From NCBI GenBank assembly GCA_905235625.1, contig CAJOLX010000003.1, positions 1-64,000 on the forward strand: 64,000 bases of DNA, read 5' to 3'. Below, piece by piece: positions 1 to 64,000 of the stretch; the first letter of the stretch is position 1, and every line of letters starts with the position of its first letter. The translations under genes and the position numbers were made by a program. The DNA is from an uncultured Clostridia bacterium (lineage in GTDB: Bacteria; Bacillota; Clostridia; Oscillospirales; Acutalibacteraceae). The notes under the pieces are model-generated. The model was not told where the DNA came from, searched no databases, and saw only the letters and a program-made list of their open reading frames with translations.

Positions 1-2
1 TG

Positions 3-86
3 ACCGCCGTGGGCGAAAACAAAAACGGCAGGTCATATTATTTCAAAGGCGAGTATAAAAAACTGCTTGAACGATATTCCGAATAA
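3..86 (+). CDS. C-terminal fragment of an unidentified protein cut by the window edge (...TAVGENKNGRSYYFKGEYKKLLERYSE*)
   Basis: Open frame from the window start to TAA at 84-86, followed by another same-strand gene. Confidence 0.4.
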   Translation, partial: TAVGENKNGRSYYFKGEYKKLLERYSE

Positions 87-156
87 CAAATTCCGGTTTA
101 TCGGGATAAATCACACAGAAAGAATAATACAAATCGGGATTTGCGGAGGGAATAAC

Positions 157-645
157 TTGAAACAAATATTTGAATCTGACAGGATCAGCTTTGTCGAAAT
201 ATCGGAACGCTTGATAAACGATTACCTCATAATGATAAATGATAACGAAAACGTCAACAGATTTATATATAAAACTAAAAGAGACAGGCAGTTTACCGCG
301 GAAGACGAAACCGTATGGGTACGTAAAAAGCTTGAAGAAAAAGCCGTGATCTTTTCCATGATCGAGAAGAAAACCGGGGCCTTTATCGGGAATATCGAAC
401 TCATGGAGATCAGTGATTCGGTCAAGGAACTCGGAATCGCCATAACCGCAAAAAAGCAGAATATGGGATACGGGACCGAAGCCGTTGGGGCGCTTTTGGA
501 ATTCGGTTTTAAACAATTCGGATTGCAGAAGATCGTTTTGAGAGCTAATCCCGAAAATGGAAGGGCGATATGTGTTTATAAAAAGTGCGGTTTTCGTGAA
601 TACAACAGAACCGACGAACACGTTTATATGGAAAAATCACGATAA
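157..645 (+). CDS. GNAT family N-acetyltransferase (RimJ/RimL-like)
   Basis: ORF 67..645; GNAT-like C-terminal half (IGNIELMEI...GIAITAKKQNMGYGTEAVGALLEFGFKQFGLQKIVLRANPENGRAICVYKKCGF). TTG at 157 preceded by GGAGGG is the likely start. Confidence 0.8.
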   Translation: MKQIFESDRISFVEISERLINDYLIMINDNENVNRFIYKTKRDRQFTAEDETVWVRKKLEEKAVIFSMIEKKTGAFIGNIELMEISDSVKELGIAITAKKQNMGYGTEAVGALLEFGFKQFGLQKIVLRANPENGRAICVYKKCGFREYNRTDEHVYMEKSR

Positions 646-816
646 ATACTGGTTTTAGTGAAACAAATTCCAGTTTGTCAAGGCAAATCATTAGATGACA
701 CACCACAATATCTTCAGAATTATTCAAATGTCAATACCTTTTATAAAAATGTAAAATAAAACGGCCAAAATGTAAAATAACCGAGCAATTTAACAATAGA
801 ATATTTCTTGCATTTT

Positions 817-857
817 TAAGGGAACGGAGAACAACGAATTCTCCGTTCCCTTTGATA
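817..857. terminator. Rho-independent terminator-like hairpin
   Basis: AAGGGAACGGAGAA-caacga-TTCTCCGTTCCCTTT. Confidence 0.7.
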
Positions 858-911
858 TTTATGGATTCTGTTTCAAATTATGTCAAAATAAATGGTAAGG
901 GAAAATAATGT

Positions 912-1394
912 TTATTCCTCCCTCGGCACTTTCGCCGTAATCATATCGGTATCCGATAACTTGAAATTGTATCTAAATGTATCATAATCGTCTTTTGATA
1001 ACTCGCCCCGTCTCATTGCCTTCCTCTTCCGGTTCCAGGCAAAAAGCATTTCAAAAAGAGTGGCATAGGTTGTGCCTTTTGTTTTATCAAGTCTCAGGCA
1101 AAGCTCTCCGTCTATGTCATCTATGTATAAACCATACATATCCTCAAGAGCAAACAGGGTGTGCATAAGTCCCGTGTAACTGTCTATATCCGGAACATTC
1201 AATGCCTCGGGCGATACATTGAATATTGCCGCAAGCTTTTCGGTTGTATCCGCCTTCGGCAATCTCTTCGCTGTCTCATATTGGGCGATTCTCACATCGG
1301 CGGTTTTCTCGGAGAATCCGAGTCTGTTCCCCAGCTCTTTCATAGTCATATTATTCTTCGTCCTGAAGAAATGTATCCTTTCCGATATAGCCAT
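912..1394 (-). CDS. XRE-family helix-turn-helix transcriptional regulator
   Basis: N-terminal HTH_3-like region (MAISERIHFFRTKNNMTMKELGNRLGFSEKTADVRIAQYETAKRLPKADTTEKLAAIFNVSPEAL). Confidence 0.85.
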   Translation of the reverse strand: MAISERIHFFRTKNNMTMKELGNRLGFSEKTADVRIAQYETAKRLPKADTTEKLAAIFNVSPEALNVPDIDSYTGLMHTLFALEDMYGLYIDDIDGELCLRLDKTKGTTYATLFEMLFAWNRKRKAMRRGELSKDDYDTFRYNFKLSDTDMITAKVPREE

Positions 1395-1486
1395 GATAAT
1401 ACCTCCGCGATTAATTCTGTGAGGTTATCATAGCATATCGGATTTACTATGTCAAGCATATTTATCACTATTGTTTAATATTTTGC

Positions 1487-1520
1487 TTGACATACTGAAC
1501 ATTTAATGATATATTATAAT
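1487..1520 (+). promoter_or_regulatory. Sigma70-type promoter for the HTH/MobV genes
   Basis: TTGACA at 1487-1492, then TATATT at 1510-1515 with 17-bp spacing (TATAAT also at 1515-1520). Confidence 0.55.
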
Positions 1521-1596
1521 CAGATACTAAGCATATGTGATTAGTGCTAATCTGTCACGAAGGGAGTGAGTAAAATGTTCAGTGCCGCCGGCAGGC

Positions 1597-1681
1597 CTCA
1601 ATCCGGTTATGATGGCACGTCATAACCGGTATTGAGTTACTGCTTTTGACATAGTCATAAGTCAGTAACGAAACACGTGCC
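1597..1681. other. Structured intergenic element (nested inverted repeats) upstream of the MobV genes
   Basis: CTCAATCCGGTTATGA (1597-1612)/TCATAACCGGTATTGAG (1620-1636); GTTACTG (1636-1642)/CAGTAAC (1663-1669); GGCACGT (1614-1620)/ACGTGCC (1675-1681). Confidence 0.6.
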
Positions 1682-1707
1682 GAAAATATGTTCATTATGA
1701 AACAAAA

Positions 1708-2046
1708 TTGAAACAAGAAGGAAGGTTGATAAAAACGAGTATTAAACTCAGCATTGAAGTTGAAAACGGCGATGAAACAGAGAAGGATGAATTTCTGAAA
1801 GCAATATCATATATGTATCATTATGAATTTGTGAAGAAAAATTCGGGTAGCTACGGCAATAAAGTATATTTTCAATATATTCTCAGTCCCGTAATTCATC
1901 ACAACATCGGAAGAAAAAGAAAACTCTCCCCCGAAGAAGAGAGTGAAGTAAGAAGTATGCACTTTGAAACGGGATTCACAATCAGCGAACTTGTCTCAAT
2001 ATTCGGTGTAAGCAAATCCACAATTTGCAGAACATTCTCAAGGTGA
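1708..2046 (+). CDS. Small protein with C-terminal resolvase-like helix-turn-helix
   Basis: C-terminus RKLSPEEESEVRSMHFETGFTISELVSIFGVSKSTICRTFSR resembles the Hin-type HTH. Confidence 0.55.
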   Translation: MKQEGRLIKTSIKLSIEVENGDETEKDEFLKAISYMYHYEFVKKNSGSYGNKVYFQYILSPVIHHNIGRKRKLSPEEESEVRSMHFETGFTISELVSIFGVSKSTICRTFSR

Positions 2047-2048
2047 CT

Positions 2049-3320
2049 ATGCCGGCATATACAATAGCAACTCATGTAGGAACAAAAATAGCAAGGCAGC
2101 ATAATATCCGTGACAAGCGTATAACCGACAAAGAAGCGCATATTGATCCGAACGGCAAGCATGAAGTCTGGTTCGGCTGCAATCTTACGGAAAAAGAAGC
2201 ATATCACAAATTGTTTGATTCCGCTGTGGCCGAATACAATTCGAGACAAAAACGGAACGACCGCAAAATTTCCGATTACTATGAGAAAATCAGAAATGAC
2301 AAGCAGAAGCATACCGCTTATGAAATGATTGTATCAATAGGTAATATGGAAGAGAGAATACCCGAGGAGTTAAGTTATGAGATTCTGACCGAGTTTGTTG
2401 AAGGGTGGAAAGAAAAGAATCCGAATATGTATATGTTCGGCTGTTACTACCACGCCGATGAACAGGGAGTTCCGCATGTTCATATTGACTACATACCTGT
2501 AGGAACAAATTATACGAGAGGTATGAAGAAACAGGTCAGTTCATCCAAGGCGCTTGAGGAAATGGGTTTTGTTACAGACACTTTCAAAGGAACCGCACAG
2601 GTAAAATGGATACATTCCGAAAACGAGAGATTGGAAACAATATGCAACAATCACGGAGTGGAAGTATATCATCCGCAGACGGGAAAAGAACATCTTGAAA
2701 AAGATTTATACATTCTCGAAAAACAGGCGGATAATCTGAGAGCCGAAATATCGGATATCGAAGAAGAAAAGCAAAACATAATCAGAAAAAGCGTTATGGC
2801 GGTTGATAAGCTTGAATCCGAAAAATCGGCGCTTGAAGATGAGATTACCGAGCTTGTTCACGACAAAACCATTGCACAGGCCGAGCTTGATGAAACGGCG
2901 GCTCTTGTCAAAACAATCCGCGGCGATTTCGAAAAAGAGATTCCGAAAGTATCAAGTATACTGCCTCAGCCGGAGAAAAAGGAAACGGCTGCCGATTACA
3001 GAAAGAGGATTATTCCTATAATCAGCAACGCGATAAAATCCATTGTTGACAAAGCCAGATCCTGGCACAGAACAATAATTGCTCTTACCAAAGAAAACAC
3101 TCGCCTTGCCGAAGAGAACAAAACCGTTGCCGAAAAGGATGAGAAAATCAAAACGCTTGAAAAAGAGAACAGTTCCATGCGAACCAGCCTTACCGACATA
3201 ATTGAGATGCGAGGCGGAAAAGACAAACTTGCCGACGAGTTATATGAATTCCGTGAACGCCGAAGACAGGAATCCTTACAGAAACATAAAACCAAATCCC
3301 GTTATTCACCCGAAAGGTGA
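2049..3320 (+). CDS. MobV/Pre-type plasmid mobilization relaxase
   Basis: MPAYTIATHVGTKIARQHNIRD... and histidine motif GVPHVHIDYIPVG; coiled-coil C-terminus typical of Mob_Pre proteins. Confidence 0.85.
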   Translation: MPAYTIATHVGTKIARQHNIRDKRITDKEAHIDPNGKHEVWFGCNLTEKEAYHKLFDSAVAEYNSRQKRNDRKISDYYEKIRNDKQKHTAYEMIVSIGNMEERIPEELSYEILTEFVEGWKEKNPNMYMFGCYYHADEQGVPHVHIDYIPVGTNYTRGMKKQVSSSKALEEMGFVTDTFKGTAQVKWIHSENERLETICNNHGVEVYHPQTGKEHLEKDLYILEKQADNLRAEISDIEEEKQNIIRKSVMAVDKLESEKSALEDEITELVHDKTIAQAELDETAALVKTIRGDFEKEIPKVSSILPQPEKKETAADYRKRIIPIISNAIKSIVDKARSWHRTIIALTKENTRLAEENKTVAEKDEKIKTLEKENSSMRTSLTDIIEMRGGKDKLADELYEFRERRRQESLQKHKTKSRYSPER

Positions 3321-3394
3321 CAACTTCAGAAAACATTATCAATCTGAAGCGCGACAGTCATAAGTGACTTCAGGCTTTGAAACCGATTTCAAAG
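3306..3394. other. Cluster of hairpins downstream of the MobV gene
   Basis: TCACC-cgaaa-GGTGA; CTTCAGA...TCTGAAG; AGTCA-taag-TGACT; CTTTGAAA-ccga-TTTCAAAG. Confidence 0.55.
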
Positions 3395-3487
3395 TAACGA
3401 CCGCGCCCATCCGTAAAATACAAAAGAGAGGAGGATTATGAATGAAGAGGTCATTTGAAGATATGGATATATTTGTATACCGCGTAA

Positions 3488-3646
3488 TTGGCTGATGTAT
3501 CAACAAATATTCAGGAGCGAGAGACTGAAGATTTTGAGATACCGGATACAGTTATCCATTCACTCGCTTTCAGTTTCTGGCAAATGATGCAAAACGAAAT
3601 GAAAGACGGTAAAACCGATGATATTACACATTCGGAAACCAAGTAA
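3488..3646 (+). CDS. Small ORF (52 aa, TTG start) downstream of the relaxase; possibly a degraded accessory gene
   Basis: MADVSTNIQERETEDFEIPDTVIHSLAFSFWQMMQNEMKDGKTDDITHSETK*; immediately preceded in the same frame by a stop codon. Confidence 0.35.
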   Translation: MADVSTNIQERETEDFEIPDTVIHSLAFSFWQMMQNEMKDGKTDDITHSETK

Positions 3647-3651
3647 AGGAT

Positions 3652-3695
3652 AGCGGAGCAATGCTTGTAATTAAGCTTTGCTCCGCTATTTTTCT
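3652..3695 (+). terminator. Rho-independent terminator
   Basis: TAGCGGAGCA-atgcttgtaattaagct-TTGCTCCGCTATTTTT. Confidence 0.8.
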
Positions 3696-3870
3696 TGATT
3701 TTGTACTTTTATTGAATGGAATTCTTTAGAGGATGAAATATATATTACGTAAAAACTGAGAGCGAAACGGTACAAAAACACCGATACCGTATCGGTGAAA
3801 AAATGTCCAAAATGCCCTTACTAAAAAATGAAACAAGTAAAAGAAATTCATATAATGATTATTTACTTCA

Positions 3871-3920
3871 TAAAAACGACTAATCCGAATCCTTCGCCGA
3901 CAGGCTTAGGGTTCGGATTA
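3871..3920 (-). terminator. Terminator of tRNA-Ala
   Basis: Minus strand: TAATCCGAACCCT...AGGATTCGGATTA followed by GTCGTTTTT. Confidence 0.75.
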
Positions 3921-3928
3921 TGACGCTT

Positions 3929-4004
<76 letters not shown>

Positions 4005-4158
4005 ATGCGGTGGGATTATATTAACACGATATCGGCAAAAAATCAAGATTTTTTTGAAAAATTGTTTAAATATTTAACTTTTTTCAAAGATAGTTACTTT
4101 ATGCTTGAAAATAACTCTCTTTTGCTATAAAATAAACAGGTGTGAAAGGGACAGTAAT

Positions 4159-5202
4159 ATGGATGATATTTATTTTTCGCCTCAGCCGGTTGAAATTGAT
4201 TTAGATGACGTTAATTCAAACGGATACGAGCCCGAATTTGAGCCGGAGTACGAAGAGCCTCCCAAAAAGAAAAAGCGCAAAAAGAAAAGGTTTTTAAAAA
4301 CTTTTTTAAAAATCATTGCGATAATTCTCGTTGTCGTAACTCTGTTTATAACTCTCACGGCATTGACTGCCGGGTACACGAGAAACGACCTTAAATCAAA
4401 CGAATATATTTCAAAATCAGAGCTCAATAACAGCCCGCTTATTACCAATATTCTGCTTGTCGGCATTGACGGCGAAAGCGATTCATCGTCGAGGTCGGAC
4501 TCCATGATTTTGCTCTCGCTCGATTATAAGCACGGTAAAATCAAAATGGCGTCTTTTTTGAGAGACAGCTGGGTCGTTATTCCTTCGTCCGGCGAATATC
4601 ACAAGCTCAACGCATCTTTCGCTTACGGCGGCTCTCAGCTTTTGACCGACACGCTCGAATATAATTTCCGCGCTGATATCGACCACTACGTTAAAGTTGA
4701 TTTCAAAATGTTCACCGCCATAATCGACAAGCTCGGCGGCATTGATATTGAAATCACACCGAGCGAAGCTTCATTCATCAACAAAACAACGAGGCACACC
4801 GTTTCATCAGGAGACAGCGTTCATATTAACGGCGACGTTGCGCTCGTTTACAGCCGAATTCGCAAGCTGGACTCCGACTATATGCGCACCTACCGGCAAA
4901 GAAAAGTGATAACTGCCATAATCAACAAAGTTAAGCACACGAGCCCTCCCGAGCTTTTCAGAATGGCAAGAGAGGTGCTGCCGATGCTTGAAACCGACCT
5001 TTCCGCTTTTGAAATCGCTTTGCTCGCTTACAAATGCGGCTTTGCGTTCCTCGCCTTCGACATTCAGCAGATAAGAATTCCCACCGAAGAGCTTATGTAT
5101 GCCGACTACAGGGGAGGGCAGTGGGTCGAAATCATCAACCTTGAAGGCTGCAGGCAGCAGCTTTACGACTTCATTTATAAATCATATTCGGAGGAAGAAT
5201 AA
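4159..5202 (+). CDS. LytR-CpsA-Psr (LCP) family protein
   Basis: Single N-terminal TM after a basic stretch, then LCP motifs (LLVGIDGESDSSSRSDSMILLSLD, VDFKMFTAIIDKLGGIDIEI, VALVYSRIRKLDSDYMRTYRQRKVI). Confidence 0.92.
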   Translation: MDDIYFSPQPVEIDLDDVNSNGYEPEFEPEYEEPPKKKKRKKKRFLKTFLKIIAIILVVVTLFITLTALTAGYTRNDLKSNEYISKSELNNSPLITNILLVGIDGESDSSSRSDSMILLSLDYKHGKIKMASFLRDSWVVIPSSGEYHKLNASFAYGGSQLLTDTLEYNFRADIDHYVKVDFKMFTAIIDKLGGIDIEITPSEASFINKTTRHTVSSGDSVHINGDVALVYSRIRKLDSDYMRTYRQRKVITAIINKVKHTSPPELFRMAREVLPMLETDLSAFEIALLAYKCGFAFLAFDIQQIRIPTEELMYADYRGGQWVEIINLEGCRQQLYDFIYKSYSEEE

Positions 5203-5203
5203 A

Positions 5204-5506
5204 ATGTGCGATGAAGAATACGCTCCCGATATAATAAGCGTAATTGACGAAGACGGCAAAGAGCATATATTTGAAGAGCTCGACCGTATTGAAACCGATA
5301 AAGGCAGATATGTGGCTCTGTCGGACCTTCCCGAAAGCCCCGATGACGAAATGAGCGATGAATTCATCGTGCTGAAGGTCGTTCAGGAAGACGGCGAAGA
5401 AGAAGCGACGCTTTATCCGATAGAGGACGAAGCGGAATATGAAGAAGTGGGCAATCTTTTCCTCGAAAGATTTGCCGAGCTTTACAGCGACGAAGAAGAG
5501 GAATAA
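5204..5506 (+). CDS. DUF1292 domain-containing protein
   Basis: ISVIDEDGKEHIFEELDRIETDKGRYVALSDLP...DDEFIVLKVVQEDGEEEATLYPIEDEAEYEEVGNLF; ATG at 5204 after GGAGG. Confidence 0.85.
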   Translation: MCDEEYAPDIISVIDEDGKEHIFEELDRIETDKGRYVALSDLPESPDDEMSDEFIVLKVVQEDGEEEATLYPIEDEAEYEEVGNLFLERFAELYSDEEEE

Positions 5507-5533
5507 TAAGCTAATTTAACCCGGCATGTTTCA

Positions 5534-5713
5534 CCCTGCCTTGTGCGATAACTTCAGCCCTTAAGTAACCCTACAACATTTTATACGGGAGCCGGACTCC
5601 GTCGGCGGATTGCAGACCTCCCGCATTTATGCGGACGAAGGGAGCGCGAACCCGATGGGAGGCACCCACCTGCTTTAACGCAGGTTACTTGCGGCTGATC
5701 CCGGCAAGGCGGG
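5534..5713 (+). ncRNA. ssrS: 6S RNA
   Basis: Closing stem CCCTGCCTTG (5534-5543) with GGCAAGGCGGG (5703-5713); 6S-like features including GTAACCCTACAAC and CACCCACCTG...CAGGTTAC between arms. Confidence 0.8.
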
Positions 5714-5720
5714 ATTTTAT

Positions 5721-6410
5721 TTGAGAGGAAGTGCGAATTTGCAAAAGCTGTTTAACGCCGACATTCTTGATATTTTCATTGTGCCGACAGGCTTTATTTA
5801 CGCCTGCAAGGAAAATTCAAAAAGCGGCGAAGACATAGTTTCATTTTTTGAATACAGCACCGAAAAAGACGAATTCAAGAGAATACCCGTCAACAAATAT
5901 ATTTCGGAAAAATACGGAGAAAGCGGATTTGCTTTTGCAAAACAGCTCGGTGATTTCGTCACCTGCAACATTCACACCGTAACGGACGACACGAATATTG
6001 CCGCTTATGATAACGGCACCGTGATAGTTTTTGATAATGAAGGCATTATTTCAAAAACTTTGAAGGTAACTTACAAAAACCATCCCGCAGTTTCGCCCGA
6101 GCCAAACGGCAGAGACCTGTGGATGGCAGTGCCCGAAGCGAACGCAATTATAAATTATTCTCTCAAATACGGCAGAATTGAATTCAGAATAGGCTCAGCC
6201 AAAGAAAAAACTTTTTCTCATCCCACCGGAATTTCCATTTATGACAATTATCTTTACGTTTGCAACGCAAGCTCTTTTAAAATAAGAACCGTTGGCCTTG
6301 AATCATACAGCGTCAAGGATTATCGCATATTCAACGAGCCCGTTTATAAATATATCAGAACGGAAAAATCAGAATACGTTATGCTTGATTCCGGCTTTTA
6401 TGAGTTGTGA
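5721..6410 (+). CDS. Hypothetical protein, possibly beta-propeller/NHL-like
   Basis: Complete ORF with repeated beta-strand-like segments (HPTGISIYDNYLYVCNASSFKIRTVGL). Confidence 0.6.
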   Translation: MRGSANLQKLFNADILDIFIVPTGFIYACKENSKSGEDIVSFFEYSTEKDEFKRIPVNKYISEKYGESGFAFAKQLGDFVTCNIHTVTDDTNIAAYDNGTVIVFDNEGIISKTLKVTYKNHPAVSPEPNGRDLWMAVPEANAIINYSLKYGRIEFRIGSAKEKTFSHPTGISIYDNYLYVCNASSFKIRTVGLESYSVKDYRIFNEPVYKYIRTEKSEYVMLDSGFYEL

Positions 6411-6439
6411 TCAACTTCAAGCTGTCATTAAATTTTTGC

Positions 6440-6467
6440 TTGACTTTTTCGTTTCTTATGTTATAAT
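6440..6467 (+). promoter_or_regulatory. Sigma70-type promoter of tRNA-Pro
   Basis: TTGACT at 6440-6445 and TATAAT at 6462-6467, 16-bp spacing. Confidence 0.75.
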
Positions 6468-6494
6468 AGTCCCGCTGTCTTAAATGAGGCACAT

Positions 6495-6570
6495 CCGGGT
6501 GTGGCGCAGTTGGTAGCGCGCTTGACTGGGGGTCAAGAGGCCGTGAGTTCAAGTCTCGCCACTCGGACCA
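6495..6570 (+). tRNA. tRNA-Pro(GGG)
   Basis: CCGGGTGTGGCGCAGTTGGTAGCGCGCTTGACTGGGGGTCAAGAGGCCGTGAGTTCAAGTCTCGCCACTCGGACCA; anticodon loop CTGGGGG, encoded CCA. Confidence 0.95.
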
Positions 6571-7016
6571 AGGAAAAACCGACACTGTATGTGTCGGTTT
6601 TTTCTTTATCTGCACGCAATACATTGAACTCACGGCCTCTAAAATAACGGGGTCCCCGAAAAGATGAAATCTTTTGGGGGAAAGGAGGAGCAGCGGAGTG
6701 AGTGAGTTTTAGCGCAAACAAGCTTTTGATAGGCGCGGAAACGAGCGATACGAAGCTTGCGACGACGCAGTTCAAGTCTCGCCACTCGGACCAAGAAAAA
6801 ACCGACACTGTATGTGTCGGTTTTTTCTTTATCTGCACGCAATACATTGAACTCACGGCCTCTAAAATTACGGGGTCCCCGAAAAGTTGAAATCTTTTTG
6901 GGGAAAGGAGGAGCAGCGGAGTGAGTGAGTTTTCGCGCAAACAAGCTTTTGATAGGCGCGGAAACGAGCGATACGCAGCTTGCGACGACGCAGTTCAAGT
7001 CTCGCCACTCGGACCA
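6546..7016 (+). repeat. 223-bp tandem repeat: two full units (6546-6768, 6769-6991) plus a 25-bp partial third (6992-7016); each unit starts with the tRNA-Pro 3' end
   Basis: AGTTCAAGTCTCGCCACTCGGACCA at 6546, 6769 and 6992 (exactly 223-bp spacing); about 6 mismatches between the units by eye. Confidence 0.95.
6576..6603 (+). terminator. Rho-independent terminator of tRNA-Pro
   Basis: ACCGACAC-tgtat-GTGTCGGTTTTTTC; duplicated in the second repeat unit (about 6799-6826). Confidence 0.85.
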
Positions 7017-7017
7017 G

Positions 7018-7047
7018 AAAAAAGCACTGCGAAAGCAGTGCTTTTTT
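7018..7047 (+). terminator. Rho-independent terminator after the partial third unit
   Basis: AAAAAAGCACTGC-GAAA-GCAGTGCTTTTTT. Confidence 0.85.
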
Positions 7048-7050
7048 CAG

Positions 7051-7224
7051 TTATATTCGCCTGCGGCGAGTTATATTGCTTTGCAGTTATATTCGGCTTT
7101 ACGCCGAGTGATATTGCGCGTTGCGCAGTTTTCGCGAATATAATATCACTTTTCGCGTCAGCGAAAAATATCACTTTTGCCGTAAGGAAAACATATCACA
7201 TCGAGCGAAAGCGAGATATATCAC
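7051..7224. repeat. Array of small hairpins separated by TTATAT/TGATAT then ATATCAC spacers
   Basis: TTATAT at 7051, 7071, 7087; TGATAT at 7109; ATATCAC at 7143, 7168, 7193, 7218 (exact 25-bp period). Inserts include TCGCCtgcGGCGA, TGCtttGCA, TCGGCtttacGCCGA, TGCGCgtTGCGCA, TTTTCGCgtcaGCGAAAA. Confidence 0.85.
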
Positions 7225-7382
7225 TTTTTCCTTTACCCGAAAAGATGAAATCTTTTTGGGAAAAGGAGGAGCAGCGGAGCGAGTGAGTTTTCGCGATAAA
7301 CATAATTTAACTTGAAAAACTTTGAGGCTTTGATATAATATATTTGGTTTTATGACAATATATTCGCAAAGGAGAATTTTTT

Positions 7383-9065
7383 ATGAGTCAAATTAAAAGA
7401 ATTACTGCGCTGATTATTTCCGTTATAATGTTGTGCTGTTTTGTTTCCTGCGGCAGCAGCCGTACCGAACAGAGCGCAACGGTTGAAAAAAACGGGGATA
7501 TCGTTATACTTTTTACAAGCGACGTTCATTGCGGCGTTGATAAAGGCTTCGGCTACGCAGGCCTTTGGCAAATCCGCAGCAATCTGGAGGAGCAGGGCTA
7601 TACCACTGTTTTAGTCGATGACGGCGACTCTATTCAGGGTGAAACCCTCGGCACGCTCACAAAGGGCGAAGCGATGATTGACCTAATGAATTCTATGAAA
7701 TATGATATAGCCATTCCGGGAAATCATGAATTTGATTTCGGAGCAGACCGTTTTCTTGAGCTTACCGAAAAGGCGGATTTTCCGTATATCAGCTGTAATA
7801 TCACAAAAGAAGGCGAGCCCGTATTTGAGCCTTATATCATAAAAGAGATTCAAGGTAAGAAAATAGCCTTTGTCGGCGTAACTACTCCCGAAACGTTAAC
7901 GTCTTCGGCTGCTTCCAACTTCCAAAATGAAGCGGGCGAAACGATTTACGGTTTTATGCAGGATTCAAGCGGTGAAGCGGTTTATTCAACGGTGCAGAAT
8001 GCCGTTGACAGCGCGAGAAGCGAGGGCGCCGATTACGTATACGTTATGGGACATATGGGCATGAACTCGGAAGCTCATCCCTGGACGTATGCCGACGTAA
8101 TAGAGCATACAAACGGAATTGACGTGTTTTTGGACGGCCATTCGCACGATACCGAACAGGTCGTTATGAAAAATAAGGACGGAGAAGATGTCGTTCGTTC
8201 CGCCTGCGGCACAAAGCTTAACTGTATCGGTTACAGCATTATATCAAAAGACGAGGGAATTACCGAAACCGATGTATGGAGCTGGACTAATGATGAAAGC
8301 GCCGCGGAGCTAATGGGAATAAATAATGATATAAGCAAAGAAATTGAAGCGGCAAAAGCGAAGCTTGAAGAAGAATTAAAACAGAAAATCGGTCAGACAG
8401 CGGCTGAGCTGACTATTAACGACCCTGAGGAAAAAGACAATCTCGGAAATTTCGTTCGTATGGTTCGCCGCGCCGAAACCAATCTCGGCGATTTCTGCGC
8501 TGACGCTATTTTGCAGCAGACAGGCGCCGATATTGCGGTGGTAAACGGCGGAGGCATCCGCACAAATATCCCCAAAGGCGAAATCACTTACGGAAATATT
8601 ATTGATGTTTTTCCGTTTGGCAATCAGATTTGCATAGTTGAGGTTTCGGGTCAGCAGATTCTTGACGCTCTTGAATGGGGTGTAAGCGCGTTGCCCGAAG
8701 AAAACGGCGCTTTCCTTCAAGTTGCCGGAATGAGCTATGAGGTTGACGTAACAGTGCCGAGCCCTTGTAAAGCGAACGACGAAAAGATGTGCAGCGGTAT
8801 TGAGGGCGAGCGCAGAGTTAAAAACGTTAAAATTGCCGGCGAACCGCTTGAGCCGGATAAAACGTATACTTTGGCAGGCGCTGATTTTACCATCCTTTCA
8901 AACGGAGACGGCTTTACCGCATTTGACGGTGCAAACGTAATTCAGGAAGAATTCAAGCTTGACAATCAGGTGTTGATTGACTATATTGAAGAAACTCTCG
9001 GCGGAGAAATAGGCAGTGATTACGCCGATCCCTATGGTCAGGGAAGAATAGTAATTACCGACTGA
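7383..9065 (+). CDS. 5'-nucleotidase/2',3'-cyclic phosphodiesterase family lipoprotein
   Basis: Lipobox-like IIMLCCFVSCGSS; metallophosphatase motifs ILFTSDVHCG, DDGDSIQGE, GNHEFDFG, GHSHDTEQV; C-terminal 5'-nucleotidase region (GDFCADAILQQTGADIAVVNGGGIRTNIPKGEITYGNIIDVFPFGN). Confidence 0.93.
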   Translation: MSQIKRITALIISVIMLCCFVSCGSSRTEQSATVEKNGDIVILFTSDVHCGVDKGFGYAGLWQIRSNLEEQGYTTVLVDDGDSIQGETLGTLTKGEAMIDLMNSMKYDIAIPGNHEFDFGADRFLELTEKADFPYISCNITKEGEPVFEPYIIKEIQGKKIAFVGVTTPETLTSSAASNFQNEAGETIYGFMQDSSGEAVYSTVQNAVDSARSEGADYVYVMGHMGMNSEAHPWTYADVIEHTNGIDVFLDGHSHDTEQVVMKNKDGEDVVRSACGTKLNCIGYSIISKDEGITETDVWSWTNDESAAELMGINNDISKEIEAAKAKLEEELKQKIGQTAAELTINDPEEKDNLGNFVRMVRRAETNLGDFCADAILQQTGADIAVVNGGGIRTNIPKGEITYGNIIDVFPFGNQICIVEVSGQQILDALEWGVSALPEENGAFLQVAGMSYEVDVTVPSPCKANDEKMCSGIEGERRVKNVKIAGEPLEPDKTYTLAGADFTILSNGDGFTAFDGANVIQEEFKLDNQVLIDYIEETLGGEIGSDYADPYGQGRIVITD

Positions 9066-9078
9066 TTTAACCATAAAA

Positions 9079-9114
9079 AGAAACCTGATTTGGCAATCAA
9101 ATCAGGTTTCTTTC
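9079..9114 (+). terminator. Rho-independent terminator
   Basis: AGAAACCTGATTTG-gcaat-CAAATCAGGTTTCTTT. Confidence 0.8.
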
Positions 9115-9165
9115 GGTTATATTCGGCATTAAAACTTACTGAAATCAAATGAAAATTCATTATAA

Positions 9166-9327
9166 TCATTTATCCCAGTCGTCTTCCTCATACATATCGA
9201 GGAGATCGTCAATTTCTTCATCGTCGTCTTCGTCGTCTGTTGAATTGCCGTTTTTATTGTTTTTGTAAACCGAAGCAAACACAATTATCAGCAGTATGAA
9301 TAATATGCTTAACAATAGCGGTTTCAC
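9166..9327 (-). CDS. Small membrane protein with acidic tail (53 aa), absent from the supplied ORF track
   Basis: Minus strand GTG start after AGGAGG: (M)KPLLLSILFILLIIVFASVYKNNKNGNSTDDEDDDEEIDDLLDMYEEDDWDK*. Confidence 0.55.
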   Translation of the reverse strand: MKPLLLSILFILLIIVFASVYKNNKNGNSTDDEDDDEEIDDLLDMYEEDDWDK

Positions 9328-9558
9328 GGCTGTTTCCTCCTTGATTTTTTATTTCTAATTCATTATATCGCCTCAGAAAAATATTGTCAATGAATATAGT
9401 TCCTATTTAGAATTATTACAGCCGATATAACATTAAAATTTCTTCAAGATTTTTATGTTTTCTCTTTACACCGCTCATTATTTGTATTAGAATAATAATG
9501 CAAAAAACGACACATTTCATATTGTGTCGTGATTAATTTCAGTCAGGAGTGATTTGCA

Positions 9559-10401
9559 ATGCAGAATTTAGGCTACTACAACGGGAAATATGACGAAATC
9601 GAAAAAATGAGCATCCCCATGCTTGACCGCGCTTGCTGGTTCGGCGACGGAATTTATGACGCTACTTACGCTCATAATCATATCATTTTTGATATGGACG
9701 CTCATCTCAACAGATTTTATAACAGCGCCAAAATTCTTGACATCAATATGCCCATTGAAAGAGCCGAGCTTGAAGCTCTGCTCAACGACCTCGTCAAAAA
9801 GGTTGACGACGGCGACCAGTTCGTTTACATGCAGGTTACAAGAGGCAGCGGACTGAGAGAGCATGTGTTTGAAGAGGGCATGATAGGCAATCTTTGGATA
9901 ACGCTGACCCCGTGCAAGGTGCAGGATACTTACGCTCCTATTGACGTAATCACGTTTGAAGACAAGAGATTTCTCTATTGCAACTGCAAAACTCTCAACC
10001 TCATTCCTTCCTGCCTCGGCGCAACAGCCGCAAAAAGAGCAGGCTGCCAGGAAGCGATATTCCACAGAGGCGATATCGTAACCGAATGCGCTCATTCAAA
10101 CGTTTCCATCTTCAAAGACGGCAAGGTAATCACTCATCCTCTTGACGATAAAATTCTTCCGGGCACGGCAAGAATAAGACTTCTGAGATTTGCTCAGGAC
10201 CTCGGCTTTGAAACAGAAGAAAGAGATTACACTCTCGATGAGCTTATGGATGCCGACGAGGTTATAGTCCATTCCACCGGCTCCTTCTGCATTCCCGTTA
10301 AAACGGTCGACGGCAAACCCGTTGGCGGCAAAGCTCCCGAAATGCTTAAAACCATTCAGGACGCTCTTGTAGCTGATTTTGAGGCGCAATGCGGTAAATA
10401 A
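9559..10401 (+). CDS. Class IV PLP aminotransferase (D-amino acid aminotransferase/BCAT-like)
   Basis: MLDRACWFGDGIYDATYAHN, VTRGSGLREH, LGATAAKRAGCQEAIFHRGDIVTECAHSNVSIFKDG, LPGTARIRLLR. Confidence 0.85.
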   Translation: MQNLGYYNGKYDEIEKMSIPMLDRACWFGDGIYDATYAHNHIIFDMDAHLNRFYNSAKILDINMPIERAELEALLNDLVKKVDDGDQFVYMQVTRGSGLREHVFEEGMIGNLWITLTPCKVQDTYAPIDVITFEDKRFLYCNCKTLNLIPSCLGATAAKRAGCQEAIFHRGDIVTECAHSNVSIFKDGKVITHPLDDKILPGTARIRLLRFAQDLGFETEERDYTLDELMDADEVIVHSTGSFCIPVKTVDGKPVGGKAPEMLKTIQDALVADFEAQCGK

Positions 10402-10402
10402 G

Positions 10403-11461
10403 ATGAATAAAGACGAACTTACGCTGCTAAACATCGGCGATAATCTTGATACTTTGATGAATCTCGACCCGAGAGGATACGGCGTTTGCCGCATCCTCTA
10501 TGAAGGCTCGAGAAAATATGCCGGAGAGCCGCTTTCCGTTCACTGCGCAAGAGGCGTCATTGACCACGCTAAAGCAGGGGAGAAGGTATTCATTTTAACG
10601 GGTTTCGTTCTGCCGCCGTGGAACGAAGCCGAAACAGATGGCATTATTTCTTCAACGGTTTTTGCTCATTTTCTAATTAAGGCTTTTGCGGCAAAGCCCG
10701 TTATGATAGTTCCCGAGCAATGCGTTAAAGCGATTGAAAAAATGAGCAAGGTGCTCGGTTTTGAAATTTCCGACAGCCTTGACGATTTCGGCGAAAACAC
10801 CGTTTGCGTTATACCGTTTACAAAAGATATTGAGCTTGCCGAGAAGCAGGCTGATGAAATTCTTTCTCACGGTAAGCCGAGCTTCGTTTTTTCAAATGAA
10901 GCTCCGGGCAGCAACAAAAACGGCTATTATCACAACGCAACGGGCGTTAATACGACCGAAATCGAGCCGAAATACGACGTGCTGTTTAAAAAGTGCCGCG
11001 AAGAGGGTATATTCTGCATCTCCATAGGCGACCTCGGCAACGAAATCGGCATGGCGACTATCGAAGACCACATAAGAGAATACATTCCCTATGCGGAGCT
11101 CGGCGGCTGTAAAGCCGGCACGGGATACGGCATTCTTGCCGACACAACTGCCGATTGCCTCCTCACTGCCACCGTTTCCGATTGGGGCTGCAACGCCATT
11201 ATGGCTGCAATTTCGTTTATGCTCGGCAAAACTGAGCTGTTCCATTCCGCCGATATTCAATCCGCGGTTATGGACGCTGCGGCGAGCGCCGGCATGCTCG
11301 ATATGTACGGCGAAGCGAGGCCCTATATTGACGGCATAGGCAAAAACATTGTGCTTCCCATGATTTCCATGATGAAAGCGCTCATAGAATATCCTCCGAC
11401 AGTAGCAGATAAAACTCAGCTTTGGTTTGAAAAAACTATATCAAAAGGGTTTTACAAATGA
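10403..11461 (+). CDS. DUF4392 (glutamate cyclase domain-containing) protein
   Basis: GYGVCRILYEGSRKYAGEPLSVHCARGVIDHAKAGEKVFILTGFVLPPWNEAETDG...GDLGNEIGMATIEDHIREYIPYAELGGCKAGTGYGILADTTADCLLTATVSDWGCNA. Confidence 0.75.
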   Translation: MNKDELTLLNIGDNLDTLMNLDPRGYGVCRILYEGSRKYAGEPLSVHCARGVIDHAKAGEKVFILTGFVLPPWNEAETDGIISSTVFAHFLIKAFAAKPVMIVPEQCVKAIEKMSKVLGFEISDSLDDFGENTVCVIPFTKDIELAEKQADEILSHGKPSFVFSNEAPGSNKNGYYHNATGVNTTEIEPKYDVLFKKCREEGIFCISIGDLGNEIGMATIEDHIREYIPYAELGGCKAGTGYGILADTTADCLLTATVSDWGCNAIMAAISFMLGKTELFHSADIQSAVMDAAASAGMLDMYGEARPYIDGIGKNIVLPMISMMKALIEYPPTVADKTQLWFEKTISKGFYK

Positions 11462-12183
11462 TATATTCATTTTTACAAAACGGAGACACCGCTCTTACGG
11501 TACAATTCAAAAAAGAAATAAGCAAAGAGGTTAACGCATACGTCACTGCGTTAGCCTCTTTGGTGCAGGAAAAGCAGATAAAAGGCGTTACCGAAACCAT
11601 ACCGACATTTGCTTCTCTTACCGTGCTTTACGACTGCGCGGTTATATCTTCATCATCTCTTAAATCAAAGCTCAAAAAGCTGATTTCAGAGATAAAGATA
11701 AGCGAAAAATCAAAGGTCAAGGTGTGGGAAATACCCGTTTGCTATGAGGGAGAATTTGCTCCCGATATGGAGTCCGTCAGCGAGCATACGGGCCTTTCAA
11801 AAGAAGAAATAATCGAGCTTCACACCTCGAAGCCTTATCTCATTTATATGCTCGGCTTTTTGCCCGGCTTTGCCTATCTCGGCGGAATGGATGAGCGACT
11901 GTTTACGCCCCGCCTTGAAAATCCGAGGCTTGAGATTTTTAAAGGCGCTGTCGGTATAGGCGGAGAGCAAACGGGAATTTATCCCATAGCTTCGCCCGGA
12001 GGCTGGAGGCTTATCGGCAAAACGCCCGTTTCGGTTTACGACCCCGAAGCGGAGCCTCCCATACTCTACGAAGCGGGGGACTACATTAACTTCGTTTCCG
12101 TAACGAGAGAGCAATATGATGAAATTGAAAAGCAGATAGCCGAAAATAAATATACGGTTAAATATCGGGAGGAAGAATTATGA
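11458..12183 (+). CDS. pxpB: 5-oxoprolinase subunit B (KipI family)
   Basis: IPVCYEGEFAPDMESVSEHTGLSKEEIIELHTSKPYLIYMLGFLPGFAYLGGMDERLFTPRLENPR...GIYPIASPGGWRLIGKTP. Confidence 0.92.
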   Translation: MIYSFLQNGDTALTVQFKKEISKEVNAYVTALASLVQEKQIKGVTETIPTFASLTVLYDCAVISSSSLKSKLKKLISEIKISEKSKVKVWEIPVCYEGEFAPDMESVSEHTGLSKEEIIELHTSKPYLIYMLGFLPGFAYLGGMDERLFTPRLENPRLEIFKGAVGIGGEQTGIYPIASPGGWRLIGKTPVSVYDPEAEPPILYEAGDYINFVSVTREQYDEIEKQIAENKYTVKYREEEL

Positions 12184-13103
12184 TTAAGATTTTAAGCCCC
12201 GGTATGCTTTCTACCGTTCAGGACAGCGGCCGTTTCGGACTAATGAAAAACGGCTTCACGCAAAGCGGCGCCATGGACCTAAAAGCCATGAAAACGGCAA
12301 ACGCGCTTTGCGGCAACGATTTATGCGCTCCCGTTATTGAGATGACTATGACGGGCATAAAATGCGAATTTACCGAAGACGCTTATTTTTGCCTGAGCGG
12401 AGCGAATATGTCTCCCGTTTTAAACGGAGTGCCCATAACTAATAACAGAGCTTTTCTCGCCAAAAAGGGGAGCGTGCTGTCGCTCGGCGCCGCTGTAACG
12501 GGTCTGAGATGCTGCCTTGCTTTTTCGGGCGGAGTTGACGTGCCTATTGTTATGGGCAGCGCGTCGCTTAATCAAAAGCTCTCAATAGGCGGTTTTGAGG
12601 GCAGAAAGCTTAAAAAGAGCGATGAGCTGGAGCTGGGCAAAGAATTCAGACACCCCGACGTTTATAAAACGATTGAAGAGGATAAATACCCGTCCGACAT
12701 TACCGTAAGAGTAGTTATGGGCCCGCAGGACGATATGTTCACCGATACCGATATAAATCTGTTTTTAAAACAGACCTATACCGTTACTCCGTTTTATGAC
12801 AGAATGGGCATAAGGCTCAGCGGCATAGCTCTCAAGGGCAAAAACGGAATGGATATAATTTCCGACGGCATCACCTTCGGCTCCGTTCAGATTTCGAGAA
12901 ACGGTCAGCCTATAATTCTCATGGCGGACCATCAGACAACCGGCGGATACGCAAAAATCGCAACCGTTATTTCCTGCGATTTGCCGAAGCTTGCTCAGGC
13001 AAAATCAAACGACACCGTTCGTTTTGAAAAGGTGAGCGTTAAAAAAGCCGAAAGCGAAGCAATCAAAGAGAAAAAATATTTTGAAAAACTGATAAAGGGG
13101 TAA
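12180..13103 (+). CDS. pxpC: 5-oxoprolinase subunit C (KipA/biotin-dependent carboxyltransferase family)
   Basis: IKILSPGMLSTVQDSGRFGLMKNGFTQSGAMDLKAMKTANALCGN...GGYAKIATVISCDLPKLAQ. Confidence 0.92.
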   Translation: MIKILSPGMLSTVQDSGRFGLMKNGFTQSGAMDLKAMKTANALCGNDLCAPVIEMTMTGIKCEFTEDAYFCLSGANMSPVLNGVPITNNRAFLAKKGSVLSLGAAVTGLRCCLAFSGGVDVPIVMGSASLNQKLSIGGFEGRKLKKSDELELGKEFRHPDVYKTIEEDKYPSDITVRVVMGPQDDMFTDTDINLFLKQTYTVTPFYDRMGIRLSGIALKGKNGMDIISDGITFGSVQISRNGQPIILMADHQTTGGYAKIATVISCDLPKLAQAKSNDTVRFEKVSVKKAESEAIKEKKYFEKLIKG

Positions 13104-13108
13104 GAATC

Positions 13109-13894
13109 ATGGATTATTCCTCAATGTCTCCTCAAAGCGTTAAAGAGCTGATAAGAAAAGGAGAAATCACCTGCCAGACTTCCGGCATGTGCAACGGTTA
13201 CGCTCAGGCTAACCTTTGCATTTTGCCAAAAGAACTCGCTTTTGATTTTTTGCTGTTTTGCACGAGAAACCCCAAGCCCTGCCCGGTGCTTGAGGTCGGC
13301 GACGTCGGCAAAAAGGAATTCAAGTTTATGGCAGCCGAAGGCGACGTTTGCAAGGATTTTCCGAAATACAGAATCTGGGAATACGGCGAGCTTAAATCGG
13401 AAGTTACCGATATTTCGGATTATTGGAGAGAGGATTTCGTTTATTTTCTTATCGGCTGCTCATTTTCGTTTGAAAGCGAGCTGCTTGAGGCGGATATACC
13501 CGTAAGACACATTGAAGAATGCAAAAACGTGCCTATGTTCAACACGAATATTGAGCTTAAATCCGCCGGCAAATTTCACGGAAATATGGTCGTTTCAATG
13601 AGGCCCATTCCCGATGAGCTCGTTGTAAAGGCGGTTAACGTCACGGCTGAAATGCCGAGGGTTCACGGCGCGCCCATTCAGATAGGAAACCCCGAAACCA
13701 TCGGTATTAAAGACATAACGAAGCCCGATTACGGCGATTCCGTTACGATCAATCCCGGCGAAACTCCCGTTTTCTGGGCTTGCGGCGTAACTCCGCAAAA
13801 CGTTGTGATGCAGTCAAAGCCGCCCATCGCAATCACTCACGCTCCCGGTCATATGTTTATAACGGACGTTAAAAACACCTCGCTTAAATTTTAA
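13109..13894 (+). CDS. DUF1445 family protein (putative hydro-lyase/D-glutamate cyclase family)
   Basis: TCQTSGMCNGYAQANLCILPKELAFDFLLFCTRNPKPCPVLEVGD...FLIGCSFSFESELL...FWACGVTPQNVVMQSKPPIAITHAPGHMFITDV. Confidence 0.85.
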   Translation: MDYSSMSPQSVKELIRKGEITCQTSGMCNGYAQANLCILPKELAFDFLLFCTRNPKPCPVLEVGDVGKKEFKFMAAEGDVCKDFPKYRIWEYGELKSEVTDISDYWREDFVYFLIGCSFSFESELLEADIPVRHIEECKNVPMFNTNIELKSAGKFHGNMVVSMRPIPDELVVKAVNVTAEMPRVHGAPIQIGNPETIGIKDITKPDYGDSVTINPGETPVFWACGVTPQNVVMQSKPPIAITHAPGHMFITDVKNTSLKF

Positions 13895-13907
13895 GGAGGA
13901 CTTTAAG

Positions 13908-14663
13908 ATGTATAAAATCAATTTAAATTCCGATCTCGGCGAAGGAGCGGCGTTTGACGCTCAGATAATCCCTCTTATTTCGTCGGCAAATATCGCATGC
14001 GGCTTTCACGCGGGCGACAGCGCAATGATGAACAAGACCATTAAGCTCTGCGTTGACAGCTCCGTCAGCTTCGGCGCTCATCCCGGATATCCCGACAAAG
14101 AGAATTTCGGCAGAACCAATATGGACGTTACTCCCGAGCAGGTTTATGAATTCACTTTATATCAGCTCGGAGCGATAGACGCTTTCGCGAAAGCAAACGG
14201 AGCTAAACTTCAGCACGTTAAGCCTCACGGAGCCATGTACAATATGGCGGCGAAAAACAGAGCGCTTTCCGACGCTATAGTTAAAGCGATAAAGGACTAT
14301 GACAGCGGCCTTATTCTGCTTGCTCTTTCCGGCTCGCAAATGGTTGAGGCTGCTAAAGCAAACGGCTTAAAATACGCCTGCGAGGTTTTTGCCGACAGAG
14401 CTTATGAAGCGGACGGCACTCTTCGCGCGAGAAGCCTTGAAGGCTCAATGATAACCGATGAAAACGAAGCGATAGCAAGAGTTTTAAGAATGGTCAAAGA
14501 GGGCAAAGTCAAAGCCTACACCGGCGAAGATATTTCCATAGAGGCTCATTCGGTTTGCGTTCACGGCGACGGCGAAAAAGCGCTCAAATTTGTTGAAGAG
14601 CTGAGAAAAGCTTTTGAGCAAAACAATATTCAAATCGTTGATCTTGAAGAGGCGATAAAATGA
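13908..14663 (+). CDS. pxpA: 5-oxoprolinase subunit A (LamB/YcsF family)
   Basis: INLNSDLGEGAAFDAQIIPLISSANIACGFHAGDSAMMNKTIKLC...SFGAHPGYPDKENFGR...CVHGDGEKALKF. Confidence 0.93.
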   Translation: MYKINLNSDLGEGAAFDAQIIPLISSANIACGFHAGDSAMMNKTIKLCVDSSVSFGAHPGYPDKENFGRTNMDVTPEQVYEFTLYQLGAIDAFAKANGAKLQHVKPHGAMYNMAAKNRALSDAIVKAIKDYDSGLILLALSGSQMVEAAKANGLKYACEVFADRAYEADGTLRARSLEGSMITDENEAIARVLRMVKEGKVKAYTGEDISIEAHSVCVHGDGEKALKFVEELRKAFEQNNIQIVDLEEAIK

Positions 14664-15772
14664 ATTACAGAACATGCGCCGAAATTGATTTGAATGCGGT
14701 TGAATTCAATTTTAATTCGGTAAAAAACAAAATCGGCGGCAAAGCAAAAATTCTTGCCGTAGTCAAAGCCGACGCTTACGGCCACGGCAGCGTCGAAATT
14801 GCAAAACTGCTTGACGATAAATGCGATTTCTTCGGCGTTGCCTGCATTGAGGAAGCGGTTGAGCTTAAAGAAAACGGCATAAAAAAGCCTGTTTTGATTT
14901 TAGGCAGAGTGTTCCCGTGGGATTATGAAACCGTTTGCAAATATGACATCAGAATTCCGATTTTTAGCTATGAAGACGCGCTTGCGCTGTCTGATGAGAG
15001 CGTTAAACAGGGCAAAAATACGCCTTTCCATTTTTGCGTTGATACCGGAATGAGCAGAATAGGTTTTCAGGTGACGGAATCAGACGCCGATATCTGCAAG
15101 AAAATCAGCGAATTGCCCGGGATATACGCAGAGGGTATTTTCTCACATTTCGCAACTGCCGACAGTTACGATTTAACGAGGGCAAAAGCCCAAAGAGAGC
15201 GCTTCAAAACATTCTGCGCAATGCTTGAGGAGAGGGGAATAAACGTTCCCATAAAGCACCTCAACAACAGCGCCGGCATAATGAATTTTGACGAATACTT
15301 CGATATGTGCCGCATGGGCATTATTACCTACGGTCTTTATCCTTCAAACGAGGTTGACCCGTGCCTTCTGCCCATAAAGCCCGTTCTCACGTGGAAAGCT
15401 TCAATTTCTCACGTTAAAGAGCTTGAGAAGGGCAGGGAAATATCCTACGGCGCAACTTATACCACCGATGAAACGAGAAAGATTGCGACAATTCCCGTAG
15501 GATACGCAGACGGTTATCCCCGCTGCCTTTCAAACATCGGCAGAGTTCTCATAAACGGTCAGTACGCGCCTATTACGGGCAGAGTTTGTATGGACCAGTT
15601 TATGGTTGACGTTACCGGCATTGACTGTAAGCCCGGCGACGAAGTCGTGCTTGTCGGCTCTCAAGGCGGCAAACGCCTCTCTATGGAAGAGGTAAGCGAG
15701 CTTGCGCATTCATTCAACTACGAGCTCCCGTGCCGCATCGCGAAAAGAGTTAAGAGAGTTTACATAAGATAA
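14660..15772 (+). CDS. alr: Alanine racemase
   Basis: AKILAVVKADAYGHGSVEIAKLL; HFCVDTGMSRIGFQ; ISYGATYTTDETRKIATIPVGYADGYPR; GRVCMDQFMVDVT. Confidence 0.95.
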   Translation: MNYRTCAEIDLNAVEFNFNSVKNKIGGKAKILAVVKADAYGHGSVEIAKLLDDKCDFFGVACIEEAVELKENGIKKPVLILGRVFPWDYETVCKYDIRIPIFSYEDALALSDESVKQGKNTPFHFCVDTGMSRIGFQVTESDADICKKISELPGIYAEGIFSHFATADSYDLTRAKAQRERFKTFCAMLEERGINVPIKHLNNSAGIMNFDEYFDMCRMGIITYGLYPSNEVDPCLLPIKPVLTWKASISHVKELEKGREISYGATYTTDETRKIATIPVGYADGYPRCLSNIGRVLINGQYAPITGRVCMDQFMVDVTGIDCKPGDEVVLVGSQGGKRLSMEEVSELAHSFNYELPCRIAKRVKRVYIR

Positions 15773-15779
15773 AATTATC

Positions 15780-15818
15780 CCGCCGCAAACGGTATTGAGC
15801 CGAATGCGGCGGGTTTTT
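15780..15818 (+). terminator. Rho-independent terminator of the pxp/alr operon
   Basis: CCCGCCGC...GCGGCGGGTTTTT. Confidence 0.8.
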
Positions 15819-15836
15819 ATCACTATATTGCGATTT

Positions 15837-16862
15837 TTATATTATCAGCATTGCGTCACCGAATGAAAAGAATCTATATCTCTCGTTAACGGCTTCTTTG
15901 TAAGCGTTCATCGTGTTTTCATAACCGCAGAATGCGCTCACGAGCATTATAAGAGTGCTTTCGGGCAGGTGGAAGTTTGTAATAAGGCAATCAATGCACT
16001 TGAATTCATAGCCCGGATAGATAAATATATCCGTGTTGCCTTCGTCGGCGCAGATGCAGCCGTTCTTTTGCGCCACCGACTCAAGAGTTCTCGTGCAGGT
16101 AGTTCCTACGGCGAAAACTCTGCCGCCGTTTTTCTTCGTTTCGTTTATGATTTCGGCGGTTTCGGCGGGCATATAGTAATGCTCCGAATGCATGTGATGG
16201 TCTTCGATTTTTTCAGCTTTAACGGGTCTGAAAGTGCCGAGCCCAACGTGAAGGGTTACGTAACCTATTTTTACGCCTTTTTCGGCTATCGCGCTGAGCA
16301 GCTCGGGGGTAAAATGAAGACCTGCGGTCGGCGCGGCGGCGCTGCCTTTTTCTCTTGCGTAAACGGTCTGATATCTGTCTTTATCTTCGAGCTTTTCCGT
16401 TATGTAATGGGGGAGGGGCATCTCGCCGATTTTATCAAGAATTTCATAAAAATTGCCTTCAAAAGAGAATTTTGCAATTCTGTTTCCGTCGGGCAGCACT
16501 TTTATGATTTCAGCCGAAAGTTCTCCGGAGCCGAAAGTGAATTTATGACCTTCTCTCGCTTTTTTGCCGGGGCCGGTTATAACTTCCCATTCGTTTTCGC
16601 TCAGCTGCTTGAGCAGCAGAAACTCAACGGTCGCTCCGGTATCAGTTCTCACGCCGTAAATTCTTGCCGGAATAACCTTTGTGTCATTAAGAATAAGGCA
16701 ATCGCCGGGGTTCAGATAATCAATAACGTCTTTGAATATTTTATGCTCCGTTTTGCCGGTCTGCTTGTTAAGCACCATGAGCCTTGAGCTGTCTCTTCGC
16801 TCTGCGGGATGCTGAGCAATCAGTTCCACGGGCAAATCATACCAAAAATCACTTTTATTCAC
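15837..16862 (-). CDS. queA: S-adenosylmethionine:tRNA ribosyltransferase-isomerase
   Basis: [68 protein letters not shown]. Confidence 0.95.
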
Positions 16863-16981
16863 GATTATTTCTTCTTTTTTAAATAAATTTACTTGATAAA
16901 TAATACTAAGTATGGTATCATCTTAATATTAACGGCACAAATTGTCAAGATATTTTGTGTTTTCAGAAAAGAGGTTTTCAA

Positions 16982-18073
16982 ATGTCACAGTACAAAGTCG
17001 GTGTTATCGGCGCTACGGGTATGGTAGGTCAGAGATTTATCACCCTCATTGACAAACATCCCTGGTTCAATCTTGAGGTGCTTGCGGCAAGCTCAAGATC
17101 AGCCGGCAAAACCTACGAAGAGGCAGTCGGCGCAAAATGGGCAATGCAAACAGAGATACCCGAGTCCGTCAAAAAAATGGTAGTTAAAGACGCCGGGGCT
17201 GATATAGATGAGATAGCTTCCGCCGTGGATTTTGTTTTCTGCGCGGTAGATATGAAAAAAGACGATATAAAAGCTCTTGAAAAAGCTTACGCTCTCGCGG
17301 AGTGCCCCGTTATTTCAAATAACAGCGCAAACAGGCACACGCCCGACGTGCCCATGATTATACCTGAGCTTAACACCGACCACGCAAAGATAATTGACGT
17401 TCAGAAAAAGCATCTCGGCACAAAGCGCGGATTTATAGCCGTTAAATCAAACTGCTCTCTTCAAAGCTACGTTCCTGCGCTTTATCCTCTCGATAAATAT
17501 TTCGGAGTGGAAGACGTGCTCGTTTGCACTTATCAGGCCATTTCCGGCGCAGGCAAAACCTTTGAAACCTGGCCCGAAATGATAGATAACGTTATACCTT
17601 ACATCGGCGGCGAAGAAGAAAAGAGCGAAATAGAGCCTCTTAAAATCTGGGGCAAAATCGAAGGCGAAGAAATCGTGCCCGCAACAAAGCCCAATTTCAC
17701 GGCTCAGTGCCTTCGCGTTCCCGCTTCCGACGGTCACATGGCGGCTGTTTTCGTTAGGTTTAAAAACAAACCCACCGCAGAGCAAATCAAGCAGGTCTGG
17801 AAGGAATTTAAAGGCTATCCTCAGCAAGTCGGTCTTCCTTCCGCGCCGAAGCAGTTCCTCAATTATTTTGAAGAGGACAATCTGCCTCAGACAAGGCTGC
17901 AGAGAAACCTCGAAAACGGTATGGCGATTTCCGTGGGCCGTTTGAGAGAAGACACTCAGTATGATTATAAGTTCGTCTGCCTTTCCCACAACACATTAAG
18001 AGGCGCTGCGGGCGGAGCGGTGCTCATGGCAGAACAGCTCTGTGAGCAGGGCTACATTCAAAGCAAATTTTAA
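16982..18073 (+). CDS. asd: Aspartate-semialdehyde dehydrogenase
   Basis: YKVGVIGATGMVGQRFITLIDKHPWF; IAVKSNCSLQSYVPAL; QAISGAGK; LRVPASDGHMAAVFV. Confidence 0.93.
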   Translation: MSQYKVGVIGATGMVGQRFITLIDKHPWFNLEVLAASSRSAGKTYEEAVGAKWAMQTEIPESVKKMVVKDAGADIDEIASAVDFVFCAVDMKKDDIKALEKAYALAECPVISNNSANRHTPDVPMIIPELNTDHAKIIDVQKKHLGTKRGFIAVKSNCSLQSYVPALYPLDKYFGVEDVLVCTYQAISGAGKTFETWPEMIDNVIPYIGGEEEKSEIEPLKIWGKIEGEEIVPATKPNFTAQCLRVPASDGHMAAVFVRFKNKPTAEQIKQVWKEFKGYPQQVGLPSAPKQFLNYFEEDNLPQTRLQRNLENGMAISVGRLREDTQYDYKFVCLSHNTLRGAAGGAVLMAEQLCEQGYIQSKF

Positions 18074-18093
18074 TCTGAAAGGAAATTAGAAAT

Positions 18094-18987
18094 ATGAAGC
18101 CGGTAATTTTTACGGGAGCGGGCGTTGCCATTATCACGCCCTTTAACAACGACCAGACAGTTAATTACGACCGTTTTTGCGAAATAGTTGAATATCAGCT
18201 TGAAAAAGGCACCGACGCAATAGTAGTTTGCGGCACAACGGGCGAAGCAAAAACCCTCTCCACCGAAGAGCACGTTAAGCTCATTAAGCTCTGCGTTGAT
18301 ATAGTGAACCACAAGGTTCCCGTTATCGCGGGCGCAGGCTCCAACGACACGAGATATGCCGTTGAGCTTTCAAATGAAGCTGAAAAGTGCGGAGTTGACG
18401 CTCTTCTTTCCGTTACTCCTTATTATAACAAGACCTCTCAGAAGGGTCTTATCGCTCACTATAATTACATTGCAGACAGAGTAAAGACTCCCATCATTCT
18501 TTACAACGTTCCTTCAAGAACGGGCGTTAACATTCAGCCCGAAACTTACGCAGAGCTCGCGAAGCATCCGCTTATCGTCGGCACGAAAGAGGCTAACGGC
18601 GACATCAGCCAGATTGCGCGCACCGCTTCTCTCTGCGGCGACGAGCTCGCAATTTACTCCGGCAACGACGACCAGGCAACCGCTATTATGTCGCTCGGCG
18701 GCAAGGGCGTTATCTCTGTGCTTTCAAACGTTGTGCCGGGCGTTGCGCACAATATAGTGCAAAAATATCTTGACGGCGACTACATCGGCTCGAGAAAGCT
18801 TCAGCTTGAATGGCTTGACCTTTGCAACGCTTTGTTCTATGACGTAAATCCCATCCCCGTTAAAGAAGCCATGAACATGATGGGCCTTGACGTCGGCCCC
18901 GTAAGACTTCCTCTCGTTGAAATGAACGACGCGGGCAAAGAGAAGCTCAGAGCAAGCCTTGTTAAGCACGGCCTTGTGGAGGCGTAA
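18094..18987 (+). CDS. dapA: 4-hydroxy-tetrahydrodipicolinate synthase
   Basis: GAGVAIITPFNNDQTVNYDRFCEIVEYQLEKGTDAIVVCGTTGEAKTLS; PIILYNVPSRTGVNIQPETY; VGTKEANGDI. Confidence 0.96.
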   Translation: MKPVIFTGAGVAIITPFNNDQTVNYDRFCEIVEYQLEKGTDAIVVCGTTGEAKTLSTEEHVKLIKLCVDIVNHKVPVIAGAGSNDTRYAVELSNEAEKCGVDALLSVTPYYNKTSQKGLIAHYNYIADRVKTPIILYNVPSRTGVNIQPETYAELAKHPLIVGTKEANGDISQIARTASLCGDELAIYSGNDDQATAIMSLGGKGVISVLSNVVPGVAHNIVQKYLDGDYIGSRKLQLEWLDLCNALFYDVNPIPVKEAMNMMGLDVGPVRLPLVEMNDAGKEKLRASLVKHGLVEA

Positions 18988-18988
18988 A

Positions 18989-19741
18989 ATGGTAAAGGTT
19001 ATCCTTAACGGATGCAGCGGCCACATGGGCGAATACGTTACAAAGTGCGCGTCCGACAGAGAAAACGTTGAGATAGTTGCAGGCGTTGACTTAAACACCG
19101 CCGTTTCAAGAGATTATCCCGTATATTCCTCTATCGGCGAAGTGAAAGAAAAAGCCGACGTCGTTATAGATTTCAGCCATCCTTCGGCTTTATCGGGCGT
19201 TATTGACTACTGCGCAGGCAATAAGGTCGGCCTTGTGGAATGCTCAACCGGATTAAGCGACGAGCAGATTGAAAATCTGAACGAAGCTTCTCTCAAAACC
19301 GCCGTTTTCCGTTCTGCAAATATGTCTCTCGGCATAAATCTCATTACCGAGCTTTCAAAGACGGCCGCAAAAGTGCTCGGAGATTCTTTTGATATTGAAA
19401 TTGTTGAAGCTCATCACAATCAGAAGCTTGACGCTCCGAGCGGCACGGCTTATATGATTGCCGACGCAATTAGAGATGAGCTGGGGAGCGGCGTTGAGTA
19501 TGAATACGACCGTCACTCAAAAAGAGAAAAAAGGCCCAAAAACGAAATAGGCATACATTCCGTCAGAGGCGGCACGATAGTAGGGGAGCACGAAGTTATT
19601 TTTGCCGGCAACGACGAAGTTATCAAAATTTCACATTCAGCCGGCAGCAAAGCTCTGTTTGCCTCCGGCGCCGTTAACGCGGCAATATTCCTCGCAAACA
19701 AAGAATCGGGATTATACACAATGAAAGATATGCTTAAGTGA
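18989..19741 (+). CDS. dapB: 4-hydroxy-tetrahydrodipicolinate reductase
   Basis: VKVILNGCSGHMGEYVTKCA; ANMSLGINLITELSKTAAKVL; EAHHNQKLDAPSGTAYMIADAI; IHSVRGGTIVGEHEVIFAG. Confidence 0.95.
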   Translation: MVKVILNGCSGHMGEYVTKCASDRENVEIVAGVDLNTAVSRDYPVYSSIGEVKEKADVVIDFSHPSALSGVIDYCAGNKVGLVECSTGLSDEQIENLNEASLKTAVFRSANMSLGINLITELSKTAAKVLGDSFDIEIVEAHHNQKLDAPSGTAYMIADAIRDELGSGVEYEYDRHSKREKRPKNEIGIHSVRGGTIVGEHEVIFAGNDEVIKISHSAGSKALFASGAVNAAIFLANKESGLYTMKDMLK

Positions 19742-19752
19742 GGTATTTAAAA

Positions 19753-20721
19753 ATGAAAAAATCAACGAAAGCAATAATTGCCGTTACCGCAACGGCAGCT
19801 TCAGCCGCGGCAATAGGCTTCGGAGCAGGCTATCTGCTCTTTAACGAGGTGCACAACCGTGACGCTCTCATTTTCAAAAAGGTAGCCGAAAAGGTCGGCC
19901 CCGCAATGGAAAACGCCGAAAGAAATGACGAAGACGACAGACTGCTTTGGTATCGCAACGCCGATTTCATTTCTTATGAAATGATCAACTCCAAGAATTA
20001 TCGTCTTAAAGCAAAAATGATTCCCGCCGATAACGACAGCAAGCTCTACGCTTTCTGCTCACACGGATACAGAAGCTCGGGCGACGGCGAATACTCTCTT
20101 ATGGCAAAGTTCTACCATGACCTCGGCTTCAACGTGTTTATAGTTGACCACCAGGCAAGCGGCGAAAGCGACGGCAAATACATCGGCTTCGGTTACCACG
20201 AATATAAAGACTGCATGGAATGGCTCAACTGGATGATTGAGAAGTTCGGCGACGATATTCAGATTATCCTTCAGGGCGTTTCAATGGGCTGCGCCACCGT
20301 TTCTCTCATGAGCGGCGACGAAAGCCTGCCCGAAAACGTTAAATTTACCGTGGCAGACTGCGGATATACTTCCGTTAAAGCCGAGTTTGAGCATTGCCTT
20401 AAGAACTTCATGCATTTGCCGAAGTTCCCGTTCCTCGGCACCGCAAACGAATTTAACAAGATGATTAACGGCTATGATTTCAATGACGTAAGTCCTCTTG
20501 AAGCGGTTTCAACCGCAAAGGTTCCCATTCTTTTCATTCACGGCGACTCTGACACGTTCGTGCCCACCTATATGGTTCATCAGCTCTACGGCGCGTGCAG
20601 CAGCGAATATAAAGACCTGCTGCTCGTAAAGGGCGCGGCTCACGCAGAAAGCTACAGAATGAATTCCGCTGTTTACGAAGCAAAGGTTAAAGAATTTGTT
20701 GATAAATTCATAGAAAAATAA
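19753..20721 (+). CDS. Alpha/beta hydrolase, membrane anchored
   Basis: N-terminal TM/Ala-rich segment; [17 protein letters not shown] nucleophile region; [24 protein letters not shown]. Confidence 0.85.
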
Positions 20722-20737
20722 TTTAGGGGTAATTATT

Positions 20738-21205
20738 ATGAAATGTCCTTTTTGCGCATGTGAAGACAGCAAGGTTATCGACTCAAGACCCACCGACGAA
20801 GGGGAAAGAATCAGAAGAAGAAGAGAATGCACATCCTGCGGAAAAAGATTCACGACCTATGAAATCATAGAGTCCGTTCCCGTTATCGTGGTTAAAAAAG
20901 ACCACTCAAGAGAATCTTTTGACAGAGATAAGCTTCTCAGAGGTATGCTCAGAGCGTGTGAAAAAAGGCCGGTATCGCTTGAGCAGCTTGAGCACGCGGT
21001 TAACAGCATAGAAGCAAACCTTCAAAACGGATTTGACCGTGAGGTCAGCAGCGACAGCATAGGCGAAATGGCTATGGAAAAGCTCAGAGACCTTGATGAG
21101 GTCGCTTACGTGCGCTTTGCTTCCGTTTACAGGCAGTTTAAGGATATCAACACCTTTATGGAGGAGCTTGCCAAAATACTCAAGGATACCGAAAAGGCGC
21201 AATGA
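20738..21205 (+). CDS. nrdR: Transcriptional repressor NrdR
   Basis: [45 protein letters not shown]-cone region. Confidence 0.96.
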
Positions 21206-22050
21206 AAAAAGCTCTTGTAGTTCTTCTTGTGTTTTCAACGGCGCTTCTTGCGGCGTGCTCCGGCAAACAGGAAAATATTATCATAACAAAAAATATGCTC
21301 GTTTATGAAAACGACAAATCCGGCTTTCAGAGCGTCAGAGGCGAATTTGAAGCTGTTACCTCGGTTATACGCACCGAGGTAACTCTGCTTGAAGAGTCCT
21401 ATAACGAAAAGCTTACCTATGAAAATCCGGATACTTATTTCCTTGACGACGAGTATATTTTGAGCACTTTCGCTCCTTTCACTGTTGACGGCTTTGAATT
21501 AACGGAAAGCTTTACCGAGGCTATGGACAGCTCTTCGGCAGCGGCAGTTTTTGAAGATTACGCAAACGGAGCGGACGTTTCGTTTGAAAATGACGGCTCC
21601 GTTATGAAGCTTAAATTCACGGGAAACGAGTCTATGGAAGTTCATTCCGTAAGCTGTTCCTCCGACTGCTCATCTTTCATTTATGAGCACGATTCGGTAA
21701 CGTCCGGCGGAGAGGAATGCGTTGATTTTCTTGAATTTGTTAAGGTGTCCGACAATACTTACGCAATTCAGAGCTCCGTTAACAGGTGCTACGTTTCTTT
21801 TGATTCTCAGGGCCATATAGAGTATTTCAGAATATCGAGCCTTGAAAGCGGCTTAAATACGATGCAGGAAAGCGTTTATTACGCTCTTTCGTCTCCGGGC
21901 AAAAACTGGGTCACCAAAAATAAAAACGCCTCTTATAACTGCATTATCGAGTTTAAAGACGGCATTCTTTATCTCAAAGACTCAAGCACCGGAAATCTCA
22001 AAGAAACGCAGATAAAAGAAGAGGATTATTACTCTGTTTTCATTTATTGA
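21202..22050 (+). CDS. Hypothetical lipoprotein
   Basis: [23 protein letters not shown] lipobox; coding frame overlaps nrdR stop. Confidence 0.7.
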
Positions 22051-22083
22051 CCTTAAACTTTATTAAGCTCACAGGAGGGAAAT

Positions 22084-23049
22084 ATGTCCGAAAACTATTC
22101 AGTTTCTCTCGACAAACTTGTGGAAAACCTGTCTCTTACGGTGGTTTACACGCCGAGAGACCCTTCCGAAATATTCATCACCACCCAGGACGTTAACAGG
22201 CCCGGCTTAATGCTTGCCGGCTATCATGACTATTTTGACCCCAGAAGAGTCCAGTTTTTGGGCCTTGCGGAGCTCGAATACGTCAAAAGCCAGGGTCTTG
22301 CGGAAAGCAATCGGATAATGGAAGACTTTTTCTCGCATAAACCTGCATTGGTAGTGTTTACGAGAGGTCTTACAATTTATGAAAAAGTTATAGAGCTTGC
22401 TCAAAAATACGAAGTGCCTGTCGTTTCGAGCAATGACAGCACCTCGGGCTGTATGTCCGCCACCATTTCTTACCTCGGTGTTGAGCTTGCTCCGAGAATA
22501 ACGAGGCACGGCGTGCTTGTTGAGGTTTACGGCGAAGGCGTGCTTTTGCTCGGCGACAGCGGCGTCGGTAAGAGCGAAACGGCGCTTGAGCTCATAAAGA
22601 GAGGTCACAGGCTTATCGCCGACGACGCCGTTGAGATAAGGCGCGTTTCAAACAAAACGCTCGTAGGCTCCGCTCCCGATAACATACGCCATTTCATTGA
22701 GCTTCGCGGCGTTGGCATCATAAACGCCCGCAGGCTTTTCGGTATAGGCTCCGTTAAGCTCTCCGAAAAAATTGATATGGTCATTAACATGGAGCAGTGG
22801 GACAGTGAAAAGAATTACGACAGGCTCGGCATCGACAGCGAGTATATGAAAATACTCGACATTGAAGTGCCTGTAACCACGGTTCCGGTTAAGCCCGGCA
22901 GAAACCTTTCAATAATTATTGAAGCCGCCGCCATGAATAACAGGCAAAAGAAAATGGGTTATAACGCGGCAAAAGAGCTTCTTTACAAATTAGGCATTGA
23001 AGAAGATGAGCCGGAAAGAAAAGAATTTGAATTCTGGCACGACTTTTAA
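22084..23049 (+). CDS. hprK: HPr(Ser) kinase/phosphorylase
   Basis: GEGVLLLGDSGVGKSETALELIKRGHRLIADDAVEIRRVSNKTLVGSAPDNIRHFIELRGVGIINARRLFG. Confidence 0.97.
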   Translation: MSENYSVSLDKLVENLSLTVVYTPRDPSEIFITTQDVNRPGLMLAGYHDYFDPRRVQFLGLAELEYVKSQGLAESNRIMEDFFSHKPALVVFTRGLTIYEKVIELAQKYEVPVVSSNDSTSGCMSATISYLGVELAPRITRHGVLVEVYGEGVLLLGDSGVGKSETALELIKRGHRLIADDAVEIRRVSNKTLVGSAPDNIRHFIELRGVGIINARRLFGIGSVKLSEKIDMVINMEQWDSEKNYDRLGIDSEYMKILDIEVPVTTVPVKPGRNLSIIIEAAAMNNRQKKMGYNAAKELLYKLGIEEDEPERKEFEFWHDF

Positions 23050-23070
23050 ACAATAACAGGAGGAGTAAAA

Positions 23071-24018
23071 ATGTACAGAATAGGTGTTGATCTCGGAGGA
23101 ACGAACATAGCAGTCGGCGTTGTTTCCGAAAATCTTGAGATAGTCGGCAGGGGAAGCGTTAAGACCAAAGCTCCGAGACCTGCCGCCGATATATTTGACG
23201 ACATTAAAGTAGCCGTTGATTTAGCTATGGCGGATGCGGGAATTACCGCCGATGAAGTTATATCGGTAGGCGTCGGCACTCCGGGCACTGTTAATAAAAA
23301 CACGGGATATATTGAGTTTGCAAACAACCTTGATTTCCAGCAGGTTCCTGCAAAGGAAATGCTTGAGGAAAGGCTCAAAATGACCGTTTATCTTGATAAC
23401 GACGCAAACTGCGCCGCTCTCGGAGAAGCTGTTGCGGGCTCCGGCAAGGGCAGCAAGAATTTTGTAGCCATCACTCTCGGCACGGGCGTCGGCTCGGGCA
23501 TAATCATAGACGGCAAAATCATTAACGGCGCAAACTTTGCGGCGGGCGAAATGGGTCACATGGTAATCTGCGTTGACGGCGAGCAGTGCAACTGCGGCAG
23601 AAGAGGCTGCTGGGAGGCTTACGCTTCGGCGACCGCTCTTATTGCCCAGACCAAAGACGCCATGAAGCATAATCAGGATTCCGTTATGTGGCAGCTCGTA
23701 AATGACAATATTGACGCCGTAAACGGAAGAACCGCTTTTGACGCCATGAGACTTAACGACCCCGCAGGCAAGGCTGTTGTGGATAAATACACCTATTACG
23801 TAGCAAGCGGCATTATCAACATCATAAACGCTCTTCAGCCCGAATTTATATGCGTAGGCGGCGGCATTGCAAACGAGAAAGAAACATTGCTTGAGCCTAT
23901 AAGAAATTTCGTAAGAAGAGAGCGTTACAGCCATTACGCAACTAAACAGACAGAGATCGTTTCCGCTGAGCTCGGCAATGACGCGGGCATATTCGGCGCC
24001 GCTCTGCTTGACAGCTGA
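23071..24018 (+). CDS. ROK family glucokinase
   Basis: YRIGVDLGGTNIAVGVV; LDNDANCAALGEA; CNCGRRGCWEAYASATAL. Confidence 0.92.
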   Translation: MYRIGVDLGGTNIAVGVVSENLEIVGRGSVKTKAPRPAADIFDDIKVAVDLAMADAGITADEVISVGVGTPGTVNKNTGYIEFANNLDFQQVPAKEMLEERLKMTVYLDNDANCAALGEAVAGSGKGSKNFVAITLGTGVGSGIIIDGKIINGANFAAGEMGHMVICVDGEQCNCGRRGCWEAYASATALIAQTKDAMKHNQDSVMWQLVNDNIDAVNGRTAFDAMRLNDPAGKAVVDKYTYYVASGIINIINALQPEFICVGGGIANEKETLLEPIRNFVRRERYSHYATKQTEIVSAELGNDAGIFGAALLDS

Positions 24019-24022
24019 TTAT

Positions 24023-24916
24023 ATGGACGGTTTGGTTAAGCTCTGCAGCGACAATAACATACGCTGCCTCGAAAACGAGCCGCTTTCAAAATATATCTCT
24101 TTCAAGGTCGGCGGCCCGTGCAGAGCTATGGTATTCCCCAACAGCGCCGAAAAAGCCGCGCTCGTTATCAAATATCTTTCAGAGCGTGAAATAAAGCGCT
24201 TCATAATGGGCAACGGCACCAATCTGCTTTTTGCGGACGAAGGCTACGACGGCGTTATAATTAACACGTCGGATTATAACGAAATAAAAGCAGAGGAAGA
24301 AAATATTTACGCATTCGGCGGCGCGCCCCTCATAAAGCTTTGCCGTTTGGCGCTTGATAATTCGCTATCGGGCCTTGAATTTGCTTACGGCATTCCCGGC
24401 TCTGCCGGCGGAGCCGCGTATATGAACGCAGGCGCGTATAACGGGGAAATGAAAGACGTAATCGCTTATTGCGATTATATCGATTCCGATTTAACCGTTC
24501 GCAGAGCTTATTCAGACGAGCTCTCTTTGAGCTACAGAAAGAGCGCTTTTAACGACACCGATAAATTCATATTAAACGTTGCTTTAAAGCTTAAAAAAGG
24601 CGATAAAGACGAAATTAAAGCAAAAATGGACGACCTTCTTTCCCGCAGAAAAGACAAGCAGCCGCTTGAATATCCGAGCGCGGGCAGCACGTTTAAAAGA
24701 CCGGAAGGTTATTTTGCGGGAGCTCTCATTGAGCAGTGCGGTCTTAAGGGCCGCAGCGTAGGCGGAGCGCAGGTTAGCGAAAAGCACGCAGGTTTCATAA
24801 TAAACAAAGGCGGAGCGAGCGCCGACGATATTCTTAAGCTCATAGAGCTTTGTCAGAACGAAGTGCTCAAGAAAACGGGCGTTACGCTCGAACCGGAAGT
24901 CAAAATAATAAAATAG
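24023..24916 (+). CDS. murB: UDP-N-acetylmuramate dehydrogenase
   Basis: YISFKVGGPCRAMVFP; RFIMGNGTNLLFADEGYDGVIINTS; FAYGIPGSAGGAAYMNAGAYNGEM; PSAGSTFKRPEGYFAGALIEQCGLKG. Confidence 0.96.
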   Translation: MDGLVKLCSDNNIRCLENEPLSKYISFKVGGPCRAMVFPNSAEKAALVIKYLSEREIKRFIMGNGTNLLFADEGYDGVIINTSDYNEIKAEEENIYAFGGAPLIKLCRLALDNSLSGLEFAYGIPGSAGGAAYMNAGAYNGEMKDVIAYCDYIDSDLTVRRAYSDELSLSYRKSAFNDTDKFILNVALKLKKGDKDEIKAKMDDLLSRRKDKQPLEYPSAGSTFKRPEGYFAGALIEQCGLKGRSVGGAQVSEKHAGFIINKGGASADDILKLIELCQNEVLKKTGVTLEPEVKIIK

Positions 24917-24927
24917 GAGGGGTGAGT

Positions 24928-25833
24928 GTGTCCTTCTCGTCAACAATTAAAAACGAACTTTCAAGGATAGACGATATTCCCCAATGCTGTTATCATGCAC
25001 AAGTCTATGGGCTTGTGCTTTTTGCTCATTTCAGCCCGAATAATTTTTCAATTAAAACCGAAAACAGAGACGTTTTTAATCTTTACAGCGACTGCGTTAC
25101 GAATTATCTCGGCTGTAAGCTCACAACCTGTGATAACTCGTCAAAAATAATCAAAGCGTCGGTCGACGATAAAGAAGACATAAAAAAAGCCTTTGATAAA
25201 TTCGGCCATTCAATTACAGAAACATCCGTAAGAATAAACCATGCGAATTTTCAGAATGACTGCTGCATAAGCTCTTTTTTAAGAGGAGTTTTTCTTTCCT
25301 GCGGATATATATCGGAGCCCGAAAACGGTTATCATCTTGAATTTGTTGTGCCTTATAAGAAGCTCTGTATGGACCTTATAAGAGTGCTTAATGAGCTTGA
25401 GCTTAACCCCAAATATATCTTAAGAAAAGGCTATCACGTAGTTTATTTTAAAGACAGTGAAAACATTGAAGACCTGCTCACTTATATCGGCGCTCAGAAC
25501 GCCGCGCTCTATCTCATAAACGTTAAAATAGAGAAGGACGTTATAAACAACGTTAACAGGCGGCTTAATTTTGAAGTTTACAATATCGGCAAAACCTCTT
25601 TGGCAGCCGATAATCAGGTTAAAGCCATTCAATATATCGCGGAAAACGCAGGCCTTTTGGTTTTGCCGGAGGAGCTGAGAAACGTTGCTCAGCTTCGCCT
25701 TGACAATCCCGAAGCGTCTCTTTCTCAGCTTTGCGAGCTGAGCGAAGAAAAGCTTTCAAGATCCGGCATGAAGCACAGGCTTGATAAAATAATGTCCTTA
25801 TACGAGGATATGAGCAGCAAAGCGGAGAAATAA
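24928..25833 (+). CDS. whiA: DNA-binding protein WhiA
   Basis: SFSSTIKNELSRI; FLRGVFLSCGYISEPENGYHLEFV; C-terminal HTH NPEASLSQLCELSEEKLSRSGMKHRLDKI; GTG start after AGGAGG. Confidence 0.93.
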   Translation: MSFSSTIKNELSRIDDIPQCCYHAQVYGLVLFAHFSPNNFSIKTENRDVFNLYSDCVTNYLGCKLTTCDNSSKIIKASVDDKEDIKKAFDKFGHSITETSVRINHANFQNDCCISSFLRGVFLSCGYISEPENGYHLEFVVPYKKLCMDLIRVLNELELNPKYILRKGYHVVYFKDSENIEDLLTYIGAQNAALYLINVKIEKDVINNVNRRLNFEVYNIGKTSLAADNQVKAIQYIAENAGLLVLPEELRNVAQLRLDNPEASLSQLCELSEEKLSRSGMKHRLDKIMSLYEDMSSKAEK

Positions 25834-25834
25834 T

Positions 25835-28800
25835 ATGTCTTTTGCCCATCTTCACGTTCATTCGGAATACAGCCTGCTTGACGGCGCGTGCAGAATTGAA
25901 CCTATGCTTGACAAAATTAAAAGCATGGGGCAGTCTTCTGTTGCCATAACCGACCACGGCGTGATGTACGGGGCAATAAAATTCTATAAAGCCGCAAAAG
26001 AACGGGGAATAAATCCGATAATCGGCTGTGAGGTTTACGTCGCTCCGAGGTCAAGATTTGACAAGGTTCACGGTATTGACAGCGAAAGATTTCATCTTAT
26101 TCTTTTGTGCGAGAATAATACGGGCTACAGCAACCTAATTAAAATTGTTTCCGAAGGCTGGATAAACGGCTTTTACACAAAGCCGAGAGTTGATTTGGAA
26201 GTGCTCGAAAAATATCACGAGGGCATTATTGCTCTCTCCGGCTGTCTTTTCGGCGAGGTTTCTCAAAACTTATTGAGAGGGGATTATCAGAAAGCAAAAG
26301 AGACGGCGTTAAAATATCGCGATATTTTCGGCAAAGATAATTACTTTCTCGAAATACAAAATCACGGCCTTGAGGAGCAGCTTAAAATAAACTCAGACCT
26401 TGTTAAGCTCTCAAAAGAGCTTAATATACCTCTTGCCGCAACAAACGATGCTCATTACATCAACAAAGAGGATAATATCATTCAGCAGGTGCTTATCTGC
26501 ATTCAGACTAACCATATTCTCGGCGAAAGCACGGGCTTTGAGTTTTCGACCGATGAATTTTACCTTAAATCAGAGGATGAAATGCTTGAATCTTTCGGCT
26601 TTTGCCCCGAAGCCGTGAGCAATACGGCTGCCATAGCGGAAAGATGCCGGGTCGAATTTGAATTCGGCAACACAAAGCTTCCTCATTTTGAGGTGCCGGG
26701 CAATCAGGATCACTTTGAATATTTCAAAAATATGTGCCTTGAAGGCTTTAAGGAAAGATACGGTGATAACGCTCCGCCCGAATATCTTGACAGAATGAAC
26801 TATGAGCTTGACGTTATTAACCGTATGGGCTATATTGACTATTATCTTATAGTTCAGGATTTTATAAACTACGCCAAAACTCACGATATTCCCGTTGGGC
26901 CCGGCAGAGGCAGCGGCGCAGCGAGCATTTGTGCTTATTGCTGCGGAATTACGGGCATAGACCCCATGAAAAACAATCTGCTCTTTGAGAGATTTTTAAA
27001 TCCCGAAAGAGTCAGTATGCCCGATTTTGACGTTGATTTCTGCTATGAAAGACGCGGAGAAGTTATTGATTACACCATAAGAAAATACGGCTCAGACCAC
27101 GTGGCTCAAATTGTAACTTTCGGCACAATGGCGGCAAAAGCAGCCGTAAGAGACGTTGGCAGAGTTATGGGCGTGCCTTACGGCACTGTTGACGCTATTG
27201 CAAAAGCCATACCTAACGAGCTTAATATAACGCTGCAAAAAGCGCTTGAAACGTCAAAAGAATTCAGAAGCATATATGACAGCGACAAAACGGCAAAAGA
27301 AATAATCGACCTTTCCATTAAGGTGGAGGGAATGCCGAGGCACGCCTCAACTCACGCGGCAGGCGTTGTCATAACCGCGGACCCGGTTGACAGCTACGTT
27401 CCGCTTTCAAAAAACGAAGACGCGGTTGTAACTCAGTTTACGATGAAAGACCTTGAGCAGCTCGGTCTTTTAAAAATGGATTTTTTAGGCCTTCGAACTT
27501 TGACAGTTATTAAATCCGCCGAAAATGAAATAAAAAAATCAGACCCCTCGTTTAACATAGATAAAATACCGGAAAACGACAAAAACGTGATGAAAATGTT
27601 TTCCCGTGGCGACACTCAGGGCGTTTTTCAGTTTGAATCCGCGGGCATGAAGAGAGTTTTAACTCAGCTAAAGCCCGAACAGTTTGAAGATATAGTCGCC
27701 GTTATTTCGCTTTATCGGCCCGGGCCGATGGAGTCTATTCCGGCTTATATTCAAAATAAATCAAACCCCGAAAAAATCAAATACAAAACTCCCGCTCTTA
27801 AAAATATTCTTGACGTTACTTACGGCTGCATCGTTTATCAGGAGCAGGTTATGCAGATTTGCCGTGAAATTGCCGGATATTCATTCGGCCGCTCCGATAT
27901 CGTAAGAAGAGCAATGGCAAAGAAGCAGCACGACGTGATGCTCAAAGAGCGCGAAAACTTCGTTCACGGCATTACGGACGAAAACGGAAACGTTATCTGC
28001 GACGGCGCCGTTAGAAGGGGAGTAAGCGAAAAAGCAGCGAATGAAATCTTTGACGAAATGGTGTCGTTCGCTTCATACGCATTCAATAAAGCTCACGCCG
28101 CGGCTTATGCTTACGTTTCTTATCAGACAGCTTATCTTAAATGTTATTATCCCAAAATATATTTTGCATCTCTTTTGACAAGCGTTTCCGACAATACCGG
28201 AAAAATAGCGGAATATATACAGGAAGCGGAAAAAATCGGCATTAAAATTTTGCCGCCGCACGTAAACACCGCTGCGTATAAATTCACTCCCACAGACGAG
28301 GGCATCGCGTTTTCTCTCTCAGCCGTTAAGAATATCGGCTCAGCGTTTATCGGCAGAGTGGTTAATGAAAGAAACGGTAACGGCAAATTTACAGATATGT
28401 ATGATTTCTGCGAGAGAATGTACGGCAAAGACCTTAACAGGAGAGCAGTCGAAAGCCTCATTAAATGCGGCGCTCTTGACGGCATGGGAGCAAATCGCAA
28501 GCAAATGCTTCAGTCAATTGACCGCGTTTTTGAGCAGCTTGACAACGTGAAGAGGAAAAATATATCCGGTCAGATTGGTTTCGGCGACATTGACTCCGAA
28601 AGCTCCGAATCAATATCTTATGAGAAGTTTGTTTACGCCGACGTTGAAGAGCTCAGCAGCGAAGATCTTCTTAAATACGAAAAAGACGTTGCCGGAATGT
28701 ATCTCACAGGCCATCCTCTCTCGGAATATAAAGAGTATCTTAATCACATTAAACGTGATAAGATAAGCGATATATTGTCAGACAGCGAGAAATATCAGGA

Positions 28801-29332
28801 TAATTCATCCGTTCATATTGCCGGAATAATTACTTCCGTTGAAAAGAGAATAACGAGAAACAACACCTCAATGGCATTCTTTAACGTTGAGGATGAAACC
28901 GACGGCGGCAGATTTATTGTTTTCTCAAAAGGCTACGAGCAATACAAAGCTTTGCTGTTTGAAGGGAACGTAGTTTCGGTTTACGCGAGAATATCTTATG
29001 ACGATGATAGCGTTGTCAGCTTTATCGTAAATTCCGTTGAAACGATAAATAAATCAGACATTAAAAAAATTGCGGAAACCGACTCTTTAACAGAGCAAAA
29101 CAGCGAAGAAATTTCAAAAGAAAAAAGGCTGTTTTTAAGGTTTGACTCATCATCTTCACCGCAGGTCAAAATAGTTTTAAATCTTTTGTCAATATTTGAT
29201 GGCAAAACACCCGTTTATTTCTTCTTTGACAACACAAAGCAATATGAAACGCAGAAATCCTGCGATATTAACGAAGTGCTGCTCAGAGAACTCAAAAAAA
29301 TACTCGGCAATTCAAATGTTATTTTAAAATAA
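25835..29332 (+). CDS. dnaE: DNA polymerase III subunit alpha
   Basis: SFAHLHVHSEYSLLDGACRI PHP domain; PVGPGRGSGAASICAYCCGITGIDP; MPDFDVDFCYERRGEVIDY; FNKAHAAAYAYVSYQTAYLKCYYP. Confidence 0.97.
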   Translation: MSFAHLHVHSEYSLLDGACRIEPMLDKIKSMGQSSVAITDHGVMYGAIKFYKAAKERGINPIIGCEVYVAPRSRFDKVHGIDSERFHLILLCENNTGYSNLIKIVSEGWINGFYTKPRVDLEVLEKYHEGIIALSGCLFGEVSQNLLRGDYQKAKETALKYRDIFGKDNYFLEIQNHGLEEQLKINSDLVKLSKELNIPLAATNDAHYINKEDNIIQQVLICIQTNHILGESTGFEFSTDEFYLKSEDEMLESFGFCPEAVSNTAAIAERCRVEFEFGNTKLPHFEVPGNQDHFEYFKNMCLEGFKERYGDNAPPEYLDRMNYELDVINRMGYIDYYLIVQDFINYAKTHDIPVGPGRGSGAASICAYCCGITGIDPMKNNLLFERFLNPERVSMPDFDVDFCYERRGEVIDYTIRKYGSDHVAQIVTFGTMAAKAAVRDVGRVMGVPYGTVDAIAKAIPNELNITLQKALETSKEFRSIYDSDKTAKEIIDLSIKVEGMPRHASTHAAGVVITADPVDSYVPLSKNEDAVVTQFTMKDLEQLGLLKMDFLGLRTLTVIKSAENEIKKSDPSFNIDKIPENDKNVMKMFSRGDTQGVFQFESAGMKRVLTQLKPEQFEDIVAVISLYRPGPMESIPAYIQNKSNPEKIKYKTPALKNILDVTYGCIVYQEQVMQICREIAGYSFGRSDIVRRAMAKKQHDVMLKERENFVHGITDENGNVICDGAVRRGVSEKAANEIFDEMVSFASYAFNKAHAAAYAYVSYQTAYLKCYYPKIYFASLLTSVSDNTGKIAEYIQEAEKIGIKILPPHVNTAAYKFTPTDEGIAFSLSAVKNIGSAFIGRVVNERNGNGKFTDMYDFCERMYGKDLNRRAVESLIKCGALDGMGANRKQMLQSIDRVFEQLDNVKRKNISGQIGFGDIDSESSESISYEKFVYADVEELSSEDLLKYEKDVAGMYLTGHPLSEYKEYLNHIKRDKISDILSDSEKYQDNSSVHIAGIITSVEKRITRNNTSMAFFNVEDETDGGRFIVFSKGYEQYKALLFEGNVVSVYARISYDDDSVVSFIVNSVETINKSDIKKIAETDSLTEQNSEEISKEKRLFLRFDSSSSPQVKIVLNLLSIFDGKTPVYFFFDNTKQYETQKSCDINEVLLRELKKILGNSNVILK

Positions 29333-29343
29333 CCTAATATTTC

Positions 29344-29372
29344 ATTGACATTTTACGCCCTAATAATGTATT
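29344..29372 (+). promoter_or_regulatory. Sigma70-type promoter for pfkA
   Basis: TTGACA then TATTAT with roughly 18-bp spacing. Confidence 0.5.
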
Positions 29373-29408
29373 ATATTAGGAGCAATTTATAAAAGGGGAT
29401 ATTTCAAA

Positions 29409-30371
29409 ATGAAAACCATTGGTGTACTTACAAGCGGTGGAGACGCTCCCGGCATGAACGCCGCCATCAGAGCAGTTGTTCGCACGGCATGTGAAAACGG
29501 CATGAAGGTTTACGGCATCAACAGGGGCTATCAGGGTCTTATTGACGACGACCTTGTTGAGCTTAACATAAGAAGCGTTTCCGACATTATCCACAGGGGC
29601 GGCACTATGCTTTATTCTGCAAGGTGCCTTGCTTTCAAAGAAGAAGAAGGCATGCAGAAAGCCATCGAAACCTGCAAAAAGCACGGCATCGAGGGCATAG
29701 TCGTTATAGGCGGCGACGGCTCATTCAGAGGCGCGAGAGACCTTTCCTTGAGAGGAATTCCCTGCATAGGCATTCCCGGCACAATAGATAACGACATCGT
29801 AAGCTCCGATTACACTATCGGTTACGACACCTGCCTTAATACCATAATGGATATGGTAGACCGCATCAGAGATACCGTTGAATCCCACAGCAGATGCTTC
29901 GTTGTTGAAGTTATGGGCAACCGCTGCGGCGACTTAACTCTTAATTCCGGCATAGCTGTCGGCGCAACCGCCATAGTTATTCCCGAAATTCAGAGCGATA
30001 TTGAAAAGCACGTTATCGAAAGAATACGCAGAACTCAAAAGACCGATAAAAAGCACTTTATAATCATGGTAGCCGAGGGCGTAGGCGGCGTTGCCGACCT
30101 TGCCAAAAAGATACAGGAAGAGTGCGGTGTTGAAACAAGGTCAACAGTGCTCGGCCACGTTCAGAGAGGCGGCTCGCCCACAGCCCGCGACAGAGTTATG
30201 GCAAGCCAGATGGGCTATTACGCCGTTAAGCTCCTCATGCAGGGCATCGGCAACAGAGTTGTTGTTATGAAAGACGATAAAATCGTTGACTATGATATTT
30301 ATGAAGCGCTCACCATGACCAAAGAGGTTGATACAACGCTCTATCAAATCGCGCACGAAATATCTATCTGA
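29409..30371 (+). CDS. pfkA: 6-phosphofructokinase
   Basis: KTIGVLTSGGDAPGMNAAIRAVVR; VVIGGDGSFRGA; GIPGTIDNDI; GYDTCLNTIMDMVDRIRDT; VLGHVQRGGSPTARDR. Confidence 0.97.
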   Translation: MKTIGVLTSGGDAPGMNAAIRAVVRTACENGMKVYGINRGYQGLIDDDLVELNIRSVSDIIHRGGTMLYSARCLAFKEEEGMQKAIETCKKHGIEGIVVIGGDGSFRGARDLSLRGIPCIGIPGTIDNDIVSSDYTIGYDTCLNTIMDMVDRIRDTVESHSRCFVVEVMGNRCGDLTLNSGIAVGATAIVIPEIQSDIEKHVIERIRRTQKTDKKHFIIMVAEGVGGVADLAKKIQEECGVETRSTVLGHVQRGGSPTARDRVMASQMGYYAVKLLMQGIGNRVVVMKDDKIVDYDIYEALTMTKEVDTTLYQIAHEISI

Positions 30372-30376
30372 GGTAA

Positions 30377-32773
30377 ATGATGAACAAAGATGATTTCATA
30401 TCATTAAGAAAACAGATAATCGAAAATGATTTTAAATCATTGAACAACAGGCAAAAAGAAGCGGTCTTCTCTACGGAGGGACCGCTTTTGGTGCTTGCCG
30501 GCGCGGGAAGCGGCAAAACAACCGTGCTTGTAAACAGAGTGGCGAACATAATAAAATACGGCAACGCATATTACAGCAACGAATTTAATTATGATCCTGA
30601 CCCGTATCAGACCGCTATGCTTATGTCGGCTTCACAGGGCGGAGAACTGCCCGAGGATTTGAGATATCTTTTGCAGGTAAACCCCGCAAAGCCCTGGCAG
30701 ATATTGGCGATAACCTTCACAAACAAAGCGGCAAACGAGCTTAAATCGAGGCTCTCGAATATGATAGGCCCTGATGCCGGCGAAATATGGGCGTCAACGT
30801 TTCACGCGGCTTGCGTCAGAATTCTCAGAAGAAACGCCGGTTATTTGAATTTCACTCAAAATTTTACTATTTACGATACCGATGACAGCAAAAGAGTTAT
30901 AAAAGACTGCTTAAAGCAGCTCGGCTTAAGCGATAAAATTATAACTCCGAAGGCATGTATAAACGAAATAAGCAAGGCAAAAAATATGCTTATTTCTCCC
31001 GAAGAATACGCTCAAAACTCGGCGGATTCATATGATTATCTCAAGAGCAACATCGGCTCAATTTATTCTCTTTATCAGCAAAAGCTCATTCAGAGCGACG
31101 CAATGGATTTTGACGATATTATTTATTATACCGTTAAGCTCTTTCATGAAAATGAAGATATACTTGAATATTATCAAAATAAATTCAAATATATCCTTGT
31201 TGATGAGTATCAAGACACGAACCATATGCAATACGAGCTCGTTTCTCTGCTCGCAAATAAGCACAAAAACATTTGCGTTGTGGGCGATGACGACCAGAGC
31301 ATATACAGGTTCAGAGGCGCCACAATAGAAAATATTCTCTCTTTTGAAAATGAATATTCGGGCGCTAAAGTAATAAGGCTTGAGCAAAACTACAGGTCAA
31401 CTCAAATTATACTCGACGCCGCAAACAATCTTATCGCGAATAACGAAAACAGAAAAGGCAAAAATCTTTGGACCGATAAGAAAGACGGCGAAAAAATAAC
31501 CTATCATAAAGCCGAAGACGACAGGGGAGAAGGCTATTTTGTAGCCGACAACGTTCTTAAAGGCATAAGAAACGGCAAGAATTTTTCGGATTTTGCCGTG
31601 CTTTACAGAATGAACTCTCAGTCAAACCTTATTGAGCAGGCTTTTGTGCGCAATTCCATTCCATACAGAATGGTCGGCGGCCATAAGTTTTATGACAGAA
31701 AAGAAATAAAAGACGCTATATCTTATCTCAGCGTTGTCGCAAATCACAACGATTCCGTCAGAATGAGCAGAATTATTAACGAGCCTAAAAGGGGGATAGG
31801 GGAGAGCACTTTCAATAAGGCTCTTCAGATTTCATCCGATTTGGGCATGCCTCTTTTTGACGTGCTGAAAACGGCGGAGGATTATCCCATTCTTTCGAGA
31901 ACCGCAAAAAAGCTCGCTGAATTTGCCGATTATATCGATTATTTAACCGATTATTATAACGAGCACGGCTCAAGCGAATTGCTCAAAGAAATAATTTCGT
32001 CTTCCGGCTACGAGAGAACTCTTGACGAAGACCCGGTGAAGAAAGAGGAAAGACTCGAAAACCTTGACCAGCTTTATAACAATATAGTTGATTTCGAGCG
32101 TGACAATGAGGAAGCGGATTTAAACGACTTTTTGCAGGAAATATCGCTTATGACCGATATTGACTCTTATAATTCGGATTCCGATTCCGTTGTTATGATG
32201 ACCGTTCACTCGGCAAAGGGTCTTGAATTCAACACCGTATTTATCGTTGGAATGGAAGAAAACATATTCCCGTCCGATTTATCGGTGCAGGAAGGGGAGT
32301 TCGGCATTGAAGAAGAACGCCGCCTTGCCTACGTTGCCGTAACGAGAGCAAAGGAAAAGCTGTATCTTACCTGCGCTCAAACGAGAATGCTTTTCGGAAT
32401 GACAAGATACAATCAGCCGTCGAGATTTATAAGCGAAATTCCCGAGAGCCTGATTGAGCCGAGCGATGAAAATAAAGCTGCCGCAAAGAGAGCGGCTTCC
32501 GGCTCTTATCGCATAGGCTCCGATTACGGCAGCAGACAAAACGCCGCGCCGAAAAAGAAGGATTACGGCTTCTCAGGCGTTTCCTCTAAACCAAAGCCGT
32601 CCGGAACGGTTTATAAAACAGGCGACACGGTTAAACACAAGATTTTCGGAGAGGGCGTTGTGCTGTCGGTTACTCCCATGAGCAACGACCAGATGCTCGA
32701 AATCGCTTTCATTAACGGCAACACTAAAAAAATCATGGCTAATTACGCTAAAATGGAAAAGGTCAATAACTGA
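30377..32773 (+). CDS. pcrA: UvrD/PcrA-type ATP-dependent DNA helicase
   Basis: LNNRQKEAVFSTEGPLLVLAGAGSGKTTVLVNRVA; ILVDEYQDTNHMQYEL; VGDDDQSIYRFRGA; VMMTVHSAKGLEFNTVFIVGMEE; EERRLAYVAVTRAKEKLYLTCA. Confidence 0.95.
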   Translation: MMNKDDFISLRKQIIENDFKSLNNRQKEAVFSTEGPLLVLAGAGSGKTTVLVNRVANIIKYGNAYYSNEFNYDPDPYQTAMLMSASQGGELPEDLRYLLQVNPAKPWQILAITFTNKAANELKSRLSNMIGPDAGEIWASTFHAACVRILRRNAGYLNFTQNFTIYDTDDSKRVIKDCLKQLGLSDKIITPKACINEISKAKNMLISPEEYAQNSADSYDYLKSNIGSIYSLYQQKLIQSDAMDFDDIIYYTVKLFHENEDILEYYQNKFKYILVDEYQDTNHMQYELVSLLANKHKNICVVGDDDQSIYRFRGATIENILSFENEYSGAKVIRLEQNYRSTQIILDAANNLIANNENRKGKNLWTDKKDGEKITYHKAEDDRGEGYFVADNVLKGIRNGKNFSDFAVLYRMNSQSNLIEQAFVRNSIPYRMVGGHKFYDRKEIKDAISYLSVVANHNDSVRMSRIINEPKRGIGESTFNKALQISSDLGMPLFDVLKTAEDYPILSRTAKKLAEFADYIDYLTDYYNEHGSSELLKEIISSSGYERTLDEDPVKKEERLENLDQLYNNIVDFERDNEEADLNDFLQEISLMTDIDSYNSDSDSVVMMTVHSAKGLEFNTVFIVGMEENIFPSDLSVQEGEFGIEEERRLAYVAVTRAKEKLYLTCAQTRMLFGMTRYNQPSRFISEIPESLIEPSDENKAAAKRAASGSYRIGSDYGSRQNAAPKKKDYGFSGVSSKPKPSGTVYKTGDTVKHKIFGEGVVLSVTPMSNDQMLEIAFINGNTKKIMANYAKMEKVNN

Positions 32774-32774
32774 A

Positions 32775-32805
32775 AATGAGCCGGCAAAAAGCGCCGGCTC
32801 ATTTA
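32775..32805. terminator. Bidirectional-looking terminator between pcrA and the xer gene
   Basis: AAATGAGCCGGC-aaaaagc-GCCGGCTCATTT. Confidence 0.75.
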
Positions 32806-32822
32806 ATATATGAGAGCAAATA

Positions 32823-33839
32823 TCAATCGTCATCGTCTTCATCGTCAAAATCATCAAGAAGATTTTGCGAAAAGCGTTTATTGAGGGGGTTTCTGTCAAC
32901 AGCCTGCTTGACCTGCTCATCGTAAACGTGAGTGTAAATTTCGGTTGTGGCGAGGTTTTCGTGGCCGAGAAGAGCTTTAATTTGCAACACGTCCGTATTG
33001 CCGTATTGATACATAAGGGTAGCGGCTGTGTGCCTGAGCTTATGAACGGAAAAGCCCATATTTCCGAGCCCTGCTTCTTCAAGGCGTTTATCAACCATTT
33101 TCTGCACGGATTCACGGCTGATTCTCGTTCTGCGATTGCTTATAAATAACGCGTCTCTGTCAATAACGCCGTCTTTGGGCCTTATTTTAAGATAATTATT
33201 TATGCTTTCAATGCACGCTTCGTTAAGATAAACCATTCGCTCTTTGTTGCCTTTGCCGAGCACCTTAAGAGTTCTGTTATCAAAAGAAATATCGGATATA
33301 TTTATATTTACAAGTTCGGAAAGTCTTAATCCGCAATTAAGGAAGAGCAAAATAATACAATAATCCCGCTCTTTATTTTTCCCTTTGCAGGCGTCAAGCA
33401 AATTAACGCATTGCTCAAGTGAAAGATATTTGGGCAGGGATTTTTTTATTTTGGGCGAATCAAGAAAAGCGATATTATTCTTGCCGGGCAAAATATTCTG
33501 AACCTCAAGATATCTGTAAAATCTTTTAATGGAAACAGCTTTTCGCGCTCTCGCGTTGGAATCATTATCTCTTTTATTCCTGCAGTAGGCGAGGAAGGAG
33601 TAAGCTTCTTCAAGCGTAACGCTGCAAATAAAATCTTTATCGATGTCAGAAATATCTATGCTGTCAAATTCAGCGTTTTTATCGGCGAGGCCTCTGTAAA
33701 CTTTTAAATATCTGAAAAACAATCTGAGATCCGAGCCGTAGCCTAAAACAGTGAGCTCTGATTTATTTAAAGTGCCGCCGAGATAATTCAGATAATTAAC
33801 AACGAGAGGAGGCAAACTCGAAATTTCTTCTTCTCTCAT
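32823..33839 (-). CDS. Tyrosine recombinase of the XerC/XerD family
   Basis: NCGLRLSELVNINISDI, SVHKLRHTAATLMYQYGNTDVLQIKALLGHENLATTEIYTHV (R, HxLRH, H, Y residues). Confidence 0.92.
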   Translation of the reverse strand: MREEEISSLPPLVVNYLNYLGGTLNKSELTVLGYGSDLRLFFRYLKVYRGLADKNAEFDSIDISDIDKDFICSVTLEEAYSFLAYCRNKRDNDSNARARKAVSIKRFYRYLEVQNILPGKNNIAFLDSPKIKKSLPKYLSLEQCVNLLDACKGKNKERDYCIILLFLNCGLRLSELVNINISDISFDNRTLKVLGKGNKERMVYLNEACIESINNYLKIRPKDGVIDRDALFISNRRTRISRESVQKMVDKRLEEAGLGNMGFSVHKLRHTAATLMYQYGNTDVLQIKALLGHENLATTEIYTHVYDEQVKQAVDRNPLNKRFSQNLLDDFDDEDDDD

Positions 33840-33965
33840 AAAAACTTCTCCTTGATGATTAAAAACAATAGCATTTTTTTAAAACGATCGGCAGGGAATA
33901 AATGAATTCCGGTGAATTTCCCTTAAATACGATTATAGCACACCATCCCTGAAAAAACAATAGAA

Positions 33966-33993
33966 ATTACACAAAATACAAATTTTATGTAAT
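33966..33993. other. 28-bp near-perfect inverted repeat (dif-like candidate) upstream of the xer gene
   Basis: ATTACACAAAAT-acaa-ATTTTATGTAAT. Confidence 0.4.
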
Positions 33994-34099
33994 TAAGGGG
34001 AGGGAAAACAGGGAATTTTATCGAAATTTGCGAAGATAAGAGGTTTTTAGGATTTAATAGTATTTAATCGTTTTTCTCCGGAAACGGTTATATCGGCTA

Positions 34100-34861
34100 T
34101 TATATAACATACTCTTCTATAGGTATTATGGAGCCTACGTCCGTCAGACATCCTTTTTTCAGTTCGACGGCGTCAATCTTATTACGGTTCAGCGCATCAT
34201 AGATTAAATTATGGTCTTTATGGCTGATAATCTCTCCGCAGAACGCGATTTTATTTTTTGCTATCAGACCGGAGCATCCGCCGATAAATCCGTAATCAAA
34301 TCCGTTTAGCTTAACAGAGCCTTTTGTAACTAACGTAACGTCTTTTAAGATATACTTAAGCTCATTATAAATAGAAATATCATCTGTAATTACGGCGTCT
34401 TCGCTGAGAACGCAAACCGAGCATTTAGTGTAGCCCTGATTAACGTTTACAATATTCAGGCCGTCTTTGTACACACTGTCCAAAATCTCTTTTGATACCG
34501 TTTTTTCATTGCAGATAAAATATTTGCCGAGTCTAACGGCATTCAGCATTACGTCGTTTGGATAATCTTTGCTTTCGGGCTTTTTTATTTTTATAACGCT
34601 GAAATTTTGGGCCCACTCCCCTGCCGAAACCGAATTTAAACAGTACAGTTCATTATTCTTATAATGAAAATAATTCATATCAGCGTGAGAGCCGAGACCG
34701 GGCAGCAAGCGCGGATTATTTTGAACTTTTACGCAGAAAATTCCCATTTTCTCGAGAGAATTTATTTCTTCATCGGCTTCTTCGCTTATCAATACTTTTG
34801 ATACGCTGTTTTTTGGAATAAAGGGAAGTTCAAGTGGCTGCTTCAAAGGCTTCGTTTGCAT
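34100..34861 (-). CDS. Conserved hypothetical protein (possibly DUF6873-type, GME fold)
   Basis: Complete ORF overlapping the radA 3' end; family name from memory only. Confidence 0.6.
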   Translation of the reverse strand: MQTKPLKQPLELPFIPKNSVSKVLISEEADEEINSLEKMGIFCVKVQNNPRLLPGLGSHADMNYFHYKNNELYCLNSVSAGEWAQNFSVIKIKKPESKDYPNDVMLNAVRLGKYFICNEKTVSKEILDSVYKDGLNIVNVNQGYTKCSVCVLSEDAVITDDISIYNELKYILKDVTLVTKGSVKLNGFDYGFIGGCSGLIAKNKIAFCGEIISHKDHNLIYDALNRNKIDAVELKKGCLTDVGSIIPIEEYVI

Positions 34862-36194
34862 TTTTTACACCGATTATTTCTATATCGCCCTTTAGTTTAC
34901 CGGACATTGTTTTAAAATTATGGCGAGGTATTATAATTCTCTTAAAGCCGAGCCTGTCGGCTTCTTTTATTCGCTGTTCGCAGTAAGAAATTGACCTCAG
35001 CTCTCCGCCGAGACCGATTTCTCCGATAGCAAGCGTATCTTCTCTTATAGGCACGTCTTTAAGCGCTGAAACAAGGGCGAGCGCAACGCTTAAATCGGTT
35101 GCGGGCTCATCGAGCTTCAATCCTCCGATAACGTTAACGTAAACGTCACTGCCGGAAAAATTATATCCGCCTCGTTTCTCGAGCACCGCAAGTATCATGG
35201 CAAGCCGGTTATAATCAAATCCGTTTGAAACTCTTCTTGCGTTGCCGTAAGCAGACGTCGCCACAAGGCCCTGCACCTCGGCGAGTATCGGCCTGCTGCC
35301 TTCCATTACGCAGGCGATGCACGTGCCGGATGTATCTTTCGGCTTGCCGGAAATAAGCATAAGAGAAGGATTAGGCACTTCAACAAGACCGTGGTCAAGC
35401 ATTTCAAAAACGCCGATTTCATTTGTAGAGCCGTATCTGTTTTTAATGGCTCTCAAAATTCTGTAAGAAAGATGTCTTTCGCCTTCAAAATAAAGCACGC
35501 AGTCCACGATGTGTTCGAGCACCTTGGGGCCCGCAATATTGCCGTCTTTATTCACGTGACCGACAATAATAATCGGGATAGAATAGTCCTTCGCGCAGTG
35601 CATAAAAGCGTTTGTGCTTTCTCTTACCTGAGTGACACTGCCGGGAGAAGAATTGAGCTCAGCTAAATTCATAGTCTGAATAGAGTCAACTATAACAAGC
35701 TGCGGCTTCGTCGTTTTGATATATTCTATGATGCCGGAAACGTCAATGCTCGTCATCACGTTTAAGTTATCCGTTTTAACGCCGAGGCGATCGGCTCTGA
35801 GCTTTATCTGCCTTGCGGATTCTTCGCCGGAAATATATAAAATGCTGAGGCTTTTGCCGAGATATTCGCAAATCTGAAGCAAAATAGTCGATTTGCCGAT
35901 GCCCGGGTCGCCGCTTAAAAGCACAAGAGAACCGTTGACTATTCCGCCGCCGAGCACTCTGTCAAGCTCAGCCATTCCGGTCGAAAACCTGAGCTCGTCT
36001 TCCGTATCGATTTCGTTGATTTTTTGAGAAACGGCAACTGCAGTGGGCGTGGCGACAGACTGAGAGCGGATGTTTGAAACGATTTCTTCGTTCATCGTGT
36101 TCCATTCTCCGCAGGAAGGACAGCAGCCGTTCCATTTAGGGCTTTCGTAACCGCATTCGGAGCAGATATAAATTGTCTTGTTCTTCTGTGCCAT
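34830..36194 (-). CDS. radA: DNA repair protein RadA
   Basis: CSECGYESPKWNGCCPSCGEWNTM; VLLSGDPGIGKSTILLQI; KNRYGSTNEIGVFEM. Confidence 0.97.
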   Translation of the reverse strand: MAQKNKTIYICSECGYESPKWNGCCPSCGEWNTMNEEIVSNIRSQSVATPTAVAVSQKINEIDTEDELRFSTGMAELDRVLGGGIVNGSLVLLSGDPGIGKSTILLQICEYLGKSLSILYISGEESARQIKLRADRLGVKTDNLNVMTSIDVSGIIEYIKTTKPQLVIVDSIQTMNLAELNSSPGSVTQVRESTNAFMHCAKDYSIPIIIVGHVNKDGNIAGPKVLEHIVDCVLYFEGERHLSYRILRAIKNRYGSTNEIGVFEMLDHGLVEVPNPSLMLISGKPKDTSGTCIACVMEGSRPILAEVQGLVATSAYGNARRVSNGFDYNRLAMILAVLEKRGGYNFSGSDVYVNVIGGLKLDEPATDLSVALALVSALKDVPIREDTLAIGEIGLGGELRSISYCEQRIKEADRLGFKRIIIPRHNFKTMSGKLKGDIEIIGVKNANEAFEAAT

Positions 36195-36198
36195 TTTA

Positions 36199-36627
36199 TC
36201 AAGCCTCCGAAACGTTATTTTTACGATAGTCCAGATAATCCTGCAAAATCATTACCGCAGAAACAGAATCTATTATATCCTTGCGCTTTTGACCGCGCGT
36301 ATTGGTGTTATTAAGAGCTACGTGAGCGCTCACGGTTGACAGTCTTTCATCTCTCATAACGCAGTCAATGCCGGTTTTGCTTTGAAGCAAGCCGGCAAAT
36401 TCTCTGCACTTTTTGGCTCTGTCACCTTCGGATGAATCCATATTTTTAGGCAAACCGACCACAATGAGCTCAGCAGAAAGATTTTCAGCGTAATCGGCAA
36501 TCTCATCGGCGAGCTTTTCGGGGTCTCTTTGCTTAATAACGGTGACGGGAGACGCAAGTAATTCAGTTTTATCCGATACGGCAAGACCTGTTCTTACGTC
36601 GCCGTAGTCAACGCCCAAAATAATCAA
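36199..36627 (-). CDS. ruvX: Holliday junction resolvase-like YqgF/RuvX
   Basis: MIILGVDYGDVRTGLAVSDKTELLASPV; VVGLPKNMDSSEGDRAKKCREFA; DERLSTVSA. Confidence 0.93.
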   Translation of the reverse strand: MIILGVDYGDVRTGLAVSDKTELLASPVTVIKQRDPEKLADEIADYAENLSAELIVVGLPKNMDSSEGDRAKKCREFAGLLQSKTGIDCVMRDERLSTVSAHVALNNTNTRGQKRKDIIDSVSAVMILQDYLDYRKNNVSEA

Positions 36628-36644
36628 ATAATCATCCTATCCAA

Positions 36645-38849
36645 TTAACGCTCTGCGTCATTCAATATGCTGCTGACTGTATCTAAAACAGAATCAATCG
36701 GAGAAGTTGTTTTGTTCTCGTCGCCGCTGCTGCTGCTCGGAGCTCCCTGGCAATATGTGCAAACGGGCGGCAAATCATCCTGTTTATACCAGCCTTTGCC
36801 GGTCGAATAACAGCTGCTGCTTGCGAGATTGCCGGAAATGCGGCAATAAGTTTTTTCAACCGCTCCTTCGCTCTTGGGAAATTCCTTTTCGTCAAGGCCT
36901 TTATGAATTCTGTCAAATACGGTTATGAATATCTTACCGCACGGGTTAACGTCCTGGTTGAGCTCTTCTTTAATGTCATAGCCGAGCCAGATAGAAGTTA
37001 CGTAGTAAGGTGTGCCGGCGCAGAACCAACGGTCGCAGTCGCTGCTCGTCGTGCCGGTTTTTGCCATAATCTGGAATTTGCGAACGTTTGAGCCCGTGCC
37101 GTAATAGCTCGTATCAACCGTCTGAAGAAGCTCGCAGATAATATCGGAAGTTTCCGGAGAAATTACCTGCTCACCCTGAATATTCTCATTTGTAAGAACG
37201 GTCTGCGTGCCCTGAGCGTTTGTAACTTTATAGTAGAAATAAGGCTTATAATACAGGCCTCCGTTGCCGAACGTAGCGTAAGCCGAAGCCATTTCAAGCG
37301 TATTCGTGCCGTAAGTCAAAGCTCCCGTCGCAAGCGGAGAGAGAGAGGCGTCTTTTTCTTCGTCAACCTTTGAAAGATGGAATTTATTTTTAAGATAATC
37401 AATGGAAGTGGGAATTGTCAGCTCGTCTTTGATAAGCCTCGTAGGCACGGTATTCAAAGACTTTTGAATAGCGTACTGCACGGTAACCTTGCTGTTGGAG
37501 CCGAGCGATTTATCAACGTTGTGAGGCCAAAGCTCGCCGTTTACCCAAATAGCGTAATCGAGCACTTTACTTGAATAATTGATTAAATCAAGGTCAATGG
37601 CGGGCGCATAAGTTGAAATAGGCTTAATGGTCGATCCCGGCTGCCTCCAGGAGCTTGTGGCTCTGTTAAGCTGCCTGTTAGAGGTCTTCTCCCCTGCTCC
37701 GCCGACAATAGCTACTACCCTGCCCGCATAATCCATAATGGTCATCGAAGACTGAGGCAAAGTGCCGTCGTCTTTTTTGATTTTGGGGAAGTTCGTGCGG
37801 TTAACGTAAACGTCTTCAAGCTCTTCCTGTATGTCGAGGTCAACGGCGGCGTAGATTTTATATCCGCCGTAATAAATCTTGTTGGTCGCCTGCTGTTTGG
37901 TGTATCCGTATTCGCTCATAAGGTCGGCAATAACGGAGTCTATAACAGCGTCAACGTAGTATGAATTTATCTTGGTTTCTTCTTCTCTCGTTCTCTGAAT
38001 CTGTTCGGAAGATTCGGAGGGAACGTAATCGTCGCTGTTTGTGAAAATCAGATGATAATTTATGCTTTCATTAAGCTCCTCTTCTGAAATCATGCCGTTT
38101 TCGCACATCTGCTTTAAGCAGTATTCCTGCCTGACCTTGTTATTTTCGGGGTTTAAAAGAGGATTATACTTTGTCGGGAACTGAGTAATCGAGGCGATTG
38201 TGGCGCATTCCGCAGCGTTTAAGTCTTTGATATCCTTTCCGAAATATTTTTCGCTCGCGGTCTTAACTCCGTAGCATCCGTTGCCGAGATAAACGGTGTT
38301 TAAATATGCCTCAATAATAGTGTCTTTGTTATAATGTTTTTCAAGATTTAAAGCAGAGAGCATTTCGCGCAGCTTTCTGACAAGGGTGACGTCTTTTTCG
38401 TTAGTCAGATTTTTGATAAGCTGCTGAGTAATGGTTGAACCGCCCTGACCGAGGTTTGAAGGTTTAACGATAACGCCGAAAACTCTTATCCAGTCAACGC
38501 CGTGGTGAGACTTAAATCTCGTATCTTCAAGCGATATAAACGCGTCGCTCATATAAGGAGAAATATCTTCAAGGTCAACCCATACTCTGTCTTCGTCGCC
38601 GTGAAGCCTCGCTATTTCAACCTCATTGCCGTTTTTATCTTTGGCATACATAAACGAGGTCTGGTTCTGATTGGCTTTATATTCCTCAAGATTTATAGCT
38701 AAATCGCCGTTAACATAATCCAAAACGTTGTAAATAACGAAACCGGCAACAAGGCAAACGGATAAAAGCAAAGCGCAGAGTACAGCCAAAATGACAGCCT
38801 TCGCTTTGCCGACGCCCTTTTTCTTCTTCTTTTTATTGCTCTTGCTCAA
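36645..38849 (-). CDS. Class A penicillin-binding protein (transglycosylase/transpeptidase)
   Basis: SLEDTRFKSHHGVDW; GGSTITQQLIKNL; SSWRQPGSTIKPISTYAPAI; MAKTGTTSSDCDRWFCAGTPYYVTSIWLGYD. Likely start is TTG at 38849 after GAGGAGG. Confidence 0.92.
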   Translation of the reverse strand: MSKSNKKKKKKGVGKAKAVILAVLCALLLSVCLVAGFVIYNVLDYVNGDLAINLEEYKANQNQTSFMYAKDKNGNEVEIARLHGDEDRVWVDLEDISPYMSDAFISLEDTRFKSHHGVDWIRVFGVIVKPSNLGQGGSTITQQLIKNLTNEKDVTLVRKLREMLSALNLEKHYNKDTIIEAYLNTVYLGNGCYGVKTASEKYFGKDIKDLNAAECATIASITQFPTKYNPLLNPENNKVRQEYCLKQMCENGMISEEELNESINYHLIFTNSDDYVPSESSEQIQRTREEETKINSYYVDAVIDSVIADLMSEYGYTKQQATNKIYYGGYKIYAAVDLDIQEELEDVYVNRTNFPKIKKDDGTLPQSSMTIMDYAGRVVAIVGGAGEKTSNRQLNRATSSWRQPGSTIKPISTYAPAIDLDLINYSSKVLDYAIWVNGELWPHNVDKSLGSNSKVTVQYAIQKSLNTVPTRLIKDELTIPTSIDYLKNKFHLSKVDEEKDASLSPLATGALTYGTNTLEMASAYATFGNGGLYYKPYFYYKVTNAQGTQTVLTNENIQGEQVISPETSDIICELLQTVDTSYYGTGSNVRKFQIMAKTGTTSSDCDRWFCAGTPYYVTSIWLGYDIKEELNQDVNPCGKIFITVFDRIHKGLDEKEFPKSEGAVEKTYCRISGNLASSSCYSTGKGWYKQDDLPPVCTYCQGAPSSSSGDENKTTSPIDSVLDTVSSILNDAER

Positions 38850-38999
38850 AGTAAAAATCCTCCTCAGGAGAAACTTGATATTAAACAACTATATATAGTG
38901 TATTATATATCAATACTTATACTATTTCAAGTAAATATAATAAAAAGAAATTATTAATTTTTTCGCAATATCGGCTTTTAGATTATATCCTTCTTGATA

Positions 39000-39035
39000 A
39001 AAAACAGGACGCAAGAATTAACTTGCGCCCCGAAA
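39000..39035 (-). terminator. Terminator of trpB2
   Basis: Minus strand GGCGCAAG-ttaatt-CTTGCGTCCTGTTTTTT. Confidence 0.65.
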
Positions 39036-39056
39036 AACATAAGTTTAATTTTTAAA

Positions 39057-40427
39057 TCAGCCGATCTGAGGAAGAGTGGAGATGGACTTCTGAATTTCTT
39101 CATCGGTGGGAATATAGTCTTCCATAGTGCCGTCATGATAATTCTCATAAGCGACCATATCGAAGTAACCGGTGCCGGTAAGGCCGAATACGATGGTCTT
39201 ATCCTCGCCCGTTTCTTTGCACTTGAGAGCTTCGTCAATCGCAACTCTGATAGCGTGTGAGCTTTCGGGAGCGGGAAGGATGCCCTCAACTCTCGCAAAC
39301 AATTCAGCAGCCTCGAAAACTCTTCTCTGAGGCACGGAAACAGCCTCCATATATTTATCGTCATATAGCTGAGAAAGAATGGAGCTCATGCCGTGATAGC
39401 GAAGTCCGCCTGCGTGGTTGGGTGAAGGAATAAATCCGCTGCCGAGAGTGTACATCTTTGCGAGCGGGCAAACCTTGCCGGTGTCGCAGAAGTCATAAGC
39501 GTAAGTGCCTCTTGTGAAGCTCGGGCAGGATGCGGGCTCAACGGCAATAATTCTGTAATCCGCTTCGCCTCTGAGCTTTTCGCCCATGAAGGGAGCGATG
39601 AGACCGCCGAGGTTTGAGCCGCCGCCGGCGCAGCCGATGATCATATCTGGCTTAATGCCGTATTTGTCAAGCGCAGTCTTGGTTTCAAGGCCGATAATGC
39701 TCTGATGCAGAAGCACCTGATTGAGAACCGAGCCGAGAACGTATCTGTATCCGGGAGTGGAGGTAGCAACCTCAACAGCTTCCGAAATAGCGCAGCCGAG
39801 AGAACCGGTAGTGCCGGGGAACTCCTCAAGAATTTTTCTGCCGATGTTGGTTTTATCCGAAGGAGAAGGGGTAACGGAAGCGCCGTACGTTCTCATAACT
39901 TCTCTTCTGAAAGGCTTCTGCTCATAAGAAACTTTAACCATGAACACCTTGCAGTCAAGTCCGAAATACGAGCAAGCCATTGAAAGAGCCGTGCCCCACT
40001 GACCTGCGCCGGTCTCGGTAGTAACGCCCTTAAGGCCCTGCTTCTTTGCGTAATAAGCCTGAGCTATGGAAGAATTGAGCTTGTGGGAGCCGCTCGTATT
40101 GTTGCCCTCAAATTTATAATAAATCTTAGCGGGAGTGTCGAGAGCTTTTTCAAGGAAATAAGCTCTTACAAGCGGTGACGGGCGATACATCTTGTAGAAA
40201 TCAAGAATTTCACCGGGGATGTCGATATAAGGAGTGTCATTGTCAAGCTCCTGCTTTACAAGCTCTTCGCAAAAAACGCCGTAAAGCTCTTCGGCTTTCA
40301 TTGGCTCGCCTGTGCCGGGATTAAGCAAGGGAGCGGGTTTGTTTTTCATATCGGCGCGAAGATTATACCATTGAGTAGGAATTTCGTTTTCGTTAAGATA
40401 GATTTTGTAAGGGATTTTTTGCTCCAT
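39057..40427 (-). CDS. TrpB-like PLP enzyme (TrpB2-type tryptophan synthase beta)
   Basis: RPSPLVRAYFLEKALDTPAKIYYKFEGNNTSGSHKLNSSIAQAYYAKKQGLKGVTTETGAGQWGTALSMACSYFGLDCKVFMV; IIGCAGGGSNLGGLIAPFMGE. Confidence 0.93.
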   Translation of the reverse strand: MEQKIPYKIYLNENEIPTQWYNLRADMKNKPAPLLNPGTGEPMKAEELYGVFCEELVKQELDNDTPYIDIPGEILDFYKMYRPSPLVRAYFLEKALDTPAKIYYKFEGNNTSGSHKLNSSIAQAYYAKKQGLKGVTTETGAGQWGTALSMACSYFGLDCKVFMVKVSYEQKPFRREVMRTYGASVTPSPSDKTNIGRKILEEFPGTTGSLGCAISEAVEVATSTPGYRYVLGSVLNQVLLHQSIIGLETKTALDKYGIKPDMIIGCAGGGSNLGGLIAPFMGEKLRGEADYRIIAVEPASCPSFTRGTYAYDFCDTGKVCPLAKMYTLGSGFIPSPNHAGGLRYHGMSSILSQLYDDKYMEAVSVPQRRVFEAAELFARVEGILPAPESSHAIRVAIDEALKCKETGEDKTIVFGLTGTGYFDMVAYENYHDGTMEDYIPTDEEIQKSISTLPQIG

Positions 40428-40451
40428 TTTCCATTTTCCTTTCTTGATTAA

Positions 40452-40735
40452 AAATAAAAAACCTGCCCCGACTGATGCCGGGACAGGATAATTAATGAAT
40501 CCTGCGGTGCCACCCTGCTTGGTGATTATCACCCACTTTGCGTATGCTGTCACATACCGACCGATTGTAACGTGCGATCATCACGTCTCGGATAATTTGC
40601 TTTTAAAGCATTTCTCCTCGCCCTCGGAAGCCCATTCAGATCCGCGCCGAATACCGCAATCCCACCGCCTGCGGCTCTCTACGATTAAGCAAATCGGAAC
40701 CTACTCACTCTTCTTCATCGGTTTATAGAATTCTA
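40452..40735 (-). promoter_or_regulatory. T-box leader (Trp-type) upstream of trpB2
   Basis: Minus strand GCAGGGTGGCACCGCAGG antiterminator motif, terminator CCTGTCCCGGCATCAGTCGGGGCAGGTTTTTT, specifier region CTGAATGGGCTTCCGAGG (TGG); TTGACA...TAGAAT promoter just upstream. Confidence 0.9.
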
Positions 40736-40776
40736 TCACTGAAATTTGCGTTTGTCAATATTTGAAAGGGAATTTT

Positions 40777-42372
40777 TTATTTTTGGTCAATTATCAGCGA
40801 TGATTTGGCAAAAATGTTTCTGAAGAAGTAAACTATTTTAGCAAAAATTCCCGTGCTTACATTGACTGTTTCAACGCTGCTGAGAGCTTCCGCTCCGCTG
40901 TCGGTAACGATCTTGCACTGAACGGTATACTTGCTGTCTGCCGATTTTTTAGTATAACTCAAAGAGCCGTCGTCGGCATACTGCGAATTGTTTATTATCC
41001 AATAAAGAGTATAGCCCTCCGAACAATCAACCGACGCGTGGAAAGTAACGGTGGTTTTATATCCGACGGAAATGGATGAAGAAAATCCGAGAATTTTTAC
41101 CGACGCGCCGGAAACAGGCTCGGTATTATGGTCGGAATAAATAACCGGAATTGAATTTGACTGAGCGTAAGAAGCGGCGTAACTGCCCTCGGGAGTTTTA
41201 ATCGTAAACGGCTCGCAGCCGTGGAAAGCTTCATTTCTGATTGCCGTTACGGACGCCGGAATGAAAATCTCCGAAATAGAAGAGCAATCATAAAACGCTC
41301 CCGCGCCGACAGTCAAAAGACCGTCGGGCAAATTGACAGTTGATAATGAAGAGCAATCTTTGAACGCGTTTCTTGAAATTTCGGTTATCCCCTGCTTTAA
41401 GGTAACGGTTTCTATGCCGCTGCCGACAAAAGCGTCTTCAAAATCGGTTAAAGTTGAAGGCAGGGTAACCTGCTTCAGAGCGCCGCATCTTAAAAACGCG
41501 TTGGAGCCGATTGTGGTGAGTCCATCGGGGAAATTAATTGAAGAAAGCTTTGAGCAATCGCTGAAAGAATAAGCTCCGAGCCTTCTTACGGATGAAGGCA
41601 AAGTTATCTTTTTAAGAGACGAATAAGCGAAAGCTCCGTCACGAATAAGCGTTGTGCCGGAAGCTACGGAGTACTCATCGCCCGTTTTGGCAATCGGGTA
41701 CTGAACAAGCTCCGTGCCGTCTTTTGTATAAAGCACTCCGTCAACGGATTTAAAGCTGCCGCTGCCCGAACCTACGCTGAATGAAGAAACGGCGGAGCAG
41801 TTATAAAACGCGGAATTGCCTATTGACGCAACAGATGAAGGAATGTTAACGCTCGGCAGGGTCTTGCAATAGAAGAAGCTTTCGCTGCCGATTGAGGCAA
41901 GCCCTTCGGGAAGGGTCAGAGAAGCAAGAGCAGAGCAGTTTTTAAAGCACTCATTCGGAATTGTGGTTGTTTTGGGAAGAGTTAAATTCACAAGGGAATA
42001 ACAGCCGTAAAACGCCTGCGTTTTAAGAGTAACGTTTGCCGAGCTTTCCACAAAAGCGACAATTTTAAGATTTATACAGCCTGAAAAAGCGTATTCGTTA
42101 ACCTGCGTTACGCTTGCGGGTATTTCAACCGTTTTAATTATGGTGTTATCTCTCGCGGCGCTCTTTCCTATTGCGGTAACGGGAAGACCGGAGTAAGTTG
42201 ACGGAATAACAACGTTGCTGCCTGCGGCAGGTTTAATTTCACTTACGGTATAACCCGAGCCGTTCGACACAAAGGTAAGACCGTCGTAATCCGCAAACGA
42301 TAAAACAGCCGATGCTCCCATAAGAGCCATAATTAAAATAGAAATAATAACGGTTTTAAGCGTCTTCTTCAT
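40777..42372 (-). CDS. Secreted BspA-type leucine-rich repeat protein
   Basis: Signal peptide followed by LRR_5-like repeats (LTTIGSNAFLRCGALKQVTLPSTL, SISEIFIPASVTAIRNEAFHGC). Confidence 0.9.
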   Translation of the reverse strand: MKKTLKTVIISILIMALMGASAVLSFADYDGLTFVSNGSGYTVSEIKPAAGSNVVIPSTYSGLPVTAIGKSAARDNTIIKTVEIPASVTQVNEYAFSGCINLKIVAFVESSANVTLKTQAFYGCYSLVNLTLPKTTTIPNECFKNCSALASLTLPEGLASIGSESFFYCKTLPSVNIPSSVASIGNSAFYNCSAVSSFSVGSGSGSFKSVDGVLYTKDGTELVQYPIAKTGDEYSVASGTTLIRDGAFAYSSLKKITLPSSVRRLGAYSFSDCSKLSSINFPDGLTTIGSNAFLRCGALKQVTLPSTLTDFEDAFVGSGIETVTLKQGITEISRNAFKDCSSLSTVNLPDGLLTVGAGAFYDCSSISEIFIPASVTAIRNEAFHGCEPFTIKTPEGSYAASYAQSNSIPVIYSDHNTEPVSGASVKILGFSSSISVGYKTTVTFHASVDCSEGYTLYWIINNSQYADDGSLSYTKKSADSKYTVQCKIVTDSGAEALSSVETVNVSTGIFAKIVYFFRNIFAKSSLIIDQK

Positions 42373-42408
42373 TTTCCTGCCTCCTTTATTAAGGAATACT
42401 GTTTGTGA

Positions 42409-42909
42409 TTACTGTTCGGTATAGTCAAAAAATTCAATCTTAACGCTTTCAAAGGGAACGTCGAAGCGAACGCCTTCAACGGTTTTGCCGCTGCGAATAC
42501 CTTTTAAATCGGCTTTAATATAACCTTCTTTGAGAACGTTGCCTTTGGCGTCGTAAGCTTTGAAACCAATGAGCATATCGTCCGAACGGGAGCTCACTTT
42601 AATTGTTTTTACGTCGGCAAAGCCTTTGAGATTTGCCGAAACCACTCCGCTGTCAAATTTAACGTTTTCGATAGAAGCGTAATTGTTTTTGTATTTAAAA
42701 TAGTTTTGAGTAACAATGTCAACGCTGCCCTCGGTCGGAACGAAAACGACTTTGCCGTTGTTTTTATCTATCTCGGATGAGCCCATGGGATTAACGGCTT
42801 CGTAGCTGCTTTTGCCCGTTGTGACCTCCTCGGTGGGCGCTTTCGCACAGGAAGCGAAAAGAGAAAGCGACATTATTAAAGTTAAAATTGCTGCAATAAA
42901 TTTTTTCAT
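42409..42909 (-). CDS. Hypothetical lipoprotein
   Basis: MKKFIAAILTLIMSLSLFASCAKAP lipobox. Confidence 0.7.
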   Translation of the reverse strand: MKKFIAAILTLIMSLSLFASCAKAPTEEVTTGKSSYEAVNPMGSSEIDKNNGKVVFVPTEGSVDIVTQNYFKYKNNYASIENVKFDSGVVSANLKGFADVKTIKVSSRSDDMLIGFKAYDAKGNVLKEGYIKADLKGIRSGKTVEGVRFDVPFESVKIEFFDYTEQ

Positions 42910-42920
42910 ACAAAATCCCT

Positions 42921-43421
42921 TCACCAATTATATTTTGTCAATTTGCCCTCTGTCAAAAGAGCGGGATAATTCCACTGACGAAGCACCTCATAAACGCCGA
43001 CGGCAACGGAATTTGAAAGATTGAGGCTCCTTGCGTCGGAATTGTTTATCATCGGTATGCGAACGCACCTGTCGGGGTTATCGTGAAGCAGCTCTTCGGG
43101 AAGGCCTGCGGTTTCTTTGCCGAAAAACAGATAGCATTTATCCGGATAATTTATATCGGAATGTATATGCTTTGCTTTGGTCGAAAAGAAAAAATATTCT
43201 CCGCTGTTTTTGTCAAAAAAATCCTGAAGATTTTCATAATAAGTTATGTCAAGCAAGTGCCAATAATCAAGACCCGCTCTTTTAAGCTTTGCGTCGTCAA
43301 CCTTAAAGCCCATGGGTTCAACAAGATGAAGCCTTGCGCCCGTTGCGGCGCAGGTGCGGGCTATGTTGCCGGTGTTTTGCGGAATCTGCGGCTCTACAAG
43401 CACTATATTAAGCTCGGGCAT
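42921..43421 (-). CDS. trmL: tRNA (cytidine(34)-2'-O)-methyltransferase (SPOUT)
   Basis: LNIVLVEPQIPQNTGNIARTCAATGARLHLVEPMGF; FFGKETAGLPEELL; CVRIPMINNSDARSLNLSNSVAVGVYE. Confidence 0.93.
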   Translation of the reverse strand: MPELNIVLVEPQIPQNTGNIARTCAATGARLHLVEPMGFKVDDAKLKRAGLDYWHLLDITYYENLQDFFDKNSGEYFFFSTKAKHIHSDINYPDKCYLFFGKETAGLPEELLHDNPDRCVRIPMINNSDARSLNLSNSVAVGVYEVLRQWNYPALLTEGKLTKYNW

Positions 43422-43438
43422 TTAAATCACCTTACGGT

Positions 43439-44041
43439 TCAGTTAAATTTATTCATCGCTTCGTCGATTTTGCCGTCAATTATCATTTCAACCGCTTCAA
43501 CGGCATTTGAGGCGGCTTCTCTGACGAGCTTAATATCGGACGAGCTGAAAGAAGAAAGCACCCAATCGGCCAAATCATAATCTTCATTCGGCTTTTGGCC
43601 GATACCGATTTTAACTCTGGGGAAATTATCGGAATTCAGATGATAAATAATGCTTTTAATTCCGTTATGGCCGCCGTCGCTCCCCTTTCGCCTTATTCTG
43701 AGGCTGCCGCACGGCATTGAAATATCGTCAAAAATGATAATTACGTTTTCGGGCGGAATTTTGTAAAACGAAGCGGCTTCTCTGATGCTTTCGCCGCTGT
43801 TGTTCATAAAAGTCTGCGGCTTCATAACAAGGCATTTGCGGCCGTTGATATCGGCAGTTTCAGTAAGAGCCTTGAATTTGAGCTTATTGACTTTAAGCGA
43901 ATATTTATCGGCAAAAAGGTCAATAAACATAAAGCCCGAATTGTGCCTTGACGTTTCGTATTTTTTACCCGGATTGCCGAGACCCGCAATTATAAATTCC
44001 GGAGGCCCGGCGGCGGGCTTGTTTCTTGAGAAAAAGCTCAT
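43439..44041 (-). CDS. pth: Peptidyl-tRNA hydrolase
   Basis: FIIAGLGNPGKKYETSRHNSGFMFID; KPQTFMNNSGESI; DDISMPCGSLRIRRKGSDGGHNGIKSI. Confidence 0.96.
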   Translation of the reverse strand: MSFFSRNKPAAGPPEFIIAGLGNPGKKYETSRHNSGFMFIDLFADKYSLKVNKLKFKALTETADINGRKCLVMKPQTFMNNSGESIREAASFYKIPPENVIIIFDDISMPCGSLRIRRKGSDGGHNGIKSIIYHLNSDNFPRVKIGIGQKPNEDYDLADWVLSSFSSSDIKLVREAASNAVEAVEMIIDGKIDEAMNKFN

Positions 44042-44625
44042 TCGACTACGACCTTTGCAATCTGATAATCCTCTTCCGGTATCTCCGCTTCAATATCTTC
44101 GGGCATCGGAATATATTTTATGTACATTTCAAGGCCTTTTACGACCTCGGTAACTTCTTCGAGCGAAGGCTCGTTATCGTCAACGAAGAACGTAACCGCA
44201 ATCTGCGTGGTCACGTTTTTGTGGATAACCTGCTGACTGTCAAGCACGGACTGAAAATAATATCCGTTTTTGCCGTTATCGGGTATTTTCATATCGCCGA
44301 CGAGAATTTCAACGTCGTTGGGATTGGTAATGTCAATAAACAGAGTGAAAGCAAGCCAGTTTTCAGGCTCATTGAGAAGGCTGTTTTTCTTCTCTTCGCT
44401 CATTCCGTAATTTGAGGTAAGAGCTTTGCCCCACCTGTCGGGATATTTATCTATGCTTTCAAATCGGGCGTCTCCGAGACCCACGTCGTGAAAAACAGCC
44501 GATATTTCCCGATCGTAAGTTTCAAGCTTACTGTCCTTATCAAAGCCGAAAAGCAGATAGCCTATGCCTATTCCGCAAGCCAATACGAGAATAACGGCAA
44601 GAATAATTGAAATAATCTTTTTCAT
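44038..44625 (-). CDS. Hypothetical protein with N-terminal TM anchor
   Basis: MKKIISIILAVILVLACGIGIGYLLFG; ATGA overlap with pth. Confidence 0.7.
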   Translation of the reverse strand: MKKIISIILAVILVLACGIGIGYLLFGFDKDSKLETYDREISAVFHDVGLGDARFESIDKYPDRWGKALTSNYGMSEEKKNSLLNEPENWLAFTLFIDITNPNDVEILVGDMKIPDNGKNGYYFQSVLDSQQVIHKNVTTQIAVTFFVDDNEPSLEEVTEVVKGLEMYIKYIPMPEDIEAEIPEEDYQIAKVVVE

Positions 44626-44742
44626 ATATACTCCTCCGGAATACGTTTCATATTGATTATAGATTGTTTTGGGTGAAATTACAATAGCGGCGAGCATTTT
44701 TTACTTTTATTTTACAATTCATTAAATAATGTTTCGGCGCGG

Positions 44743-44771
44743 TTGACAAAAAAATCAACGTTACTTATAAT
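44743..44771 (+). promoter_or_regulatory. Sigma70-type promoter for the ABC transporter pair
   Basis: TTGACA at 44743-44748, TATAAT at 44766-44771, 17-bp spacing. Confidence 0.7.
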
Positions 44772-44806
44772 GAAAACAAATCAAATTTTAATTGGAATTA
44801 TTAAGA

Positions 44807-46516
44807 ATGAAAACGGTTTTGAAATTTTCAAAAGGCAGCAGAGCCTTATATATTTTGGCGCCCTTATTCAAAATGCTTGAAGCGGCGCTTGAGCTTATTG
44901 TGCCTCTCATAGTTGCCGAGCTTATTGACAAAGGCATTATCGGTGGCGACAGAAGCTCTGTAACCGAGCTTTGCGCGCGGCTTGTTATTATAGCCGCGGC
45001 AGGGCTGATTTTTGCTGTTTCGGCGCAGTATTTTGCCGCAAAAGCCGCCGTTACCACCGTAAGCAAAGTTAAGCAGTCGCTCTTTGACAAAACGCAGAGC
45101 CTCTCGTTTTCGCAGCTTGACGAAATCGGCGGGCCTACTCTCATAACAAGGCTCACAGCGGATATGGACAGCGTGCAAAACGGAATTAACCTCACTTTAA
45201 GGCTGCTTCTGCGCTCGCCTATTGTTGTTATCGGCGCGTGCATTATGGCTTACAGGGTTGACGGCAAATCATCTCTCGTTTTTGCCGTTTGCGTTCCCCT
45301 GCTCTGCCTTGCCGTTTTTCTCATTATGTTCTTTTCGATTCCTCTTTATTCAAAAGTTCGTTATCGGCTTGACAAGCTGCTTGTAAGCGTCAGAGAAAGC
45401 GTGACCGGCGCAAGGGTTATAAGAGCTTTCAATATTGAAAACGATATAGAAGACGAATTTAAAGATATCAACCGCTCGCTCACTTCTATGCAGCTTTTTG
45501 TGGGCAAAATATCGGCGCTTATGAACCCCGTTACCGGTGTGATCGTAAACATAGCGATCGCGGCGCTGATTTACGTGGGAGCAATAAGAGTAGGCTCGGG
45601 CTATATAACGGCGGGAGCGGTAGTCGCTCTTTACAATTATATGTCGCAAATTCTCGTTGAGCTGCTGAAATCCGCCAATCTTATAGTTACTGTTTCAAAA
45701 GCCGCGGCAAGCGCAGGAAGAATTGAAGAAATACTTAAAATCGAGCCCGAAAAAGAGCGTGAAATCGAGAATCCCGAAAGCGATAACTATATAGAATTCA
45801 GAAACGTAACGTTCGCTTATAACGAAGGCTCTGAGCCCGTTCTCGACAATGTTTCATTCACTGTAAATAAAGGCGAAAAAATCGGAATAATCGGCTCTAC
45901 GGGCTCCGGCAAAACAACTTTAATCGGGCTTTTGGCAGGATATTATCAGCCCGAAAGCGGCGAAATATTCATAGAAAATAAAAACGTTCTTTCTCTCGGA
46001 AAAGAAGAGCTTTCAAAGCTTGTATCCGTCGCCGAACAAAAGCCATCTCTGTTCTCATTGAGCGTAAAAGAAAATCTCACGATAGGACTTGAAAACGTTT
46101 CCGATGAAAGGATAATCGACTCTTTAAAATGCGCCGAAGCGCTCGACTTTGTAAACGAAAAAGAAGGCGGTCTTAACTGCGTGTGCGAACAGGGAGGCAG
46201 GAATTTTTCGGGCGGTCAGCGGCAGAGGCTTTCAATCGCAAGAGCGCTTCTGAGAAACCCCGAAATACTCGTTCTTGACGATTCGTTCAGCGCTCTCGAT
46301 TATCTTACGGAAGCGTCTGTCAGAGCCGAAATAAAAAAGAAAACGAACTCCGCTCTCTTCATAGTTTCACAAAGGACGGGGTCAATACTCGGCTGCGATA
46401 AAATTATTTTTCTCGAAAGCGGAAAAGCCTTTGTCGGAACTCATTCCGAGCTTCTCAAATCAAACGAATCCTACAGGCAAATACATTTAACTCAGTTTGA
46501 AGAGGAGGCCGGATAA
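44807..46516 (+). CDS. ABC transporter ATP-binding/permease protein (first half-transporter)
   Basis: TM domain plus NBD: GSTGSGKTTL, FSGGQRQRLSIARALL, ILVLDDSFSALD. Confidence 0.93.
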   Translation: MKTVLKFSKGSRALYILAPLFKMLEAALELIVPLIVAELIDKGIIGGDRSSVTELCARLVIIAAAGLIFAVSAQYFAAKAAVTTVSKVKQSLFDKTQSLSFSQLDEIGGPTLITRLTADMDSVQNGINLTLRLLLRSPIVVIGACIMAYRVDGKSSLVFAVCVPLLCLAVFLIMFFSIPLYSKVRYRLDKLLVSVRESVTGARVIRAFNIENDIEDEFKDINRSLTSMQLFVGKISALMNPVTGVIVNIAIAALIYVGAIRVGSGYITAGAVVALYNYMSQILVELLKSANLIVTVSKAAASAGRIEEILKIEPEKEREIENPESDNYIEFRNVTFAYNEGSEPVLDNVSFTVNKGEKIGIIGSTGSGKTTLIGLLAGYYQPESGEIFIENKNVLSLGKEELSKLVSVAEQKPSLFSLSVKENLTIGLENVSDERIIDSLKCAEALDFVNEKEGGLNCVCEQGGRNFSGGQRQRLSIARALLRNPEILVLDDSFSALDYLTEASVRAEIKKKTNSALFIVSQRTGSILGCDKIIFLESGKAFVGTHSELLKSNESYRQIHLTQFEEEAG

Positions 46517-48246
46517 TGAAAAATAAAACCATTAAAAAAGTTATCGGCTCTCTCGGCAAATACAAAATCGCATTGATATGCGCTGTTTTGCTCTCAGCCA
46601 TCTGCGTTTTCATAGGGCTTTATATTCCCGTGCTCGCAGGCAGAGCTATAGACCTTATAATTTACTCAGACGGCGAAAAGAGAAACTATCTTTTAAAAAC
46701 TCTCGCCGAAATCGTTATTCTCGCTTTATCGGCTGCCGTATTGCAATGGATCGCGAACGCGGTCAACAATAAAATCGCTTTCGGAGCAGTCAGAGATTTA
46801 AGAAACAAAGCCATTGAGAAAATTTGCGTTTTGCCTGTTTCAAGCGTTGATAAAATGACGGCGGGCGATACGGTGAGCCGGGTAATTTCCGACGCCGACC
46901 AGCTTTCAGACGGGCTGATAATGGGCTTTTCACAGCTATTTAACGGAATACTGACCATTGTCGTTACTCTCGTGCTGATGCTTAAAATAAGCGCGAAAAT
47001 CACCCCTGCGGTCGTTTTATTAACTCCCCTTTCGCTGCTTATAGCAAAGTTTATCGCGGGCAGAACTCATTCTATGTTTAAAGCGCAGAGCGAAGAAAGA
47101 GGAAGGCAGACCCATCTCATAGACGAAGCGGTTACAAACAGAAAGGTTATCACCGCATACGGCGCCGAAAAGGAATTCAGCGAAAAATTCAAAGAAATTA
47201 ACAATTCATACGCCGATAAATCTTTAAAAGCGGTTTTTTATTCTTCTTTAACAAATCCTTCAACAAGGTTTGTAAATAACATAATTTACGCAGCGGTCGC
47301 GTTTTTCGGCGCTCTGCTTTGTCTCGGCGGCTCAATGACAGTCGGCGGCTTAACGATTTTTCTCTCATATTCGGGTCAATACGCGAAGCCGTTTAACGAA
47401 ATATCCGGCGTTATCGCAGAGTTTCAGAACGCCCTCGCCTGCGCTGAAAGACTTTTTGAGCTGATAGAATCTCCCGCCGAAAAGCCCGATAAACCAAATT
47501 CAATCGAAATAAAAAGCTCACGGGGAAACGTTGAATTCAGCGACATAACGTTTTCTTATGACAAAAGCTCGAAGCTCATTGAAAACCTTAATTTCAGCGT
47601 AAAAGAAGGCATGCAGGCGGCAATAGTCGGCCCGACAGGATGCGGAAAAACAACGGTAATAAACCTGCTGATGAGGTTTTATGACGTTGATAACGGCAAA
47701 ATATCGGTTGACGGAAACGACACCCGTGACATAACGAGATCGTCGCTCAGAAGCGTTTGCGGAATGATGCTTCAGGAAACTTGGATCAAAACGGCGACTG
47801 TCAGAGAAAATATCGCGATAGGAAAGCCCGGAGCGTCGCTTTCCGAAATTATAAGCGCCGCTAAAACCGCCAATGCGGACTCTTTCATCAGAAAGCTGCC
47901 TAAGGGATATGACACGGTTATTTCCGATGATACGGGCGGGCTTTCGCAGGGTCAAAAACAGCTTCTCTGCCTTTCAAGGCTGTTTCTCTGTATGCCGGAT
48001 ATCGTAATTCTTGACGAAGCGACGTCTTCGATAGATACCGTAACCGAAATCAAAATCCGCAGCGCCGTAAAATCGCTGACGGTCGGAAAGACCTCTTTTA
48101 TAGTCGCTCACAGGCTGTCAACCGTTAAAAATTCCGATTTGATACTCGTTATGAAAGACGGCGACGTAATTGAGCAGGGAACGCATGACGAGCTGATAGC
48201 GGCAAAGGGTTTTTACAGCGAGCTGTATTCATCGAGAGTTTATTGA
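46516..48246 (+). CDS. ABC transporter ATP-binding/permease protein (second half-transporter)
   Basis: TM domain plus NBD: GPTGCGKTTVINLL, LSQGQKQLLCLSRLF, IVILDEATSSID. Confidence 0.93.
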   Translation: MKNKTIKKVIGSLGKYKIALICAVLLSAICVFIGLYIPVLAGRAIDLIIYSDGEKRNYLLKTLAEIVILALSAAVLQWIANAVNNKIAFGAVRDLRNKAIEKICVLPVSSVDKMTAGDTVSRVISDADQLSDGLIMGFSQLFNGILTIVVTLVLMLKISAKITPAVVLLTPLSLLIAKFIAGRTHSMFKAQSEERGRQTHLIDEAVTNRKVITAYGAEKEFSEKFKEINNSYADKSLKAVFYSSLTNPSTRFVNNIIYAAVAFFGALLCLGGSMTVGGLTIFLSYSGQYAKPFNEISGVIAEFQNALACAERLFELIESPAEKPDKPNSIEIKSSRGNVEFSDITFSYDKSSKLIENLNFSVKEGMQAAIVGPTGCGKTTVINLLMRFYDVDNGKISVDGNDTRDITRSSLRSVCGMMLQETWIKTATVRENIAIGKPGASLSEIISAAKTANADSFIRKLPKGYDTVISDDTGGLSQGQKQLLCLSRLFLCMPDIVILDEATSSIDTVTEIKIRSAVKSLTVGKTSFIVAHRLSTVKNSDLILVMKDGDVIEQGTHDELIAAKGFYSELYSSRVY

Positions 48247-48254
48247 TAACGTTT

Positions 48255-48302
48255 TGCTGACGCATTAAAGAGGAAAACTCATTTTCCCTTATTGCGTCAG
48301 CT
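48255..48302 (+). terminator. Terminator-like hairpin after the ABC transporter genes
   Basis: GCTGACGCA...TGCGTCAGC followed by TTAACTTTATT. Confidence 0.55.
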
Positions 48303-48346
48303 TAACTTTATTATCACATTTTAAGCATTTTGTTGCACTTTACACA

Positions 48347-48375
48347 TTGACAAAGAGTGCCTATGATACTATAAT
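48347..48375 (+). promoter_or_regulatory. Sigma70-type promoter for aconitase
   Basis: TTGACA at 48347-48352, TATAAT at 48370-48375, 17-bp spacing. Confidence 0.7.
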
Positions 48376-48406
48376 TTAGATAATTATCTTATAGGGGGAT
48401 GAATTA

Positions 48407-50341
48407 ATGGGTTATACCATAGGACAAAAGCTCATTAAAGAACACTTGCTTGAAGGAGAAATGATACCGGGCACCGAAATCGGTATCAAAATCGATCAGA
48501 CGCTTACTCAGGACGCCACCGGCACGATGGCTTATCTTGAATTTGAAGCAATGGGCATTGACAGGGTCAAAACCGAGCTGTCCGTCGCTTACATAGATCA
48601 CAACACGCTTCAAACAGGCTTTGAAAACGCCGACGACCACAGATTTATTCAGTCCGTCGCAGAAAAAAGAGGCTTGCTTTATTCAAGACCCGGCAACGGC
48701 ATTTGCCATCAGGTGCATCTTGAAAGATTCGGAAAGCCCGGCAAAACTCTTATCGGCTCCGATTCTCACACTCCCACCGGCGGCGGCATTGGTATGCTCG
48801 CAATCGGCGCGGGCGGCCTTGACGTTGCGGTAGCTATGGGCGGCGGCACTTATTACACCACGATGCCCAAGATGACTCTCGTTCGTCTTTCGGGCAAGCT
48901 CTCGCCGTGGGTGAGCGCCAAAGACGTTATTCTCGAAGTGCTCAGAATAATGAGCGTTAAGGGCGGAGTGGGCAAAATAATCGAATACGGCGGAGAAGGA
49001 GTTAAAACTCTTTCCGTGCCCGAAAGAGCCACCATCACCAACATGGGCGCAGAGCTCGGCGCAACCACTTCCGTTTTCCCGTCGGACGAAATCACAAAGC
49101 AATTCCTTGCCGCTCAGGGCAGAGAAGAAGACTGGATAGAGCTTAAGAGCGACGACGACGCTCAGTATGACGAAATAATCGACATTGACCTTTCATCCCT
49201 CGTTCCTCTTGCCGCCATGCCTCACATGCCAGACAGGGTGAAAACTGTTGAAGAAATAGGTAAAATCAAAGTTAACCAGGTTTGTATTGGCTCCTGCACA
49301 AACTCCTCTCTTGCCGATATGATGAAGGTTGCCGCCATTCTCAAGGGCAAAAAGATTGCGCCGGGCGTAAGCCTTACAATATCGCCGGGCTCCATGCAGG
49401 TGCTCAATATGCTCTCCTTAAACGGCGCACTTTCCGATATTCTTTCATCCGGCGCAAGGCTGCTTGAATGCGCCTGCGGCCCCTGCATAGGCATGGGTCA
49501 ATCGCCGAATTCCGCAGGCATATCGCTCAGAACGTTTAACAGAAACTTTGAAGGAAGATCCGGCACTGCCGACGCAGGCATTTACCTAGTAAGCCCCGAG
49601 GTTGCGGCGGCTTCCGCTCTCACCGGAGTGCTCACCGACCCCCGCACTCTCGGCGAAATGCCTTCAATAACGTTCCCCTCAAAATTCCTCATTAACGACA
49701 ATATGATAATAAAGCCCGCCAGCAAAGAAGACGCGGACAAGGTTGAGATAATTTACGGCCCCAATATTAAGCCCTTCCCCTCAAGCACGGATCTTCCCGA
49801 AAGCATCGAGGCGAAAGCGGTGCTCAAGGTCGGCGACAATATCACCACCGACCACATTATGCCCGCCGGCGCAAAGATACTCCCCTACCGTTCAAACATC
49901 CCCTATCTTTCAAACTTCTGCTTCAGACAGTGCGATGAAAAATTCGCAGAGCACTGCAAACAGGCAGGCAGCGGAATTATTATCGGCGGCTCAAATTACG
50001 GCCAGGGCTCATCGAGAGAGCATGCGGCTCTCGTGCCCCTTTATCTCGGCATAAAGGCGGTTATAACAAAATCCTTTGCGAGAATCCACCTTGCCAATCT
50101 TATTAACGCCGGCATTATGCCTTACACTTTCGCAAATCCCGACGATTATGATAAGATTGACACGGGCGACGAGCTTGCTCTTATTGACGTGAGAAACAAG
50201 ATAATTAACGGCGACAAGGTTTATCTCACCAACAAGACCAAGGGCGAAGAATACGAGCTTAATTACGATTATTCCGACAGGCAGAAGGCTATGATCCTTG
50301 CCGGCGGACTGCTCAATTACACAAAAAATAATTCCAAGTGA
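48407..50341 (+). CDS. Aconitate hydratase
   Basis: IGSDSHTPTGGGIGMLAIGAGGLDVA; IGSCTNSSLADM; CACGPCIGMGQSP; GGSNYGQGSSREHAALVPLYLG. Confidence 0.94.
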   Translation: MGYTIGQKLIKEHLLEGEMIPGTEIGIKIDQTLTQDATGTMAYLEFEAMGIDRVKTELSVAYIDHNTLQTGFENADDHRFIQSVAEKRGLLYSRPGNGICHQVHLERFGKPGKTLIGSDSHTPTGGGIGMLAIGAGGLDVAVAMGGGTYYTTMPKMTLVRLSGKLSPWVSAKDVILEVLRIMSVKGGVGKIIEYGGEGVKTLSVPERATITNMGAELGATTSVFPSDEITKQFLAAQGREEDWIELKSDDDAQYDEIIDIDLSSLVPLAAMPHMPDRVKTVEEIGKIKVNQVCIGSCTNSSLADMMKVAAILKGKKIAPGVSLTISPGSMQVLNMLSLNGALSDILSSGARLLECACGPCIGMGQSPNSAGISLRTFNRNFEGRSGTADAGIYLVSPEVAAASALTGVLTDPRTLGEMPSITFPSKFLINDNMIIKPASKEDADKVEIIYGPNIKPFPSSTDLPESIEAKAVLKVGDNITTDHIMPAGAKILPYRSNIPYLSNFCFRQCDEKFAEHCKQAGSGIIIGGSNYGQGSSREHAALVPLYLGIKAVITKSFARIHLANLINAGIMPYTFANPDDYDKIDTGDELALIDVRNKIINGDKVYLTNKTKGEEYELNYDYSDRQKAMILAGGLLNYTKNNSK

Positions 50342-50352
50342 GGTTTTAGTAA

Positions 50353-51516
50353 ATGACTGATAAACAAATCAATGAAGCTGCCGAAAAATTCATACAGCTC
50401 ATTAAGGAACAGGACGAAAGAAGCGAAAGAATAAAGGCGCAGGGAGATTTTATTGATTATTCTTCGCTTGACCGAATCATCATAGGCGTTTGCGGCGGCG
50501 ACGGCATCGGCCCCATCATCACAAACGAATCCGCAAGAGTGCTTGCGTTTTTGCTGAAAGATGAAGTTGAAGCGGGCAAGGTTGTTTTTAAGACCATCGA
50601 CGGCCTCACTATTGAAAACAGAGTAAAAGCCAACAAAGCGATACCCGATGACGTTATGGAGCAGCTTAAGCAGTGCCACGTTATTCTCAAAGGGCCCACC
50701 ACCACCCCTCAGGCGGGCGACCCCTGGCCCAACATTGAGAGCGCAAACGTTGCGATGCGCAAGGCTCTTGACCTTTTTGCAAACGTAAGACCCGTTAAGG
50801 TGCCCGAAGAAGGAATTGACTGGACCTTCTTCCGCGAAAACACCGAGGGCGCTTACGCAGTGGGTTCAAAGGGCATCAACGTTACCGATGACCTTGCGAT
50901 GGACTTTGTAGTGACCACCACCGAAGGCTCCGAAAGAATTGCGAAGCTCGCTTACGAATACGCGAGAAAGAATAAGAAAGACAGAGTTTCGATTATTCAG
51001 AAAGCAAACATTATTAAGACTACCGACGGCAAGTTCCTCAACATCGCCAAAAACATAGGCAAGGATTACCCCGAAATCACAACGGACGAATGGTATATTG
51101 ACATCACCACCGCAAAGCTCATTGACAAAAAGAGAAGAACCGATTTCAAGGTGTTCGTTCTTCCCAACCTTTACGGCGACATAATCACCGATGAAGCAGC
51201 CGAATTCATGGGCGGCGTGGGCACGGCGGGCAGCGCAAACATAGGCAAGAAATACGCTATGTTTGAGGCTATCCACGGCTCCGCTCCGAGAATGATAAAG
51301 GAAGGCAGAGGTCAATACGCAGATCCCTGCTCAATGCTCAGAGCTTCCGTAATGCTTCTCTCTCATATCGGCAAGCAGGAACAGGCAGATAAGCTTGAGA
51401 GAGCGCTCGACATCTGCATGTATGAAGAAAAGAAAATCGGCATAACCGGCAGAAGCGACGGATGCACCTGCGAAGAATTCGGCAATTACGTAATGGAAAC
51501 TTTAAGCAATCTTTAA
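50353..51516 (+). CDS. Isocitrate/isopropylmalate-family dehydrogenase, probable isocitrate dehydrogenase
   Basis: GVCGGDGIGPIITNESARVL; FFRENTEGAYAVGSKGINV; LPNLYGDIITDEAAEFMGGVGTAGSANIG; AMFEAIHGSAPRM. Confidence 0.9.
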   Translation: MTDKQINEAAEKFIQLIKEQDERSERIKAQGDFIDYSSLDRIIIGVCGGDGIGPIITNESARVLAFLLKDEVEAGKVVFKTIDGLTIENRVKANKAIPDDVMEQLKQCHVILKGPTTTPQAGDPWPNIESANVAMRKALDLFANVRPVKVPEEGIDWTFFRENTEGAYAVGSKGINVTDDLAMDFVVTTTEGSERIAKLAYEYARKNKKDRVSIIQKANIIKTTDGKFLNIAKNIGKDYPEITTDEWYIDITTAKLIDKKRRTDFKVFVLPNLYGDIITDEAAEFMGGVGTAGSANIGKKYAMFEAIHGSAPRMIKEGRGQYADPCSMLRASVMLLSHIGKQEQADKLERALDICMYEEKKIGITGRSDGCTCEEFGNYVMETLSNL

Positions 51517-51534
51517 TAAACGAGTGAGGTTTTT

Positions 51535-53235
51535 ATGAAAAAAACGTTATCAATCGCTTTGGCGATACTGATGAGCTTTTCAATACTTACTGTCGCGTTT
51601 GCGGAAAACAATTTGCCTTCAAGCTACAGCTCGGTTGATGAAGGCTACGTAACGAGCGTAAAGGATCAGGATATATCTTCGATTTGCGCCGCATACGCCT
51701 GTGTAAGCTGCATTGAAAGCGATTACATCAAGAAAGGCTACGGCACTAAAGACGACACGGATTTTTCCGAAGTGTTCTTTTACTGGAGCTCCTTGTACAG
51801 CTACTGCTCGGATGAATCCTCCGGTTATTTCGGCGACGGATTGGATGCTTTTGAAGGCTATGTAGATTACGATGCCGGTCTTTACGCGGCGGAGTATCTT
51901 TCTTCTCTCAAAACCGATACCGCAATCGCTTATGAAAAAGACTTCCCCACCGAGCTGCTTTATTCCGATAACGCAGACAGCTTTGCCGAGGCTTCCAAAT
52001 ACAGCACCGGCTGCAACGTGAGAGTTGACGAAGTTGTTCTTTTTGATTCCTATGACACAACTAACGTTAAGAAATGGGTCAAGGAGCACGGCGCGGCTTT
52101 CGTGGGTTATTACTCTGACAAATACTACTCAAACGGCGGCAATACTACCGCCTACACTTTCAGCCTGTTCGGGCTTCCCAATCATCTTGTGACCATAGTC
52201 GGCTGGGACGATAACTTCAAGGCAGAAGGCTTCGGCTCATCAATTATTATGCCCAGAAAGGGAGCATGGCTTTGCAAAAACAGCTGGGGCGAAGAATGGG
52301 GAGATAACGGTTATTTCTGGCTTCCCTACAACTACAGCAGCATTGACAGCATCGGCGGACTTTCCGTTTATCTTAACGACGAATGCACCGACAGATATTC
52401 GTATAACGGAATGACGTCTTATACCAATACTCCCGACGGAGTCAATAAGTGCGCAAATTATTTCACAGCCCGTCACAGCGGCGACATTACGAAATTCGCC
52501 TACTTCGGCTACGAAAACATGGTTGTAACGCTCAGCCTTTATGAGGATAACGGAGATAAAGTTCCCGACAGCGGCGAGCTTCTCGCTAAAACAGAAACTC
52601 ATTCCGATTATTTCGGATATCACTTTGTCGATATACCCGAGCCTTATCAAATTGAAGAAGGGCAGTCCTTCTGGGTAGTTGTTTCTTTCGACGATTATTA
52701 TTTGCTTGAGTTTGAATCATTCGAAGCAACAAATGACCGCGAAGGCGAGAGCTTCATGCTTCAAAACGGCGAATGGAAAGATCTTGACGAATCCGATCAG
52801 TACGGCAACGTTCCTGTTGACGTTGTTTTGCTTACCGAGCACAAGTACGGCGAGCCGGTAACCGTTGACCCGGTTTGCGAAACCGACGGTTACACGAGAA
52901 TTTCATGCGAAATCTGCGGCAAATCAATTAACACTCCCATCCCCGCTCCCGGTTATCACACCTACGGCGAATGGACTGAAGAAATTGAAATCTCCGAGGA
53001 TCGCCCCGGGCTTTACAAGAGAGTTTGCGAAGTATGCGAAAACGAAGAGTATAAAATGGTTTACGCAGACGGCAGCGAAGTTGCGATAGACTCCGACGAA
53101 GTATACTTTAACCTTTATTTCGGAGGCGATTCATCGGGTTCTTTCAATCTGTTTGAGTCAATTCTGTCGTTCTTCGCGCACCTGGCGAGCCTTATCAGAG
53201 AAAGATTATTCATACTTAATCTCTTCATGTTCTGA
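51535..53235 (+). CDS. Secreted papain-like (C1) peptidase with lectin-like and CxxC modules
   Basis: Signal peptide; VTSVKDQDISSICAAYACVSCIES, NHLVTIVGWDDNF, WLCKNSWGEEWGDNGYFWLPY; C-terminal CEICGKS and CEVCENE. Confidence 0.88.
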   Translation: MKKTLSIALAILMSFSILTVAFAENNLPSSYSSVDEGYVTSVKDQDISSICAAYACVSCIESDYIKKGYGTKDDTDFSEVFFYWSSLYSYCSDESSGYFGDGLDAFEGYVDYDAGLYAAEYLSSLKTDTAIAYEKDFPTELLYSDNADSFAEASKYSTGCNVRVDEVVLFDSYDTTNVKKWVKEHGAAFVGYYSDKYYSNGGNTTAYTFSLFGLPNHLVTIVGWDDNFKAEGFGSSIIMPRKGAWLCKNSWGEEWGDNGYFWLPYNYSSIDSIGGLSVYLNDECTDRYSYNGMTSYTNTPDGVNKCANYFTARHSGDITKFAYFGYENMVVTLSLYEDNGDKVPDSGELLAKTETHSDYFGYHFVDIPEPYQIEEGQSFWVVVSFDDYYLLEFESFEATNDREGESFMLQNGEWKDLDESDQYGNVPVDVVLLTEHKYGEPVTVDPVCETDGYTRISCEICGKSINTPIPAPGYHTYGEWTEEIEISEDRPGLYKRVCEVCENEEYKMVYADGSEVAIDSDEVYFNLYFGGDSSGSFNLFESILSFFAHLASLIRERLFILNLFMF

Positions 53236-53264
53236 TAAATCAAATATTTAAATTCTGCGGCATT

Positions 53265-53300
53265 TCTCCGGTATCTCCATTAAGAGATACCGGAGCATTA
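53265..53300. terminator. Hairpin between the C1 peptidase and the ATP synthase operon
   Basis: CTCCGGTATCTC-cattaa-GAGATACCGGAG. Confidence 0.55.
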
Positions 53301-53347
53301 TAATATAAATTGCAAAAGCAAATTTCATCGAAAGGAGTGAAATTTGG

Positions 53348-54190
53348 TTGAGTAAAAAGCGAAAAATTGTAAGCCTTACAATTTTCTTTGCAATTGTAGC
53401 TTTGCTGATTATAGGAATTGTCTTAACAAACGGCAAAGCTGCCAATGAAGAAACGATAAAAGAAGTTATGCGAGACGCCGTGCTGCACGAAAATAATAAA
53501 ATTAACTTATTCGGCGTTATCGAAGTAAATCCCGGGCTTATATCCGCTTTTATTGTTTCCGGCGCGCTGATAATATTCGCGCTGATAGTAAGGATTTTCG
53601 TAATACCGAAATTTACTCTTGTGCCGGGTAAATTTCAATACGGGCTTGAAAAAACAGTGGGGCTTTTCAGCAGTATATCGGAAGAAAACAGCCCGCATAA
53701 ATCTTATTTCATCGGCGGATATATTTTCGTGGCGGGCATATATATTTTCATAAGCACTCTGTTTGAGCTGCTCGGGCTTCAGGCTATAACGACGACCGGC
53801 TCACACGTTATTTTGCCCGCTCCCCTTTCCGATATTAACGGCGCGATCGCAATGGGCGTTTTGTCTTACGGCGTAATTCTTTTCGGCGGTCTTATTAACG
53901 CAGGACCTAAAGGGATGCTGAACGCTTTAAAAGATTTTTCATTGCCCATTTCAATGAGCTTCAGATTATTCGGAGCTCTGCTTTCCGGCGCGCTCGTAAC
54001 CGAGCTCGTTTATTACTATCAGTTAACGAGCATACTCTTACCCATAATCGTGGGCATACTTTTCACGCTGCTTCACGCTTTTATTCAGGCATACGTTCTG
54101 ATAACTCTCGTTTCGATATTCTACGGTGAATCGAGCGAAAGAAAACCCAAAAAGCAAAAAACAAAGAAAAGAGGAAAAATCAATGAATAG
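53348..54190 (+). CDS. atpB: F-type ATP synthase subunit a
   Basis: Multi-TM; PISMSFRLFGALLSGALVTELVYYY; LLHAFIQAYVLITLVSIFYGE; TTG start after AAAGGAG. Confidence 0.92.
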   Translation: MSKKRKIVSLTIFFAIVALLIIGIVLTNGKAANEETIKEVMRDAVLHENNKINLFGVIEVNPGLISAFIVSGALIIFALIVRIFVIPKFTLVPGKFQYGLEKTVGLFSSISEENSPHKSYFIGGYIFVAGIYIFISTLFELLGLQAITTTGSHVILPAPLSDINGAIAMGVLSYGVILFGGLINAGPKGMLNALKDFSLPISMSFRLFGALLSGALVTELVYYYQLTSILLPIIVGILFTLLHAFIQAYVLITLVSIFYGESSERKPKKQKTKKRGKINE

Positions 54191-54566
54191 AAAAATCAAA
54201 ATTATTTTTTCGGTTATCTCGCTTATCATAATTCTTTCGGCGCTCGCAGTGCCCGCATTTGCGGCAAATGAGAGCAAAGAAGCATCGGAAACCGTAAGCG
54301 CCGAAGCGGCTGAACAGGCCGAAGAGCAAAACGATTCTTCCGTTACAAAATCAAAGGCTTTCGCTGCGGCGGTTCTTGTTGCGCTCGCAAGCAGCGCAGG
54401 CGCAATAGGCATGAGCATAGCCGTTAAATCCGCTTCAAACGGTATATCGCGCCAGCCCGAAGCTTCCGGCGACATCAGAACGAACACCATGCTCGGCCTC
54501 GTCTTTATTGAGACGGCAATCATTTACGCTCTTATAGTTGCAATTCTCATTATTTTCGTGCTTTGA
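54183..54566 (+). CDS. atpE: F-type ATP synthase subunit c with N-terminal signal-peptide-like extension
   Basis: MNRKIKIIFSVISLIIILSALAVPAFAANESKEASETVSAEAAEQAEEQ... then c-ring hairpin AAVLVALASSAGAIGMSIAVKSASNGISRQPEASGDIRTNTMLGLVFIETAIIYALIVAILIIFVL. Confidence 0.88.
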   Translation: MNRKIKIIFSVISLIIILSALAVPAFAANESKEASETVSAEAAEQAEEQNDSSVTKSKAFAAAVLVALASSAGAIGMSIAVKSASNGISRQPEASGDIRTNTMLGLVFIETAIIYALIVAILIIFVL

Positions 54567-54581
54567 TAAGGAGAATACCTT

Positions 54582-55073
54582 ATGCCTTTGAATATTGATT
54601 TACAGCAAGTGCTTCTTCACATGCTGAACTTCACCATCCTGTTTTTTGCTCTGTATTTCCTTTTGTATAAACCGATTAAAAAATTCAACAGCAAAAGAGC
54701 GGATTATTTTAAAGAAATGGAAGCAAAATCGGGCGGAATGCTTGAAGAAGCCAATAAAATAAAGGATGAATATGAGGCTAAAATGGCAAAAGCGGACGAA
54801 GAAATCGAAAAGATGAAAGAATCTGCCGCGGACGAAGCCTCTAAAAAATCCGAAAAAATAATCACCAACGCAAAACAGGAAGCAAATTCCATTATACTCC
54901 AGGCAAAAACGAGGGCTAACAAAGAAAAGAAAGCGATACTGTCTTCCGCCAACAAGGAAATACGCGACCTTGCGGAGCAAGCCGCCGAAAAAATCGTTAT
55001 GGAGGGCACTCTCGAATCTTACGAGAGCTTTCTTGACTCTGTTGACATACCCGAATCGGAAGAGAATGAATAA
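54582..55073 (+). CDS. atpF: F-type ATP synthase subunit b
   Basis: INIDLQQ-like start, single TM then long charged helix; located between subunit c and alpha genes. Confidence 0.9.
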   Translation: MPLNIDLQQVLLHMLNFTILFFALYFLLYKPIKKFNSKRADYFKEMEAKSGGMLEEANKIKDEYEAKMAKADEEIEKMKESAADEASKKSEKIITNAKQEANSIILQAKTRANKEKKAILSSANKEIRDLAEQAAEKIVMEGTLESYESFLDSVDIPESEENE

Positions 55074-55075
55074 GC

Positions 55076-56795
55076 ATGGAAACTACTGAAAACAAAGCAA
55101 TTTTATATGCGGATAAAATGCCCTCTCCCGAGCAAGCCGAGCGTTTTGTTAAGTTCTTAAAGAGCAAACACAACGTCGACGGCTATGATTTTGTTGAAGA
55201 CTCCGGCATTAAAGACGGCTTTAAGCTGATTGTCGGCGACGAAATTTACGACTGGACTAACGAGGGCAGATTAAGGCAGCTTAAAAATTTCATCAGCTCT
55301 CTTAAAAGCGAAGAAAACTACGCCCCTCTGCTGAAGGATGCGGTTATCAATTGGAAACCCGACGCCGTAAAAGAAGAAATCGGCACTGTCACGAAGGTCG
55401 GCGACGATATAGCTACCGTCAGCGGCCTTGAAAGCGCCGAATACGGCGAAATACTCCTCTTTGAAAACGGAGTCAAAGGCCTTGTGCAAGACCTCAGAGA
55501 AAATGAAATCGGATGCATTCTTTTTGACCAGGAGCAAATCGTTACCCAAGGGTGCAGAGTTTCAAGAACCAATAAGGCGGCAGGTATGCCCGTGGGCGAG
55601 GAATTTATCGGCAGAGTAATCGACTCTCTCGGCAATCCTTTGGATAACGGCCCGGCTATTAAGACCGAAACTTATTACCCTATTGAGCATCACGCTCCGA
55701 GCATTATTGACAGACAGCCCGTTAACTCCCCTCTTGAAACGGGAATTCTCGCAATAGACGCGATGTTCCCAATAGGCAGAGGGCAGAGAGAGCTTATAAT
55801 CGGCGACAGGCAGACGGGCAAAACAGCGATAGCCCTTGACACGATTATAAATCAAAACGGCAAAGGCGTTATCTGCATTTACGTCGCTATAGGTCAAAAG
55901 GCAAGCTCGGTTGCAAACATCGTGAATACGCTCGATAAATTCGGCGCCATGAGTTACACCACTGTCATTGCCTCAACCGCTTCGGACCCCGCTCCCCTGC
56001 AATACATAGCCCCTTATTCCGGCTGCAGCCTTGCGGAGTATTTTATGAATCTCGGCCACGACGTGCTGATAATCTATGACGATTTGTCAAAGCACGCCGT
56101 AGCTTACAGAACTCTCAGCCTGCTTCTTGAAAGAACGCCGGGCAGAGAGGCTTATCCGGGCGACATATTTTATCTTCACTCAAGGCTTTTGGAAAGGTCC
56201 GCTCACATGTCAATCGGCAAGGGCGGCGGCAGCATAACCGCGCTGCCCATAGTTGAAACGCAGTCCGGCGACGTTTCCGCTTACATACCGACCAACGTAA
56301 TTTCAATTACGGACGGTCAGATTTATCTTGAAAGCGACCTGTTTTACAGCGGTCAGAGGCCTGCCGTAAACGTCGGTCTTTCGGTTTCGAGAGTCGGCGG
56401 CAGCGCACAGGCTAAATCAGTTAAGAAATCAAGCGGCAATTTAAGGATAGACCTTGCTCAGTACAGAGAAATGGCGGCGTTCAATCAGTTCGCCGGCAGC
56501 CTTGACGAATCGACAAAAAGGCAGCTCGATTACGGCAAGATACTTATGAAAATTCTTAACCAGAAGCAGTATCATCCGTATCCGAGGCACAGCATAGTGA
56601 TAATCCTTGTTTCGGCTCTCGCTCACTGCTATGACGGCATTGACCCTCAAAACGTGCCTGCAATTATAGATGAGGTTTGCGAAGAGGCGGAGAAGGAATT
56701 ATCCTCCGTTTGCAGAGCTATTGACGAAGACGGAGAGCTCACTGCCGAAATGAAAAAGCAGATAATCGAAACAGCCGCCTCAGTGGTGAACAGAA

Positions 56796-56803
<8 letters not shown>
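55076..56803 (+). CDS. atpA: F-type ATP synthase subunit alpha with about 75-aa N-terminal extension
   Basis: EEIGTVTKVGDDIATVSGLESAEYGEILLF; GDRQTGKTAIALDTIINQ; ISITDGQIYLESDLFYSGQRPAVNVGLSVSRVGGSAQ; 575 aa. Confidence 0.95.
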
Positions 56804-59035
<2,232 letters not shown>

Positions 59036-59296
59036 ATGGATTTTGAGCTGACGATTATTTCTGAAAACGGCTTAATATACAGCGGAAAATGCTCGTCGCT
59101 GATTATCCCCGTTGAAGACGGGCTATACGGCATAAAGGCAAATCACGCGAATACCGCCGCGGCTGTTTCAGAAGGAATCATAACCATAAAAACAGGAAAA
59201 GACGACGAACAGCTTTGCTATAAAACCGGCAGCGGATTTTTAACCTTTGAAAATAACAGGGCTCAAATTGTCACCGACGAGTGCAGTCCCGTCTGA
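59036..59296 (+). CDS. atpC: F-type ATP synthase subunit epsilon, beta-sandwich domain only (86 aa)
   Basis: FELTIISENGLIYSGKCSSLIIPVEDGLYGIKANHANTAAAVSEGIITIKTG...; follows atpD directly. Confidence 0.9.
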   Translation: MDFELTIISENGLIYSGKCSSLIIPVEDGLYGIKANHANTAAAVSEGIITIKTGKDDEQLCYKTGSGFLTFENNRAQIVTDECSPV

Positions 59297-59308
59297 AATA
59301 AGCAAAAA

Positions 59309-59344
59309 TTACAGGGCGCAGATTTAATTTCTGCGCCCTGTTTG
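59309..59344 (+). terminator. Terminator of the atp operon
   Basis: CAGGGCGCAGA-tttaattt-TCTGCGCCCTGTTTG. Confidence 0.75.
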
Positions 59345-59372
59345 CCGTTTATATGCTGTTTTATTGCCGAGC

Positions 59373-59666
59373 TTACTTTTTTGAAGACTTAAGCTCTCTT
59401 TCAAGCCAAACGTTGCCAACGTCCAAAGCGTCATATAAGCCGGTGCGTTCAGCCTGCTTAATGACCTTGTCTTTTGCTTTGGTAATGGTCGGGTCGGTTC
59501 TGAAAAGCTGAAGCTTGATTTTATCGGCAACCTCTTCGCCGTTTAACTCGGTTGTCGTTAAAATCTGCATCACTATCACAACAGGCTCATCCATATATCC
59601 GTAATAGATGAAATTGCCGTTGCGAACAAGCGGCCTGCCCTTATACATCAATATTTCTTCAGACAT
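59373..59666 (-). CDS. Conserved hypothetical protein
   Basis: 97-aa ORF (MSEEILMYKGRPLVRNGNFIYYGYMDEPVVIVMQILTTTELNGEEVADKIKLQLF) immediately downstream of ireB. Confidence 0.7.
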   Translation of the reverse strand: MSEEILMYKGRPLVRNGNFIYYGYMDEPVVIVMQILTTTELNGEEVADKIKLQLFRTDPTITKAKDKVIKQAERTGLYDALDVGNVWLERELKSSKK

Positions 59667-59684
59667 TTTTAAACTCCAATACTG

Positions 59685-59936
59685 TTATTTTACGTCCAGG
59701 TAATTTTCAACCATCGCTCTGAGAAGCTCGTCTCTGTCAAGCTTGCGAACAAGACTTCTTGCGTTGTTATGAGTTGTAATGTAGGTTGGGTCCTCTGAAA
59801 GGATATAGCCGACAATCTGACTGATGGAATTATATCCCTTTTCGTTAAGAGCCTCATACACAGTCTGCAAAGTCTTTTTCATTTCGATTTCATTTTCGTC
59901 TTTGATTGAAAATTTTATTGTTTTATCAGTCATCAT
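59685..59936 (-). CDS. IreB family regulatory phosphoprotein
   Basis: [60 protein letters not shown]. Confidence 0.9.
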
Positions 59937-60037
59937 ATCGCCTCCAAGCTCTTTAAATTACATTTCGATTATATACCCAAACGCAAAATAATACAATAGT
60001 TTTTTGAAAAATTAGACTTTTCTTAAGTTATAAGTAA

Positions 60038-62384
60038 TCAGGCCTTCAGAATTACGCCGATTTGCTTAAGATTATTGAGGATTTTATCTATCATGACCTG
60101 CACTTCGCTCATTTCAAGAGTTCTCTGCATGTCAACGAAATTAAATCTTACGGTAATGCTCTTTATGCCGAGCTTTTCAAACGTGTCAATAACCTTGTAG
60201 CTTTCGAGCTCTTTAAAGCCTTCTTTAAGCCAGCATTGCTCAATATCGGAGAATCTTACCGATTCGGGCACTATGAGCGAAAGGTCATAATAAATGGACT
60301 GCATTTCGCTCTTCTCAACAAACTCTATGGGCTGAGCATTCACCGAGTTAAAGAGAGTCATATCAATCTCAAAGCAAACTGCCGACGCCGTTTTGTCAAA
60401 CTTCAATTTATTTGAAGGATGAAGGGCGCAGACTGTTCCGAAACGCACTCCGCCGGCGCTTATTGACGCGGTGTTTTTGGGGTGCTGCCAGGAATGCTCG
60501 GGCTCAATCTTCGCGAACTCCACCTTGCGGTGCTTAACGTCATAGACTATGGTGTTGATTATATCGAGAGCGGAGTAATAAAGCTCCTTCTCGCTGCCGG
60601 TCTTATCGTAAAGCACAACACCGAGCCTCTTTCTTTCGTTGCACCTGCCGTTTTCGTCCGTGCCGTCAACTACCCTGCCGATTTCAAAAACGCCGTATTT
60701 ATCGGCAAAATCCTTGTTTTCGTTTGCTATTACGAGCAAAGTGGGAAGTATGGAATTTCTGAGAACGCCGTTATCGGAATTTTCAATGTTTAATACCTTA
60801 ACGTTATCCTCAACCTCAATGCCGAGCTTTTTGAGCTTTCTGCCGTCGTTCCAGATATAGGAATTTACTTCGTGAAGAGAATATTTCTTAACGAGTATAT
60901 CCTTAATCTCCTCGTCCTCCGACTTGGAATAATCGGTGGGAACCGGCTTTAAAGGCATTTTGGTGGTTGTGATTTTAAAGTTATCATAGCCGTAAATTCT
61001 GGTGATTTCTTCTATTATGTCGGCTTTAATGGTAACGTCCTTCGTTCTTCTCCATGAAGGCACTTTAACCTCATAATTGCCGTTTGATGAAGTTACGTCA
61101 AAGCCGAGAGAAGTAAGAGTGTTGACTATTCTCTCGTCGCTTATCTCTATGCCGGTGTATTTGTCAACATAAGCTTTGTCAAATGAGAGAGAAATTTCGG
61201 GGTACTTTTTAATATACTGATCGTTGAGATTTGACGCAACCTTCGCGCCGGGGTCAATTGAGGTGACAAGCTCAACAAATCTGCCCACTGCGTCGGAGCA
61301 AAGCTCGGGGTCAAGCATTTTTTCATATCTTGCGGAAGCGTCCGTTCTGTGAGCGAGGCGCTGAGAAGATTTTCTGACGCTGATGCCGTCAAAGCACGCG
61401 GATTCAAGCACTACGCTGCCCGTATCCTCAATAATTTCGGATTCAAGGCCGCCCATAATGCCCGCAATCGCGACGGGAGTTTCGCGGTTATAGATGAGAA
61501 GAGTGTCTTCGTCAATATCTCTCTCGTTGCCGTCAAGAGTTGTGAATTTGATTTTTTCTTTCGGCGTGTCAATAACGATAGAGTCAATCATATTCGCGTT
61601 AAACGCGTGAGTGGGCTGACCAATCTCGAGCATAATGTAATTTGTTACGTCGGCAAGCAGATTTATTCCTCTCATGCCGCAGTAATAAAGCCTTATCTGC
61701 ATCCAGAGCGGGCTTGTATTAACGGTTATGCCGTCCATCTTGAGCGCTTCGTATCTGTAAACAAGGTACGGGCACGGTGTAATCGCCCGAATATGAAGTG
61801 TCGCCGAGCTTGAGAGGCTTGAGCTCTCTGCCGGTGAGCGCCGCGAATTCTCTCGCGATGCCGTAATGGCCCCAAAGGTCGGGCCTGTTGGTGAGAGATT
61901 TGTTGTCAACCTCAAATATAATGTCTTCTATAGGATAAATATCCTTAATATCGGTGCCGCACTCTGCGTCCGTAAACAGCTCAATAATGCCGGAATGGTC
62001 GTCGCTTATGCCGAGCTCTTTTGCAGAACAGCACATACCCTCGGATTCATAACCCGCCAGCATAACGGTGTTGATTTCGCCTGCAGGCACTCTTGCGGGA
62101 GCGGCGGCAAGAGCAACCTTCATGCCCTCTCTAACGTTGGGAGCGCCGCAAACGATGTTGTAAACTTTGGAGCCGCCGTCAACTTTGAGAAGGTGCAGCT
62201 TTTTGGAATCCGGATGTTTTTCAACCGAAAGAATTTTGCCTACGATAACGTTTTCAACGTCTTTGCCTTTTTCATAAATTTCTTCAACCTCGGCAGTGGC
62301 AAGAGTGAACTTGTTGATTAAGTCTTTAATGTCAAAGCCGCTGAGGTCAACGTAATCTTTAATCCAGTTAATTGAAACAAGCAT
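60038..62384 (-). CDS. pheT: Phenylalanyl-tRNA synthetase beta subunit, interrupted by an apparent frameshift near 61755-61800
   Basis: N-terminal part ORF 61719..62384 (MLVSINWIKDYVDL...); C-terminal part in another frame within ORF 60038..61915 (CPYLVYRYEALKMDGITVNTSPLWMQIRLYYCGMRGINLLADVTNYIMLEIGQPTHAF...). Confidence 0.92.
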
Positions 62385-62407
62385 TGAACTTTACCTCCTG
62401 TCACTTA

Positions 62408-63472
62408 TTATTCGGGCCTTACGAAGGATTTATCCGTAAACTGTGACAAAGCCTTCAGGTCGCCGCTGTTAAATACTCTTATATCTTTAATGCCGTAACG
62501 CATCATCGCAAGTCTCGTCATGCCGAGGCCGAAAGCGAAGCCGGTGTATTTTTCGGGGTCAATGCCGGCTGCAGTGAGCACGTTGGGGTGAATCATACCG
62601 CAGGGGCAAAGCTCAAGCCAGCCGCTGTCTTTGCAGGAAGAACAGCCTTCGCCGCCGCAGATAAGGCACTGAATATCGAGCTCAAAGCCGGGCTCAACGA
62701 ACGGGAAGAAGCCGGGTCTGAGCCTGACGGTAACGTCCTTTTGGAAAACCTCGGAAAGCATGGTCTTCATAAAATAGATAAGGTTTGAGATAGATATATC
62801 CTTATCAACCATTATGCCTTCCATCTGGAAGAAGGTATTTTCATGGCAGGCGTCGATTTTTTCATTTCTGAAGCATCTGCCGGGGAAAATGGCTCTTATT
62901 GGATTGCCGTTTTCAAGCGAATCCTTATATTTTCTGAGAATGGTATTCTGAGCGGCAGACGTGTGAGTCTTTAAAAGCTGGTCGGACGAAAGATAATAAG
63001 TATCCTGCATATCTCTTGCGGGATGATGAGGCGGAATATTGAGCGCCTCAAAGCAGTTATAATCGTCGGTTATTTCGGAATAATCCTCAACGGTGAAGCC
63101 CATGGAGGTGAATATATCCTCAACCTCACGCCTAACAAGAGTGATGGGATGATAAGAGCCGATGTCGGCGGAAAACGGCATGGACTCATCATAGCTTTCG
63201 GCTGAGTCAATGAGCTTTTGCTCCTCTTTGGCTTTTAACTCAACAAGCTTATCGGCGATAGTGCCTTCAATAAACTGCTTAACTTCGTTTATTCTCTGGC
63301 CTGCCGCTTTTTTATCTTCGGGAGAAAGTGAGCGCAGCTCCTGCATAAGGGACGAAACGTAACCCTTCTTGCCGAGATATTCAATTCTGAGCTCTTCTAT
63401 ATCAGAGAGAGCGGCGATAGTTTCTAATCTTTTTTGAAAAATTTCTCTTAATTCATCGGGTTTTTCAAACAT
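62408..63472 (-). CDS. pheS: Phenylalanyl-tRNA synthetase alpha subunit
   Basis: HHPARDMQDTYYLSSDQLLKTHTSAAQNTIL; GRCFRNEKIDACHENTFFQMEGIMVD; GFAFGLGMTRLAMMRYGIKDIR. Confidence 0.96.
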   Translation of the reverse strand: MFEKPDELREIFQKRLETIAALSDIEELRIEYLGKKGYVSSLMQELRSLSPEDKKAAGQRINEVKQFIEGTIADKLVELKAKEEQKLIDSAESYDESMPFSADIGSYHPITLVRREVEDIFTSMGFTVEDYSEITDDYNCFEALNIPPHHPARDMQDTYYLSSDQLLKTHTSAAQNTILRKYKDSLENGNPIRAIFPGRCFRNEKIDACHENTFFQMEGIMVDKDISISNLIYFMKTMLSEVFQKDVTVRLRPGFFPFVEPGFELDIQCLICGGEGCSSCKDSGWLELCPCGMIHPNVLTAAGIDPEKYTGFAFGLGMTRLAMMRYGIKDIRVFNSGDLKALSQFTDKSFVRPE

Positions 63473-63488
63473 GGTATTTATCCTTTCA

Positions 63489-63730
63489 TAAAAAAATTCC
63501 CTCACTGCAAATGCAATGAGGGACGAAATTATCCGCGGTACCACCCTGCGTTCCCGTAAAACGGGCGCTTTGATGCCGTAACGAGGCAAACGTCGGCAAC
63601 TACTGCTGTTTCACTGCCGCCGCTCCGGGGCGAACTTCGGGCCGGTATTGCGCAGTCCGTTTTCAGCCGATGACGGACATTCTCTGAAGCGCAAAGGCAG
63701 AGCCTTACTCTCCCCTTCCAAGCGTTTATA
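63489..63730 (-). promoter_or_regulatory. T-box leader (Phe-type) upstream of pheST
   Basis: Minus strand CGCAGGGTGGTACCGCGG antiterminator motif, terminator TCCCTCATTGCATTTGCAGTGAGGGAATTTTTTT, specifier region CCCGAAGTTCGCCCCGGAGC (TTC). Confidence 0.93.
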
Positions 63731-63747
63731 CTATTGCTCGAAAACTG

Positions 63748-63770
63748 AATAAAGGCAGGGAAACCCTGCC
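63748..63770 (-). terminator. Terminator of rpmF
   Basis: Minus strand GGCAGGG-ttt-CCCTGCCTTTATT. Confidence 0.7.
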
Positions 63771-63775
63771 GTTTA

Positions 63776-63961
63776 TCAGTCTTCCTCTACCGTGATGACC
63801 TTCCTGCCGTTGTAATAACCGCATTCGGGGCAAAGCCTGTGAGATCTTTTGTATTCGCCGCAGTTGGGGCATCTCTCAAGCTGAGGAGCGTTCATCTTCC
63901 AAACATTGGAGCGTCTCTTATCTCTTCTTGCCTTGGAAACTCTTCTCTTAGGTACTGCCAT
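63776..63961 (-). CDS. rpmF: 50S ribosomal protein L32
   Basis: MAVPKRRVSKARRDKRRSNVWKMNAPQLERCPNCGEYKRSHRLCPECGYYNGRKV. Confidence 0.97.
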   Translation of the reverse strand: MAVPKRRVSKARRDKRRSNVWKMNAPQLERCPNCGEYKRSHRLCPECGYYNGRKVITVEED

Positions 63962-64000
63962 ACTAAAAGCACCTCCTTAAAAACGTGCTGAATTAACTTA

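Follow-up and report, generated by a model that had tools for sequence, protein, structure and literature searches.

A delta-subunit domain fused to the alpha subunit in a Clostridia F-type ATP synthase, with possible consequences for the number of peripheral stalks

F-type ATP synthases are presumed always to have a single peripheral stalk and a single a subunit per enzyme, a constraint that, together with the c-ring, sets the H+/ATP ratio. In the canonical enzyme, the N-terminal domain (NTD) of the delta subunit occupies the threefold axis of alpha3beta3, which restricts the enzyme to a single stalk, and the C-terminal domain (CTD) binds b2 (PMC12229609). This limit is lifted by removing the NTD and fusing the CTD to alpha: Ueno et al. 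(2025) deleted the delta NTD of the Bacillus PS3 enzyme, joined the CTD to alpha and removed the epsilon C-terminus, and obtained particles with 0, 1, 2 or 3 stalks in proportions of 15, 51, 26 and 8%, with an a subunit at every stalk and an H+/ATP ratio of 5.8 instead of 3.0 (PMC12229609). Natural delta-alpha fusions are already known as a kind, as the same authors point in their Discussion to Acidaminococcus fermentans, UniProt G4Q3K6 and A0A1I2C5T3, as natural CTD-alpha fusions in which the NTD is missing (PMC12229609). In the literature searched, which covers few subscription journals and preprints, no experiments on a natural alpha-delta fusion came to light. A different natural departure from the canonical design is suggested by PDB entries 9itj-9itu of Chloroflexus aurantiacus, six of which contain 12 delta chains per 18 alpha chains (two per three), as for an F-type enzyme that has two stalks and more than a single delta; no paper on this enzyme was found in the literature searched.

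The stretch of DNA analysed here (the window, 64,000 nucleotides from an uncultured Clostridia bacterium) contains an ATP synthase operon in the order a-c-b-alpha-gamma-beta-epsilon, and all seven products match their respective families (Table 1). Alpha, beta and gamma score above curated cut-offs and a, b, c and epsilon above the Pfam cut-offs, placing the complex among the F-type ATP synthases. What departs from this type is the delta/OSCP subunit, which is not a separate protein with N- and C-terminal domains; only the CTD is present, inside AtpA. Two bases separate the end of atpF at 55073 from the start of atpA at 55076, and atpH is therefore absent from its usual place, as an initial annotation of the window had noted from the same coordinates. 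That annotation also saw no trace of the helical NTD of delta, and the absence of atpH and of the NTD holds in a search of the whole genome (2.06 Mb in a draft of 93 contigs, 100% complete by estimate). PF00213 (delta/OSCP) gave zero matches in this genome and matched 9 of 14 control genomes. A more sensitive profile of the delta CTD gave a single match, the AtpA extension itself, and the delta NTD, a six-helix domain that binds the alpha N-termini, was found neither in AtpA nor in the genome.

Table 1. Locations of the ATP synthase features in the window and of selected layouts at related loci
Feature	Location	Strand	Remarks
atpB, subunit a	53348..54190	+	PF00119 E 3.7e-14; start codon uncertain
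atpE, subunit c	54183..54566	+	PF00137 E 6.2e-13, residues 79-142
atpF, subunit b, 163 aa	54582..55073	+	PF00430 E 1.2e-16
atpA, delta(CTD)-alpha fusion, 575 aa	55076..56803	+	ATG start
delta/OSCP C-terminal domain, AtpA residues 6-73	55091..55294	+	
N-terminal helix of alpha proper, AtpA residues 83-92 (APLLKDAVIN)	55322..55351	+	predicted helix H83-92
atpG, gamma	56796..57638	+	PF00231 E 4.9e-75
atpD, beta	57635..59035	+	TIGR01039 796.8 bits, above cut-off
atpC, epsilon, 86 aa	59036..59296	+	PF02823, residues 3-82 only
Stand-alone delta CTD genes	L077 3508-3723; L123 2652-2867; L124 4675-4890; L126 2750-2962		
Tandem, two delta CTDs on alpha	L113 2041-4065		
b'-delta(CTD)-alpha triple fusion	L072 2907-5114		also L073, L074, L075, L076, L121, L127, L128, L129, L130

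The alpha family model TIGR00962 aligns to residues 79-567 of AtpA, leaving about 78 extra residues at the N-terminus, close to the 75 or so first reported. As a single sequence, the extension aligns from residue 17 to 71 with positions 114-170 of the 172 in PF00213 (E 0.014), and its score of 15.9 bits is below the cut-off of 22.3. The aligned extensions of relatives all match OSCP (13 of 13, best 1e-10). A profile-profile comparison relates the extension family to eight complete deltas from the same order with 98.5% probability (E 2.1e-15), and the extension profile aligns with the last 70 residues of these deltas. Searched against the PDB, this profile matches residues 108-175 of 6n2y_I, the Bacillus PS3 delta (8e-10), and residues 5-73 of the engineered chain 9jc1_I (3e-9). 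The predicted fold of the extension is E-H-E-E-E-H (pLDDT 79), and delta/OSCP chains take the first 33 places among its matches and almost every place up to the 45th. A D..GF..D pattern is invariant in the extension family and shared with delta. Compared with its counterpart L001 in the rumen metagenome-assembled genome Tb.RUG.222, dN is 0.22 in the extension and 0.19 in the alpha core, with synonymous sites near saturation, indicating similar constraint on the two parts. The extension thus agrees in sequence and fold with delta residues ~105-177, PF00213 alone remaining under its cut-off. The resemblance to the delta CTD proposed in the initial annotation is upheld by the profile and structural comparisons, which show that the first ~75 residues of AtpA are homologous to the delta/OSCP CTD.

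Among solved chains, the best structural match to the whole of AtpA is 9jc1_I (PDB 9jc1; 560 columns, 46% identity), the fusion subunit of the engineered deltaDeltaN-alpha FoF1. In both enzymes the NTD is absent, the C-terminus of the CTD is joined through a short linker to the N-terminus of alpha, and epsilon has no C-terminal domain; the two fusions are 580 and 575 residues long and in nearly the same register. AtpA of the window is thus a deltaDeltaN-alpha protein by its domain arrangement. The window enzyme differs in being a natural one, whose a, b and extended c subunits are its own. By its published description, the A. fermentans fusion has the same CTD on alpha and lacks the NTD. Mycobacterial AtpFH is also a delta domain fused to an operon neighbour and a fold match to the window's domain (e.g. 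7jg5 chain d). In that fusion an NTD-bearing delta is joined to b, not to alpha, and is present in one copy per enzyme; AtpF of the window is a separate protein, and a fusion of the mycobacterial type was rejected. Operons of the N-ATPase (alternate F1F0) have no delta gene either, but their gene order differs, and AtpA scores 586.7 bits, below the 750.5 cut-off of TIGR03324 yet above that of ordinary atpA.

AtpB retains RLFG, the motif that carries the essential Arg, and, like AtpF, which is full length including its C-terminal tail, is encoded by a single copy in the genome. Epsilon is the beta-sandwich alone, without the inhibitory C-terminal helices. Alpha proper retains its N-terminal helix, which follows the delta domain and precedes the beta-barrel and has the consensus IIPLLKE in relatives. 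The atpE frame as listed begins with a GTG at 54126, the ATG at 54183 being the likelier start. Its product has an acidic, signal-peptide-like N-terminal extension. Almost every delta(CTD)-alpha operon in the window's clade encodes one, and subunit c is there 111-186 residues long versus 70-100 in most other layouts. The ion-binding Glu lies within FIETAIIY; the site keeps E-T....Y, with Met at the position that is Gln in Na+ rings, and the coupling ion may be Na+ or H+. In L165 and L166, two loci of family f51, the c subunits have the full Na+-type motif (Q, ES, Y).

The genome has one alpha gene, alongside one a gene and one b gene. No ATG, GTG or TTG codon occurs in atpA between residues 61 and 110, so alpha cannot be translated without the delta domain, and a separate alpha from an internal start was ruled out. 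Unless the domain is cleaved post-translationally, each F1 should therefore contain three delta CTDs, in line with the earlier proposal of a delta piece on all three alphas.

We surveyed 396 genomes of the window's order and 399 genomes of the same phylum outside it. By profile search, a delta CTD is present in 227 of the 396. Among the 150 matches listed, 83 are in separate deltas; by frame length, 38 are in frames of 570-660 residues, 9 in frames of 660-710, 13 in frames of 730-790 and 6 in frames of 70-80. The loci read fall into six layouts: a separate full delta, a stand-alone CTD, delta(CTD)-alpha, full delta-alpha, a tandem, and b'-delta(CTD)-alpha. The stand-alone CTDs are proteins of 71-72 residues without the NTD, encoded between atpF and atpA (e.g. 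L077, L123, L124). On one contig of genome G247 there are two near-identical operons of this layout, one with atpA split over two frames. Full delta-alpha fusions keep most of the NTD, the OSCP match starting from position 24 (L115, L116, L119; L170 is assigned by domain position). The tandem would bring six delta CTDs to each enzyme, provided that none is lost. Proteins of the b'-delta(CTD)-alpha layout, of 736-767 residues and from at least four families, have at their start a b-type membrane helix (PF00430 close to its cut-off, E 2e-6 to 7e-6), which should tie every alpha to the membrane. Upstream in these operons is a shorter free b gene, of 139-141 residues wherever read versus at least 158 elsewhere, as expected if each alpha brings its own stalk; we infer that the tail of free b, which should bind delta, is gone because b' is covalently attached. 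Outside the order, fusions are rare; those among the matches listed are family f51 (L165-L168) and two members of family f27. The survey finds the window's fusion in many families, and the delta-alpha fusion is common across this one order of Clostridia. In the literature searched we found no account of its spread across the order or of its separate origins, and none of the full delta-alpha intermediates, of CTDs that stand alone, of the tandem or of b'-delta(CTD)-alpha.

On a tree of the alpha core with 67 rows, the window's clade has support of 99/97. Its earliest branch and a small sister group have full delta-alpha fusions, which suggests that the fusion of delta to alpha probably came first and that loss of the NTD followed, at least twice (in the main clade and in L131). 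The b'-delta(CTD)-alpha proteins form a single clade (100/100). L079 and f51 are further separate joins on the tree. A single origin of all alpha fusions was rejected by the AU test with a p-value of 6e-42, which is optimistic since the groups were named after the first tree. The sample records four or more independent fusions of delta with alpha. The fusion in f51 was joined independently, by tree and AU test, and this family may or may not be the Acidaminococcus group. Families do not track the alpha-core tree cleanly, and some genomes have two operons, G375 with both fusion types and G027 with a separate delta and a triple fusion; transfer of the operon between genomes is therefore likely.

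Based on these observations, we regard the window's enzyme as a genuine F-type ATP synthase in which, as read from its genes, delta is reduced to the stalk-binding CTD and fused in frame to the N-terminus of alpha. The rearranged peripheral stalk first suspected gains support from the absence of atpH elsewhere and from the delta-like sequence and predicted fold of the extension. By our preferred reading, to which we give a probability of roughly 55%, the enzyme would assemble with two or three b2 stalks, and every stalk would bring an a subunit to the c-ring. Each delta domain would fold atop its own alpha and hold a b2 stalk at the C-termini of its b subunits in the usual way, the covalent link standing in for the grip of the NTD on the alpha N-termini. 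Three equivalent docking sites would result from the absence of the NTD, which in the canonical enzyme occupies the axis, and we expect them here because AtpA is the natural equivalent of the engineered 9jc1_I subunit. In the full-length model of AtpA the core is predicted poorly (mean pLDDT 68), and we therefore place the domain on alpha according to the homologous solved chain. Extra stalks would move more ions per ATP and so permit ATP synthesis at low ion-motive force.

The serious rival is that the fusion only secures attachment after loss of the NTD. One delta domain would then bind b2 and two would stay empty, either because a and b are limiting or because sterics permit only one stalk. 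We consider this reading plausible, though somewhat less likely than the first. It draws on the single a and b genes of the window, where three stalks need enough of both, and on the engineered PS3 enzyme, in which a single stalk was still seen on half of the particles and most had at most one (PMC12229609). The NTD-bearing fusions at the base of the clade point the same way: only one NTD fits the axis, so fusion by itself does not require several stalks. Against a single stalk stand the repeated losses of the NTD, at least two within the clade and others in the lineages with a stand-alone CTD or a fused b', and the triple-fusion genes imply three membrane-anchored alphas. It seems to us an even bet that the one-stalk rule has been broken several times in nature, by per-alpha stalk sockets in the window's lineage and by a gene-forced three-stalk, possibly three-a, enzyme in the b'-delta(CTD)-alpha lineage.

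A further reading, in which the extension is a leftover or has some different role and an unrecognised protein acts as delta in trans, would accord with its sub-threshold score against PF00213. We consider this very unlikely, as its constraint equals that of the core, the D..GF..D pattern is held in common with delta, and dozens of genomes have the same arrangement without a second delta. An assembly or annotation artefact, in which atpH was deleted and joined to atpA in the metagenome assembly, might be entertained for a draft genome with an apparently frameshifted pheT downstream, but is ruled out for practical purposes by the same fusion in independent assemblies, including L001 (AtpA 74% identity) and members of many families. 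The pheT gene, on the minus strand at 60038-62384, is read as two overlapping frames (61719-62384 and 60038-61915), probably through a frameshift or an assembly error.

If natural fusions behave as the engineered one does, a multi-stalk enzyme would give gut and rumen anaerobes a second route, besides larger c-rings, to ATP at very low ion-motive force, and the loci found provide many natural enzymes and intermediates on which the idea can be tested. The gene content of the window's genome fits such a setting. It encodes a complete Rnf cluster (L136 4043-8706, with RnfC identified by profile) and the beta subunit of a Na+-translocating decarboxylase. Both are pumps that work at modest ion-motive force, and their genes point to a fermenter in which that force is modest. 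The genome also encodes subunit I of a V-type ATPase, and the F-type enzyme is therefore not its sole rotary ATPase.
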